A stretch of 64,000 nucleotides of DNA, from the NCBI RefSeq assembly GCF_000165425.1, contig NW_001799629.1:126737-190736 (forward strand), in the 5' to 3' direction. Every line of letters starts with the position of its first letter. Position 1 is the first letter of the stretch. Position numbers and translations under genes: made by a program. The stretch comes from Paramecium tetraurelia. Taxonomy: Eukaryota > Ciliophora > Oligohymenophorea > Peniculida > Parameciidae. Positions 1 to 64,000 of the stretch are shown in pieces. The notes below the pieces were generated by a model that made no database searches, had not been told where the DNA came from, and saw only the letters and a program-made list of their open reading frames with translations.

Positions 1-377
1 CACATAAAATACCCAGTAGAGACTGACATAGAAAAATGCAAAGTCTAAAATGAGGCCAGAGATGACTTGCATTAGAGAAGCAAACCTAAATTTAAATTGA
101 ATATGTACCATGTATGAGAATGATATAATTGATTGATGCCATCTGTGAAGTCGTGGCCTATATCAAATATGCCTTTGATGTCATCCTGAGGGGTACCCAA
201 AATCTCGCCGATTTGGGTAATCACAATATAACTGAAAAAAATGAAAATTCTAAAACGAAAGTTGTAGCAAGGGTTCTCAGGTACAGCACTCTATCTATGA
301 TCGAATTTTAAAGAGGCCTCAAGTTTTTGAACTTCGTAAATTGACGAATCTTATTATTATTTATTTGAGATATGCAT
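1..377 (-). CDS. Multi-pass membrane protein, 5' part (runs off the left edge)
   Basis: The ATG is at 377 and the frame is open to the window edge in the ciliate code once a 23-nt intron (86-108, GTA...TAG) is removed. The N-terminus is polar with three Gln in a row (MHISNKQQQ). A first hydrophobic segment follows (RFRIFIFFSYIVI), then a polar loop, and a second hydrophobic stretch (LILDFAFFYVSLYWVFYV) at the edge. Two membrane spans are therefore visible in the first ~115 residues. I do not recognise the family, and the C-terminus lies outside the window. The change in hydrophobic pattern across the intron supports the splice choice. Confidence 0.6.
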
Positions 378-548
378 TTTAATAATATTATTTATTAAAT
401 TAATTATCCTTCATTAAGTATAGCAATTTATATCGTAATTTAAATTTTTTATTTAAAATGAAAGTAACTGATTTTTATTCGTTGTTGTTTTTTCCCATCA
501 GAATTATCCATAAGAAAATTGCTTATTTATTTAAATATATATAATTAT

Positions 549-3485
549 TCATTCTCTGATCCCTAGGGCAATCTGCAACTTATCCACCAACATAGCACCA
601 CCAATATCAATAGCTGCACTATACAGGTCAGCCATGTCTAATTTCATTTTGACTAACGATTACGCCTATATTTCAATCTTATCTTCTAGCTCCTTTACTT
701 AATTTTTATATTTATTCTCTATTTGGGTGTTGGTTTACAAAGCCCTTTCCAAAATTGTCTGATACTCTTTTGATATTTTGAATCGCTCATCTGTTAAATT
801 AACATTTTAATCTTCTAACTCTTTAGTTTTAGTGGTTTCATTCCCTTTATTACTATTGGTATTTAAATCCTCCATTTATTAGAAAGCCAAAGATTCTCTA
901 TGACTTACTAGTAAACTGGTCCTGATTTAAGCAATACTGTTTCTTTAAATTGCTTTATCCAATCTCTATAATTATAGATCTGATAATTAAAATTCTAATT
1001 CTGCTATTTTTTGCTCATATGTTTAAATCTTTTCTTTACAATTACATTATTATTATTATTGTTTTTCTTCAGCATCTTTAGCTTTAGGCAACTCACCTTT
1101 GGAAGCTTTTGCGTATTCCTCCTTCAAAGTTTTAAGTTACACTTGAAGTTCAGATCTGAGTTTTTTTTCTTTCTCATAAGCTTATTTCATTTATGTGTTT
1201 TATAACTTATACTAATCAAGAGTTTGTGATAGTGCTTCTTCCATTTAGATATTATATTGTTCAAGCTCAGAAATAAGATCCTGCTCCTTTTGAATTTCTT
1301 GATTTTTTTCTTTTAAGGCTTTTGTTTACTCAGCTAACTTGGCTTATAAGAAAACCTTTTCCTACATAGACTCTGCTAATTACTGTTTACATTTTGCAAA
1401 GTTCGTTCTCATACTAGCAAGTTGGGCTTTAGCCTCTTCAGATGACTTTAAAGTTTCAGATTCCTATTATTTTTATTGATCTATTTGTAATTGTAGAATT
1501 CTCAATTACTCATTTTTTCTATGATATTTATGAAATAATTCATACTGTTCTATAGTTTCTTTAAGTTTAGCAAATTCATCGTTTTTGGTGTAAGTTTGCG
1601 ATTGAAATTGGGGATCAGAGGACTCCATATAAATAATATTTTACTTATTAACTTTGTTCCAATTTCAATTTATATTAGGAAACTTCTAATTCTTATTCTA
1701 ATTATTAAACTCTTGACTCAAAGTGTTATTGAGTAAGATTATAATTCTGCAGTTTTCTTTGAATGGCTCTTCTTAACAATAAGAGAGGCTCAACAAGTTC
1801 CTTTTGATCCTCTAAGAAGTTTGGCACATCCTCAACTGATCTCTATAAGTATTAGATTTCGCTATTGTAATCACTTAGGGCTTTTTGATTACTCTCATAT
1901 TTGGATTACCATATTTAAATTTGGTTTTTCAATCTATTTATTTATTATTCTGATTTAGATCTAACATTTATTTCATCTATCTATTTCTCGGAGGAAATAA
2001 TTTGAGTCTTTGATTCATGGCTTAATCTATTAGATTCAGCATCCTTCCTAAAGGATTCATCCATCTTCTATTGTAAACTTTGGACTATCTCATCCTTTTT
2101 GGCCAATTCTGACTCATATTTTTATTGTAAATTGTCTAACTCTTATTATTTAAGCTTTAAAGTTGATTATAATTCTTCAATTAATTTATCATTTTAAATA
2201 GCATTGATTGGCTATTACTATAATTTAAAATCACAAATTTTACATCTACATATTTTTAATTGATATCCTTTTATTGAGCTAAATCTTTCTCCAATAATAA
2301 ATTTCGCTATTACAAGGCAGAAATTGTTCCGGATGTTAAGTTTTTCATATTCTGAATTTATTCATTTTTGTCTTTGACTTAAAGTCGCAAGGCTTCAATT
2401 TCTTGATTAATTTGTTCTATTTTTTGAACCAAAGACTCATTCAATTATTTTAATTCCTCTTTTTCTGAGTTTATTTTTTATAAATCTGGTTAAATCACTT
2501 ATTCGTCACTCTGCTGTGATTATTGTCTGTTAATTGACTTTGATTAAGAATTGACTTGCTGAATTTATTTAAGTTTAGTCAGCTCTTCATTTTACCTTTC
2601 AATTGTAAGTCGTTATGCTTGCAATTATAAATTAATTTATGTATTATCATCATTAATTGATTAAATCCTCTTATCTTAATCCTTTAATTATTATTCATAT
2701 TTATTTATCATGTTCTAATGGATTTCTTGTTCAACCATATCATTAATTTTACTCTCAAGTTGTTAAATATATTTATTTTATTCATTAATTTTGACATCTT
2801 TATTGATTAATAACTAATTTTCGATTTCTGGTGTCTTTTATTTTATTCCAGATTCATCTAATTTTTTTTCTGTTAATAAAACCTAGTCTGGGGACTTTTA
2901 TAAGTTTTAAATAGTAAATGATTCTTGACCGGAAGTGATAACAGAAACTTATGATAAATCTAAAGATTAATCATTAATTTCAACGCTATTGTAAATTGTA
3001 TATAATACTCATTCTCAAGCTCAGCCATTCTAGTTATCTTAAAGTTAACCAATAATTTTGCTTTTTTATCTGGACACTTGTCTAACGCTAATGTTTCTTA
3101 AAATTCTAAATTGAATCTTAAAAATCTATTGTACCTAGGTTTTATGAATTCAAATATTGGGAGAATTCAAGGTTATAAAAACCAGCGCTTTTCTGTCCTT
3201 TTTCAGTCACTAATATAACAACTAATTAGGCTTTATTTTCTTCTATGTTTCCATCTTGTGTTAGAGTAGCATTTATATTAAATTGCAGATTTTCATTGAT
3301 TACAGCCACACCTTACTGTAATTCATAGATCTGCTGGGTTTCAAACTTCTAAGAACCTATGAAATAACTAAAAATAATGGAATACCTTTTTTAATGACAA
3401 CCTGAACCTTGCAAGGAAAATGTACTAATAATTAAACATTCAATATGGTGGCTTCGACTAAGAACTTGTACCCTCTTCTATTCAT
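549..3485 (-). CDS. NT-C2 domain plus long coiled-coil protein
   Basis: This 935-residue protein is assembled from ATG 3485 to TGA 549 after removing five introns (3357-3385, 3106-3134, 2986-3008, 2218-2243, 1623-1644); the exon sum is an exact multiple of three. Residues ~1-125 read as an N-terminal C2 domain of the EEIG1/EHBP1 (NT-C2) type: it starts MNRRGYKFLVEATILNV, has a central strand before YNLEFSQYLN, and ends with LLVNFKITR. The rest, about 800 residues, is almost continuous heptad-like coiled coil rich in Gln, Glu and Lys, ending MLVDKLQIALGIRE. By family analogy the NT-C2 domain would bind membrane or a partner and the coiled coil would act as a spacer or dimeriser. That role is inferred. 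Many Gln are TAA/TAG codons, which is why the region looks empty in the standard code. Confidence 0.8.
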
Positions 3486-3740
3486 TAATATATAATATAA
3501 CAAAATAATTACAAAATTATTTAGCAGCAATAATTTTATTATTATTTAGAAAGAATTAAGCTGAGTTATTTTACTTGATAAATAAAAATATGAATCCAAT
3601 TACAGAATAAGACCACACTAGATATGGGCATATGCTTTATCCATAAATTATTAATTGACCGAACTAGAACAATAACAATAACCGTTTTCTTATGACAATC
3701 ACTATTAATAAGTCTTCTAGGCAATAATATATATTAATTA
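3486..3740. other. Intergenic spacer
   Basis: AT-rich sequence between the start of the NT-C2 gene and the end of the cytochrome b5 gene. No ORF, RNA or repeat was recognised. Confidence 0.5.
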
Positions 3741-4517
3741 TCAATGCTTAAGATTGCCAATATAATCCTGCTCCAAAAAAGCATGTCCATTGACCCAAGG
3801 ATGGAATTGGTTAAACAATTTTGTACAGTCTTTTCCTGCTCCCAACATCAATTTTTCTGCTCCTCCAGGATGATAATCCACATATATAGAAATGTCATAC
3901 ACCTTTCCATTTAAAACTGTCCAAACATCTCCAGGTGTATTGTGTTTTGAAATTTCTTCAGCAGTATAATTCTTAAAAGCTGGCTTATTCTTTCTTGGCA
4001 ATTAAGCAAACTACATTTGACCTCCCTTTACTTGAACCTTTGCCCTCTTTGCCACCTCTTCTTATGGGAGTAAAGGAGCAATAAATCTGCTCTCTGCAAA
4101 ATTAGGTTTGCTTGACAAAAACGCCCCTGTGCTTTAATTGAAAGATGACAGCATTTTCTTTATTTGTTCAAATGTGATTTCTGTGGATTCAGTTTTGCGT
4201 CCATTCCTATACTTTTCTTTACAAATCTTCCCATCTTTAGGCTCATAGGTATATCTGACTTCTTTTTGAGAAGTGGAATCCATCGAATTTTTCACTCCAG
4301 GAACAAACAAATACACAAAACGATTATCCACACATTCCTCTAATGTTAGTTTTTGCATCTTTTGAGATTGCAGCAGTATTTTATCTGTCATTGAGAATTT
4401 TTTATAGTCCATAATGATATAATCTAGAATTAGATGAAGCTCTTCTTTAGTTGAATTTCGATGTAGGATTTCATCTATTCTATCATCTGTAACAATCGAA
4501 GTTATCTTGTCTTCCAT
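3741..4517 (-). CDS. Cytochrome b5-domain protein with an extra N-terminal region
   Basis: An intron-free 258-residue protein; the standard code splits it in two at TAA codons. The C-terminal ~90 residues are a cytochrome b5 haem-binding fold. The first axial His lies in DYHPGGAEKLM and the second in FNQFHPWVNGHAF. The segment before it (VKGGQMQFAQLPRKNKPAFK) and the order of motifs resemble the b5 module of NCB5OR/CYB5R4-type proteins, but no reductase domain follows: the protein ends at GNLKH. Residues ~1-127 are a charged, mostly helical region that I do not recognise. A role in electron transfer is expected from the family; the partner is unknown. The haem ligands are intact, so the domain should be functional. 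Confidence 0.85.
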
Positions 4518-4824
4518 GGGTAAATTGCAATCTTAAATAAAATATTTATTTTAGAATTAGAGAAATAATTCTTAATTTTAAATTATTTATTTGTAAATCT
4601 AAAGATTATCATTTAATACAACCTATTTTTTTGACTTAAATTATTCTTTAAAGCTATTTTATATTGTAGTATGAAATTTCATTTAAATTTCTCTTGCTTA
4701 TCTTATGATAATGAACAATTGGAAGATACCACAAAGCTATTATATTTAAATTAAAAATATTTAATGAATTGGATTTATAAACTAGTCAAAATAAAAGTTA
4801 AGTTCCTTTCTAATTATTTCAGTA

Positions 4825-5209
4825 ATGTTTTAGAATGAAGATGAAAAGGCAAAAAGCTTTGACTACTATATTGATTAAACTATGTAAGCAATTGATAAAT
4901 CAAGAAGAACGTAAAGTAATTATCATCACCAACTCAGATATATAAAAAAAATATAGATATTTAAGTAAATAGAGTTTCTTCTTAATTTTAAAGAGAATTA
5001 ATTTTTTTAAATAACACGTTAACAATATATAGATGTGGTTAACTATACTCTATTAAATTAAATCAATTCTTAGAAGAACCCAATTAAACAAATCATATGT
5101 AAGTTTTACTAAAAAAATTTATTAATAGGTTACCAAATTAAATAAAGAACAGATTTTTTAGGATTTTCTATTTCATTTGATTCCTCTTATATTCTTTTAC
5201 CGAGGATGA
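4825..5209 (+). CDS. Small hypothetical protein
   Basis: Tentative 110-residue model from ATG 4825 to TGA 5207-5209 with two introns (4916-4937, 22 nt; 5099-5128, 30 nt) that keep the frame. The N-terminus MFQNEDEKAKSFDYYIDQTM is clearly protein-like, and the C-terminus (LNKEQIFQDFLFHLIPLIFF) is hydrophobic. The middle is less convincing, and without splicing a different frame stays open into the tRNA gene. No family recognised. Confidence 0.35.
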
Positions 5210-5353
5210 GTAAAAAATATAGAAGAAAATGTCATATAAATAGTAAACAATAGATAGATTAAAAATGGGGATATCTGGGAAATGAATGTGTAAAAAGAAT
5301 ATTGATTTTATTGCTCTGTATAAATTGTACCGACAATAGATAATATTAACATT

Positions 5354-5425
5354 TCCGGTATAGTCTAGTGGTTAGGATATCAGGTTTTCACCCTGGGGAC
5401 CCGGGTTCAATCCCCGGTATCGGAA
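5354..5425 (+). tRNA. tRNA-Glu (anticodon UUC)
   Basis: The cloverleaf is complete. The 7-bp acceptor stem TCCGGTA pairs with TATCGGA (one G:U). There is an A-box-like D arm (TAGTCTAGTGG), an anticodon stem-loop with TTC at 5387-5389, and a T arm with the B-box GGTTCAATCC. Length is 72 nt including the discriminator A. There is no intron and no encoded CCA, as usual in eukaryotes. It reads GAA/GAG and is a standard tRNA, not one of the ciliate suppressor Gln tRNAs. Confidence 0.97.
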
Positions 5426-5428
5426 AAA

Positions 5429-5435
5429 TTTTTTT
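5429..5435 (+). terminator. Pol III terminator of tRNA-Glu
   Basis: A run of seven T on the sense strand starts 4 nt after the tRNA 3' end, as expected for RNA polymerase III termination. Confidence 0.85.
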
Positions 5436-5524
5436 GTTTATAATATATATCGTTTTTTTGAGTTGATTTGGTTGAAGTATTATTTTGAATAAGAATGATG
5501 AATGGAGATTTTTACAATTAATAA

Positions 5525-6683
5525 TCAAGCAATATTCACAAAACAATTTTTAAATTTATTATTGACTATTTCCTTTATTTTTTGTCTGGTTTCTCTCTTT
5601 TTTGAACCTTCTGCCAAAATGATGGCATTATGGTCAGCCCCGTGATTCCAAATGTATACTTCACTATTGAATTCTTATAGCAATTATCGTATCCCTGTGA
5701 ATTTTTCATTAGTTGCCAAAAGCAATGCCTAAATAGAGGTTTGAACCAATGGAGATAATTGAATCTAATCTTAAATAAATATGATATACAATAATAATGA
5801 TTGTGTTGGTCATTGCAATAATTGTACCTATGGCTGCATAAGATAAAGAATTATCAAGCATGCATTCTAGAAATGTGCCTATGTTGAAGAGTAATTCGCA
5901 TAAGAATAGCATAGTAATGGCATGCATATTCAAATAATGGGTGTAATAATATTTGGATGGATTTGAACCAATTAAATCTTTGTAGTTGCTTACAAACTAT
6001 TGAAGTTACTCCTTGTCAGTAATAAAATTTGGTTGGATGTATTCAACAAACAAGAAGATTCCTGCGAATGACAAGGCTATTCTCAATGAGGCATAGTACA
6101 ATTCATTGTTTTAATTTTATTATTGTTCATCAGTTGGATGATTAATGACGTGAAGATCCTCTAGGATTTCGTGTGCATTTCTTGATATTTGGAACATAGT
6201 CAATATTGATACATGAATGCATAATGTAAAAGAGGATAAATATTCTAATCTTTACATTGCAAATGGATATGTTTTGGTTGGCTGAAATGTTTTTGCTTTG
6301 ATACCGCAATAGATGGCAAACACAATTACTATTGAGTTTAATATGCAATCAAAGCTCTCTTCTGTCAAATGAACACTTGAACTTGTTAATCCTGAATAAA
6401 AGGCTTAAACAGCAAGGGCAATATACAAGAATGCTATGATTATAGCTTATTTATAATCTGAACTTCCAAATATGAATTTTATAAATTAAGTATCTTAACT
6501 TTATTCTTGTTCAGGTTCAAAATGATCTGCATGATCATGATCGTGATCATGGTGATCGTGATCGTGTTCACAATGATCATGATCATGATGAGGGTGATTA
6601 TGATCATGATGATTATGATGGTGATGAGTATCACAATTGTGATCTCCACAATCACAGAATGTTAATGACTATTATTCTGACAT
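5525..6683 (-). CDS. Cation diffusion facilitator (Zn/metal transporter), His-rich
   Basis: A 377-residue CDF/ZnT-type transporter with one intron (5765-5789, 25 nt). Splicing it restores the C-terminal domain, in the frame that reads ALLLATNEKFTG. Residues ~14-58 are an extreme His/Asp tract (runs such as HDHDHCEHDHDHHDHDHDH). Then come about six membrane spans. The loop after TM2 carries the family signature, YPFAMQRLEYLSSF, matching the YPyGyxRlE..a.f pattern. The C-terminal cytoplasmic domain (EVYIWNHGADHNAIILAEG) follows. Family role: proton-coupled export or organelle loading of Zn2+ or a related metal. The usual His/Asp metal-site residues of TM2 and TM5 are altered (TM2 TEESFDCIL, TM5 MHAITM), so metal preference is open. 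Confidence 0.88.
6531..6655 (-). repeat. Low-complexity GAT/CAT tract coding for poly-His/Asp
   Basis: Imperfect tandem repeats of ATGATC/GTGATC trinucleotide pairs inside the CDF gene. Sense-strand reading is CAT/CAC (His) alternating with GAT (Asp). It looks palindromic at the DNA level, but the coding role explains it. Confidence 0.8.
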
Positions 6684-6708
6684 TTAATTAAATAAATAAT
6701 AATAATTG

Positions 6709-9237
6709 ATGTTAATCATCATTTTGTTAAATTTATAAGTTGCAGTATACACGCGTTATGCAGCTACATAAGTTAAAAATACTGCAGCTTTTAAATAATT
6801 TAAACTTCATACAAGTGAGACTTCAGTATCCAGAGCAGGACATAAAATAAATTTAGAATAAAATCTCATTTTAGAAATTAGATAAGAAAACATTGATTAA
6901 GTTGATATTCAAATCTATGATGAGGCAAATAAACACTTTAGAATACCATCAGATCCTGTAATAGAATTCACTTATAATAGCCGTTCAACTATAATGATGT
7001 GAAGGATCCTTAATAATTCGACCATTATGATTATGACGTCAAAGTACAAGAAAATCCTATTGCGATACAAATACAAAGAGATGATGCTACCATTTTTCAA
7101 ATAACCGATTTAATCTTTAGTGAAACATATATTGAATTCACTCACATTCCACAAAATAAATAAATGTGGGGGTTGGGAGAAAGAAATTAAGTAGGATTTC
7201 GTTTCAGAGAAGGAATTTACACTTTATTTGCAAGAGATGAACCAAACATAATAGAAGATGGAAAACGACCAGGAAAGCATGTTTATTCTAGTCACCCAGT
7301 CTTATTAAGTATGGAAGAAAGTGGCAAATTCAATGTGATGTTCTACAAAACTTCATCTCCCATGGATGTTACTTATGAAGAGGACAAAATGAAATTTATA
7401 ACCATCGGTGGAATCATACATATAAAATTATTTTTGGGTGATTCTTCTCCAAGAACTGCAATTAAAAAATATCATTAATATTTGGGTGGTTGGATGCTCC
7501 CACCATTTTGGGGATTTGGATTTCATCAATGTAGATGGGGATATAAAAACAGCAGTGTATTAATAGATGTTGTACAACAATATTAAAAAAACCACATACC
7601 TATTGATATCATTTGGACTGATCTTGACTATATGGATGATAGATAAATATTTTCTGTAGATAATCACAATTTCCCCAAGAAAGATTACCAATACTTAAAA
7701 GGGTTAGGTGTGAGATACATTCCTTTGTTAGATGTGGCTGTTGGAGTGAAATATGGGGCTAAAGACCAAGGTTACAAAAAAGGAACAGAATATGATGTTT
7801 TTTTATATTCACCATATACTGGATATCGCTTTTAGGGTTATGTTTGGCCAGGTGATTCCTATTTTCCTGATTTCTTTCATCCAAATATCAGTTAATATTG
7901 GAATGAGATGCACGAACATTTATATGAATAAGTGGAATTTGATGGACTATGGGTTGATATGAATGAGCCAGCTAATTTCTGTGAAGGAGAATGCAATTGG
8001 AGTACTCATCATCGCGATCATCCTAAGAGAGAGGACAAATTGAATAAGGAAATCATATTTCCATACATCCCAGGAGAAATACCATTAGCTAATAAAACAT
8101 TACCTCCTCATTTATTACATCATGGACAATATTTACATAAGGATGTACATAATCTCTATGGAATCATGGATTCTTACTATACTTATTAGGCTTAAAAAGC
8201 TTTGGGGAAAGTACAACCCTTTCAAATCACCAGATCAACATTTCCAGGTACTGGTAAATATGCTTAACATTGGACAGGAGATAATGGAGCATCATGGGAT
8301 TTCCTTTATTTATCACTGGGACAAGTATTTTAATTTTAAATATTCGGAATTCCAATGGTTGGAGCTGATGTTTGTGGCTTTATGGGTGACACAAACGACA
8401 AGCTCTGTTGTAGATGGATTTAATTGGGCTTCTTTTACCCCTTCTTCAGAAACCATAATAATGATTTATCAAAACCATAAGAGTTCTTCAATCTTGGAGT
8501 TCAGGTTGTTTAATCTGCTTAAAAAAATATCCATCTTAGGTACACATTATTGAAATGGTTTTATTCTATTTTCATTCGAGAATAAAATCATGGCTCAAGT
8601 ATACTATAATAAATAACTATTAGTAATAAACCCCTTGTTTTTCATATTCCCTGAGGATTATCTTACATATAGAGATTTTGTGATGGATACTCAATTGTTA
8701 ATTGGTGAAGAGTTAATGGGTGCCCCAATTCTCAAAGAAGGAGTGACAAGAGTAGCCTATTTCCCAGATTCAAATTGGTATGACCTAATTACTGGATTGG
8801 AATTGAAGGGCAAATAAGATCACACTCTCTATTGTTCATACAATGAAATAGTGCCAATATTTATCAGAAGTGGTTACTTAGTGATACAAAATACAAAAGA
8901 GATCATTAAAAATCTGAAATCTTTAGATAATCATTATAGAATTATTGCAGCTCCAATTAATTCAGAAGCAAAAGGAGTATTTGCTGATTTGGATAATTTT
9001 GAGGATGAAGAGAAAGCACTTGAAGCTGAACTCATTAATATAAAATTAGTAGTCGAGGAGAAAAGTGTAAAGATTAGTATTTCCAAAAGTCATTCAGAAC
9101 TAATAATTGATGAAATACTAATTTATGGATTAGAATGTTCGTATAAGTAATGCACATCTGGGTATTATAAATACAACTCAGTATTCAAGGGTCCATTTAG
9201 TTTGGGATAGGATAAAACTGAATTAGTGCTAAAATGA
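6709..9237 (+). CDS. Secreted/lysosomal GH31 alpha-glucosidase
   Basis: An 826-residue glycoside hydrolase family 31 enzyme with two introns (6958-6980, 23 nt; 8599-8623, 25 nt), both confirmed by restoration of conserved sequence. The start [14 protein letters not shown] reads as a signal peptide. The catalytic nucleophile is Asp409 in [13 protein letters not shown], and the acid/base is Asp517 in [12 protein letters not shown]. Further family landmarks are [21 protein letters not shown] and the substrate-site RNHN. After the barrel come the usual beta domains (SGYLVIQN...). It releases glucose from alpha-1,4/1,6 glucans or maltose; with a signal peptide it would act in food vacuoles, lysosomes or outside the cell. 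All catalytic residues are present. It starts 25 bp from the divergent CDF gene, so the two promoters must overlap. Confidence 0.95.
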
Positions 9238-9308
9238 TGTATTTTTGTTCAATATCTAGATTTACTTTATAATTCGACATCGAAGATATTTTATTAAATA
9301 AATATATA

Positions 9309-10944
9309 TCATCTTTTATGGTGTTTCTTGTGATGTCTATCCTTTTTATGTCTATGCTTTTTGTGCTTCTTCCTTTTAGATCTACTTCTACTAGAATCTG
9401 AAGATGAATCAGACGATGAATCACTATCAGAATCAGAAGAACTGCTGCTTTCTGGTACTTTTTATTTGATTTCAACTGGTTTTGTAAGAGTTGGTTACAC
9501 TAATTAGGGTGGCTATTATTATTATTATTAAGTTGGTTATGGTATTTATTCAGTGATCCCCCATCTCAATTCCTCTTAGAACTTTTCAACATAAGCATAA
9601 TCAACTAATTTTAATTTGAGTTTTTCATTTTTATACTCAAATACCTTGTTTCGGTCATTGATTAATCTTTTAGCATCTCTCTCATTTTCATATCTAACAA
9701 ATGCTACATTTCTGGTATTACCTGTTTGACGATCAATTGGAATTTTCAATTCTTTTATTTTGCCTTCCTTTCTAAATAATTCCATCAATTCCAAATGACT
9801 AGCTTTTTCAGGTAAATTCTTTATCAGAATTGTATCTTCAATGGCCCCTGATAACGTAGCCTTCAACTCTTCTTAACTCATCTTTCCCTTATTAATCCGC
9901 TCCAATTGTTTTAAGTCATTTCGCAACTTCTCAACTTTTTCCTTCAACCACTTCTTGCAATCATCATAAGATATTAACACTTAATATATTCTAGTACTCT
10001 TAGCAAACTTAATCTTGTCTTCATTAGCCAATACCACTGGTAAATGTGGTTCAACAAATTATTCATTATGAAAAGTACCTCCCTTCGAACCCAAATCAAC
10101 TAAGCACACTTACGATTAATTATTGATAAAAATAGCTGCATGTCTCCTGGATATAGAAGGATGTGCTAAATGAACATGATTTCTTTGATGAGATCCAAAA
10201 TATAAGAAAGCTGAATGTTTCATCTCAATCTTAGGCAAATTCTCTCCCTCTATTATTTAATATATTTATTTACCTTTCAAAACCTTCAACTCCACCTTTG
10301 GAATCATCTTTGACTCTTACTCAATTGGAAATGTCATCAATAACCACTTGTCTTGATCCTCATAATTATTAATGTCAGTTCTGATTTGTTCGAGTAATCT
10401 TCCAATTTAGTTCTAACCCTTCCCATCCACTACTCCCCAATACTGATTGCTTGGAGTGGAATGTGTAAATGTGTGAATCAATTAATAGTTATTTGTGGCT
10501 CTCAATGAATCTCTTATGTCGGCATTCCTCCTGAACTTGTCTCTCAACAACACCTCCATTATTCGCAGTCTTTATTTTGTCCAATGAGGGGGATCATCTA
10601 TATGTTAGGCTATCTAATAGACTTCCTGAACTGATTATGCCTATTTCACTCGAAATTGATATATACATTCACAAATTTCTACCTCATTTCCTCGTCCTGG
10701 GTTCTGGCAGATTAATATGCTGCATATACTGAATTATATATCAATCCCTATATTAATCAATTGACTTCTCTACCTAGTAATAAACAGCACAGGGATATTC
10801 ATTCGCCAAAAATTCAAATTGATCTGTAAATGATTCAATTCTTTCCATCCTCTATTTTCGAAACAGAAAGTCAGCCTGCTCTTCATATCTCTAGAGCTCA
10901 GCTTGAAATTAGGCATTCTTTTCCATTTAAGCAAAAAGAGACAT
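9309..10944 (-). CDS. NADAR-FHA-RRM fusion with SR-like tail
   Basis: A 527-residue protein with two 26-nt introns (10748-10773, 10641-10666). Residues ~38-170 match the NADAR/YbiA fold: FLANEYPCAVYYQG, then the helix SVYAAYQSART, DKFRRNADIRDSL, and NQYWGVVDGKGQNQIGRLL. Residues ~229-305 are an FHA domain (HPSISRRHAAIF, VDLGSKGGTFHNE). Residues ~350-437 are an RRM (DTILIKNLPEK as RNP2, TRNVAFVRYEN as RNP1). The C-terminus is Gln/Pro rich, then Ser/Asp and Arg/Lys/His rich like splicing-factor tails. Known family roles are N-glycosidase or ADP-ribose chemistry for NADAR, phospho-Thr binding for FHA and RNA binding for RRM. A nuclear RNA-linked role is my inference. The Glu usual in the NADAR S-x-E helix is Tyr here, so activity may be lost or changed. 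Confidence 0.85.
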
Positions 10945-11113
10945 CCTAATAAATATTTTATATAATAATATTTATTGTATTATTGATATTTTTCATTAAT
11001 TTCATTACTATTTTACAGTTTCTTAGTAAACATATGAAATTTTAGGTGCAAATCTGAAAATTTTATTTTGTTTTTAAATTAATTTTAATAAGTCTATCTT
11101 TATTGCAATTACA

Positions 11114-11985
11114 ATGGAAAACTTGTTGTAATCTCCTCTTACAGGAAGGACTTATTCTCTTATTAAGATTATAGGAGAAGGAGAGTATGGGACTGTGTGG
11201 CTTGTTTAAAGAGATGATGGATGTAGTCTTTTCAATAAATTCTAGTGTTTTATGCTTGTAAATTGCTGAAGCCTAAATTTGCAGTTTGGACTATTGAAAA
11301 AAGCAAGAAATTCGAAGAAAGAGCCAATCAAGAAATACAAACTTTGATCAAAAGCACTCATGTTAATGTAGTCAGATATGAAGAGTGGTTTTAGATATAA
11401 AATTCTGGAAGATTTGATCGATACATTATATCCGAATATTGTGAAGGCGGTACTCTGTCAAAAATGTTGGAAACTAAAGGCAGATAAAGCGAGAATGATG
11501 CTTTGCATATTATGATACAATTGGCTGATGGATTACAATATATGCATAATCAAAAGATTATCCACAGAGACATTAAGCCTGCTAACATTATGTTGAAATA
11601 AGGAGTGCCAAAGTATATAGATTTCGGATTTGCAAAGCATTTTGAAGAGGAGAAGGTAGATCAAATACAAACTGTAGATGTAGGTTCTCCTTAATATATG
11701 GCTCCTGAGTTATTGGAAGAAAGTGGCTATTACAATTAAAAAGTGGATGTATGGGCTTTGGGAATTATTTTTTATTAATTACTTGTGGGTCAATTTCCAT
11801 GGAATATAGAATAAGCTACTTCATATCAGATGATCTTAAATATAATTTTGGATGATGAAACAATCTATTTTCCACCACAGATTCCTATCTCAGAAAGAAT
11901 TAAATAGACTATCATCTAAATGCTAATAATCAATCCTGATGACAGAATAGATAGCAATAAATTATGTTTGATGTTATAAAATTGA
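11114..11985 (+). CDS. Serine/threonine protein kinase, NEK/ULK-like size
   Basis: A 282-residue stand-alone kinase domain with one intron (11223-11245, 23 nt). The glycine loop is GEGEYGTVW and the ATP-binding Lys is in FYACKLL. The catalytic loop is [10 protein letters not shown], the metal motif is DFG (IDFGFAKHF), and the activation-segment end is GSPQYMAPELL, so all catalytic residues are present. There is no extension beyond the kinase fold. Substrate unknown. It runs tail to tail with RTF1, with only 4 bp between the two stop codons. Confidence 0.9.
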
Positions 11986-11989
11986 TAAA

Positions 11990-13361
11990 TCATTCCAAAA
12001 CCATCATTTTATCTATTATATTATCAATTGGAAGTTCCCTACTATGCATGTTAAGGATTTTTGCTTTAAATTATTCGCTGCCATCAATTGTTTTAATGTT
12101 TGGATATTGTCTAATGTATTTTGAGTCTAATTATTTCTAATAGTCATGATTAATAGAAAATTTAGCAATTTATTTGGATTACTTTACCACTTATTGCTAT
12201 TCCACTTGTTGAGGTTACCTTTTTGGTGGTTCTACTTTTTGACTTTGAGTTTCTTTAAATTGTTTGAGGAGCTACTCAATCTTCTTAAGCTCCTCATTCA
12301 GATGGACATTCTCTTCTGCCTTTTCTCTATTTTATCTTTAGTATCTCAAGATTTTGCTAGTTTCTTCTTGTTTTAATTATTTTTTTTCAGTTTCCCCTTC
12401 TCCAGGATCTTGTAAATCGGCTATGAATTCCTCTCCTTATTCAATGATGGACCTGTTGGTAGAGATAAGATTTTTGATAAAGTTCTAGTAGACTGGCAAA
12501 TCTCTAAAATGAATATTGGATTTAGGATTTTGGATCCACTTAGTTAGATTGTGGTTGATTCTTTCTTTGATTTGATCATCTGTTAATTTGGAAGTCGATT
12601 TAATAATATCTCTAGTTAAAATAAATTTATGGCATTTACCTTTCCTTTCTTTATAGATATTCCTTACTGGGAATTTGAATTCCATTTTCTTCGCATCTTT
12701 TTTGCCATACAGCAAATTCTTGTTTTTGAATTTATTGGTTGGAAATGAGAGTAATATGTCTTAATTTAGCATCCTTTACCTCTCCAAACTACAATTTCAG
12801 CAATTTATAGGTTTGAGTCTATTCTAGTTGATAGGATTTCTCGCCTTCAACAACAGCCAACACCTAAGCAATCGCATAGCTCTAATCTTTTCTTCTGATG
12901 AGATTGGGTTCATTGATTTTAACAAAAGACCCTTCAATGACATTATCACAATAATGCTTCATCAAAAGGTAATAAATTTGATCTCTTTTGAGTTGTGCAT
13001 TTTGGATCAATTTAAAGTAAGTGTCTAATTGTTCATTATTGGGTTCTACAATCATGGGTTTCTCTTCGACTTTCTACTCAAATTGCGGCTCTTCTTTTTG
13101 AAATTCATTCTCAGATTATAAAGAGTCAGATGACTCGGAATCACTAGAAATCTTCTCTAGATTCACTTTTTAATTCTAAGGATTTTATGTTTAAGAATTC
13201 GACAAGAGAATTGATCTTTTGTATTCTTCCTCTTCTTTTTGCTTTCTAATTTCAGCCCAAGCCTTTTCCTTCTCTAACTCATTTCTGGCTCTCAGAAACA
13301 TAGCTTGTTGGGCTGGAGTCATCTCATTGAAATCATAAAGAAGATTTTGTTATTTAGACAT
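11990..13361 (-). CDS. RTF1: RTF1 homologue (Paf1 complex, Plus3 domain)
   Basis: About 447-450 residues from ATG 13361 to TGA 11990-11992. The N-terminal third is acidic and Lys/Ser rich. The centre is a Plus3 domain: IYYLLMKHYCDNVIEGSFVK, IAQVLAVVEGEKSY, then ISNQQIQKQEFAVWQKRC, the family's SNxxxxxxEFxxW motif. A charged coiled coil follows. One intron is required after the EF-W motif; 19 nt (12649-12667) and 28 nt (12640-12667) both keep the frame and I cannot choose between them. RTF1 works with elongating RNA polymerase II, supporting H2B ubiquitination and Spt5 binding. Its ATG lies 12 nt after the stop of the upstream same-strand gene, which is very tight. Confidence 0.85.
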
Positions 13362-13373
13362 ATTTAATAATAA

Positions 13374-15086
13374 TCATTTTTTATTTGGTTTGTTCAACTT
13401 CTTGGCATTCTTGTCCTTGGCTTAAGCTCCATACTTTTATTTTAATTTGGCTGTCACCTCCTAATCAATATCATCTTCAATTTCCCCATCACTTACATCA
13501 TCATCCTCCTTATCTTGAATTCTAACTCTAATATTTCTACTAACATTCTCTGGTTTGATGTCTACAATATAAACAATAAAAATAAACTGTTATCCCTTAA
13601 ATTCAAATTGATAAATTAATCAATATGTTCCTTATTGAAATCCTTCCAAGTCTATTTGAAATCCTAAGCACGATAAGAAGCATCATTCTTAATCAATTGC
13701 AAGATGAGTTTCATCTTCTCAACAACCTAAGACAATCCCTCCACTAAAGTATCGTCAGAAACCACAATATTAGCTTTTCCTTCTAATTTAAAGAATTCCA
13801 ATTTCTCATACAAATGTTCAATACCAGCCTTGACATTAACTAATATCTTCTGGACTCTCTCATATTTCAATTTAGTTCTCTCACATTTGTTAATAGCATT
13901 ATTCACATTGTTTTCAATCTACAATACAATATTAAATTTACTTCATCAATTTACTTTCTGGTTAATGCCTCTCCTCCCTCATACTTTAAATCATTTAAAT
14001 GATCTCTCAATTTCTATCTTTCAGTTACTAATTACTCTATCTTATCCTAATATTCTCCCTTAAGATCACTCAAAGATTTGCTAGTCTCATCCTAACTAGT
14101 AAATTTCTAAATGATATCATTAACATCTCTGAATCCAGTAGCTTCTTTCAATTTATGAAATGCCTCTTCATAATCAGCCAACTTCTATTTCTAGATATTT
14201 GTATCCACATTCGGATTAGATGACTCCTGGATAGGAATATTGGATGTATTATATTCCACCTAAGTCTATACATTATCCTTTTCTCTTTTCTCCAACTTCT
14301 ATATAACCTTCTCTCTCTCCTCAATTGCCTTTCTCTTTGCATCCAAATATGTCTTTCTTAATTCTCTCACTGCTGCCTTCTTGTGTTCATACTTCTTCAA
14401 CTCAGCCTAAGCCAACTCCTTTGCATGAGTGGCATCGTGTGCCAATAACAATAGCTCCTCATAATCATGCTCCTTTCCTTTCAATGATCTTTCAATAGCT
14501 GCTAATTAATTATCATATCCAACTCTTTCTTCCTTCAATCTCTTCACTATTTGTTCATAGGTTTTTCTAATTGATTATGCCTCATTATATTTGATCATCA
14601 CTTTATCCAAGTTGTTTTCCAATATTCGAATTTATCTCATCAAAGGTGATTCTTCTGGAACTCCAAATTTAGTGTCACTTACTTCATTCAATTTGTCCTG
14701 CAATTGAATCAATCTTTCTTTTTTGGCTTTTGTTAAGTGTTTGGCATCATCCAATTTACGTCTCCAATAATTCTCATCTTTTATGTCTCCAGACCAAGAT
14801 ATGAATGCCCCTTATGTCTTTGCTAAAGAAGCACTTGCACCCTACTATTTGCAAACTCATATACTCTTTTATTTGCAATTAACTCGTCTTACAGTTTCTT
14901 CAAATCTCTATTCTCTTTTTTTAATTGTTCAATGATTTCATTGTTCTTACGCTTAGTCTCTTCCGCATTATTATAAAAATTCTTTCTATCAGCATCAAGA
15001 AGTCCAGATTTTTTTATCTAATGTTCCAATTCCTCCTCAATTGAACGTATATTTTATTAACTTTTTGCTGTTTGAACCCTTGACAT
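13374..15086 (-). CDS. Outer dynein arm docking protein, ODAD3/CCDC151-like
   Basis: A 547-residue coiled-coil protein with three introns (14845-14864, 20 nt; 13919-13941, 23 nt; 13562-13587, 26 nt); exons sum exactly. It starts MSRVQTAKSQQNIRSIEEEL. Two stretches are diagnostic: LLLAHDATHAKELAQAEL in the middle and LKEATGFRDVNDIIQKF further on, the latter followed by DLKYEGG. These resemble the conserved motifs of the CCDC63/ODAD1/ODAD3 group that anchors outer dynein arms to ciliary doublets. Between ODAD1- and ODAD3-type I favour ODAD3, from memory of the family. The tail is acidic then Lys rich. Ciliary function fits the organism. Confidence 0.65.
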
Positions 15087-15146
15087 TTTTAATTAAATTT
15101 ATAAACATATATTTTCAATCCACAATTCATTCAACTATATATCTTA

Positions 15147-15661
15147 ATGGGAACTCTCTTCTCAACATTAATTGCCACTCCCCCTTAATTTTGATGATTG
15201 GTTTACCCAAATCTGGAAAAAGAACTCTATTAAATTAAATTTCTTGTAAATTCAAACATACTCCAATTTATTCAGGAGATCTAATAACAGCATTAAAGTA
15301 TTCTAAATTCAATCTTCTATGTTACCACAACATAGATGACAACTCAATCCAAAATCATGTGAATCCTGTTTTTCAGAAAATAGAAGCTCTTATCTTTGTA
15401 GTAGATTCATCAAACCTTGCAGATTTAAACAATTCTCATGTGTTATTGCAATCTCAATTAAATTAACTCAAAGGAATACCAATTCTACTTATTATAAGTA
15501 AATATCATAAAGCATAAATAACCATATAAGAAATTGTTATTTAGTTTGAACTAATCAAATTGAGGTAACCATGGTTTGTTCGAACAGTTGGATCTGATGT
15601 ATCTGAAATAGAAGAAGGTTTAGACTGGCTTTATGATTAAATTAAACATATTAAATAATGA
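15147..15661 (+). CDS. ARF/ARL-like small GTPase, apparent 1-nt frameshift
   Basis: The ATG at 15147 gives MGTLFSTLIATPP, a myristoylation-type ARF start. The frame then hits TGA, while the G1 motif (MIGLPKSGKRTLL) lies in another frame. No GT is available for an intron between them. The break sits at a run of five C (15180-15184); one further C would join the two parts directly. Length modulo three (515 nt) agrees with one missing base. Downstream are FVVDSSNLAD and the C-terminal helix ending DQIKHIKQ. Either an assembly indel or an inactivating mutation in one of two tandem ARF-like genes. An alternative start upstream in the other frame would overlap the divergent neighbour and looks unlikely. 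Confidence 0.65.
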
Positions 15662-15779
15662 AATTTAAAGTGCATAGTCCTTTTTCGGATTTTAATCAGT
15701 TATTATTTCCTTAAGGAAATTGTAGGATTTTATTAGTTTAAATTAGAAATTTATCAACCATTTCAAACTATTAATTTTT

Positions 15780-16298
15780 ATGGGTAATCTTTTAGAAAAT
15801 AATTAAAATGTTTAAAAGTCAAACCTAATGATGGTAGGACTAGACAATGCCGGAAAAACTACTATATTGTATTAATTACAAAGAAATAAAGTAGAAACAT
15901 TGTATCCAAAAATTGGATTTTATCTAGAAAAAATATAATATAAACAATTTGAAATATTTTCTTGGGATATAGGAGGATCAGATCCAAGGATGTAAATTTA
16001 TAATCCAAATGGGTTTACTTACAATGGAATCATTTTTGTAGTCGATTTTAATGACAAAGAAAGGATCGAATGTTCAGCAACCGAATTTCATAGACTTTTG
16101 AGCATGGAAAATTTTAAAGAATTGCCTATTTTAATATTGGCCAATAAAAAAGATCTAATTAAAGTGAACATACAGGAAATGACAAGAGAGCTTATGCTTG
16201 AAAAATTGTCTAACATTTTTCATATTCAACCTTGTTGTGCTGTTAAAGGGGAAGGTTTAGAAGATGGGCTAAAATGGATGTAAAAGTAACTTAAGTGA
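15780..16298 (+). CDS. ARF/ARL-like small GTPase
   Basis: An intron-free 172-residue GTPase. The N-terminal MGNLLEN carries Gly2 for myristoylation. G1 is GLDNAGKTT, G3 is WDIGGSDPR, G4 is NKKD and G5 is CCAVKGEG. Switch II and the WDxGG arrangement are ARF-family specific, and the length is normal. It would regulate membrane traffic or a ciliary process as a GTP switch. It lies 118 bp downstream of a second ARF-like gene on the same strand, so the pair may be a tandem duplication that has diverged. Confidence 0.93.
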
Positions 16299-16563
16299 TC
16301 AATAGATTTAGTTTTTTTAAATTTAAGTATAATATAAATATAAGAATATTATTGAGTTATTATAAGTTTTTTTAAAAGAGAGTGTTAATTAAACAGAAAA
16401 AATGTGACCTTCTAAAAATTAAATTCATTTCTTCATTCCTTTGATCTTATGTTTAGGATGGGTTTGAGCTAGGAGAATAAATATGATGATCGAACCTTAC
16501 ATTCTTAAATAATTAAGAGTTTATCAGTTGACTGCTCAATAAAATTTATTTAAAATTTGAATA

Positions 16564-19500
16564 ATGAGCCGCGGCAATGAATTGGACGACTTGCTTTTCA
16601 AAAGAAGAGATTAAAACTCAAAATAGGGCGAAGACTTGAAATAGATTATAGAGAATATCCCTTATCCTCATGCAGATATAACGATAACCTCTTATAGTGA
16701 ATTCTCTGACAACACACCATAAAAATATCTCCATAAATTAGTGCATACAGAAAATACAGAGGTTTAACCTCAGAAGTTTAGGCGACATCGAAGTCTCGTA
16801 GGAGATGCCTTTGCAACTGATAGCGAAGTTGAATAAAGGGAATTGAAATCCCAAAAAGTGGATTAAAAAAGAAAACCTCTTCAATAATAACCAATAAACC
16901 AACAGGAAATTAAACCTCCTTTGGTACCTCAACAATAATAGCAATTATAAGATTTCTATGCATCGGGAGGATCTTACTTGGAATCAATGACTCCATAACG
17001 AATGAACAAGATTGTAGATTGGTCAAAATAACATGTAACACCAGGTGATGCTAAAAATATCTTTCCACAAGTAATAGCTCCAAGCATTGAGTTTTCGAAT
17101 GAAAATTCTCTATCTCTGTAATTTAAAAACGTCGATCCAGAACCAAAGAAGCCATAAATTCTGTCTCATTAAAATCAAAATAATTAAAACTCTCGACTTG
17201 AAAATAGAATCTGGGAAAAGTAGAAAAGGTACATGGAGAGTGAAATTCAAGGAATGAAGAAGCAATAAAGAAAATTAGAGAATGAAAATTTAGTATTAGC
17301 TTAAAAGCTTGAAGAATAGGAAGAGATAACTAAATTACTTTAAGAAAAACATAAGGATTATTCATGTTTAGAAATATTACGAGGTAAATATCTAGAAGTG
17401 GCGAAGTAGTAAATGAAATAATTGAAGTAATAATTGGAATTGAAAGATTAGAAATTAAAAGACTTAAATGAATAAACTAAAGGAATGATTGAAAATGAAA
17501 AAAGAATGCAAGAGGCCATAGAATTAGAACTAAGAGAATTACATGCTTAATTGGACATCAAGGATCAAATGGTCAGAGCACTTAAAAACCAATAAAACAA
17601 TGAAGACAATGAGAGATAAAAGGCTTTACAAGAATATGAGAAAACTATGAGTGATGGCAATAAATTCATTTCAAAACTAAAGAGTTAAATTGAAACTTAA
17701 ATGAAAGCCTTAGAAGAGAAAGAATCAATCATCACATCATAGGATGCCTAGATATAAAATTTATAAGTCAGGCTTTTAAAGGAAGCTGAGTATAGAAAGT
17801 AAGATGAAAAAGTGATTAATGAATTCAAATCTAAAGAAGCATTGCTTTACTAATAAGTGACTGGAAATACTATGCCAGAAGTACATAATAGGGCTATGGA
17901 AGAACTGTAAGCAGAGTGCATCAATTAAAAGATTTTAATTTCTTAGCTGCAAAGTTAATTAACCTAATAGATGTAAATGCATCAACTATAACATATGACT
18001 TCCAATTCTTATAAGGAATGTGAGCAATGCAAATTATGCAAGGATGAATTAGCAAATATCATATAAGAATGTTCTCTGGAAGAGGAAGCTAAAACAATAG
18101 ATGCTACTTAAAGTATTGCTCAGATTGCCAGGGAAGTTGTTACTTTGTTATTAACTAAGCAGAGGGAACAAATAGATCATGCCTTTTTATAATATGAAGA
18201 ATAAATTAAAGAGTAGGCTTAATAAATTGATTATTTTAAGGAGTAAAATGATGAGGTTATGCAAGAGAATCAAAAGATTTCTGATTAAATTTAAATAGTG
18301 TTGGAGAAGAAAGAAGAATAAGAATAATAAATATTCGAAGAGTATGAAAAACTAAGATAAATTAATTAAAATCTTTTGTCTGAAAATAAAACTCTTAAAT
18401 TAGAATTGGAATAACATAAATAATAATTAAGAAATGAAACCTAAGCTCATTCTAATGAAATCTAATAGTTGAAGCATGAAATTTAAATTAATAAGTAATC
18501 CCTCTTGCAGGCTAAATAAAATGAATCAAAATTAGTTGTTCAACAACAAAGCTAATTAAAATGTGAAGAAAAGATATTGATTAATTAGGAAATGGAAAAT
18601 ATGAAAATTGTTTTCTAAAATTAAATACAAGAGCTATATAACAAGCTTCACAATCAAGATGAATAAATTTAAGAATTGACCAAAGAATTATACACAAAAA
18701 AAAAATAAATTGATGAAATGCAATAATAATAGTCATCCATTAAGAAGCAAAGGAAAGAAAAAGAACAGAAGGAAAGCAAAGAACAAACATAGCTTAAGAC
18801 TTATGCTCAATAATTAAGCGATCTTAATGATGAGAAAAGTAAATTATTACAAAAGATTTAACATCTTGAACAATAATAAACTTATTAAACTAAAAGATTA
18901 GACGAAGAGAAACATGATAAATTGGAAAAATTAAATTAATAAATTAAAGAAAAGGACAAAAAGAACATAGATCTTTATAATTAAAATAGAACTCTTTAAA
19001 CTTTATAAAAAGAGCTTGATGATTAAATTTCATCAATGAAGGATGAGATTGAGAAATAAAAAAAATAAATTCAACTAAAAAATTCAGAAATTAAATAGTT
19101 ATTAGAGTAGAATAAATAGTTACAAGACAAGAATTAAGAAATTAATAATAGATTAAGTATTCTCCAATAGTAAATGAATTAATTTGAAAATGAAATTAAA
19201 CATTATGAATAGAGTCCATAAATACCAGAAAAATTAAGATCCCAGGCTTCAGTGAGAAGCTTTGATAAAACTCCTCATGCTGTCATAGAATTAGTTGAAG
19301 GGTTCAACTAATACTAATAGGAGTTTTACCATTTAAAGAAGATGTTTACTGAGAAGTTAAAGGCTTAAGAATAAGTATTTCATTTCATTTATATAGAATC
19401 TGTTGTCTCTGTAATAAACGAATCAGTAAATTACGTAGTAAAATCTGAAATTGATTCAAGAAAATAATGCTTTGAAGGATGAAATATCATCAGCTAGCCA

Positions 19501-19960
19501 TGGCAAAAATTATGAAGATAGAGGATCAGCTTAAACTGGGGATTCTCTTAACATTCGTTCCTTTTTGGATCAAGATCACAAAAAAACACTTCCATGCAAA
19601 TCACCTGAATAGCACTTTTCTATTGTTGAATTGGTCTAGCCAGAAATTATGTCTATTGAAGATACAATTATGATTTTCAAAGAGATTTTAAGAAGGTCAG
19701 TCAAATCTGTAGAAATGATTAAAATGATTTGTCCTTTACCTGAAATTAAGGAATTATTGATGATCATTCTATAAGTAGAAGAAAAAATGCAATAGCAAAG
19801 TTAGGTTACTGCAAATAAAAAGTCAAAAATCATAAATTCAATTTTGGGAGCATCAAATATAAAACTGATAGATTAATCAAGGAAAAAGAGTGCCTGTGGA
19901 GGGATGAGGGTTAAACAAAGTCATAGAAGTGAAACAGGAGTAATTGAATTTTATGAATGA
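16564..19960 (+). CDS. Large coiled-coil protein
   Basis: A 1,124-residue protein from ATG 16564 to TGA 19958-19960 with one 22-nt intron (19375-19396). Residues ~1-200 are polar and probably disordered (MSRGNELDDLLFKRRDQ). Residues ~215-900 are near-continuous Gln/Lys/Glu coiled coil with a small Cys cluster in the middle (CEQCKLCKDEL). The C-terminal ~190 residues are more mixed and could be globular. The pattern suits a centrosomal, basal-body or cytoskeletal scaffold, but no family motif was recognised. Confidence 0.8.
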
Positions 19961-20001
19961 TTTATAAATATATCTTTTATATAATTATCATATGTAATTG
20001 A

Positions 20002-21453
20002 TCATCTTCCTATAATACAAACGTTATTTTATAATGTTTGGCGACAATTGTCATTTGGTATTTAAATTAAATAGCCTTTGTCCTTATCGAAGTTATCAAC
20101 ATATGCTAAGAATGCCAAAGGAGCTTATAAAATTAATTTTGAGTTTAACTCGGTATTAGATTCTTCGAGCTATGTTTTTTTGAGATGAAGAACTGCAATA
20201 GTTAATTTAACTATGTTAGTAGATTTTGTTTTCTCAAACATTATTTATTTATCTTCTCTCACTTGCATTTAATATAGTTCCAATTAATACTCGGGTATCG
20301 ATTGACTACTCTAGAAAGAAGTATAATTTAATGATTCTAATTCTTTTAGATTATAGGAATCAACAACTCCCTTGAGTTTTTCCATTTTGTAAACAATGAT
20401 ATCTTAAATTTTATCAAGATCTCTGTAGATATCTGGTTTGTCAATTACGATGACCATGGTGATTTTAAATTTTTCAATTAAGAACTTAATCTACTCCATT
20501 ATTTGATTATGCAAGCCTAAGAAATTTGGACAATTTACAAAGATCCCACTGGCATATATCTCCTTCTCATCTTTGTCTTCTTGGGATTTCATGTAGATTA
20601 ACTCACACAGTTTTTCTATTAGAATATTAATCAATAATGTACAATCTTTAACTTTCCCCAGTTAATTCAACATCTAAACCTTCTATTCCTTCGCTCTTTC
20701 AAGATCTGCCTACAATTTTCTATCTACTTACACACTTAATTCCTCTGTTAATCTATCAAATAACATTCTTTTTGAAATATCTCTTACGATATCCTTATCT
20801 TTTCATTCTTAAATATTCATGTACATTAATATCCAAAATAATAGGTAACTCTGTTCTTCTACATTTACTCTTTAACACATGTTTGAACTTCAGCTCTTAT
20901 CGAATGAGGATATTCACTTTATTGATTATCGGGATCAATGTCCACATAGATTGGTTTCCATCCATACACTAAACTATAATTGATGAGAGTCTTGCATAAA
21001 GTGTCTACCATTAATACTAATAATTACTTTTGCCACAAGAATGACTTCCCAAGACTAACAATCTAGGACCAATTTTATCAGTTAGCTGAAAAGACATTTG
21101 CCTTTAGGCTTAAAATAAATGATTGTCTTACATTCTAAAACATGGTTTATCTTGAGAAAATCATGCATCATTTTATGATAATTTAATTCTTCTTCATTAA
21201 AGATATATCCTGGCTAATCTTCTTTAGATTTATATTTAATCTTTAATTTTGATTGAACCCAACAGAATAAAGAAAATGGTTTATGTGGAGGGAATTCATA
21301 TAATTTTTTCTGATCTTTTTAATTTGTAAATTCTACCATCAATAATTCTTAACCAAAGATTTCAACAGCTCCTTCTATGAGGGTCACTTAAACAATATCA
21401 GTTGGATCTGATATTCTATAAGCCTCTTCCTCTTTTAATTCAATGATTTCCAT
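20002..21453 (-). CDS. CLP1: CLP1 homologue, mRNA 3'-end / tRNA processing polynucleotide-kinase fold
   Basis: A 459-residue protein with three introns (21109-21131, 21005-21027, 20799-20824), each needed to hold the frame; exons sum exactly. The N-terminal beta domain is followed by a helix (HVLESQRQ) and the P-loop region GPRLLVLGSHSCGKNT. Then come LINYSLVYGWKPIYVDIDPD and the CLP1-type C-terminal region (KGYLIQIPNDN). CLP1 belongs to pre-mRNA cleavage factor II and, in animals, to the tRNA splicing endonuclease complex. The usual GKST/GKT of the Walker A is GKNT here, so binding is likely retained but kinase activity cannot be judged. Confidence 0.88.
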
Positions 21454-21840
21454 AAAAATAAATATTAATATATAAATAAATTGAAATTTTGTAAATATAA
21501 TCGATTTATAATATGTTATAAATTCAAGAATCAATACAAATATATATAAAACCAATAAGAATTGAAAGAGAATATTCAAATTAGATCCAAACTAATTGAA
21601 TTTGAATGAGAAGGATATTTCTAAATTATATTCTAAATGAGGAAATTATCTGAATACCAACTATCATTATTTAACATTCAAAATAATTTCTATTTTGGAT
21701 AAAATAGAGATAACAAATATGCATTAGGCATGATTACTTAATAGTTGATATTAAATTAAATATTATATAGAAATATTTAATTAGAAAGTTAAGATTAGTA
21801 TTTTATATTAATTTAAATATATATAAATATTTGTCAAGAG

Positions 21841-22114
21841 ATGGACCAAAAGCATTTGATGGTAATATTAATGATAATATTGTAAGAGATACTTTGTTGA
21901 GGAATAATAAGCTTTACATAGAGCTGCTGCAGTTTATGGTTCTGGGTTGGCTATGTAATTAAACTTGGAGAGAAACATCCTAGGCGCTCCTGGATAATCA
22001 TCTTATATTCATTTAGAGATTGCTATGAATAAATTGGAGGACATTGATGAATTAGATTTTATGGGAAATAAGAAACTTGAACAAGAATTCGTGAAAGGAT
22101 TTCAATAAATATGA
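21841..22114 (+). CDS. Proteasome maturation factor POMP/UMP1-like
   Basis: An 82-residue protein with one 25-nt intron (21862-21886) right after MDQKHLM. The body contains VYGSGLAMQLNLERNILG and then LEIAMNKLEDIDELDFMG, which fits the UMP1 family pattern yG...P.r...E followed by a D/E-rich end. The family chaperones 20S proteasome assembly and is degraded in the first round. It is shorter than human POMP (141 residues), so I call it POMP-like. Confidence 0.6.
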
Positions 22115-22160
22115 AACATTAGTATTATTACATAAAATTGGAATTTTTAAGTTATCATCA

Positions 22161-22912
22161 TCATAATAATCTCAAGGATTTTCTAAGTTATGTAATATCT
22201 GTGTTTATGTGTTCTTCAAAATAAACATTCATAATGAATTCGCTTTTGTGAGCTCTTTTCAAAATTTATGGCAAAGTCTCCATTAATTTTTGTTTTTCTT
22301 AACAATTTAATTTGAATGATCCTACAAATGCACTTAAAGTTGCTGATGGCAATCCAAGTTAAGCCATTTCAAACCATTTCACAACAATTTCATCATAGAC
22401 ACTCACATCATACATGAGTAAGACATGTATAAAATCATGAATCTCTTGTTTATAATAAGGATTATACTTCTTTATATCTTTGATAGACATATGCCAATTC
22501 TAAATCTGGAATGTATTTTACTATTGGTCTTTCCCCACTAGAAAAATCTCTGTCCTTCATAAATTTTCCATATTGATGTCTTTATATTAGGAAGTGTAGT
22601 AGTACCCAAATGTATTTTCATCTAATTTCAATAATTCTTCTATTTTAAATGTTTGTGGTGTAACTCTAGGCTTATCATTAAGTATTCTCTAACCAATTGG
22701 ATGCTGAAGCATTCTTTAGTGGATGTCCTTCACACAATAATACCCTGATAATTCTCCCAATTAGGAGAGATGATTTCCACTGATGAAATATTTGTTAAGT
22801 AAATTTACTTTAAAGGGTATTTGTATGCATTAATGGCGCATTAGAACAGAGTGGATAGTCTTTCAAAATTACCTTTTAAGGGAGTATGATTATTAATTAA
22901 ATCTCTTAACAT
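22161..22912 (-). CDS. COQ4: COQ4, ubiquinone biosynthesis protein
   Basis: A 223-residue protein with three introns (22780-22808, 29 nt; 22580-22605, 26 nt; 22443-22467, 25 nt). Removing them recovers the family motifs: [14 protein letters not shown], then [12 protein letters not shown], then [18 protein letters not shown] with the HDxxH metal-type motif, and [18 protein letters not shown]4 is a mitochondrial matrix-side protein needed for the CoQ synthesis complex. There is no obvious long presequence with this start. The ATG lies only 8 bp from the ATG of the divergent EXD2-like gene, so one of the two starts may really be further in. Confidence 0.93.
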
Positions 22913-22920
22913 TTTAATTA

Positions 22921-24509
22921 ATGTATATAAACTCTGAGAATTTATTACCAAAATTATAAGGAGAAGCATTTGGTATTGATATTGAATTTAGTAACAAACG
23001 AATTTGTCTCATTTAAATATCTGATGGGAAGGAAATATATTTATTCGATCCAATTGCTTTGAATTTAGAGTAATACATGAGAGATTTTTTTTAAAATGAT
23101 GCCATCAAAATATTTTATAGTGGTGCTCAAGATTTGAAATGGTTGAAAACTGAATATCAAATAGAAGTTAATAACTATTGTGATTTAAAAGTACTTGCTC
23201 AAAAAGAGCCTGATTAAAGTTTAATTGCATTATGGAAGAAGTATTGTGGAGTCTAATTTGAAAGAGACGACAAGAAAAGATTATAAAGAAGTGATTGGTT
23301 TGCAAGACCATTATCTTAAGAACAATTATTCTATGCTGCTCTTGATTGCAAACATCTTATTATGTTAAGGGATATTTTATTGTAATAATACACGGAGGAG
23401 GAAAAGAAATTTATACATTTCTCCACAGACCTCAAAGAACCTAAACTATTGAGATATTTAAAGAAATAATTGGTTGACAATGAAGATGTTCTTTTACCTT
23501 AAAAGATTTATAGGCATATCAAATTTCAAGATCCTTTTTAAACAGACGATTAGAAGGTGATTGGTTTGATCGAATAATTAACTAAAAAACATCACGAAGA
23601 TTACAAGGAATAGAAAAAACAAAGGTTTTTACACTTTTAAGAAAAATTTACAACTCATAAACCTGTTTATAGTAATTGCCGTATATTTAGTTTGAGTGGA
23701 TAATAGCTATGCTTTTGTGATTAAAAGAAAATTGAATGGTATGTAAAGAATGGGTTAGGAGAATATATGGATGAAAAGAGCATCAAGTTAAGTTTTGATC
23801 CTGTTTGCGAATTTGATGAAAAAGAAATGAAATTTTATAATGAAGAAAGGGCAAATCGATGTGTTGTTTGTGGTGCCTCTTCTAATATATTAAAATATTA
23901 AATCATCCCATACATGTACAAGCACAATTTACCTAACCATTATAAATCTCACAGGGCTCATGATGTTGTGATCATATGTGCTCGTTGTCACGAAAAAGCA
24001 TCTGCCCTCCAAGATAAGAAAAGGGCTGAAGTTTGCTTAGTTGTATGGAGTTCCTTTGTAATATTATGGGGAGGAGAAGAAAGTAGTTGATAAATTGAAT
24101 TACATCCTTAAAAAATATGATAATCTTACCAAAGCAGGAAAACCATTTGATTTTGTTTAATATCAAGAGATCAGAAATTAATTTAAAGACGTAGTTTAAT
24201 TGCCTGCCGAATTTAACAAAGAGGAGCTAACTTAAATTAATGAAAATTTGAAAAAAGATTTAAAGAATACGCATGGAGAAACTGTTGTTAAGTAATTAGA
24301 TACAGATGAGAAAATTGAAGAATTTATAATGATTTTCAGAAAACACTTCTTATTATCCGATGGATCCTTAAAATTTACCTAAAGAATGGGCTATTGATCA
24401 TAGATTTAAAAGAAATTTTGGAGAAAAATCGATTTATTATTAGAAGTAAGAAGCAAGTGAAGAAAAACAGGAATTAAAACAATAAGAACAACAAGACATA
24501 TAACAATGA
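22921..24509 (+). CDS. EXD2-like 3'-5' exonuclease, with two apparent single-base frameshifts
   Basis: About 528 residues in total. The N-terminal DEDD exonuclease domain shows [20 protein letters not shown], then [12 protein letters not shown], then [18 protein letters not shown]. The C-terminal part has the EXD2-type Cys/His module ([37 protein letters not shown]) and the terminal block [17 protein letters not shown]. Two breaks occur. Near 24041-24055 the frame moves by one base before YGVPLQYYGEEKK. Near 24350-24362 it moves again between KHFLLS and MDPQNLPKEW; removing one C there restores a run that aligns with human EXD2. No GT...AG intron explains the second break. Length modulo three agrees with two extra bases. 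Family role: exonuclease acting in DNA repair or at mitochondria. Confidence 0.8.
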
Positions 24510-25037
24510 AATCTGGAGGTTAATGTTGATGATTAAATATAGTATTCATTAATGTAAAAATTATTAAATAAAATAATTACTAATTGAAAAATTATTATTA
24601 ATTAACATTTGTTAAAGTTTGTGAGGAAGGAATTTCTATAAGTGCTTTGATTAAGTATTAAAGTCTATCTTGAGTGTAAATTTAGATTTCAAATTTATTT
24701 TGAATTTACCAGTGATAATAATTTTATAAACTTAAAGATATTCAATAAAAGGAAGGGTGAAATCATGCATATAATTTGATGATATCAATAAATTCAAACT
24801 GTTTAAGAAAACAATTTATTAATTAAATAGATTTGAAATTATCTTGAAAGAATGGATTAAGGATTTATTTAAGGTATCCTATAAATTTTGATCTATTAAG
24901 ATTGAGAAGGCCCAAGTAATGGTCATGAGTAAATGAAGAATACTAACTGAATGGAAAACTCATTGAATCAATTCGATTATTGCTGTTTCAATAAGAGAAT
25001 ATTATTACTAGAAACTTATAGTTTAATAATTAAATAA
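24510..25037. other. Intergenic region, no gene seen
   Basis: AT-rich and full of TGA in the plus frames. No protein-like frame, RNA or repeat was recognised. Confidence 0.5.
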
Positions 25038-25862
25038 TCACTTTAAAGCATTTTCTTTAAGGTTTACCATTTTTGACATTAGGTTGTTTAATATCATAGT
25101 TTAATTTGCTTTAGGGCTTTTGGTTTGAGCTAATAGACTTTCTGCAATTTGATTTAGTTCAAAGCTTTTGTTCTTTATTATTGATCTTTCTTTAATTTAC
25201 ATCTTATTATTCAGCACAAGTTATTAAATTTGTTTATTAGATTATTTGAATGTGCTATTATTTATGCTATTATCTCTTGAGTGTCTAGGCGAACTGACAA
25301 TAGACAGGCAAGAAGATTTATTTAACTATAAAAGCTTAGTTAAAGGATTTTTTGACTGAGATTATTTAAATTCTTTGTTAACCATAGGAGTTTCTTCAGT
25401 TTTGACCTCATCTCTGGTTGTTTTCGGGTAATCTTAAGAGACTTCGTTAATGTTTTCAGTAAGACAAATTTGAGATTCTTCATCAATTTGAGTGAGTAGT
25501 CGAGGTTCCAAGATCGCTCGTTCTTCAATCAACACTTATTTGTTAAATGAATTTTAGAGATCATCTATTACAATGGTAAATATAGCTTAAAGATTTGTCT
25601 TAAATATCTCAGAATTTAACTTATAATGTTCTGCTAGTTTGAATTCTTTCATAGAAATTTCCTTTTGGTTTGCTAATTTTAGTAATTCCTAGTTATATCT
25701 GTTATGTACTTAAATAGTAAATTTGTGTTCTTCGGCGAATATATCTTTTATGAGATGATATATCCGATCTAGGAAGGTACTAGTAAGACGTTTGAAGATG
25801 TTCTCAATTTCTAAATACTTTATAGTTTCTTTGTGTAGCCTTAGCACATCAATTTCTTGCAT
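25038..25862 (-). CDS. Hypothetical protein
   Basis: An intron-free 274-residue ORF from ATG 25862 to TGA 25038-25040. It starts MQEIDVLRLHKETIKYLEIE; the N-terminal half is helical, and the second half is Ser/Asn/Gln rich with short repeats of basic and polar residues. Codon use resembles the neighbouring genes. No domain recognised. The next plus-strand gene is far away, so promoter space is ample. Confidence 0.65.
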
Positions 25863-25923
25863 TGATAACTATCAATTTTAATTTATAAATATTCGTTAAA
25901 AATTAGATTTTAATGTGAAATAA

Positions 25924-26176
25924 TCATACGATATAAGGCAGTATTGTACTTTCATTAATCTCTTCATATATTTCCTTGCTTGAATCTGATGCTAATTTTG
26001 TAATTGAATGAATCTGTTGATTTATGTTTTTATTTTTTCTTTTAATCTACTATCTGCTTCTTTTTTTGCTGAATTTCATAGCATTTTAATAAATAAATTC
26101 TGATTCACTTGATCTTATCTAAATTAAATCTATTCAAATAATTAATATTATCAGTCTCATCTGATTAATTATTCAT
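25924..26176 (-). CDS. Possible small hypothetical protein
   Basis: Tentative 70-residue model starting MNNQSDETDNINYLNRFNLD and ending SKEIYEEINESTILPYIV. The two exons join if a 40-nt intron (26069-26108) is removed, longer than any other intron here. Both ends look protein-like, but the join is weak. Confidence 0.3.
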
Positions 26177-26602
26177 ATTTTGGATTCTCAATAAAAAGTA
26201 AAATAAACTTATTTTACATTTTAATTTATTTACTCTAGTATGAATTATTGAAATAAATTAATAATCTTAGCTTCTTCTTATGAATTTTGTTTACTTCATT
26301 TAGTATGACTTAAAAATATTATTCTTATGCTTATTTAAACAAGTCTTCCTTCCTTAAAATTTTGGAGAATTAAATCAATCATATTCTTTATTAATAAATA
26401 AAATGCTCTGTAAGATATAAACCCTCTAAAATATTATTCTCTAAATTGATAATGATAATTTTTTGATATTTAAAGTTATTTATATTGATTTAATTATTTT
26501 GAATTGAAATAACCTAAGATGTAGGTTCATTAAGCAAAAGAAAAAATATTAATATCTTCTTATAGTGTATTTGTAAAATGGAATAAATTTATATATTTTC
26601 AT
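26177..26602. other. Intergenic region, no gene seen
   Basis: Very AT-rich, with short unrelated frames on both strands. Nothing supported. Confidence 0.5.
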
Positions 26603-27930
26603 TCAACCCGAATGTTTTTCATTCTTTTTCTAGTTATTGTTATTGTTATTGTTATTGTTATTATTGTTATTATTATTATTATTATTTGTTTAAGTTTTGT
26701 TTGCCCCTTAATAAAATCCAGTTTAGCCCTGACCTTAAATGGCAGCTCTTTATTAATCACTAATATGATTCATATGCAGAGTCTGAACACCAGCAGCATG
26801 AATATTAGGATTAATACTCTAAAAGGATTTCATAACAAATGTCAAAACTGTTCTTCCAACCTGAAAATTTAATTGCTATTTAAATTACTTATATTGCAAT
26901 TTTATCCATGCATATAAGATATGGAGTTTAGAGACGAACTAAAGTTCCGAATTTACTATTATTATCAACTATAACAAAATTTCCCTTCTCATATTTGATA
27001 AAGGCATGTAGTCGCGATACTGAGATATCTGAGATTCTAATTTCGCATTAATGTCCTCGACCTAATTTGATTTAATCATCAGGAGTTCCTTTGATAAGGT
27101 ATATTCCTCTCTAGGCCTTCTTATCCTTTTCAGAGATTTATGTGTTTTCAAGAATTATATATGGTTGGTTGGGTCTTTCCAAGGCTGCCAAGTCGAGCAC
27201 TTTTCCTTAGAATCTAATTTATTGAGGCAACAATTCCTAGCATACTTCGCACTCTAATCTACAGGATATCAGTATTGATACTTCTTCCATCTATAGGAAA
27301 TTGTATTGCCAGATTCTTTTTTATAACCCCTGCTTTCTAACCATTGCTTTAAACAATTAAAATGCACATAGGCACAACTTCCATTGCATTTACAAGGAGT
27401 GATAAAAGGATCTTCTGGGGTTTCTTCTTCATTTAAACATATTTTGCACTACTATGTTACATTCCCATCCAAGGAAGGTGTAATTTTAGCTTCTGACTAG
27501 AAAACATCCTTCACTGTTCTTATTTGTCCCTTACTGTCTCTGATTTCGATCACATGGTATTCAACCCTGCCTAATTTTAGAAGATCCCCCTCTTATAATG
27601 TATAACCCTATACTGTAATAAATATTAATACCTTTTAAACACCATCAGCATTTTTTAAACTACGAACGATTAAATAATTTTCGTTTTCTGTTGAGTTTTA
27701 ATTCGGTTGAATAAAATATTAGTCTGAATGTTAATAAGAATTATACCTCCTTGGGCTTAAATGGATGTTAGAGGTAAGTGCGCCTCATCCTTGGCCTTTC
27801 CATCTTATATAACTATTTCATTCTCTATAATAAATTAACCCTTTCAAACCTTCTCTGCTAACTTTGCATGATCCTTCAACCCTATGTTTTTTAACGCTTA
27901 AAGATTTAGTCTCATAATCAAACAATCCAT
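26603..27930 (-). CDS. RINGv (C4HC3) plus FHA protein with poly-Asn tail
   Basis: A 400-residue protein with five introns (27823-27849, 27724-27746, 27608-27631, 27259-27281, 26861-26888); the exon sum is exact. It starts MDCLIMRLNLQALKNIG. An N-terminal FHA-like segment reads EGDLLKLGRVEYHVIEIRD. A RINGv-type zinc finger follows: CKICLNEEE, PCKCNGSCAYVHFNCLKQWL, then LECEVC. A good FHA domain is C-terminal: IKLGRG, ISDISVSRLHAFI, DNNSKFGTLV, IAIQVGRTVLTFV. The protein ends with about 14 Asn. RINGv domains are E3 ubiquitin ligases and FHA domains bind phospho-Thr, so phosphorylation-guided ubiquitination is a fair inference. No membrane segment is seen, unlike MARCH ligases. Confidence 0.82.
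26632..26690 (-). repeat. Trinucleotide/hexanucleotide repeat coding for poly-Asn
   Basis: Plus-strand TTATTG/TTATTA units. On the sense strand this is (AAT/AAC)n, the Asn run at the end of the RINGv-FHA gene. Confidence 0.8.
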
Positions 27931-27979
27931 GAGAATCTTTTTGCCAAGTAACAGCTTTCATTTCCACACTATAAATATA

Positions 27980-28351
27980 ATGATTATTTACTAGTTCTTG
28001 TTCTTCGATATAAAAGGAAGGGTAGTTGTCATTTATTCTTGTATTTTTTTTGATTTAATATTATTTATTATTCACATTCAAAAACTCATCTCCACCATAA
28101 ATATTAATATCATCTCGTCATTAAGACCTAAAATTAAGATATTCTCCTGGACTCAGCTCTATCACCCAATAAATGTAAATATTTCCAATTCCCATTTGCC
28201 CCATTTACCTTTCAAGAAAGCAGAAGAAAAAGAATATCAACCATCTAGAAGTTGGATAGTAATAGAAATAAAATAGCTTTAAGATATTAAAAACTATTTT
28301 TTGTTTATTATTTTACGCAATTTATAAATATCAGTATGTTTCATATGATAT
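27980..28351 (+). CDS. Possible small hypothetical protein
   Basis: A 123-residue open frame from ATG 27980 to TGA 28349-28351. The first 60 residues are hydrophobic; a later part (FKKAEEKEYQPSRSWIVIEI) looks protein-like. It starts 50 bp from the divergent RINGv-FHA start. It could be a gene with unrecognised introns. Confidence 0.3.
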
Positions 28352-28794
28352 TTAAAGAAATAGTTTAGAATGGGCCTATCTATTTTAAAAAAATGCTAAA
28401 ATTTAATAATTCAAGTAGAAAATTGTTTGTGTAAAGTAATTTACTCATAGCCTTTGATTATATTACATATCTTTTATTAGACAATAAAAGATCTAAATCA
28501 TATTAAAAAGGTAATTTATACATATTTTTTTAATAAAAATTCAATTTAATTCTACATATTAAACCTAGGTTTCAATTTTTAAATTAAAAAATAAAAATGA
28601 TTGGATCTCAGTACAAATAATAAATAAATATATTGATAAAAATACAAAATGAAGTTCATTATAGAGTATGTACCTACTTTTGATGTTGACATGCTCTGTT
28701 TAGATACCAAAATTGTTTTTCTAAATTTCTAAATTTATAAATAAATGATATTGGCTATGATTTCTAATTAGTTAATTGCTTTTAAATCGTAAGA
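28352..28794. other. Intergenic region, no gene seen
   Basis: AT-rich with no convincing coding frame or structured RNA. Confidence 0.5.
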
Positions 28795-29079
28795 ATGCAA
28801 GAAACTCAGTTAAAAACCATTATCAAATTTTTGGATAGTTAAAAATAATTTAGGTAAGGAAGTCAATCGCTTTACTCAAGAACGAAGAGTGAATTAGACT
28901 ATATTTTTTGTGAAACAGACGGTAATTCAATTCTAATGAAAGAAAAACAGAAGGCAAGTTATAAGTCTGCGTTTCAGAATGATAACTAGCAATTCTTAAA
29001 TTTATTTTAATTGTTCATCATGTCTCGTAAATTCTATAGAAACTCTAAAAAGTTAAACAAAACGTAATTTTATCAATGA
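28795..29079 (+). CDS. Small hypothetical protein
   Basis: A 94-residue intron-free ORF starting MQETQLKTIIKFLDSQKQFR and ending in a basic tail (SRKFYRNSKKLNKTQFYQ). Amphipathic helix first, then Ser/Lys rich. No family recognised. Confidence 0.5.
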
Positions 29080-29304
29080 ATTAGGGGAAGCTTGTGCCTC
29101 AAGAAAAGTTAAAGTAGTATTTAAAGGGGTTTTTAAAATAGAATATGTTAAAATATTTAAAGAGTTTAATTTGAATGGTGATCAGAATTTTAGGAATCAT
29201 TTATGATAACAACAGTTGAAAGACCTTAAAGCAAAATAGTAAATAATATAGAAAGAATGCATTTATATACTACTTAATTAGAAGCTTTGATTTAATTTAT
29301 ATTT

Positions 29305-30299
29305 ATGTCTTGGTTATTTAATAAAGCTTAACAGCCAGCACAACAGCTTAAATTACCAGCCTAATTTGCGGAGAAGGTCTTAAATTTAGAATTGGATGTT
29401 GACTCTAATGCTGCTTCAAAGGATGAGATTCAAGAACTATTATAACTCTATAGTGTAATCAATTTCTCCTAATCTATTTAGTAAGCTGTTGAGTATTATT
29501 CTTCGATGAAATCGGAAAGATATACTGTATTTACAAATAAAATTCAAACTTTATTAATGAAACCCTACGTAAATAAAATCTTGGGATCGGAGGCCAAATA
29601 GGAATAAAAACAAGTTCAATAGCAGAATGCACAGAAAGAATAAATCAAGAACAACATCTAATATATCTAGCAGATGGACAGCAATAAGCAGGTTTAATAG
29701 ATGATGACAGCTGCAATTGATGAAAAGATCAAAATAGACAATATGATCGCTGACGATTTTAAATTATAAGATCATAGAGTCTAATAAAGAATGCTTATGA
29801 GAATTAAGGTATTATTAAGAGTTATAATTATTTCTAGGATCCTTCCAAGTACAATTTGGCTATATCGAAAAGTACCTCTTTGAGACATCTAAAATTAGAC
29901 ATTGAAAGTTAGAGTTAGCAGTCAACTTTGCCTGATATGTAAGAACAAGGATTGGAAAGTATTTCTGAATAAGCATTTGATAAAATATCAGAGGCAGAAG
30001 CCTAATAACAATTTACTGACTTGATTAAGAATGATAATGATTCAACTGAACAAGTACATCAAATCCAAGAAATGAATACATAATCAAATCCCATTTGCTT
30101 ACCAATCAAACCTTCCTAGATATAGGATCAACATTAGGCTTATTTCATTGATGATCCTCAACCTATTGATTAGTAAAATTGGACACCATAACTTGGAGAT
30201 TTCAGTCATCCAAAAACTAAAAAAGTTAGAGACATGGTTAACAAAAATTAAGTTCTGAAGAAACAAAAAATGGAACTGAACAACGTTTTGCCATGTTGA
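29305..30299 (+). CDS. Hypothetical helical protein
   Basis: A 321-residue protein with one 29-nt intron (29809-29837) that is required to hold the frame. It starts MSWLFNKAQQPAQQLKLPAQ. Residues ~45-115 form a helical region (QAVEYYSSMKSERYTVF) followed by coiled coil; the C-terminal half is polar with short conserved-looking blocks (AYFIDDPQPIDQ, NWTPQLGDFSHPKTKK). No domain recognised. Good coding character throughout. Confidence 0.7.
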
Positions 30300-30429
30300 A
30301 TTTCTATAATTGTAATTTTCTATCATATATAATTATTCTAACGTTTAAAGACTTAGCTAAGAATTAATTTAACTAAGTCTTGCTAGGTCCTTTTGTATTA
30401 ATAATTCTTCAATTTATAATTGATTTTTA

Positions 30430-30996
30430 ATGGGATAAGAAAATTCGAATGCAAAACTAAGCTAAAATATTATTGTTTTTGGAGTCAACTTGCTACTTGA
30501 TGAGAAGCTTATGGGTTCTGAATGGTAAAAGGATTAAAGTACTAATAAACTCTTTATTTTTATAGTAAATTCGTGTCAAGATTTTACATTGTACAAAAAC
30601 AGTAGTGAGAAACCTAATCAATTATTATGGTGTCCAAAATACTCTTAAGTACTACAGCAAACAGTTGAATCTATAATTTTAAATATAGAATTTGAGGGAG
30701 TGTTATATGTTTTCGAGCACACTCAAGATCAATTTTAATTGAACGAACACAGAAAGTTGATAAAATGGTTAATGAGCGAGGATTCTATGAGATAATGTTC
30801 ACTAGTCCTGTTGTGTGTATCTAAATCAAATGATCTGGCAATTAATATAAAATCATAAATGGAAATAGAATTAGATTTGGAATCTATGGATTCTAAACAA
30901 GCAAGAAATTTGATAATAAAATAAAAAGAAAAGGAAATTAATCTGTAATTTAAAAAGATTATAACACAATTGATTAAAATGAAAAATGATTCATGA
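30430..30996 (+). CDS. Hypothetical protein with myristoylation-type start, possibly a degenerate GTPase-like fold
   Basis: An intron-free 188-residue ORF starting MGQENSNAKL (Gly2, Ser6: N-myristoylation-like). Alternating hydrophobic strands (NIIVFGVNLLLDE, SIILNIEFEGVLYVFEH, CSLVLLCVSKSND) resemble the core strands of a small GTPase with a vestigial NKxD (SKSND). No P-loop is present. The GTPase relation is only a guess. Confidence 0.6.
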
Positions 30997-31706
30997 TATA
31001 AATTATAAAATTTTTAGGTCTTACTATATGAATTAACAAACAATTACAAACTTCTTCAATATAACTCATTTATGACTATTAGTTAGGGTATTGAATATCA
31101 TTCATTCTATTAGAATATAAAACAAAGATTATCTTATTTAATCTTGTATTTATTAAACCTTTCTCTTATATCCTTACATTTATGTAATAGGTCATGAAAT
31201 TTACTGAATTAAGTTTTCTATTAGATTATGTGTATTGTTTTTGTTATGGATTATCAATCATTTCAAAGATTTTGCATAACTCATCACTACTCTACTATTT
31301 ATTTAGAAAAGCTTTAAAAAATCTCAATTTATATCAATTAATCATAATCTTTAATTTTTGAAAATATCCAACTATTTAAATTATGCACATGAATATAGGA
31401 TAACCCATTCAATACTAGATAACTATTCTAATACATCTTAGATAAGATTGGACATTCAAATATGTTTAATTTTTAAACTATTTCTTAAAGCAAAATATTC
31501 TAAAATTACAAATTTGAGTTTGATATTAAGATATAATATAGATATTGCTATAAAAATAAATATACTACCTTTAAGTCTATATAATTTATATTATTGATTA
31601 TTATTTTTATGGAGTATTATATGTAATCAATAAAAACAAAAATAGTATTAATTAATGAATTTATTTATAGTTAAAGTGCATCATACACAATAAATGACTT
31701 CAAATT
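30997..31706. other. Intergenic region, no supported gene
   Basis: AT-rich. One plus-strand frame of ~130 codons ends near 31600, but it has no clear start and its composition follows the AT background. Confidence 0.45.
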
Positions 31707-32409
31707 TCAAAGGAAAAGGATAAAACAGAGGAGCAAAACAACTTCAATCACAATTATTATTATGAGCCAACAATTTGAAGACTTTGAGATGATTGATGCA
31801 AATTTGGAATTAACGAATGTCATGTCTTTATTGGTTTTGTCCACATCGTCATTTAATTTACTAAGATCCCTGATCTATTGATTTATGGTTTGATTTATAT
31901 TCTATCCTGAATACTTTAAAACCATTGCCTTATGATAAAAACATAAAATTACTTGTTCATTGGTCTAATCTAGTAATTTATCTTATTCTTGTTAGAGATC
32001 TTTTTGATTCTTGAAAAGTTCTCTATTTGACATATTGCTTAATTCAGCCATTTATTTAGGAGCTGCTTGCTACTCTTATTTGGTTTCAAGAACAGCTTTC
32101 TTGAATTGCTCGGAGATCAGATCCCTCTAATTCTTAAACTCTTATAATTAATTCCTGCGTTTCTCCTATTCCTTCTGCATCAAGGTATTCTCTTAAAGTT
32201 TCATCAGATCCCCCAGAAGCACTATTTCGCGATCTTAAATCTAAGAAGAGATTCGTACCCAAAGTTGTCAATTAACCTCGAATTTCCCCTTCTATAATGG
32301 TAAACTATTATCCAGCCTTCTTTTTTTGTTCTCGTTTATTGATATCAGTTTTAATAGATACAATTAGTTTCTAAATTCGATCAATTTCATTTTTATATTG
32401 ATCACTCAT
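31707..32409 (-). CDS. SNARE protein with C-terminal membrane anchor (Q-SNARE)
   Basis: A 217-residue protein with two introns (32234-32258, 25 nt; 31929-31952, 24 nt). The N-terminal part is a three-helix-like coiled region. Residues ~130-195 form a SNARE heptad segment with a central Gln layer (GQNINQTINQQIRDLSKLND). It ends in a single hydrophobic anchor (CWLIIIIVIEVVLLLCFILF) with almost no lumenal tail, the standard tail-anchored layout. It would act in vesicle fusion. The spacing looks closest to Qb SNAREs (NPSN/Vti/GOSR type), but the subclass is not secure. Confidence 0.8.
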
Positions 32410-32524
32410 ATTAATAATATTAATAATTACAAAATCAATGTATGATGTATTATAATCCAAAGATAAATCTATATATTTTAACTTCTGATATGCAGAGATT
32501 TAAAAAGTATAACTATTTGTAGAA

Positions 32525-32963
32525 ATGAAGCGTGATTATTTTATAATAATTTTGGATATAATGTGGTACATAAGGAATTGGATGACGTCTTTATAAGATT
32601 CATACAAATTCCTATTCTTTACAATAACTGTGCAGAATAACCTTTTAATTTCTACCTGGACATGCTTTAGAGAGAAACTCTCTAACCATTTGATTTTGAG
32701 ATACAAGGTTTCCCAAGAATTAATTGATATGAACGGATCCGTTTGTGGAGGTTCTCTGGCTACAATTCTTGATCATACTAAAACTATAGCCATTTTATGA
32801 AGAGATAGAAACTATCTAGGACAGTCAGGTATGTACGTATACTATTAAATTTAGTATTGAAGGGGGATGATCATTTATAATCTCTGCAAAACTGAATGAT
32901 TCTATATTTGTACTTGCAGTCTATCAAAAAAGTAGATAAGAATGTTACATACTCATTTTGTGA
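32525..32963 (+). pseudogene. Decayed hotdog-fold (4HBT/ACOT13-like) thioesterase
   Basis: A frame from ATG 32525 reaches a recognisable thioesterase core (VSQELIDMNGSVCGGSLATI, LDHTKTIAIL), equivalent to the NxxGTLHGG...LxD region, but ends at TGA 32798-32800. The next family strand appears in another frame near 32871-32920 (FIISAKLNDSIFVLA) behind an in-frame TGA. The family His of HGG is Cys. A competing frame (NNCAEQPFNF) overlaps the N-terminal part. No set of GT...AG introns rejoins the pieces. I read it as a pseudogene; a badly assembled real gene is the alternative. Confidence 0.5.
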
Positions 32964-33163
32964 TATAATTGAATAATCAGGAATGATATTAGTCAAAACA
33001 GACAGACACATTAGACTGGAACATTTTTTGATTTCAAAAAGCATCTAAAATATTATATAATAATTAGATAAACATCTGGTGTGCAATATAAAATTAATTA
33101 TCAACTATTTGTTTATGGTTCATTTGATTTTTGAATTAAATATAATATTATCTAAAATTGGTT

Positions 33164-34518
33164 ATGAAACATCGTAAAATTGATCCACAGGAGCAAGAAA
33201 CAGCTAGTTCAGGTTATTCAACTCCAGATGAGAAAAGTGTCTAAAAATAAGCCAAAATAAAACACTTGAGAAAGCATGCGTTTGTCAATCGGATTTCATT
33301 CCTTGATGATATGGATAAGGATTCAGAATTGAATAAAAATAGATTGGTAGGGTTTTACAATATGCTATATGTTGTGGCCTTCTATTACTTTATCATAAAT
33401 CCTATCATGACATATTGGAAGAGTGGCGAATGGATCGAGACTTCATTGTACAATTAAATGCGTCGAGATCTGTTCATGTGTATTGTAACATGGCCTTTGG
33501 TAATAGATTTATCATTATGAAACAGTTCTATGCTTGGAGTCACATAGCCTTGTTGATTCAATATTTAGCAATGATGAACATCCCAAAGGTGCTGATTTTC
33601 ATAATACAACATGTCAGTCAGATTTTTATGTTTGTATATGCTCAATATTTGGTTCTAACCAGAGATTGGTACTTACCCCAAGGTGCCTTTGTAACATTTT
33701 AATCATGTGTGTTCTTCTTCAAAATGCATTCATACACTATGACAAATTACAAAATGAGAAGAGAATGGATTGATTAAGGTTGTCCCAAAAGCAATGATCC
33801 TTTCAGTTATCCAAATAACATAAACTTTAAGAATTTCACCAAGTTTATCATGACTCCTGTATTGGTTTATGAGCCTTAGTATCCCTCCTCAGGTAAGATA
33901 AGATGGTGGTATGTGATTGTTAAATTTATAAACACGATTTCGATGTTAATTATGGGATATATGATTGTTTCCAATCACATTTATCCAATAATTTTGAATG
34001 TAAATGCCTTAACTCTAGTTGATTCAATATTCTAAATGACTCTACCTTTGATATTTTTATGTTTGACCTTATTTAACATGATCTTCGAGAATTATTGCAA
34101 CTTTTGGGCTGAACTTACGCATTTTGGAGATCGTCAATTTTACACCGATTGGTGGAATTCAACAGATTATGAAGAGTTTAATAGGAATTGGAATAGACCA
34201 GTTTATGAATTTCTGTATCGTCATGTGTATTTGGAACTCATTTTTGAATTTGGTTTTGGAGTTAAGAAGGCCCAATTGGCTACTTTTCTGTTCTCTGCAA
34301 TTTTGCATGAGTACACACTGGCTGTAAGTTTGAAATAGATTACTCCAATTATGATTATGTTTATGATGATCCAAATACCAGTGATGTTATGTACTAAGAG
34401 GATTAAGGGAACGAAATTTGGTAATCTATTCTTTTGGTGGGGAATCATTCAAGGATTACCATTAATTTTGAATTTATATCTTAGATTCAATGAATTGCCA
34501 AAATTATTGTTTGAATGA
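33164..34518 (+). CDS. MBOAT acyltransferase, DGAT1/ACAT (SOAT) type
   Basis: A 442-residue multi-span enzyme with one 26-nt intron (33500-33525), which joins MCIVTWPL to FYAWSHIALL. Family landmarks: HSYTMTNYK in the middle, FYTDWWNSTDYEEFNRNWN (the FYxDWWN signature of the ACAT/DGAT1 group) and the catalytic His in FLFSAILHEY. The N-terminus is cytosolic and charged, followed by about eight hydrophobic segments. It esterifies diacylglycerol or sterol with fatty acyl-CoA in the ER for storage lipid. I cannot tell DGAT1 from ACAT activity from sequence alone. All catalytic motifs are intact. Confidence 0.93.
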
Positions 34519-34557
34519 GTATGAATAAATTATCTATAAATATATCAAATATTATCA

Positions 34558-34910
34558 TCAATTCATTTTCTTCAATTCATAACTAAGCAAAGCTTTTTAT
34601 AAAAGAATATTCCCTTGACAGATCTTCAGTTGCAGTTCAATTTATTATTTGAGAATTTAACGATGCTCTTCCATTCGTTTTAAAAAGGCATTTGTTTGTT
34701 GGTTTATAAACCCGAAAACTTGAGGTCGTTTCTCATCTTTAACAATTTAGGAATATTAATTAAAAATTCTTTGAGCGTCACTTTGCATCAAGTATTTTGT
34801 ATCAAATTTTGGTTCACCATATTACAAAACAAAATTGGCTATAAATTAAGTTGGTACATTTAAATACCATTTGATAATTTAAGTTTTTTAACTATTACAT
34901 CTTCACTCAT
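34558..34910 (-). CDS. Small hypothetical protein
   Basis: A 107-residue protein with one 29-nt intron (34839-34867); the frame is exact. It starts MSEDVIVKKLKLSNANFVLQ, has a central block (DEKRPQVFGFINQQTNAFL) and a C-terminal helix (QLKICQGNILLQKALLSYEL). It converges on the acyltransferase gene with 39 bp between stops. Family unknown. Confidence 0.65.
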
Positions 34911-35015
34911 TATATTAAAATAAAAAAAATAATCATTATTATTGATAATTTAAATTAAAATTCTTTGCTATCTTATTAGAAAGACTAGTTGGAAGAAAGG
35001 ATGCATAAATATTAA

Positions 35016-35880
35016 TCATCTCCTTCGAATGATGTAATATTGATTACTAATTCCATCTGAATCAATTTCGTTTTTGATAAAAGTCGCTCTATAATTAAAG
35101 TTGATCAATCTCACATTGAAATTCCTATAAGCCACTTATTATCTGGCATTAATTTTTGTTAATATATCTCTTTTGAAATTTACATAATCTTTTTTATCAT
35201 TCCTAACTCTATGTTTATTTTTAATAGAAAAATCAAATAAAAATGAATAATCCAGGGTGTTTTAACAATAAATACATCAGTTAAGTATCAGCTCTTAGGA
35301 TCCCAAGAGATTATTATATCTGCATTAATTCCCTAGTCAATCTTTTAAGATTAATTGGTTAAACTCATAAATGATTTGATTTTAAATTGAAATACAATAA
35401 TCTACGCTTTAGAATTGCTCTCTAACCTTATGAAGCACTAAATATTTCACATTTATCAATTTAGGACATAGATAATGAATCCTATTTTACATACATCATG
35501 ACTTATTGGATGGATTAATTACAATTTTATTTACTACTCACTACAACCTTTAACTTATACCTTCCTTAACACTAAGCAAGTTTAGAATATATTTTTAAAT
35601 TTAAATTTTGGAGTTGAATTTAAGTTAAAAAGAAATTATTGATGATAAATTAATTTATAAAATCTGCAATTCCTATTTTATATTCATTTTGAATGAGAAG
35701 AAATTATTTCTGAAATATATAAAAAATTCTATTAAATGTAGATTAATCAATCAAATTGAGATAAAAATTTAACATACTTCCTTTTCACTTACCTACTCTT
35801 GATTTATTAACATCAATTTTAGGAGGTTTATTGCTTTCTATCACAAAATTATAATATTATTTAATATTGATTTCACTCAT
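35016..35880 (-). pseudogene. Hypothetical gene, probably disrupted
   Basis: Strong coding-like stretches occur in order on the minus strand: MSEINIKQYYNFVIESNKPP at the start, LNLKIYSKLAQCQGRYKLKV in the middle, then SQIDKCEIFSASQGQRAILK. The end is DKKDYVNFKRDILTKINARQ ... SNQYYIIRRR before TGA 35016-35018. They lie in different frames separated by TGA codons (near 35770 and 35255-35400), and I found no intron set of ordinary length that joins all of them. Either a decaying gene or one with sequencing indels. Family unknown. Confidence 0.4.
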
Positions 35881-35927
35881 ACCTTATACAATTAAATTTA
35901 TTTCATTATCAATAGTAGATTGTAATA

Positions 35928-37299
35928 ATGTTAAATCATATTGTGGCTAAAGAAGAAGAAGGATAGCAAATCCCAGAGTCCCATCAAGTAGCAGACTTGG
36001 TAATTTTCTTAAATGAGATAGATAAAGGATTAAAATTCTTTAAGTCCTATTTTTTTACAAAAATTAACAAAAACTTCAGAAAAATTTTATAAAGCGTTGG
36101 CAAGATTATAGGAAGCTCAATACAAAGAGTAAAATTCTGTCAATCCAAGATATCCTTTTGTCTTTTAATTCTCTTTCAATGAGATAATTGTAAATTTTAA
36201 ATATATTGAGTAGGTCCATCTAGGCAGACACTAAGTCTAATTATCTTAGCCATAAGATTCCTATAGTTATTAATTCAAAAAAATAAAGCAGATATAGAAA
36301 AAACCCACACTCCCCTAAAAGTACTCTGTATAAAAAAGGATTGCTTTTTCTGTTCAAGATCAAAAAGACTCTAAAAATATACCGAAGAATTACTGTAAAG
36401 CTATAATCACTTTTGCATAAAAAAATCAATAATTATGCTTACAAATACTTGGAGATGAATTAAAAGTTGCCAGATTTACAGATTTCTTATCAAATTAGAA
36501 GAAGAAATTACTTAATATTCGAGTTTTCAGTGCATTATTGTAATAATGTGATGATCCTTTTTAAGAAGAATTCAATCGAACATTTAGAATTATAAGGTAT
36601 ATATTTCTATTAAAATAAGTCAAATCTTTATAAAAAAATACGCAATTAATTATATTTATAATTCGAAAATTGTATAGCACAATTGGCATATTAGATATAG
36701 ATAATAAATATATAAAGGAATAAAAAATCCTAAAAGTTTCTCTCATTTAAAGAAGCTTTGAATTAATATTCATAACGTAATAAATTTGAGTTCATTATTC
36801 ATTTCATAAATTCTCACATAAATCTATAAAAAATATAAGAAAAGAAAGTTGTTTAATAATATAAATGTATACATCAAAAATGTAATTCTATTATTAATTT
36901 TATTCTATTAAGAACTTTAAAAAATGAAATAAAATCTATTCCAGAAAGAACTTTTTTAATTTTGGCGAAGACTTATGTTAAACTGAAAATTCAAATTTAT
37001 TTTTAGAAATCTACAAAAAAGAATTTTACCTTCAATGAAAGTGTGAATGTGTTCTATTCAAAAAGTACAATACTATAAGATCAGTGAATATTCTTTTAGT
37101 CTACAACAATTTCTATCAAATTAATTCAAAATGTAAAACGACCTTTGTTGAAGATGACTCACCAAAGTAACCTCAATAAAGAGGGTTTTAATAGTTAATT
37201 TTAGGAAAATCCTATAAAGAACCAATCAAAAACCCAAACTATGCTACCCATTTGGATCATTTAGAAAATCAGCCACAAGAGAAGAGTGTAAAATAATGA
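35928..37299 (+). CDS. Hypothetical helical protein, exon structure partly resolved
   Basis: The ATG at 35928 (MLNHIVAKEEEGQQIPESHQ) is joined by a 22-nt intron (36000-36021) to IKDQNSLSPIFLQKLTK and TSEKFYKALARLQEAQYKEQ, a helical region reminiscent of BAR-type domains. Later coding blocks include CKAIITFAQKNQQLCLQILG, RKNFFNFGEDL and KTTFVEDDSPKQPQQRGF. The end is HLDHLENQPQEKSVK before TGA 37297-37299. Further short introns are needed between 36180 and 37150 (candidates at 36190-36213 and 36599-36621), but I did not resolve them all. The frame stays protein-like to about 37460, so the true end may lie beyond this stop. Confidence 0.5.
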
Positions 37300-37547
37300 T
37301 ATCTATAATTCATTCTGAAAAATAGCTTTATAGACTTCCTTGAAGTACCAAACATACATATCATAGGTAATCAATTATTTTCTTGGAAAAGGAAACATGC
37401 TCATTAATAGCAATTGATTTTAGTCATTTGGACATTTACAAATTTATAGTCTGATGATTATAATTGAAAAAGAGCATTACTTGAGTCTTAAATCTGTTGA
37501 AAAACTAAGTTTATATAAATATATTATTACTTTCATTATAACAAAAT

Positions 37548-38201
37548 ATGAGTTCAGAGATCAACATAAGACAACTGCTTTATTACAAATCTCTTAATCC
37601 CAGTATTGTTTCATTATAATTGTTTAGACCCAAGTTAATAATCCCTTCGGGTGGTTAAAACTATGCAACATAGGCTCAATAAATTGAGATCAACTGCTCA
37701 AAGTGATTTTAGACTTACAACACTCTAAACTTAAACACCAGCAAATAACTTTAGATATGGATTTAATGTCGATGAACAACAGAATTAGAATTCTTAAATT
37801 CATTTTTTGGAAGTTTATGAGCATCCAATGAAACATCTTAATGTAATCAAATATTAATTCAGAGTTACATTGCAGAGAGTAAAAAGAATATAGCATAACT
37901 GCGGGATTAGTCAAATAGAATACGGTTGGAGATGTCGACTATTACTTCCAAATGTGAATTTGAATTAAATCAATTACAAAATAATTTTAGAGAGTCTATG
38001 AACTAAAAATATAAATTGCTTAAAGAGGATAATGTATAATTCATAGAAGAACAATACAGATTGTCGAAAGAATACTCAAGATTAGTTAAGGCTAAATAAC
38101 TTATGGAAGAGAAGCAACAATAATTATTAAAAAGAGTAGTTTAATTAGAGAACACTTTGCAAGGAGTAACGCTTGAGTTAAAGCATGATCAAAATTTTTG
38201 A
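37548..38201 (+). CDS. Coiled-coil hypothetical protein
   Basis: A 202-residue protein with two introns (37603-37627, 25 nt; 37843-37862, 20 nt); the exon sum is exact. It starts MSSEINIRQLLYYKSLNPNP. The first ~85 residues are Gln/Asn rich and basic; from ~90 on it is a continuous coiled coil (RLEMSTITSKCEFELNQLQN). No family recognised. Confidence 0.7.
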
Positions 38202-38354
38202 TATTGATATTAGATACAGTGAGTATTATAAATTTAGTAAACAAACAGATAAATCGAATTTGTTTGCTTAAATATGAAAAATGAATAAAATAGTAATAAC
38301 TAATTATTACTTATTTAAATTTGTTACATCATCATTAATGCCATGTTCCCTTTC

Positions 38355-39480
<1,126 letters not shown>

Positions 39481-39836
39481 TATAAACAAAATATTTATAT
39501 TTTAATAAAGACCTATAAATAATACACAGGATATAAATAGAATAGATGTGTATTAGTCTATCATCTCAATTGATTCTACTTAGGAATTATATATTACAAA
39601 TAAAATTGAATAATTGTCCTACATCATAAATTAACTTCAATGAATTAATATTATATATCTAAGATTGAAGTTCAATGAGATGTAAATTGGTTTGAATGAA
39701 ATAATAAATATATTAAGACATCTCAGGAGATCCAAAATTATAGTAAACAGTATATCCTAAAGAATCATTAGTTAATACATGTAATATTCTATAAATTAAA
39801 ATTATATTAAATATTGTTAAATTCATATTTTCTAGT

Positions 39837-41293
39837 TCATTTAGAATTAAACTATTAAGCAAAATAATTGTCAATTTTATTTTATAACCATTAATAAAAT
39901 TCTGGATTCTCCTAAGTTTTTTTATACCATGGGTATTTTTCAAAGTTTTTAGTATATTTTACAATCTTTTCTATCAGTTAAAAAGCAAACTTTATATTAT
40001 AAAAAAATACTTTTCTTGCAATTAATGCTACTAACCAGGTTGGAACAAGAGATAATTATGGATCACAATTATTAACAGCTTTAATCTTACATTTAGTTTT
40101 AGTAATGGGAGTTATTTAAAAAATGTAATAATTTAATTACAACCTTACATTCTTTGATTTATGAAGTTATAAATCATAGTAATCAAGAAATTATTGATCT
40201 TGATCTATAGATTTACATAAAAACACAATAGTTCCATTCTCTTCTAATCTATCGATACCTTGACCGAAGAATACGGTTTCTCTATTAGAAATAACTGGAA
40301 AATAAAGTTAACTCACACAAACTTTCTATGTCTTTGAAAGCAGCTTTATGGTTGTTGCATAATTACAAAAAGGAACATACTCCGAAAAGAGTTCCACTTC
40401 GGTGATCAAAGACATCAGCTTAGCGCAATCAGCCTCAACCTCTGCTTCCATAAGCAACGATACTGTTGATGATTTTGGTGGAAATTTATAGGAAACACTA
40501 ATCCCATGACTACTTTTATCCAATGTCCATCCATTTGAATCCAGTTCCATTAAATTTTTAATCATGAATTCGTATGAATTCTCAATTACAGATAGCCTTG
40601 TGATTTGATCCAAAGAAAGTTGGGTTTTATCAATTAATTATATCGTTTTGTATGCCTAAAATAGATACGATTAAAATACTTTATCCAGCATTGAGTCGTT
40701 ATCATAGTTTAGTACCATATTATAAAGTTCTTGACAGCAAGGACCAAGTTGAATTTCTGAAAGAATTTATTGATTTTCAGTTTATTAAAAATTTGTTTCT
40801 TAAGCCGAAACAAATATTATTGTCTATTTATTCTCATTTTAAGGAGATAGTAATTCTTAAAATTTTGTTTTCTCTCTTTAGAAATGTGTTAGCAAATTCT
40901 TTAATGCTTGAGGCTTTGGTGGAAAGTTTTCTATATATTTTACTGAAAATATTATTTACAGTCTCTGTAGAAATCATAAAATTTAATCATTCCCTCATTG
41001 TTGTCCAGTTGTTATATTAAATCAGTAAGCTCCTCCTTATAAAAATAATTAAGAATTTCTTACTTAATTAATACTCTTTGTGCCCATTAATTTTTCTCTA
41101 GCAAGGACATAAATCTGAAAGGCCTCATAAAAGTCTTATTTATTTGAATAGTATTCATTGATATCGTGCATCTAAAATATTACCATACAAAACATACAAA
41201 TTTTGAAAGATCAGATTTTAATTCCTTATAAGTTAATCTATTGAAGAGATTACATTAGAAGTCGTTTGCAAAATAATTATTTTTGTTTGACAT
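39837..41293 (-). CDS. START-like lipid-binding domain protein
   Basis: A 449-residue protein with four introns (41172-41197, 41036-41063, 40931-40959, 40656-40679); exons sum exactly. The N-terminal part is helical (INEYYSNKQDFYEAFQIYVL) followed by a polar linker. The C-terminal ~230 residues resemble a START/Bet v 1-type lipid-binding domain: GISVSYKFPPKSS, LMEAEVEADCAKLMSLI, NRETVFFGQGIDRLEENGTI, and a long final helix. The standard-code plus-strand ORF at 40652-41020 is a shadow of this gene. It may bind lipid or a hydrophobic ligand; the ligand is unknown. Confidence 0.72.
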
Positions 41294-42189
41294 CTTTTGT
41301 AATTTATTATATATTCTACCTTTTTGATTATTTTGGGAATTAAATTGTTGGCTTTTGAGATGGTCAGTTAATATAACTACGTTCAAAATTTACCCATGCC
41401 TAAAATTTACAATTTGGATAAAAAGCATTTCATTTAATAGAGACTAATAATCAAATTTGAAATATTCAAATGAATCAATTATGGTACGATAATTTTAAAA
41501 ATGAATGATGAGTATATTTAATTTAAAAAATACCTATAATCTTTGTCATAAGAATATTTAAAGCATATCCGTACTGTAGGTTTTTATACATTAACTTGAT
41601 ATTACAGTTGAATCATAGATATTAGTTAACTCATTACTTTTGAATCTAATCTTTTGTAAATTTTAGATGATTAACAATACATATCCCCTAAAAAATTCTT
41701 TCTTTTTATAGAAATGAGATTGCAAACTACCAAAACATTTCATAATTTCAATTTAGAATGAACTTTGCCTAACTATATCAAATTAGATATGATTTACATA
41801 ATTTATTTAATTTCCTATTAAATTTTATATAAGGATTAACTTTATTAAAAATGGAAAAAAGGATTTAGTAGATAGAAATTCGCACCACTATTTGATGTGT
41901 AAATTAGAAAATAATCAACATACATAAAAATAGGTTGCTAAAGATAAAATTCAAAATAGATTATGCTGTTTTTTTTTTTTATTTTACAATTTATAATAAA
42001 TACGTATAATAAAATAACACAATATGATATGATCATTGACTTTCATAAAAAAAAAATTCTATTAGTACTATTCCATATAATAATAATTTATCCTTGGGTG
42101 TAGAATTTTTCTAATGAAAATTCCTTTTAGAGTACAAGATTTGCATTTTAAATAGTAATTGCATACTTTAAAATAAGATTGTATAGAAT
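41294..42189. other. Intergenic region, no supported gene
   Basis: About 0.9 kb of AT-rich DNA. A plus-strand stretch near 41860-41950 reads weakly protein-like, but without start or conserved motif. Confidence 0.4.
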
Positions 42190-42560
42190 TATGAAAATAG
42201 AATATATAAATGTTCATCGTCACAATTCTCCATTAAAATGGTGGATTCTCTCAAAATATATCTTGCACTAAGCTAGCACAAGCATTGAAGTTTGATTAAA
42301 GCTTAAATGAGTCCTTTATTTCAAATCTATATAATATGGTATTAATTGGTACTTTTTAAGACTCCTTTGATGATAAATTATGATTTGGTGTTGATTCCAC
42401 ACCGCAATCTAAGTAGATGTTAGAAAAGTGTTCAGGTTTTCATACACTCCTACTTATAAATTAAGCTTAATCAAATTTTCAGCTTGTGTTAGATTAGTAA
42501 ATGATAATTTAGAAATTATCCTACCATATTAATTTATATATGGTAAAGTATCTAAACTCG
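42190..42560 (-). pseudogene. Coding-like relic
   Basis: On the minus strand two overlapping frames look protein-like (SFTNLTQAENLIKLNLQ and DCGVESTPNHNLSSKESQKV), but neither has an obvious start, and both end at TGA within 120 codons. A gene fragment or a chance result of the AT-rich, one-stop code. Confidence 0.25.
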
Positions 42561-42761
42561 TATAGAGTAAGGATTTCTCTTGTTCGAATATTATTGAATA
42601 AAATTAATAATAAAATTTGATAACACATTTGAATAATTTAAAAAATAATTATTGAAAAGTATAAAATAGTTAATTATTGAGTTATTTGTGATAAATTTAA
42701 ATTTAAGTTTCCTCTTAATTTTAGTAATGTATGATATTCAAGCAATGATTAGTTTTATGAA

Positions 42762-44057
<1,296 letters not shown>

Positions 44058-44173
44058 AATAACTATTAATATTAATTTTCATTTCTACTAAAGATCAAAT
44101 ATTTTGTGATTCCAATACCCAGAGTATTCCTATTTCATCTAATTTATCTCCTTTGCAATATTCCTAAAATCAT

Positions 44174-45628
44174 TCAAATTTATTACTCTGTACATTATTA
44201 GAGATTTTTGTTACTAGACTTCCATAATTCCCATATGATCTATTGTCCCATCTACTAGTTATTATCCTAATATTAATCGAAAATCCCTTAGCAATCCTAT
44301 AGAAATGGTTAAATTATCTCAAAAAATGGTTTAAAAGTGGGTCTGAAATTGAATGTATGAATTGAGAGGAGACAATGGATGACCAATGATCGTAGAATAT
44401 TTATTTATCGAATAGCTAAGGGACAGTTCTTTAATTCTTTTGACTCTTTTGAAATATCCTCAAGTTATGAATAAATTAAATCATTTTGTATTTACTTTTT
44501 TATTAATTCACTCACACTATTGTAATGAGGAAATATACTATTGAAAGTTCCTTGAATTCTATGAAATTCCTCTTATAAAATTACTAAATTGGGTTTAAGA
44601 TTGATGTTTGGCAATTCTTTGCATTGAATCACTCGGTTTAGATTAATTGATAAGGCATCTAATTTTGATATCAATTATTCATCTATAAAATTCTAAATAG
44701 AAATAACTACTTACATACTATTATCTATTACTATCAAATAAATTGACTACTTCCGAGATACAAGCATCCACTTTAGAAAGTGTTAATAAAATGTGCTTCT
44801 AAGAGTTATTTTTTTATTCGAATTGCACCTCCTACTCATGCAATTATTATGATTAAATGTATCTTAGTCGTTCCAATTGTTTATCGCAAAAGGTACTAAT
44901 TTTATAAGCTCCATCGTAGGTATCCTAAATGCTCTCCATTGTTTCTCTCAAATTGATAAGCTTGTTATAAACTGTTATACTTGATTTTCCAATTCATATT
45001 ATATCTGTCTTGTTAATTAGACGATCTAAGTCATTCTGAAAATTTGTTATTGCTTGCTTAATATATTTTAAGACAAGACTAAATAGCGTCTTTGATTATA
45101 ATGTAAAGTCGTTTTCATTGTTTTCTCATTCAATAACCTATTTGAATAATAATATTCATACTCTTAATATTCCTTATTCTAGTTTTTCAATAACATTATG
45201 TCAGATTCTAAGTTTTTCACTTTGTCATTTAATAGTTGCATCTCCCTTTATTTTTCCTTTAATTTAACTTGTAACTATCTTTCATTTATCGTACTAGTAG
45301 TTTTCATTGATTCTGTCTAAGAAACATTGTTTAGTTAAATTGCTTCTTCTTTTTTTATCTAAGCAGGTTTTTATTAAATTATTTATTTTTCAGTTTCTTT
45401 GTTTGTTGGTGGCTTTCCTATTTTCTATTCTTATTATTTCGCAATAGGAAGCTTTTTATTTTAACTAGTAGATTTTTAATCAGATTTTTTAACCATTGAT
45501 GCTTTGTTTATTAAATCACTAGAGTTTAACCCATCATTCTCTTAAATAAATTAATTGACTTTTTCTTCCAATTACTTTTTTTCTATTTTAGAGTTGCTTA
45601 AATTTGAATTGTGTTTTTTAGGTTGCAT
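44174..45628 (-). CDS. Coiled-coil hypothetical protein
   Basis: A 470-residue protein with two introns (44961-44980, 20 nt; 44693-44714, 22 nt); exons sum exactly. It starts MQPKKHNSNLSNSKIEKKQL with a Lys/Gln-rich disordered region, then coiled coil from ~150 (RQLQVKLKEKQREMQLLNDK) to the end (NRVIQCKELPNINLKPNLV). No family recognised. Cytoskeletal scaffold by appearance only. Confidence 0.7.
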
Positions 45629-46069
45629 ATTAAAATTAGAATTAAATTTTACAAAAAAATATTATATATTTATTTATAATAAGTTGATTTTCTGATTAAG
45701 GATAATTGTGTACCTCCTAAAGTGATATTTCTAGAATGTAAAGTATTCAACACTCTTAAATAACTAACATTCTTATCAAAATTTCCTAAGACTTCTACTC
45801 AGAATATTTATATAATTAATATTTAATATATCATGAGTAAATATGCAAAAAAAAGTCTTAGATTTTTAATATTTATTATCGAAAGTATTAGGGAAAACTT
45901 AAGAATGATTAGATTACGCAAATATTGTTTGGCAAATAAAAATAATTACTTGATATCTTTAGAAATGGAATTAATTCCTTTTGGTTAATTAATAATAATC
46001 ATTTATACATAATCATTAATAAAACTTGATAATACATTTATTATAAATGATCCAAGAGTTTGAGGTAAC

Positions 46070-46975
46070 ATGCCAGTTATATATTAGAAATTTAAACTTT
46101 CTGCACTTAACCCTATTTTAGTTTGCTCTGTATGCAATGGATATTTTCGATTTGCACATACTCTATCAGAATGTGGTCATACATGTATAAATTTAGATAT
46201 TCGAAGTTTGTTTCGTTTGCATTTCGAATAAAATGTACTGTCCCAAATGTCCTAATATTTAAATAACAAAAAGCACAATTAGGAAGGATCCCTATTTATA
46301 ATCCATAGTTGATATGCTGTTCCCATAATTCTCATAAGCTGATTAAATCATTTTGGATCGCTTAAAAAAACTATTTGGAAGTAGCATTGATTTCAATGAT
46401 TTATAAAATCTTCTGGTTGAAAATAATAAAAAAAAAAGGAAGAATCAAAAATTTGAATAGAAACAAGGACTTGTTCATTTAGTTTAGGAAACCTTCAATG
46501 GAACCATCTCTTACGATTAGTTCAAGGATAACATTTATGATGAATAAAAGTTTAAGCAATTATTGGATTACGTCAGAAAATAAAAAATAGCTAGAGAAGA
46601 ATAACTGATGAATCGTGTACCAGGTTAAAATAACACAAATGGGTCTAAATTATCAGTTACCATCATCGGGAAAACAGAATAAGATAAAAAAATTGCAAAA
46701 CTAGATTGCAAAGTCACCTATCATCCAAATGAATAATAAGGGCTTATCAAAAGATTAAGGAAACTGGTGCTGAAATCAGTTTTGAAATAGGATCTCAGTG
46801 ATTAGGTTATTAACAAAAGTAAGGCAAATCATTAGAATGTAAAGAATAAATTCTAATTAATTAGATTGTTTTATATTTTAAGAATATTGATTTAAGAGAT
46901 GATGAAGATGAAGAGTCGTTATTCATAGGAATAGCTGATCCAACTATAGTTTATGAAATTTTATTTAAGGCATGA
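46070..46975 (+). CDS. PCGF-like RING finger protein, C-terminus disrupted
   Basis: One 22-nt intron (46185-46206) restores a C3HC4 RING in the Polycomb-group RING finger (BMI1/PCGF) context: LNPILVCSVCNGYFR, LSECGHTFCFVC, MYCPKCPNIQITKS, then RKDPYLQSIVDMLFP. These match the PCGF pattern, including the following D-x-x-LQ-x-IV block. A coiled/charged middle follows. The C-terminal RAWUL-like part (KSLECKEQILINQIVLYFKN, FIGIADPTIVYEILF) lies in another frame, reached only by losing a base near 46735-46745 and passing a TGA near 46798. Length modulo three agrees with one missing base. PRC1-type H2A ubiquitin ligase partner by family. Confidence 0.72.
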
Positions 46976-47010
46976 TCAATTTAACATAATATTTTTATTT
47001 CAATTAAATT

Positions 47011-47587
47011 ATGAGAGAGTAACTACATTTCTAAATTTAGTTTACAATCAGAATTGAGAACCCTTTATGTAAAACTGGGCATTTTCTATGTGTTCTTGAT
47101 ATTCGACTTAATTTGGTCATCCTTCATCGAGCCAACTACTATGAATCAAATATCTTAAGACAATAAAGAAGGATAGACCTAAATTTTATGGATGAGCTCA
47201 GTTCACATAATAGTAACTGGAATAATTTTTGTGCTATTCTGTACTTTGATGTGGTAGACTTAGCCACTAAAACTTGGAATGATTAAACTTTTAATACGGT
47301 ATTCCAAGTTATCATATTTTAGAGATTTCTTATATGTCTTTGTGGTTAGTGGGGGTATGCTTATTTTAGTTGTAATTGAAAGAGTAGCTATCTTCATAAC
47401 CAATACGAAATCAAATGCAGCTATATCCGAAGGAATTAAAGAGAATTGGTCCAGTTTTTTTTATTAATTATTTTACTTTATCAGATATCTTTTGAGACCA
47501 CTTTACATCTTTGTGATGTTGCATGGATCAATGAAAATAACAAAACCTTATTATCACATGAGAAACCCAGAACTTTTCATAAATTGA
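47011..47587 (+). CDS. Small multi-span membrane protein
   Basis: A 184-residue protein with one 22-nt intron (47019-47040) just after the start codon region. Four hydrophobic segments: KLGIFYVFLIFDLIW, VHIIVTGIIFVLFCTLMW, FLYVFVVSGGMLILVVIE and a C-terminal one around QLFYFIRYLLRPLYIFVML. It ends GSMKITKPYYHMRNPELFIN. No family recognised. It starts 35 bp after the PCGF-like gene on the same strand. Confidence 0.75.
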
Positions 47588-47966
47588 AATTCAAATTTTT
47601 TTATAATGTTATGAAACTTAGATTTAATTCTTGGTGTTTGAAATGTTTACCAAATAAATATATCTATATTCTATCTCCAAAATATCGTTATGAAGCCTTA
47701 ATTTTATTGATTTGGTACAATAAATTATAGTTTTAAGTTCTAATAAATTTGAATTTTAAAAGCTCTAAAATTGAGAAATAAAGTTCAAAAATAAATTCAT
47801 TTTTCCAAATTTTAGAAGATATTTCATTATCAAATTATTAATGTATGAAATTAAAAATTTGTGTCATCTGAATTGTAAAATTATTAAAATTATAATTTGA
47901 ATATCTTTATGATATTGATTTTAATTTTTAGGAGTAGATTTAAATTGATATTAAATTTAGATATAA
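47588..47966. other. Intergenic region
   Basis: AT-rich 3' region between two convergent genes. Nothing recognised. Confidence 0.5.
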
Positions 47967-49336
47967 TCAACTAAGTTATGCAAAAAATGCCTCTTCTTTT
48001 GAGAATAAATTCTTTACAGCCTATGGATTTATGCCATCATTTTCATAATTTTTAGCCACAGATTCTTAAGGTGTTGGAAAAGATTTCTCTACTTTTGCTT
48101 ATTTCCTTGCTTTTTAGGTCTATTATTTATTTCCACTTAACAGATTTTTTTCTTATTAGGCTTTCTTCTTTTGATTTTTAAGTTCAATATCATAAATGTA
48201 TTCTTTATTTAATGCTGACCAGACAATTTGTTTATTTGCCTTTTCCTATTCATTTAAGATATATTCTTATTCATCTATTTCACTTAAAGAGGATAAGATT
48301 TCGTTATCTTTTTATTCTTTGATTGGCTCTTTAACAGGAATAGGATATTCTTATTTTAAATTGTCTTCTTGTTTAAAGACTTCAGGCTAGACCTTAAGTA
48401 ATTCGATCATTTCTAAGGCTTTTTTTAAAGTGCTTTCTTCTAATTGTTTAATTTATTCTTCTGTCAATCCTTTCCTCATTTCTTCTTCTTATTATTTAAT
48501 TCTTCTATAAGAAGGTGGATCATTTACTGGTCCTGGAATACCAGTCTCTATATTTTCAATCTATTCAAATTGCTCTCTTGTCAACTACGATAACCCTGTT
48601 TAGTTAAACTCTGCCAATCTTTTTCTAATTGTTTCATCACAAACCTGTACAGTTTTGCAGACCTAAGAAGTAGGCACATTTTCTCCATGGAATCTAGCTG
48701 AAATGAGTAATGCAGCTCCACAAAGTGATGACGGTCTTCTCCCATAAGCCATCCAATCTAACATCATTCTTTTAATTAATTTCATTGCTGTGTCAACAAT
48801 CGCCTTGTATTTATCTCGGCTTAGAATTACGATAATTCAATTACCTTATTTCTAATAGTCTTACGAACTTTGGTATGTAGATAGAGGGATCTAAATATTA
48901 TAAGCTTTTTGCTAATTGAACTATTTGGGGAGCTTTGGCATCTGCCTTTACAAATTTTAAAAGTTTTAAATAACATTTGGCCACCTTTGTGGCAGAGTCC
49001 TTTTTTATAAATTCTGAAATTTCTATTAGTAGATATGGGGCATTTTTGCATCTAAATCCAAAATATAGTGCTTTGGTAAATTATAAATTGGATACCTGCT
49101 CCAGCAAAATACTATCCATTCCTAATTGCATTCTCACTTTTATAAAATTTCAATAGTCTTCTCGCTATTTCAAATGCTTCTTTGTATTCTTCATCAACAG
49201 CCAATTCTTGATCCAATATCTTTAGAGTTTTCTCTGTTTCTTAAGGTAATTAATCTTGGTCCTAATACCGAACCTCTTATTAGTGAGCCACTTTCCCTCC
49301 GTTTAAAAAATCGACTTGTTCATAATAATTATGCAT
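47967..49336 (-). CDS. BRF1: BRF1, TFIIB-related subunit of TFIIIB, without zinc ribbon
   Basis: A 439-residue protein with two introns (49071-49095, 48820-48844, both 25 nt); exons sum exactly. First cyclin fold: LAVDEEYKEAFEIARRLLKF, then AGAALYFGFRCKNAPYLLIE. Second cyclin fold: DPSIYIPKFVRLLE, MAYGRRPSSLCGAALLISAR and QVCDETIRKRLAEF. The C-terminal BRF homology block follows (EIDEQEYILNEQEKANKQIVW, the DxxEhxxYILN motif). It places TBP and Pol III at tRNA and 5S genes. The model starts MHNYYEQVDFLNGG directly before the cyclin region, and the Cys4 zinc ribbon expected ahead of it is missing. Either a truncated paralogue or an unrecognised upstream exon. Confidence 0.9.
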
Positions 49337-50318
49337 TAATAGTATAAATGATAATTTATAAATAAATAATATATTTTTCAAAGTAAATTTTGTATAAATT
49401 AAATAAGCAATTTCTCCAATCATTTATTGTAATCTATTGCAATATGATTAGGTCATCAATATATTTAATATAAATTGTTACTAAAATAATACTTACTTAA
49501 TTGAATTTGGTAATAATTGGGTTAATCTAAACTATTATTTTTAAATCAAAGCGAATGCAAGTGATGTTAAAATTTGTTTAATTTATAATGAATTAATTCA
49601 ATTATTAAAGTAATCAATAAATTTTTAATCAAGTTATATATTTTAAAATAATATAAGCTAAATAAAATAGAGTTACATATTCAACAATTTTAAGGTTATC
49701 CTTACTCAATAGAATTTAAATTCATTCTTACATAAGTTTACTACATATCTTAAGCTGCTCTTTAACAGTTAGGTAATTATTGATATTTTGTTAATTTATT
49801 TCAATTAATCATTTATTTGGTCACCCATTTTATTTACATATTGCTTATTATATTTACAATTTCCTAAATTTTAGAATAATTGGAAAGAAAGCACTGAATT
49901 AGCAACCAATAAGCAAAAAAGAAATAATAAAAATAATTTTATGGTAATATTTACACAACCAATTACTTATATTAATAATACAGAAAAACACTGAATTTAA
50001 TTGAAGTAAAATATTCATAACATTACAAGTAAAACTTCGTAATGAAAACTCAAATTATGTATTCTTCGAAAGAGAAATGGGTATCTTGGGGGATTCATTC
50101 TTGTTCCTATTCTTGGATTGTTAGAACCTGTAGTTTGAAATGAAAAATATAAATAATATAACCATTTAATATATAGAAAGTCTGTTCTTTACTTAGAATG
50201 AAATAAGTTTATAGACTACTTGTTTAAATGAATGGAACAATTATGGAATCCTTAATTTTGTAGTAAGACATGCTTTAATTGTTTGCTGCAAAAAGCTAAG
50301 ATATAATCATTAATTATA
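49337..50318. other. Intergenic region, no supported gene
   Basis: Almost 1 kb, AT-rich. Only short frames; a 33-codon ORF at about 50043-50144 has no support. Confidence 0.45.
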
Positions 50319-51898
50319 ATGTTTCCTAAATCTTGTGATGAATTATATCAATGTCGACTCTACAAAAAAAAGTTTCTTGGAAGCTCTCCTAGATATTTTT
50401 ATATCTTTTTGGACAAAGCTGTTGTGAATAAGGTAAAATAGTGAATGAAATGGGTTTATAGGAGTCTAATCGCAAAAGAGCAGATCGTGTTTTTAATGTG
50501 GAAAATACTAAGAGAATAGTTTGGAAATACACTACAGAATAACCAATAAAAATGAAAGGAATCATATTTGACAATGGAAACTAACCACAAGAATACTTTG
50601 GAGATGAAGATGTACTTCGTGAATTAAAAAAACATATCTCCAAGTTATTCTTTTAAGCCAAAGTACAGGAAGAATATGTGGCTATGTAAGTGATTGGATA
50701 AGGAAACTATGCTCTAGTACTAATTAAACTCATTATTATTAGGTTCTTGAATTATAACATTTACACTCAAATCAAAAATTCGCCTCCAAATGCATAGATA
50801 AAAAAAAACTATAGACAATAGAGTAAGGAATGGTAATTAATGTATTTAACTTGTAAAGGAATCCGTGTTGAATGAAATCCAAATAATGAGAATTTTAAGT
50901 CCCCATGAATAACTCATTAATTTGATTGAAGTCTACGAAGGAGATAATAACATATATCTCATAATGGATTTAGCCCAGGGCGGAAGTTTATACAAGGAAA
51001 TGAAGAATAAGTTGACTCTCTACAGTAGAAAAGAAGTCTAGAAAGTAAATATTATAATTTAAGATAAGATTATGTATTAGATATTATCTGGCTTATAATA
51101 CATTCATTCGAAAGGAATAATGCATAGAGATCTCAAGCCAGAGAACATCCTCTTCAAAGAAAAGGGGAACGTAAACACGTTGACTATTGCTGATTTTGGT
51201 TTGTCAGTAAAAGTTGATTCTTACCCATACCTATATCCCAAATGTGGAACTCCAGGCTTTGTAGCCCCAGAAGTGGTTAATTTGATAGATAAAACCTCAT
51301 CTTACACAACAGCATGTGATATTTTCTCTGCCGGTGTTATTTTTCACATTTTACTTTTGGGAGAAGGTCTATTTATTGGAAATGGTCACCAAGAGATTTT
51401 GAGGATGAATAAACAATTCTAAGTGGATTTAGGAAGAAATAAATACCAACAATTAGACTCTGATGCCAGAGACCTATTGTAAACTTAAATTCTATTATAT
51501 TAGATTTAAAATGATACTCTAAGATCCTGATCAACGATTTACAGCATATCAATGTCTTAATCATGTCTACTTTTAAAATGATGTTGCTCCATAATTAAAA
51601 CTAAAAATGTAATACTCTTTTGATTATGTGTCTTAGATAAGATAGTCCAACTAAGGTTTCTTTCGATCATTATCTTGATACTTACAACAGTCCTGATCAA
51701 AAATTAATGAACAAAGATAGCAAAAAATTATCTATAGTCACTAGAACTCCAATATATGCTCCAAAAGCCAGTACACCTGAATTACCAAAACAAAGATCCA
51801 TTATGGAGGAATTAAGTCCATTAAGTTCATTTTCTTTAGATTAGCTTTGTAATGAAACTCAAAAAGAAGATTAATTATAATTTGCTATTACTAAATGA
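50319..51898 (+). CDS. Protein kinase with N-terminal PH-like region
   Basis: A 473-residue protein with six introns (50433-50461, 50717-50742, 50833-50858, 51045-51068, 51479-51503, 51609-51636); exons sum exactly. Residues ~1-115 look like a PH-type domain (YQCRLYKKKFLGSSPRYFYI ... EDVLRELKKHI). The kinase domain has GQGNYALV, KFASKCIDKKKL, HRDLKPENILF, DFGLSVK and CGTPGFVAPEVV, all canonical. The tail (TRTPIYAPKASTPELPKQRS) is Ser/Thr/Pro rich. CAMK-like by the HRDLKPEN/GTPGFVAPE pattern. The PH-like part suggests membrane recruitment. Confidence 0.87.
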
Positions 51899-52273
51899 TA
51901 TTATATATATATATTGATATATTTTGATAAAAACCTAATATATAACCATTATGAATTTGAATTCCTCTAACAGAATGAATTAAATCTATATATATTAGAA
52001 TAATATTATTAAAATATATAGATTCTCTATTAAAATTATGACTTTTTTGATTAATTGTTCTTAGTTTAAGGAAATAAATTTTTTAATTTTTTATCAATAT
52101 TTTAAGAATAGTAGTAGAAAAATTTAATTATAAAAATTTAAAACTTCTTCGTCATTTAATTTTTAAAAATTATATAAGTTGATTGAGCATTAATGTATGA
52201 ATATTAATACTTAACTGTACTGATATATTGTTTGAGGATCACTAATTACAATTATTAACATCTATAATAATAA
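51899..52273. other. Intergenic region
   Basis: AT-rich spacer between convergent genes. Nothing recognised. Confidence 0.5.
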
Positions 52274-52871
52274 TCAAAGTAGTATTCTCTTGTTATAAGT
52301 TTTTTCTAAATTGTGTATATATTCTTGATGGTGGATTTAGAAATCTTCGATAAAGTTGGGAGGTAGATTGAAATTATGTTGTGGCTCGACTTCATCTTAA
52401 AATTTAGCATCTAATATTTTTTTCTATGATTAAACACAATTAGATTACTGCCAATTCTTCTCTTTCAATTTTTGATCCTCCATTATGTTTGAGTCTAATA
52501 TGTAAATTCAATGAAATGTCAGTCCCATAGACTTTGTCACATTTTTCATAAGGACACTATTTGAGCATAGAATAAAATGTACTTAAAAATCTCTTTTGAT
52601 GAGGTTGGCAGTTCTACGTTTTTTTTTGGTTTCTTATTTTTATGGTTAAACGAGGGTGTAATGTTCTGTGATTGATTCCTAAAATAACTCATCGATTTTG
52701 ACTTACTTCTAAATAATCAAGACGTTTAGCCAACAGATTTAAATCCTAATCTAAATGATCAATATTTTTGGAAATCTGTTAAAAGTTCATCATAAGGGTC
52801 TCTATTGTGCTTTTGGTACACAATGGCGGTTTTTTCCCCAAGAACTCGATTTGCTCTTTTTCACTCAACAT
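52274..52871 (-). CDS. Single C2H2 zinc-finger protein
   Basis: A 172-residue protein with three introns (52679-52706, 28 nt; 52557-52582, 26 nt; 52424-52448, 25 nt). The N-terminal helix starts MLSEKEQIEFLGKKPPLCTK. A basic segment (KQETKKKRRTANLIKRDFQ) leads into one C2H2 finger, CPYEKCDKVYGTDISLNLHI followed by RLKH. The finger is completed only after the second intron is removed, which supports the model. The C-terminus has NFNLPPNFIEDFQIH. Probably a nucleic-acid-binding factor; target unknown. Confidence 0.8.
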
Positions 52872-53059
52872 ACTAATTTTTTACTATAACTATTAATTAA
52901 TTTGAGAATGATTGCACACTTACTTTTTCTAAAATATTCCTATTATATATTTCTTTTGAAAATATAAAATCGCTAAACAAAGAGAATTGTTTCAAATATA
53001 ATTTATTTATATGAGGACAAATATTCATAATAAGTATTAGAATATTAAATAATTACAAA

Positions 53060-54189
53060 ATGGATTATGATAAATTGTACACGAGAATTAAAAAGTACCC
53101 TCAAAAATGGGGATTGTAAGAAGTAGAAACTTGGTTGGCAATAACTGGACTCTCAGAATTTTAATTCAAATTCGTTTCAAATTAAATAGATGGTGCTCTC
53201 TTATCGGCCCTTGAAGAAAGCGACCTGATTGAAATAGGAATAGATGAGAAATCTGAAAAATTCCCAATTTTAATCCAATGTAGAAATTGAATACATAAGT
53301 AGGGATTAAATAAGGTCTAAAAGATTACTCATATTTTCTTAAAGATAAACTGCATTAAGAGTATATCCTTTAGGGAACAACAGAAGATGATCTGAGCATA
53401 ACAAAATGCTAGCGTTCTTCATTGATAGCATCGTAGAATTATGAGAAAACTATTTAAAAGGTTGTTACTTTCTATTAAGAGGAAGGTGCAATTAACGAGG
53501 TGTAACCATTTTAATAGGTGAGTCAAAAATATGAATAAAATCTGAATGGACTCATCTTAATTTTATATCAAGATCCTCCAAAATAATACCATTTTCTTAA
53601 TTAAGAAATAACAATAGGAAGAAACTACGATAATACAATCGTTTTATCTGAAGATTACATAAGCAGACAACATTGTAAAATAACATGGAATTCAAACAAC
53701 CAAGCATTTTATCTACAAGATTTGGGTTCTACATCAGGAACCTACATTTTACTCATTTATCCAACTTTGTTATAAGAATAATTTATCATATAAATGGGAT
53801 CTGCTTAATATAGAATAGAGAGACTAGATATCCAAGGTGTGAAATGTTCAGTACAGATGAAGATTGTTGAAGGCAATAGATTAGGGTTTACATTTTGTTT
53901 TGAATTAATAAAAAATTAGTCGAGTTTATTATTCGGCCGGAATTAGTAGTTGTTTGCTATGGATCCTGTAATTATTTGAGTTTCACATAGATAGAATTTG
54001 AGCAATATACATGCACAATTTCAATTCATCGATGATGGATTAGTTATTGAAGATCAAGGTAGTAGAAATGGTACTTGGTTGAGATTGAGTGTTCCTTCAT
54101 AAGTTAGTGAACCAATTAAATTGATAAATGGAAGGAGATTTAGATTAGCTTATGAGAAGGTTTTTGAATGTGTTGTGAATCAAATTTGA
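53060..54189 (+). CDS. SAM domain plus two FHA domains
   Basis: A 360-residue protein with two introns (53280-53299, 20 nt; 53968-53994, 27 nt). The N-terminal SAM domain runs from WGLQEVETWLAITGLSEF to SDLIEIGIDEKSEKFPILIQ and is completed across the first intron (LGIKQGLKDYSYFLKD). FHA1: ITIGRNYDNTIVLSEDYISR, RQHCKITW, DLGSTSGTYI. FHA2: LLFGRNQQLFAMDP, NLSNIHAQFQFIDD, DQGSRNGTWLRL. FHA domains bind phospho-Thr and SAM domains oligomerise, so a phospho-dependent scaffold is a reasonable inference. No catalytic domain is present. Confidence 0.88.
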
Positions 54190-54272
54190 ATAGATGTTTG
54201 TGGTTTAGTTAAATTTGTATTCATATTTAAGAAAGAAAAATAATGTAAACTGTATTTTAATAATGATTCTAA

Positions 54273-55548
54273 TCAATTTGCTATTAGTTTTCTCTTGAGT
54301 TATCCTAATTTGGAGGATATCAAATCTACAGCTACAGCAACGGATCTCTTTTATTTGATTCTAGGTTTATCTATAATATGAATACCTGCTGGCAGTATCA
54401 GTTTCGTATTCTTATCTCTTCAATCTACAATCATTATCTCTGTTTTCTTTCTCTTTTGATTTGATGGAAATCTTTTGATCAACTTCGAATTTTTCATTTT
54501 TGGCTTATTGGATTCTGTTTGATAAGGAATCAATCAATCCTGAATAAATAATTAAATCAACATTATACCTTCCATATAAGTTTTATCTTGATTGGCTTTA
54601 ACCAATTGATCAGATAAGAGAGTTCTCAAATCTTCATATGAGCTTTATCTGAGATTTTCAGCTTAATCCTCTCTGATTCTTTCTGATTAAATGTAATTTT
54701 CAATTTGTTTAAGAATTGACAAGACCTTTCTAGTCAACACTTCACATTGACTTGGTTCATCTGCTGAAGTTTAAGCCTAACTAGCCAATTGACTCAGAAT
54801 TTCAATTATGGATTTATAGCCTTCCAAATGAACCTTGAATTGTATTGTTATAGTTTACATGATGTTTTAATTTATTGACTTTTTGAGCCACTTAAGCAAA
54901 TGAGGAAATTCCCTTAGAATCAATATCTTCTTCGACATCTTCATCATTGTATTAGAAACTGAAATCTTCTTAAAGGAATGATGGTTATGGTTATTAGAAT
55001 CTATTTCTGTTCTTTACCAACACATCCAAGTATTTATTGAAGTATCCTTTGACTTAATTAACTCCGAATAATGCTTATTCAAGATTGTCCAGAATTGTTT
55101 AGTAGGTGGCTGATTCCTTTTGTCTCTTCAATGTCTAATAATCTACTTCTGCCTTCAAATCTGCGATTTCTAGATTCTTTCTCTCCAAACTAGCCACTGC
55201 TTATACTTTCTATGGGTTCAATGAATCTAAATCACTCTTCAAAGTAAGGGAAGTGACAGTGCTTGTGTTAATAATTTCTGTCAATTAGCTCAAAGCAATA
55301 TCACAGTTCTATTTGAATCTTACAATTCTCTCATCATCTCTTTTTTGCTCTCCTTCCAATGTTTGTTCTAAGTGTTGCATTATATCAACCAAATTAGAGA
55401 CTACTGGATCATCTGTTTACATCTCCATCTGAATTGTTTGTAAAATTGTTTATCCAAATTATGTTTCTTCTAGTTCAGCTATTTATTGATCAAATTCTGT
55501 TGCTAGACAGCCCACAATCACCAATACAAGAAGCAAGGCTCGTTTCAT
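54273..55548 (-). CDS. Trichocyst matrix protein (TMP) precursor
   Basis: A 398-residue precursor with three introns (54834-54858, 25 nt; 54540-54568, 29 nt; 54361-54385, 25 nt); exons sum exactly. It begins with a signal peptide (MKRALLLVLVIVGCLA) and continues EFDQQIAELEETQFGQTILQ, a start typical of Paramecium TMPs. Two long helical, coiled-coil halves are joined by an acidic spacer (NDEDVEEDIDSKGI), as in precursors that are cleaved to two mature chains. It ends LISSKLGQLKRKLIAN. TMPs form the crystalline core of trichocysts, secretory organelles that fire on stimulation. This gene is the strongest organism marker in the window. Confidence 0.93.
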
Positions 55549-55822
55549 ATTTAATATATAATTAACAATAAAAATCCGTTTTCCACTCTGTTTATTAATA
55601 TGCTTATAAATTCGATAAACTTACTCTAATGAATTAATGTACTCATTTTGATATCAACTACAAATTATTCAACATTATTATCAGTAAAGATATATATGAT
55701 ACAACCAGATATCTTTAACAAACTTATATAACTTAAATCATTCAAATTGAGACTGCTAATTTTAATTAACTATTTAAAACTTGATTTAGCTGCAAAAATT
55801 AGATTATAAATTTAATTTAAAA

Positions 55823-56005
55823 ATGAACTCAGAAATAATTGAAGTGTGTTAACATTAAAAAGACAACATACTTGTTAAAATGAAGAACGGAGAAAAGAAA
55901 TGGTTTAAATTTGACGAGGTTCTCAAATAATAGCCAAAAATGCTTGCACAATGGCTTGAGAAGCAAGTATTTTTCAGGGAAGTGGAGGAAGATAAATTAT
56001 ATTGA
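55823..56005 (+). CDS. Small protein, possibly chromo-like
   Basis: An intron-free 60-residue ORF: it starts MNSEIIEVCQHQKDNILVKM and continues with NGEKKWFKFDEVLKQQPKML, then AQWLEKQVFFREVEE. The order of three strands and a C-terminal helix with W/F positions loosely resembles a chromodomain, but that is a weak resemblance. It may be an isolated exon or a true micro-protein. Confidence 0.5.
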
Positions 56006-56777
56006 TGTGTTTTATTTTATTTAAAATTCAAAGATTCAAACTCCATTCCAAATTAAAATCACCAATCTCAAGAGCTTCTTGCCTTCATTTCTATCCTTCA
56101 TTCATTAAAATTTTACTAAATTTCCGGCTAGAATAATATATTCTCAAAATTAGTTATTTCATTAAATGGATTGAGAGGTTCAAAATCTAAAACATCTAAA
56201 TTCAGGATACTCATTTTACAGTTAAGCAACATCATACCTTTATTTAGATCTTTAATTTATTATCCCAATCAAATTAAGCATAATAAAATAAAAATCTAAT
56301 TCATCATATAAAATCACATTTAAATTAGTCTTATCTAATAATAAATTCAATAATATCAGTTTATAATCTACAAATAATCTTCATTCTTTTTGTATTTATT
56401 AAACTATTAAAGTATTAATGTAATATAAATCTTAACTCAATATTTTTTAGTTTGTTAAAAGCAATTATAAATTATTTTAAGTTACTCATTAATAATTTTT
56501 TTAGGATTCATACTTTTTTAAGTAAATTCCTTTAATAATTACTATTTTTGTAAGTAAAACATACAACAATCTCGAGAAACTTTAGTCCCAGTGATTAAGT
56601 TACAAAAGTAATAATGGCGATATTGTTTAAAGGATATTAATGGTAAAAATATATTTATTAATTGGTATTCAAAGCTCTCAATGAATTAAATGAATAAAAT
56701 ATATCAAAATTTATGTTTCTTTTTAAATAATATCATCAAAAATATATCAATTTATTGAAATAACGAAAAACACTAGA
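56006..56777. other. Intergenic region; one weak short ORF
   Basis: AT-rich. A 38-codon minus-strand ORF at 56098-56214 (MSILNLDVLDFEPLNPFN) is the only protein-like stretch and may be an exon or chance. Confidence 0.4.
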
Positions 56778-57180
56778 ATGAATAAAGAATAGAGCAGAAT
56801 CCATGATAAAAATTAACCTAAAAGTGCACTAAAAAAAGAAATTAAAAAAGGAAATTAGAGTATTTAAGATCAAAATAACTTAAGTTAAAAGGTTTGATAG
56901 AAAGGGGCAAGAAATTAAATAAGGTTCAAAATATGAGATCACAATCAATGACAAGGCCTAATTTTTCACTCTTAATGATAATGATAATGAAATCGCTAAT
57001 CTAGACTTATCCAATTCCTCGAAATATGAAAACACAGAGAGTTGTTCTAAAACTAACCTTAGGACTTCTAGAAGTCTAGAACTCAATTCGAAGGAGGAAG
57101 CGTTTTTGAAGATGCTGAGTTATAATTTCGAATAAAATAAGAAAAAAGGAAAAGGAAAAGAATGTTGTATTATTTAGTGA
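56778..57180 (+). CDS. Small polybasic CaaX-box protein, apparent 1-nt frameshift
   Basis: The ATG at 56778 gives MNKEQSRIHDKNQPKSALKK. Good coding then continues one frame over: VFKIKITQVKRFDRKGQEI, later EIANLDLSNSSKYENTESC, and the end QNKKKGKGKECCIIQ before TGA. The switch falls at a run of six A (56844-56849). One fewer A joins the parts, and length modulo three (403 nt) fits one extra base. The last four residues, CIIQ, form a CaaX prenylation box next to a Lys-rich stretch, with an adjacent Cys available for palmitoylation: a classic peripheral membrane anchor. Family unknown; not a GTPase. Confidence 0.55.
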
Positions 57181-57382
57181 AACCCTCACTATTGTATTTA
57201 TATTCTAATTTATGAATAAATATTTATTAAAGTCAACTATATTTTAATAATATATATATGCAATTTTTAAATTAATGAGCAAGCGACTTTATTTTGGAGA
57301 CGAAAAATGCCCAACTCAAAGTATCACTATTTTTCTAAGTTTACCTCCTAAGAAAATTGCTCTTATGCTGCATTTCATAAAT

Positions 57383-57813
57383 TCACTTAAATGATTGCAT
57401 ACATAATTTATTGAAGAATTTAAATTTAATAATAATCAAATCTAAATCAGTTAAATCATTTTACTTTTCATTATCATCCATTGCTCCACCAAAGTTACTT
57501 TTTTGGAGACTTTGATAAATTATATAGTTATGATATCTAAGACTTGTGACATCATACAATTTATAATATGAGGAATCGTTGAGAAATTCATTCTTATTTA
57601 TATACAATTTAAGAAAAATGATCATATCATAACTCATATCACTTCCTATATTTAAGACATCATGCATTTAAGTTACTGTATTTATTGCTATAATCCATTA
57701 ATTAATGCAATCTTCTCTTCCAATTCTTTTCTAGAGAGTTCAGAACAATTTGGAGTCCTCTTTTTTTGTTGAATCTCACATGACTCTTCTTCTGACGACT
57801 GAGTTTTGGACAT
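57383..57813 (-). CDS. Hypothetical protein, exon structure uncertain
   Basis: The start MSKTQSSEEESCEIQQKKRT at 57813 and the helix LSRKELEEKIALINGLQQQI are convincing. After about residue 45 the frame must change, and a later block (NEFLNDSSYYKLYDVTSLRY, SNFGGAMDDNEK) is in another frame. A 35-nt intron (57648-57682) could connect them, but other choices exist. Confidence 0.4.
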
Positions 57814-58636
57814 TTTTTTTAATACTCTCTACTTCTTTATTCTTTTGTATATTGGTTGAGGGGTCAAGAGCTTTGAAGAAACAGTGCAAATATTCTTCAA
57901 CTGTTGACAAATTGATTCAATCTTTTAATTTTCTGTCAAACTTAATTTTTAACCTGAGTTATTCATTATCATGTCATCCAAGATTATTTGCATACTAAAT
58001 TTATGAAAAGGAAAATTTTTGGAAAAATTAATTTATATTATTTTCAATACAAGAATTAATTAATCCGTTTTAATATATTTAGAAATAATAGACACAAAAT
58101 AAAATGAGTTAAACTATGATTTCTGTATTTATTTATAAATATTATAATTATTATAATTAAAATACTAACGAATTATTTAGTTTATTTTTATGCTAATTAA
58201 TATTAATTAACAACCCAAAAATATGAGAAAACCTTACTCAAACCCCAAACCTTAAATCCTTATTAGAATAAGCGCATTTTCTGATTAAGAGGTTAAGCAC
58301 TAAAATTAAGGTCTACTAGTGCACTTCAATATATATATTTCCAAATCTATTGAAAATTATATCCTTGAAGTATCTAATACTTAAATCACTATTTAAATTT
58401 GAGCTATTAAAATTAGTATGAAAGTAATTTTTTATATTCGTTTTAAATTGTGTTGATTTTATGATTTAAGATGAAACTAGTTTGAGAGCCTTTTGTTATA
58501 ACATAAACGAGAAATTGATAGATCGACTGTACGAAATTTTGTGAATTTGAATTCTATTAATAGATTTATACTATTAAAGTAGTCTATTAATCCTGATTTT
58601 TAATAATTAATTTACAAAACATATTTTGATTAAAAA
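57814..58636. other. Intergenic region, no supported gene
   Basis: About 0.8 kb AT-rich. Nothing recognised on either strand. Confidence 0.5.
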
Positions 58637-60148
58637 ATGTTCAAACTGACTCCCTCAGCTAATTCTTAGAGATCAACACCAAAAAGTTATAGAAGATTGA
58701 GCTCAATCAGCCATTCCAATGGAGAAGTGCTAATGAATGATTATTTTAACTTACCAATGGTATCTACAAAGAGCACATTTGGAAATTATGGAGTTATTGG
58801 ATTTAAACCCAACACAATCTCAGTAATTGGAGATTATGATGAAAATAACCAATAATTTTCTTAAGAGAATAACAAAAGACCAACTTAAATGCAAATTGTC
58901 TAAGGAGAAAATAGTCAAGACACCACTAACTACGATATCCTTGAGAAGTATTATTAAAACAAGGCAATTACTACTTAAAGAAGAATGGAAGTTAAAAAAA
59001 CCAATACTAGAGAAAATATAAGAGAAGTGAGAAATTTAAGCCTTTAAAAAAAAAACGTACAAAATTTAGACAAATTAAATGAAAGTCAAAAATATTCTTC
59101 TGGAAGAAATTATATTATAAGAGAAAACTAATTCAAGTAAAATAACAATGATGTACAGTTTTCAAACATAGATTATGGCTATTAACAAAAAACAAATACT
59201 ATCGAAATGATTTCAAAAAGAATTGAGAATTCTAAAAGAACACTTAAGAAGGTATTTCTTAGTGTTTTTTTCTCCATGGTGATTTCAAAAAAGTACAGAT
59301 TATTTAAACAAGAAGAAAAGTAAATAATTACCATCTTAAATTGTAAACTTTAAAGTTGCTAGAAAGTAATAAACCAAATTGGAATTAGATAAGTTGAAGA
59401 GCAATAATAATAATTCGTCTAAATTGTTTCAAATAAGGTTATTCACTATCTAAACAACCAAACTTATATCAATGAATGCAATTAGAATGACGATGTATCT
59501 AATCCAGTATAAAGTATGGATTGGAAAAAACTTAGAGTTCAAAGCTTTTCAAAATTAATTTACTAAAATCTGGAATTACTCACCAGAGAATGCAATTTCC
59601 CAGAACTATTGAAATGCTAATTGATCACCAGTCTTTATAAAACTTCGAAATAATAGACTTCATTTTTCGTAGGAGAAAGATGTCATTTCTATTAAGCAAA
59701 TAGAATCTAACTTACTAGAGAATAAAAATTAGCAATAGCTATGGAATACTTACTATTTTAAATAGTAATTCCAAAGTTACTACAAATAGTTAATGGTTTA
59801 CCAACTTACAGCCAAAATCACAAAATCTATACTTAATAGATAATAGTAATAATTGCAAGTCTCTTACATCGATAATTTGTAAATAGATTTTAAAACATGA
59901 AAAAAGTAAAGAATCCTAATGGTTATATGGTCAATAAAAAATTGAGTATATAATATTTAGAAAATGGTTTATTTTGCAATGAAATTAGCATTGCAGGCAA
60001 CACTGGTGATAATAACGAAGTCCTCGAAGGACTATTAGAATAAGACCAAATTTAATCAATTGAAAATTCAAAGCCAGTTTGGAAATAATCAATGGATAAT
60101 CTCTTTGATTAGATCCTGTCAAATGTCCAAGATGTAATAAACTTTTGA
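58637..60148 (+). CDS. Hypothetical protein
   Basis: A single intron-free frame of 503 residues from ATG 58637 to TGA 60146-60148, far longer than chance in this code. It starts MFKLTPSANSQRSTPKSYRR. The first ~240 residues are Ser/Asn/Gln rich and probably disordered. The C-terminal half has globular character (WKKLRVQSFSKLIYQNLELL, EQKLAIAMEYLLFQIVIPKL, KNPNGYMVNKKLSIQYLENG). No domain recognised. Confidence 0.75.
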
Positions 60149-60582
60149 TTTTATATTACTTTCTCTTTATATTATGTTAATGATCATACTATATCTTTTT
60201 ATTTTTTTTGAATTCTAATTTTAATAGTAAATCAGAAATATGATTAAATGGAAATCAATTTTCGAATTTTTATCTAAAATATTGTTTTAATGGGGTATTA
60301 AAGATTAACTAGCATAATTGTAATTGTTCAAATGTGTTAATATTGAGATCTGAGTAATTATAATGAAATTGAAGAAAATCTAAAGGAAATATATTTGATG
60401 CCTATTAATTAAGCTCATTTTTTTATTTGAATTCAATTCATCATCAAAGTAATAAAAAAAAGTGACATTACTACATATTAATTCTATATATATATATTTA
60501 AATCATTTAATTAAAAATAAATACAGAAATAAATAATTAGTTTAATAGATGAATAAAATAAAATAATTAATTATTTAATTAT
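60149..60582. other. Intergenic region
   Basis: AT-rich upstream region of U2AF2. No gene or clear element recognised. Confidence 0.5.
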
Positions 60583-61987
60583 ATGAATTAAGAAGTGGAA
60601 AACAAGGAAGTTAAGGATTAGAAAGACCAAATTGAATAAGAGTCTGATGACAATGAGAAGAATGATAAAAAGGAATAGATATTACAATAAGAGTAGAAGA
60701 AAAAGAAGAAGAAAAATAAAAAGAAGAAGAAATGGGGAGAAGAAGGTATCTAGAAATGAAATATTAGAGGAAATTATGACTGATTTTGATGATGATTGGT
60801 AGAATAAAGTGAAGATGTCTAAGATATTGCAAGACCCTGATTTACCTCAGCACATTAAAGAAAAATATGCAATTTATGAGAATAATCCTTATATGATGAT
60901 AGTGTCAAATGTACCCCTGAATGTGTAATTGAAGGAATTGGAGGAATATTTTAATACCCTTATCACTTCACTTGACCCAAAAATCAGTATTGATAAATTA
61001 TATATTAGCCGAAAGACCTATCAAGGCTATTGAATATGGGGCCACAAAGTCTTGGGTAGTTTTGGAATGCAGTTCAAAGGAAGCTAAAAGAGCATTAGTC
61101 ACTTAAGATTAGGTTCAATTCGTTAATAATTGTAAAATAAAAGTAGAGAGACCAAGAAAATTTTTAGAAAGAATTTTAAATCCATAAGCAAGGGAAGGGG
61201 AACTGAGTGCTGAATAAAAATAAGAAGACAACACTAGATTGTATTTGGGAGGATTACCAACATATCTGAGAGATGAGGATGTGATGAAACTCATACAATC
61301 ATTTGGAACAACTAAATATTTCAATTTAGTAAAGGATACTACATCCAATACTGAGATTTCAAAAGGTTATTGTTTTTTTGAATATGAAAACACTGGCTCC
61401 ACTGCAAAGGCTTTGAAAGCACTCAATAATTTATAGATAGGAGACAAGAAATTGAAAATTTGTAAGGTCCAAGGGGAACCTTAATAAAATAAAAAAATTA
61501 ATGGAAGAGAATAGCCTTCTAATTATGCAGGTTCATTTTTGGCTTCGTGTGATTTATTGCGATTGCCTTAAATATAATAGATGTTAACAATCCCTTAGTC
61601 TGCTTTGATTCCAAGTAAGGTTGTGCAATTTTTGAATATGGTAACAATTAAATATTATAATTAAAGTGCTCAGTTGAAGATCTGTATGAAGATGATCTAT
61701 ACGAAGAATTGATGGAAGATATTAGAAGTGAATGCATTCGTTTTGGTTAAATAGAGAAAATAGAAATACCAAGACCAGATAAGGAATCAGGGTAATAAAC
61801 AATTAAATATGAGTATAGCTTTTGTAATCCAGCAGTAGGAAAGATCTTTGTGAAGTTTTATTATTAAATTCCAGCTAAGAAAGCTAAATTTCATCTTGCA
61901 GGTCGCACATATAATAAGAGGACTGTTGTTACTTCTTTTTATCCTGAGGAACAGTTTGACTATAAGGATTATTTGATAAACGGATGA
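60583..61987 (+). CDS. U2AF2: U2AF large subunit (U2AF65) homologue
   Basis: A 444-residue protein with three introns (60746-60767, 60987-61008, 61641-61666); the exon sum is exact. The N-terminus is Lys/Glu/Gln rich rather than a true RS domain. RRM1 begins ~95 (YMMIVSNVPLNVQLKELEEY). RRM2 begins ~201 (TRLYLGGLPTYLRDEDV; RNP1-like KGYCFFEYEN). The C-terminal U2AF-homology motif starts ~338 (VEDLYEDDLYEELMEDIRSE, FGQIEKIEIPRPDKESG, GKIFVKFYY, RTVVTSFYPEEQFDYKDY). It recognises the polypyrimidine tract and, through the UHM, SF1 at the branch site. Notable because introns in this organism leave almost no room for a polypyrimidine tract. Confidence 0.93.
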
Positions 61988-62046
61988 TTGCTTGAGTTTA
62001 CGATATTTTAATTATTCTATAATGGTAAATTGATTAATGATTATAA

Positions 62047-62363
62047 TCATCCTGCTCTTCTAAATCTTCTATCTCTTTTAGGTAAATCTGCCCCACTTCC
62101 AGCGCAGTTTTATTCAGAATAAGTATTCAGATTTGGATATGGTTGTCTACCTGAATACTTTCTCATATCTTCAGTAGATTACTCAGCATATTTGGTCAAA
62201 TGTTTTCTTGCTTGTTCTGCATTTGTCGGATCATGTTTTTGACCATTCAAATCAGTTGCAGGCAAACAATCTAAATTCGATTTCTTTGTTTACCTGTTTA
62301 CATATAACTAAACTCCTTGGCTGTTATTACAAACACCAATACAATCACTAGTAAATACTTCAT
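62047..62363 (-). CDS. Small secreted protein
   Basis: A 97-residue protein with one 23-nt intron (62271-62293). The signal peptide is MKYLLVIVLVFVITA, followed by KEFSYMQTDCLPATDLNGQK. The mature part is polar with two Cys and a basic end (PKRDRRFRRAG). Family unknown. It could be a secretory-granule or surface peptide. It lies 34 bp downstream of the cytochrome c-family gene. Confidence 0.75.
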
Positions 62364-62397
62364 GATTGAAAACAAAAACGATATAATTAATATTAAA

Positions 62398-63133
62398 TCA
62401 CTTCTTCTCTGGTTCATATCCTTATCTCTAATGAGCAACCTCTCTTGCTTTGGCCAGTCCCTATTCTCTATAATTTTGCCATTCATATCCATGATATTTT
62501 GTGAATGACCTTCTGTACAAATCAGAAGTAGCCTTTGCAAACCCTTTCAAAAACTTTACTAAGTCAGCTCTACGTATAATTTAGGCCTAAATACCTTTCT
62601 TCTGCACTCTCCAATAGTTCTCCTCTTTATAAACATTTTGTCCCCTTGCACATTGCTTACGGATCTTTAGCCCACATAAATAGATTATAACTATTCCAAA
62701 ATATTTTAGAATCCAACAAGGCCATTGTATATTCTTCATATACTCTCTAACTAGCTGCTGGTTTATTGTAGATTTGAGCCAAAGATGGTCCACTGGATTC
62801 TTAAAATGAAAAATCTGCTGCATATGGTTTTCCTGTGAATATTTCCAAAGAGTGACAAGAAGCACATGCACGCATAAATACTTTTGCTCCTTATTTCAAA
62901 TCACCATCCACTGGCACTTATTTAGATTTATCAGCATTAGTATTAGGATTTGTTAAATTTCGATATGTCTTTTTAGCCTTTATTGTTTATAGCAAAGCCT
63001 CTCTGGTTATTGCTTCGTCAATCATTTGCTATTCTTTATGCATGGCTCTTATTTCATTCTGTACATCATCTTTGCTTTTTCCATAAGGATTCAAAAGAAT
63101 TTTCTTCCATTTCTCATTTGGATCCTCTGACAT
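62398..63133 (-). CDS. Cytochrome c-family protein with N- and C-terminal extensions
   Basis: A 236-residue protein with one 25-nt intron (62570-62594). After an N-terminal helical extension of ~85 residues comes the c-type haem site CASCHSLEIF (CXXCH), then GPSLAQIYNKPAASQ, a WNSYNLFMWAKDP helix and the family block near GTKCLQRG, followed by ERADLVKFLKGF. The C-terminal extension ends QRQGYEPEKK. The layout follows mitochondrial cytochrome c, but it is about twice the usual length, and the Met of GTKM is Cys. It may be a respiratory-complex subunit rather than the mobile carrier. No haem-lyase motif beyond CXXCH is needed. Confidence 0.82.
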
Positions 63134-63166
63134 TCTATAGTTTAATTTATTATCACATATTAAAAT

Positions 63167-63965
63167 TCATATTTTCAATTCATCTTTCAACCTCTTCTCC
63201 AATTCCTCATCAGTCTCCTTTCTTACTACTTCTTCCTAATTTTAGACTATTTCCTCATAAATGTATCCACTCACATCTTCTCCTGTAATAATGTCCTAGA
63301 GCAACTTTATATTTGGAATTTCAGCATTGTCCTTCGTCACTAGTACTCTCAGATCTTCGTATAGTCTATTATCGTATTTTGTCTCAAATTATATAACATA
63401 ATTTGATTATCTATATTTTTGATTCTTAATAATACTTTATTAGTTACCACTTCTTCCTCTATCTTATTGTTTGAAACTGATATCACATCGCTAATATTCA
63501 ATAATTCATTGTCTGTAACATTTACTTTCAACACATTCTTGTTCCCTAATTCAATCAAACATTGCCTCTAATCCTTCTCCAATGTTATTGATTAAACTAA
63601 TTTTCCCAAGTACTTTCTGCCCTTTATATACGATGATATTGTTTAAATTGAAAAAAAGACGGGAATCAATGTAACCCAAGGATTTATATACAAATACGAA
63701 AGTCCACCTACCATACTCCATACAGTAATATATATAGTAGCAGATCTATTCAATTTCGTAGAAAATCCTTTTTTTTAAGCAAATTCTAAGTACCATCGAC
63801 ATTTAGTTTGTTTTGGAAAACTGTATAATTATTGAATATTTTATTGTTCTGAGGATTAAAGGCAGCAGCCATCTTGTCAATTTGTTCAGTCAGATACTCT
63901 TCGTGATCTAGAATTTTGTTTATCTTTTCTTTTGAAAATCTAAAGATGGCTCTTCTAATCAACAT
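63167..63965 (-). CDS. Membrane-anchored hypothetical protein, probably mitochondrial
   Basis: A 249-residue protein with two introns (63768-63793, 26 nt; 63425-63447, 23 nt); exons sum exactly. The N-terminus MLIRRAIFRFSKEKINKI is basic and amphipathic, like a mitochondrial presequence. Around 80-115 there are two close hydrophobic segments (TIYITVWSMVGGLSYLYI, VTLIPVFFSI). The C-terminal half is charged (EDLRVLVTKDNAEIPNIKLL, DEELEKRLKDELKI). The layout recalls TMEM186/TMEM223-type inner-membrane assembly factors, but the match is not firm. It lies 33 bp upstream of the cytochrome c-family gene on the same strand. Confidence 0.7.
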
Positions 63966-64000
63966 TATTAAAATTTAATGAGAATTGCTACATACAATAT

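Follow-up and report, generated by a model that had tools for sequence, protein, structure and literature searches.

The FHA domains of NIPP1 (PPP1R8), SNIP1, DDL and kanadaptin form a group with roles in RNA processing, and the RES splicing complex has both an FHA subunit and an RRM subunit. The phosphothreonine pocket of the FHA fold is made by an Arg-Ser-Arg/Lys triplet, in which a role has been assigned to the first arginine (PMC4157861).

In the structure of the P. nicotianae NADAR with ADP-ribose, the distal ribose is held by E43 and E125, and the pyrophosphates by K50, R79, W89, R93, W133 and D130, the last of these through a water molecule (PMC11543638). Mutation of the E. coli C7 NADAR is reported in the same work to show that E88, K95 and D171, which match E43, K50 and the acid of the last strand, respectively, are important. 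In vitro, E88A has a minor effect, E88Q is inactive and K95R still works; in cells, E88 and K95R mutants gave no rescue (PMC11543638). A histidine in the last strand is described as the mark of the phage type of NADAR (PMC11125620), and phage NADARs are reported to be active (PMC11125620, PMC11833690). What NADARs do in eukaryotes is stated to be an open question (PMC11125620).

For a protein in which NADAR, FHA and RRM domains are joined, no description was found among the literature matches listed (titles and abstracts of open-access papers), in keeping with the original prediction for the locus described below, which knew this architecture from no other lineage. The main text of a viral survey of NADAR systems does not contain the words FHA or RRM (PMC9503650). 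PARP10-type proteins are alike in having an RRM beside an ADP-ribose-related domain, but the ciliate protein has no transferase domain among its Pfam matches; the E. coli C7 NADAR is reported to be inactive on the uracil marks that PARP10 makes (PMC13036486).

Gene structure, domain order and the duplicate gene

The window, by which we mean the whole stretch of DNA analysed (64,000 nucleotides of contig NW_001799629.1 of Paramecium tetraurelia), carries on its minus strand a gene at 9309..10944 which, read in the ciliate code (table 6), has four exons (10944-10774, 10747-10667, 10640-10274 and 10249-9309) and encodes a protein of 519 aa. The original prediction, made from the letters of the sequence, had placed NADAR, FHA and RRM domains in one ORF and had proposed a significant NADAR HMM match as a check; in the spliced 519-aa product all three domains of this single gene do indeed score over their Pfam cut-offs. 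The NADAR domain (residues 28-174; 10371..10863, minus strand, interrupted by introns 1 and 2) matches positions 2-162 of the 163 in PF08719 with 56.2 bits against a cut-off of 35.1 (E = 6.3e-15). The FHA domain (about residues 198-299; 9972..10301, minus strand, interrupted by intron 3) matches PF00498 over residues 224-288 with 61.5 bits (1.1e-16, cut-off 20.7), and the RRM (residues 347-417; 9618..9830, minus strand) matches PF00076 with 58.3 bits (6.8e-16, cut-off 20.7). The NADAR-FHA-RRM fusion is one conserved protein, an architecture established here in one ciliate genome, that of P. tetraurelia, in two gene copies.

These two copies are also the only places found by a search of the whole genome for the NADAR family, a search in which introns can hide weak matches and which detected only the third-exon part of the window gene. 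The FHA family is large here, with 89 matches in the genome counted exon by exon; within the window, further FHA matches over the Pfam cut-off lie at 53608-53748 and 53932-54147 on the plus strand and at 26937-27068 on the minus strand.

Introns 1 (10748..10773) and 2 (10641..10666), each of 26 nt with GTA..TAG ends on the minus strand, recur at equal position and length in the duplicate gene, and both had been rightly predicted. What was overlooked is a third intron (10250..10273, minus strand), again GTA..TAG and of 24 nt, which had been taken for coding sequence, being divisible by three in length and free of in-frame TGA. The introns of the duplicate fall at the corresponding three positions and measure 26, 26 and 25 nt, and the last of these, likewise GTA..TAG, would break the frame if it were coding. 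Since this one-base difference in length falls between indel-free coding flanks, the 24-nt stretch 10273-10250 is best read as an intron, and the two-intron model is ruled out by its 25-nt counterpart. The product, put originally at 527 aa, comes to 519 aa once intron 3 is spliced out, and with the intron removed the start of the FHA domain (VELKVLKEGENLPKIEM) aligns with NIPP1 and DDL.

It might be argued that two adjoining genes have been wrongly joined, the gene having been put together here from genomic sequence. We regard this as improbable in the extreme, since exon 3 is one open frame that passes, with no stop, from the C-terminal half of the NADAR domain through the linker and the first strand of the FHA domain, and since a diverged duplicate on another contig has equal domain order and exon structure. 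Joining by chance or artefact was rejected on these same grounds, namely one ORF over the NADAR/FHA junction and its conservation in the duplicate. The unbroken run of exon 3 from NADAR into FHA similarly makes it unlikely that the NADAR and FHA-RRM parts are separate transcripts.

C194, another contig of this genome, carries the duplicate. The two proteins are 96% identical, and dN/dS between the copies is 0.030 over 519 aligned codons; by part it is 0.017 for the NADAR domain, 0.025 for FHA, 0.026 for the RRM and 0.049 for residues 436-519, these ratios by part being rough, as dS ranges from 0.17 to 1.07 between stretches of the gene and is saturated in one linker. The whole protein is under strong purifying selection in both copies. 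From the low dN/dS, together with the identity of the last 49 residues in the two copies, it follows that the three domains and the tail have been kept by selection in both.

As to the surroundings of the gene, a Ser/Thr protein kinase gene (assigned by eye) lies head-to-head with it at about 11114-11985 on the plus strand of the window. The kinase stretch aligns poorly in the duplicated region (L002) and the sequence beyond aligns again, which suggests that one kinase copy was lost after duplication. On the other side, an alpha-glucosidase-like gene (GH31-type, by eye; 6924-9237, plus strand) converges on the NADAR-FHA-RRM gene, and its end is also conserved beside the duplicate.

The NADAR ligand site

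The ciliate NADAR is akin to the NADAR/YbiA hydrolases, with 31-34% identity to nine aligned phage NADARs and 22-29% to five bacterial ones. Its best tblastn E to phage NADARs is 4e-17, and E. coli YbiA (2b3w) is its one significant solved match (9e-7). Three viral contig NADARs (L079, L088 and L156) have 38-40% identity over the best segment, the highest among the 80 kept; two N-terminal peptide patterns, run on the viral contigs of a non-ciliate collection, found no relatives of the two full-length ciliate proteins there, and none came up when viral contigs were scanned with YbiA. The likeness extends to TIGR02464 (E = 2.4e-11), such that the domain might be taken for a riboflavin-pathway N-glycosidase of the YbiA kind, merely fused to other domains. 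The 44.1 bits of this match, however, lie below the curated equivalog cut-off of 73.7, the catalytic Glu is replaced and the domain is fused to an RNA-binding module, all of which makes such an identity very improbable.

Alignment and motif, rather than structure, served to match the ligand positions. The reference profile was made from 14 phage and bacterial NADARs, with the ciliate row left out, and the aligned set holds 52 HMM-found loci in bacterial genomes (51 distinct sequences, all bacterial), drawn as 8 + 8 + 9 + 27 from four HMM searches, the last of which had 4 rows without a locus. One of the 52 is a fragment without column 65, another (L181) is below the family cut-off, and the 4 centre genomes of the set had initially come from a pattern search with YbiA. 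Among eukaryotic NADARs, that of P. nicotianae alone was also considered, from its published description. A separate pattern-found set (113 loci, 100 of them aligned and the other 13 left out for want of a tblastn match) has Glu at the Tyr65 column in 93/93, a count that is biased because that Glu was a requirement of one of the two patterns used in the scan; the counts given below are those of the HMM-found set.

Where the P. nicotianae NADAR has its catalytic Glu (E43), 50/50 bacterial NADARs have Glu and both ciliate copies Tyr (Tyr65; 10724..10726, minus strand). Seven residues on, a spacing that is equal in the three proteins (65/72, 43/50 and, in E. coli C7, 88/95), the pyrophosphate Lys (K50) is replaced by Arg72 (10703..10705, minus strand), where the 50 homologues have Lys in 47, Arg in 2 and Leu in 1. 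Gln96 falls in a column of Arg (44), Lys (3), Gln (1), Asp (1) and Tyr (1), again out of 50, and Asn149 in one that is Asp in 49/49. On the last strand the position of the Glu (E125) is taken by one of two histidines, His140 or His144 (within 10461..10475, minus strand): three alignments place His140 there, in a column of Glu (48) and His (1) among 49, whereas counting back from the YWG motif makes His144 face E125. Unlike the NADAR/YbiA hydrolases, therefore, the ciliate protein has Glu→Tyr, Lys→Arg, Arg→Gln and Asp→Asn, to which Glu→His is to be added against the bacterial homologues, and is fused to FHA and RRM domains. Retained are W104 (Trp in 47/49), R108 (Lys 36, Arg 12, Asn 1 of 49) and W152 (Trp in 49/49), as is the G159/N161/G164 frame. 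The changed sites carry the same letters in both ciliate copies, and sequencing error is thus unlikely.

The last-strand His alone is no argument for inactivity, since phage NADARs with His are active, but the change of Glu to Tyr does argue for it. Loss of NADAR hydrolase activity is, on these comparisons, likely rather than proven, given also the minor effect of E88A and the working K95R in vitro; W104, R108 and W152, all kept, and the occurrence of Gln in the Arg column of 1/50 homologues speak against a pseudo-enzyme. The eraser originally predicted fares poorly in this regard, with Tyr in place of the Glu of 50/50 homologues and further ligand positions changed.

Two rival readings turn on these residues, the main one being a reader of ADP-ribose or nucleotides and the second an RNA de-ADP-ribosylase. 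As a reader, the NADAR pocket would bind ADP-ribose, or a NAD-type or other nucleotide ligand, without cleaving it, and would bring the RRM/FHA complex to modified targets, whether RNA or protein. The retained tryptophans, R108 and Gly/Asn frame favour such binding, as do the strong constraint on the NADAR domain and the 30 PARP-domain matches in the genome (counted exon by exon), on account of which ADP-ribose writers may exist there; the positions matching E43, K50, R79 and D130, which serve the distal ribose and pyrophosphates, are nevertheless changed, and we hold the reader to be rather unlikely. The second reading takes the domain for a working ADP-ribosyl hydrolase of guanosine in RNA, directed by the RRM, with a site rebuilt from Tyr65, Arg72 and His140 or His144. 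That NADARs are reported to reverse guanosine ADP-ribosylation in RNA (PMC11833690), that Lys→Arg is tolerated and E88A minor in vitro and that phage NADARs with His are active would all be in its favour. Set against this, the invariant Glu is Tyr, E88Q is inactive in vitro and neither E88 nor K95R mutants rescue in cells, and we consider an eraser of this kind distinctly improbable. It is likewise doubtful that the protein is a self-guided reader or eraser of RNA ADP-ribosylation, whose NADAR domain, tethered by the RRM and with a rebuilt Tyr/Arg/His pocket, would recognise ADP-ribosylated or otherwise nucleotide-capped nuclear RNA in ciliates.

FHA domain, RRM and tail

Of the 20 solved sequences that the FHA domain matches with E no higher than 0.1, the leading ones are, in order, NIPP1 (2jpe, 7e-8), the uncharacterised 2n84, DDL (3.8e-7), a mycobacterial FHA protein and SNIP1 (1.7e-6), with kanadaptin at 1.4e-4 and bacterial FHAs making up many of the remainder. 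The ciliate protein thus shares its FHA match with the NIPP1/SNIP1/DDL/kanadaptin group, alongside 2n84 and bacterial FHAs, but differs from it in having Ser for the pocket Arg and in its extra NADAR and RRM domains. A link of the FHA domain to RNA processing would be modest, as the second- and fourth-best matches are 2n84 and the mycobacterial protein.

The phosphothreonine triplet here reads Ser226-Ser240-Arg241, such that the first Arg is lost. Ser226 (10191..10193, minus strand) stands where 29 other FHA segments have Arg (26) or Lys (3); these come from 30 of the 89 genome matches, taken as a sample, which without the window gene pair gave 32 aligned segments from 28 loci. Of these segments 29 have a residue in the Arg column, and several are near-identical copies. 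When the contacts of the kanadaptin FHA (PMC4157861) are paired by motif and spacing, 3/5 are changed (S226, K262 and G263 for R193, T239 and H240), while S240 and R241 are kept; Lys262 might compensate in charge. The description of the domain as phospho-Thr-binding, which formed part of the original prediction, is accordingly hard to maintain, the first Arg of its Arg-Ser-Arg/Lys pocket appearing as Ser.

With the NIPP1 FHA as query on the genome, the NADAR-FHA-RRM gene pair ranks next after a kanadaptin-like gene. An identity with kanadaptin is ruled out by this separate kanadaptin-like gene (assigned by eye), and the idea of a fusion of RES-type FHA and RRM subunits is weakened by the presence of a separate SNIP1-like gene (also by eye). 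The SNIP1-like FHA genes form a pair in the same genome, at C66:192615-192854 (L027) and C41:38656-38895 (L035); upstream of the FHA domain, L027 has a stretch rich in Lys and His that resembles, by eye, the tail of the NADAR-FHA-RRM protein.

The RNP1 and RNP2 consensus stretches of the RRM contribute aromatic residues for RNA binding. In the ciliate protein, RNP1 (RNVAFVRY) keeps Phe at position 5 and resembles the RGVAFVRY found in RRM2 of Sxl; RNP2 (ILIKNL) has Leu at position 2 and resembles LLAKNL of nucleolin. AlphaFold2, run with no alignment on exons 3 and 4 read straight through (355 aa, including 8 residues from intron 3), gave a mean pLDDT of 40.6 and usable confidence in the RRM part only, where the blocks have 72-82 except for one at 57. 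RNA binding by the RRM is plausible.

The tail, that is the last 49 aa (9312..9458, minus strand; identical in both copies), consists of an acidic Ser/Asp run followed by a Lys/His/Arg run. It had been called ‘SR-like’, a loose term here: the 49 residues contain 4 overlapping RS/SR dipeptides and no RS-repeat domain, and Pfam SR-25 reaches 23.2 bits, below its cut-off of 40. The protein is therefore like SR proteins and RRM splicing factors (Sxl, SRSF2) in its Sxl RRM2-type RNP1 and in its low-complexity charged tail, and unlike SR proteins in having no true RS domain.

A putative RNA-binding scaffold

We favour, with slightly more confidence than doubt, a nuclear RNA-binding adaptor with a pseudo-NADAR and a non-canonical FHA domain, rather than an enzyme. 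A scaffold appears likelier than an enzyme because the ADP-ribose-removing residues of the NADAR domain and part of the FHA phosphate pocket are replaced. In such an adaptor, the RRM and the basic tail would bind RNA and direct the protein to the nucleus, and the Ser/Asp run would be a likely kinase target. The FHA and NADAR domains would then offer docking surfaces within an RNA–protein complex, the latter as a pseudo-hydrolase that keeps the family profile and has presumably lost the residues for ADP-ribosyl-guanosine hydrolysis, retained to bind a partner or perhaps a nucleotide. Loss of activity, nuclear location, RNA binding and scaffolding are all inferred here from sequence.

The locus offers a compact test case, being a single gene pair in an organism whose genes can be silenced by feeding. 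The earlier suggestion of a reader or eraser of RNA or RNP modifications survives in part: the constrained fusion exists and a role with RNA is plausible (PMC11833690), while the eraser and the phosphothreonine binding do not follow. An RNA de-ADP-ribosylase would nonetheless be worth an assay, since NADARs are reported to reverse guanosine ADP-ribosylation in RNA (PMC11833690). Beyond this, a NADAR domain that is fused to an RNA-binding domain and strongly selected although the catalytic Glu is gone hints that the NADAR fold may serve in RNA–protein complexes in a non-enzymatic way.
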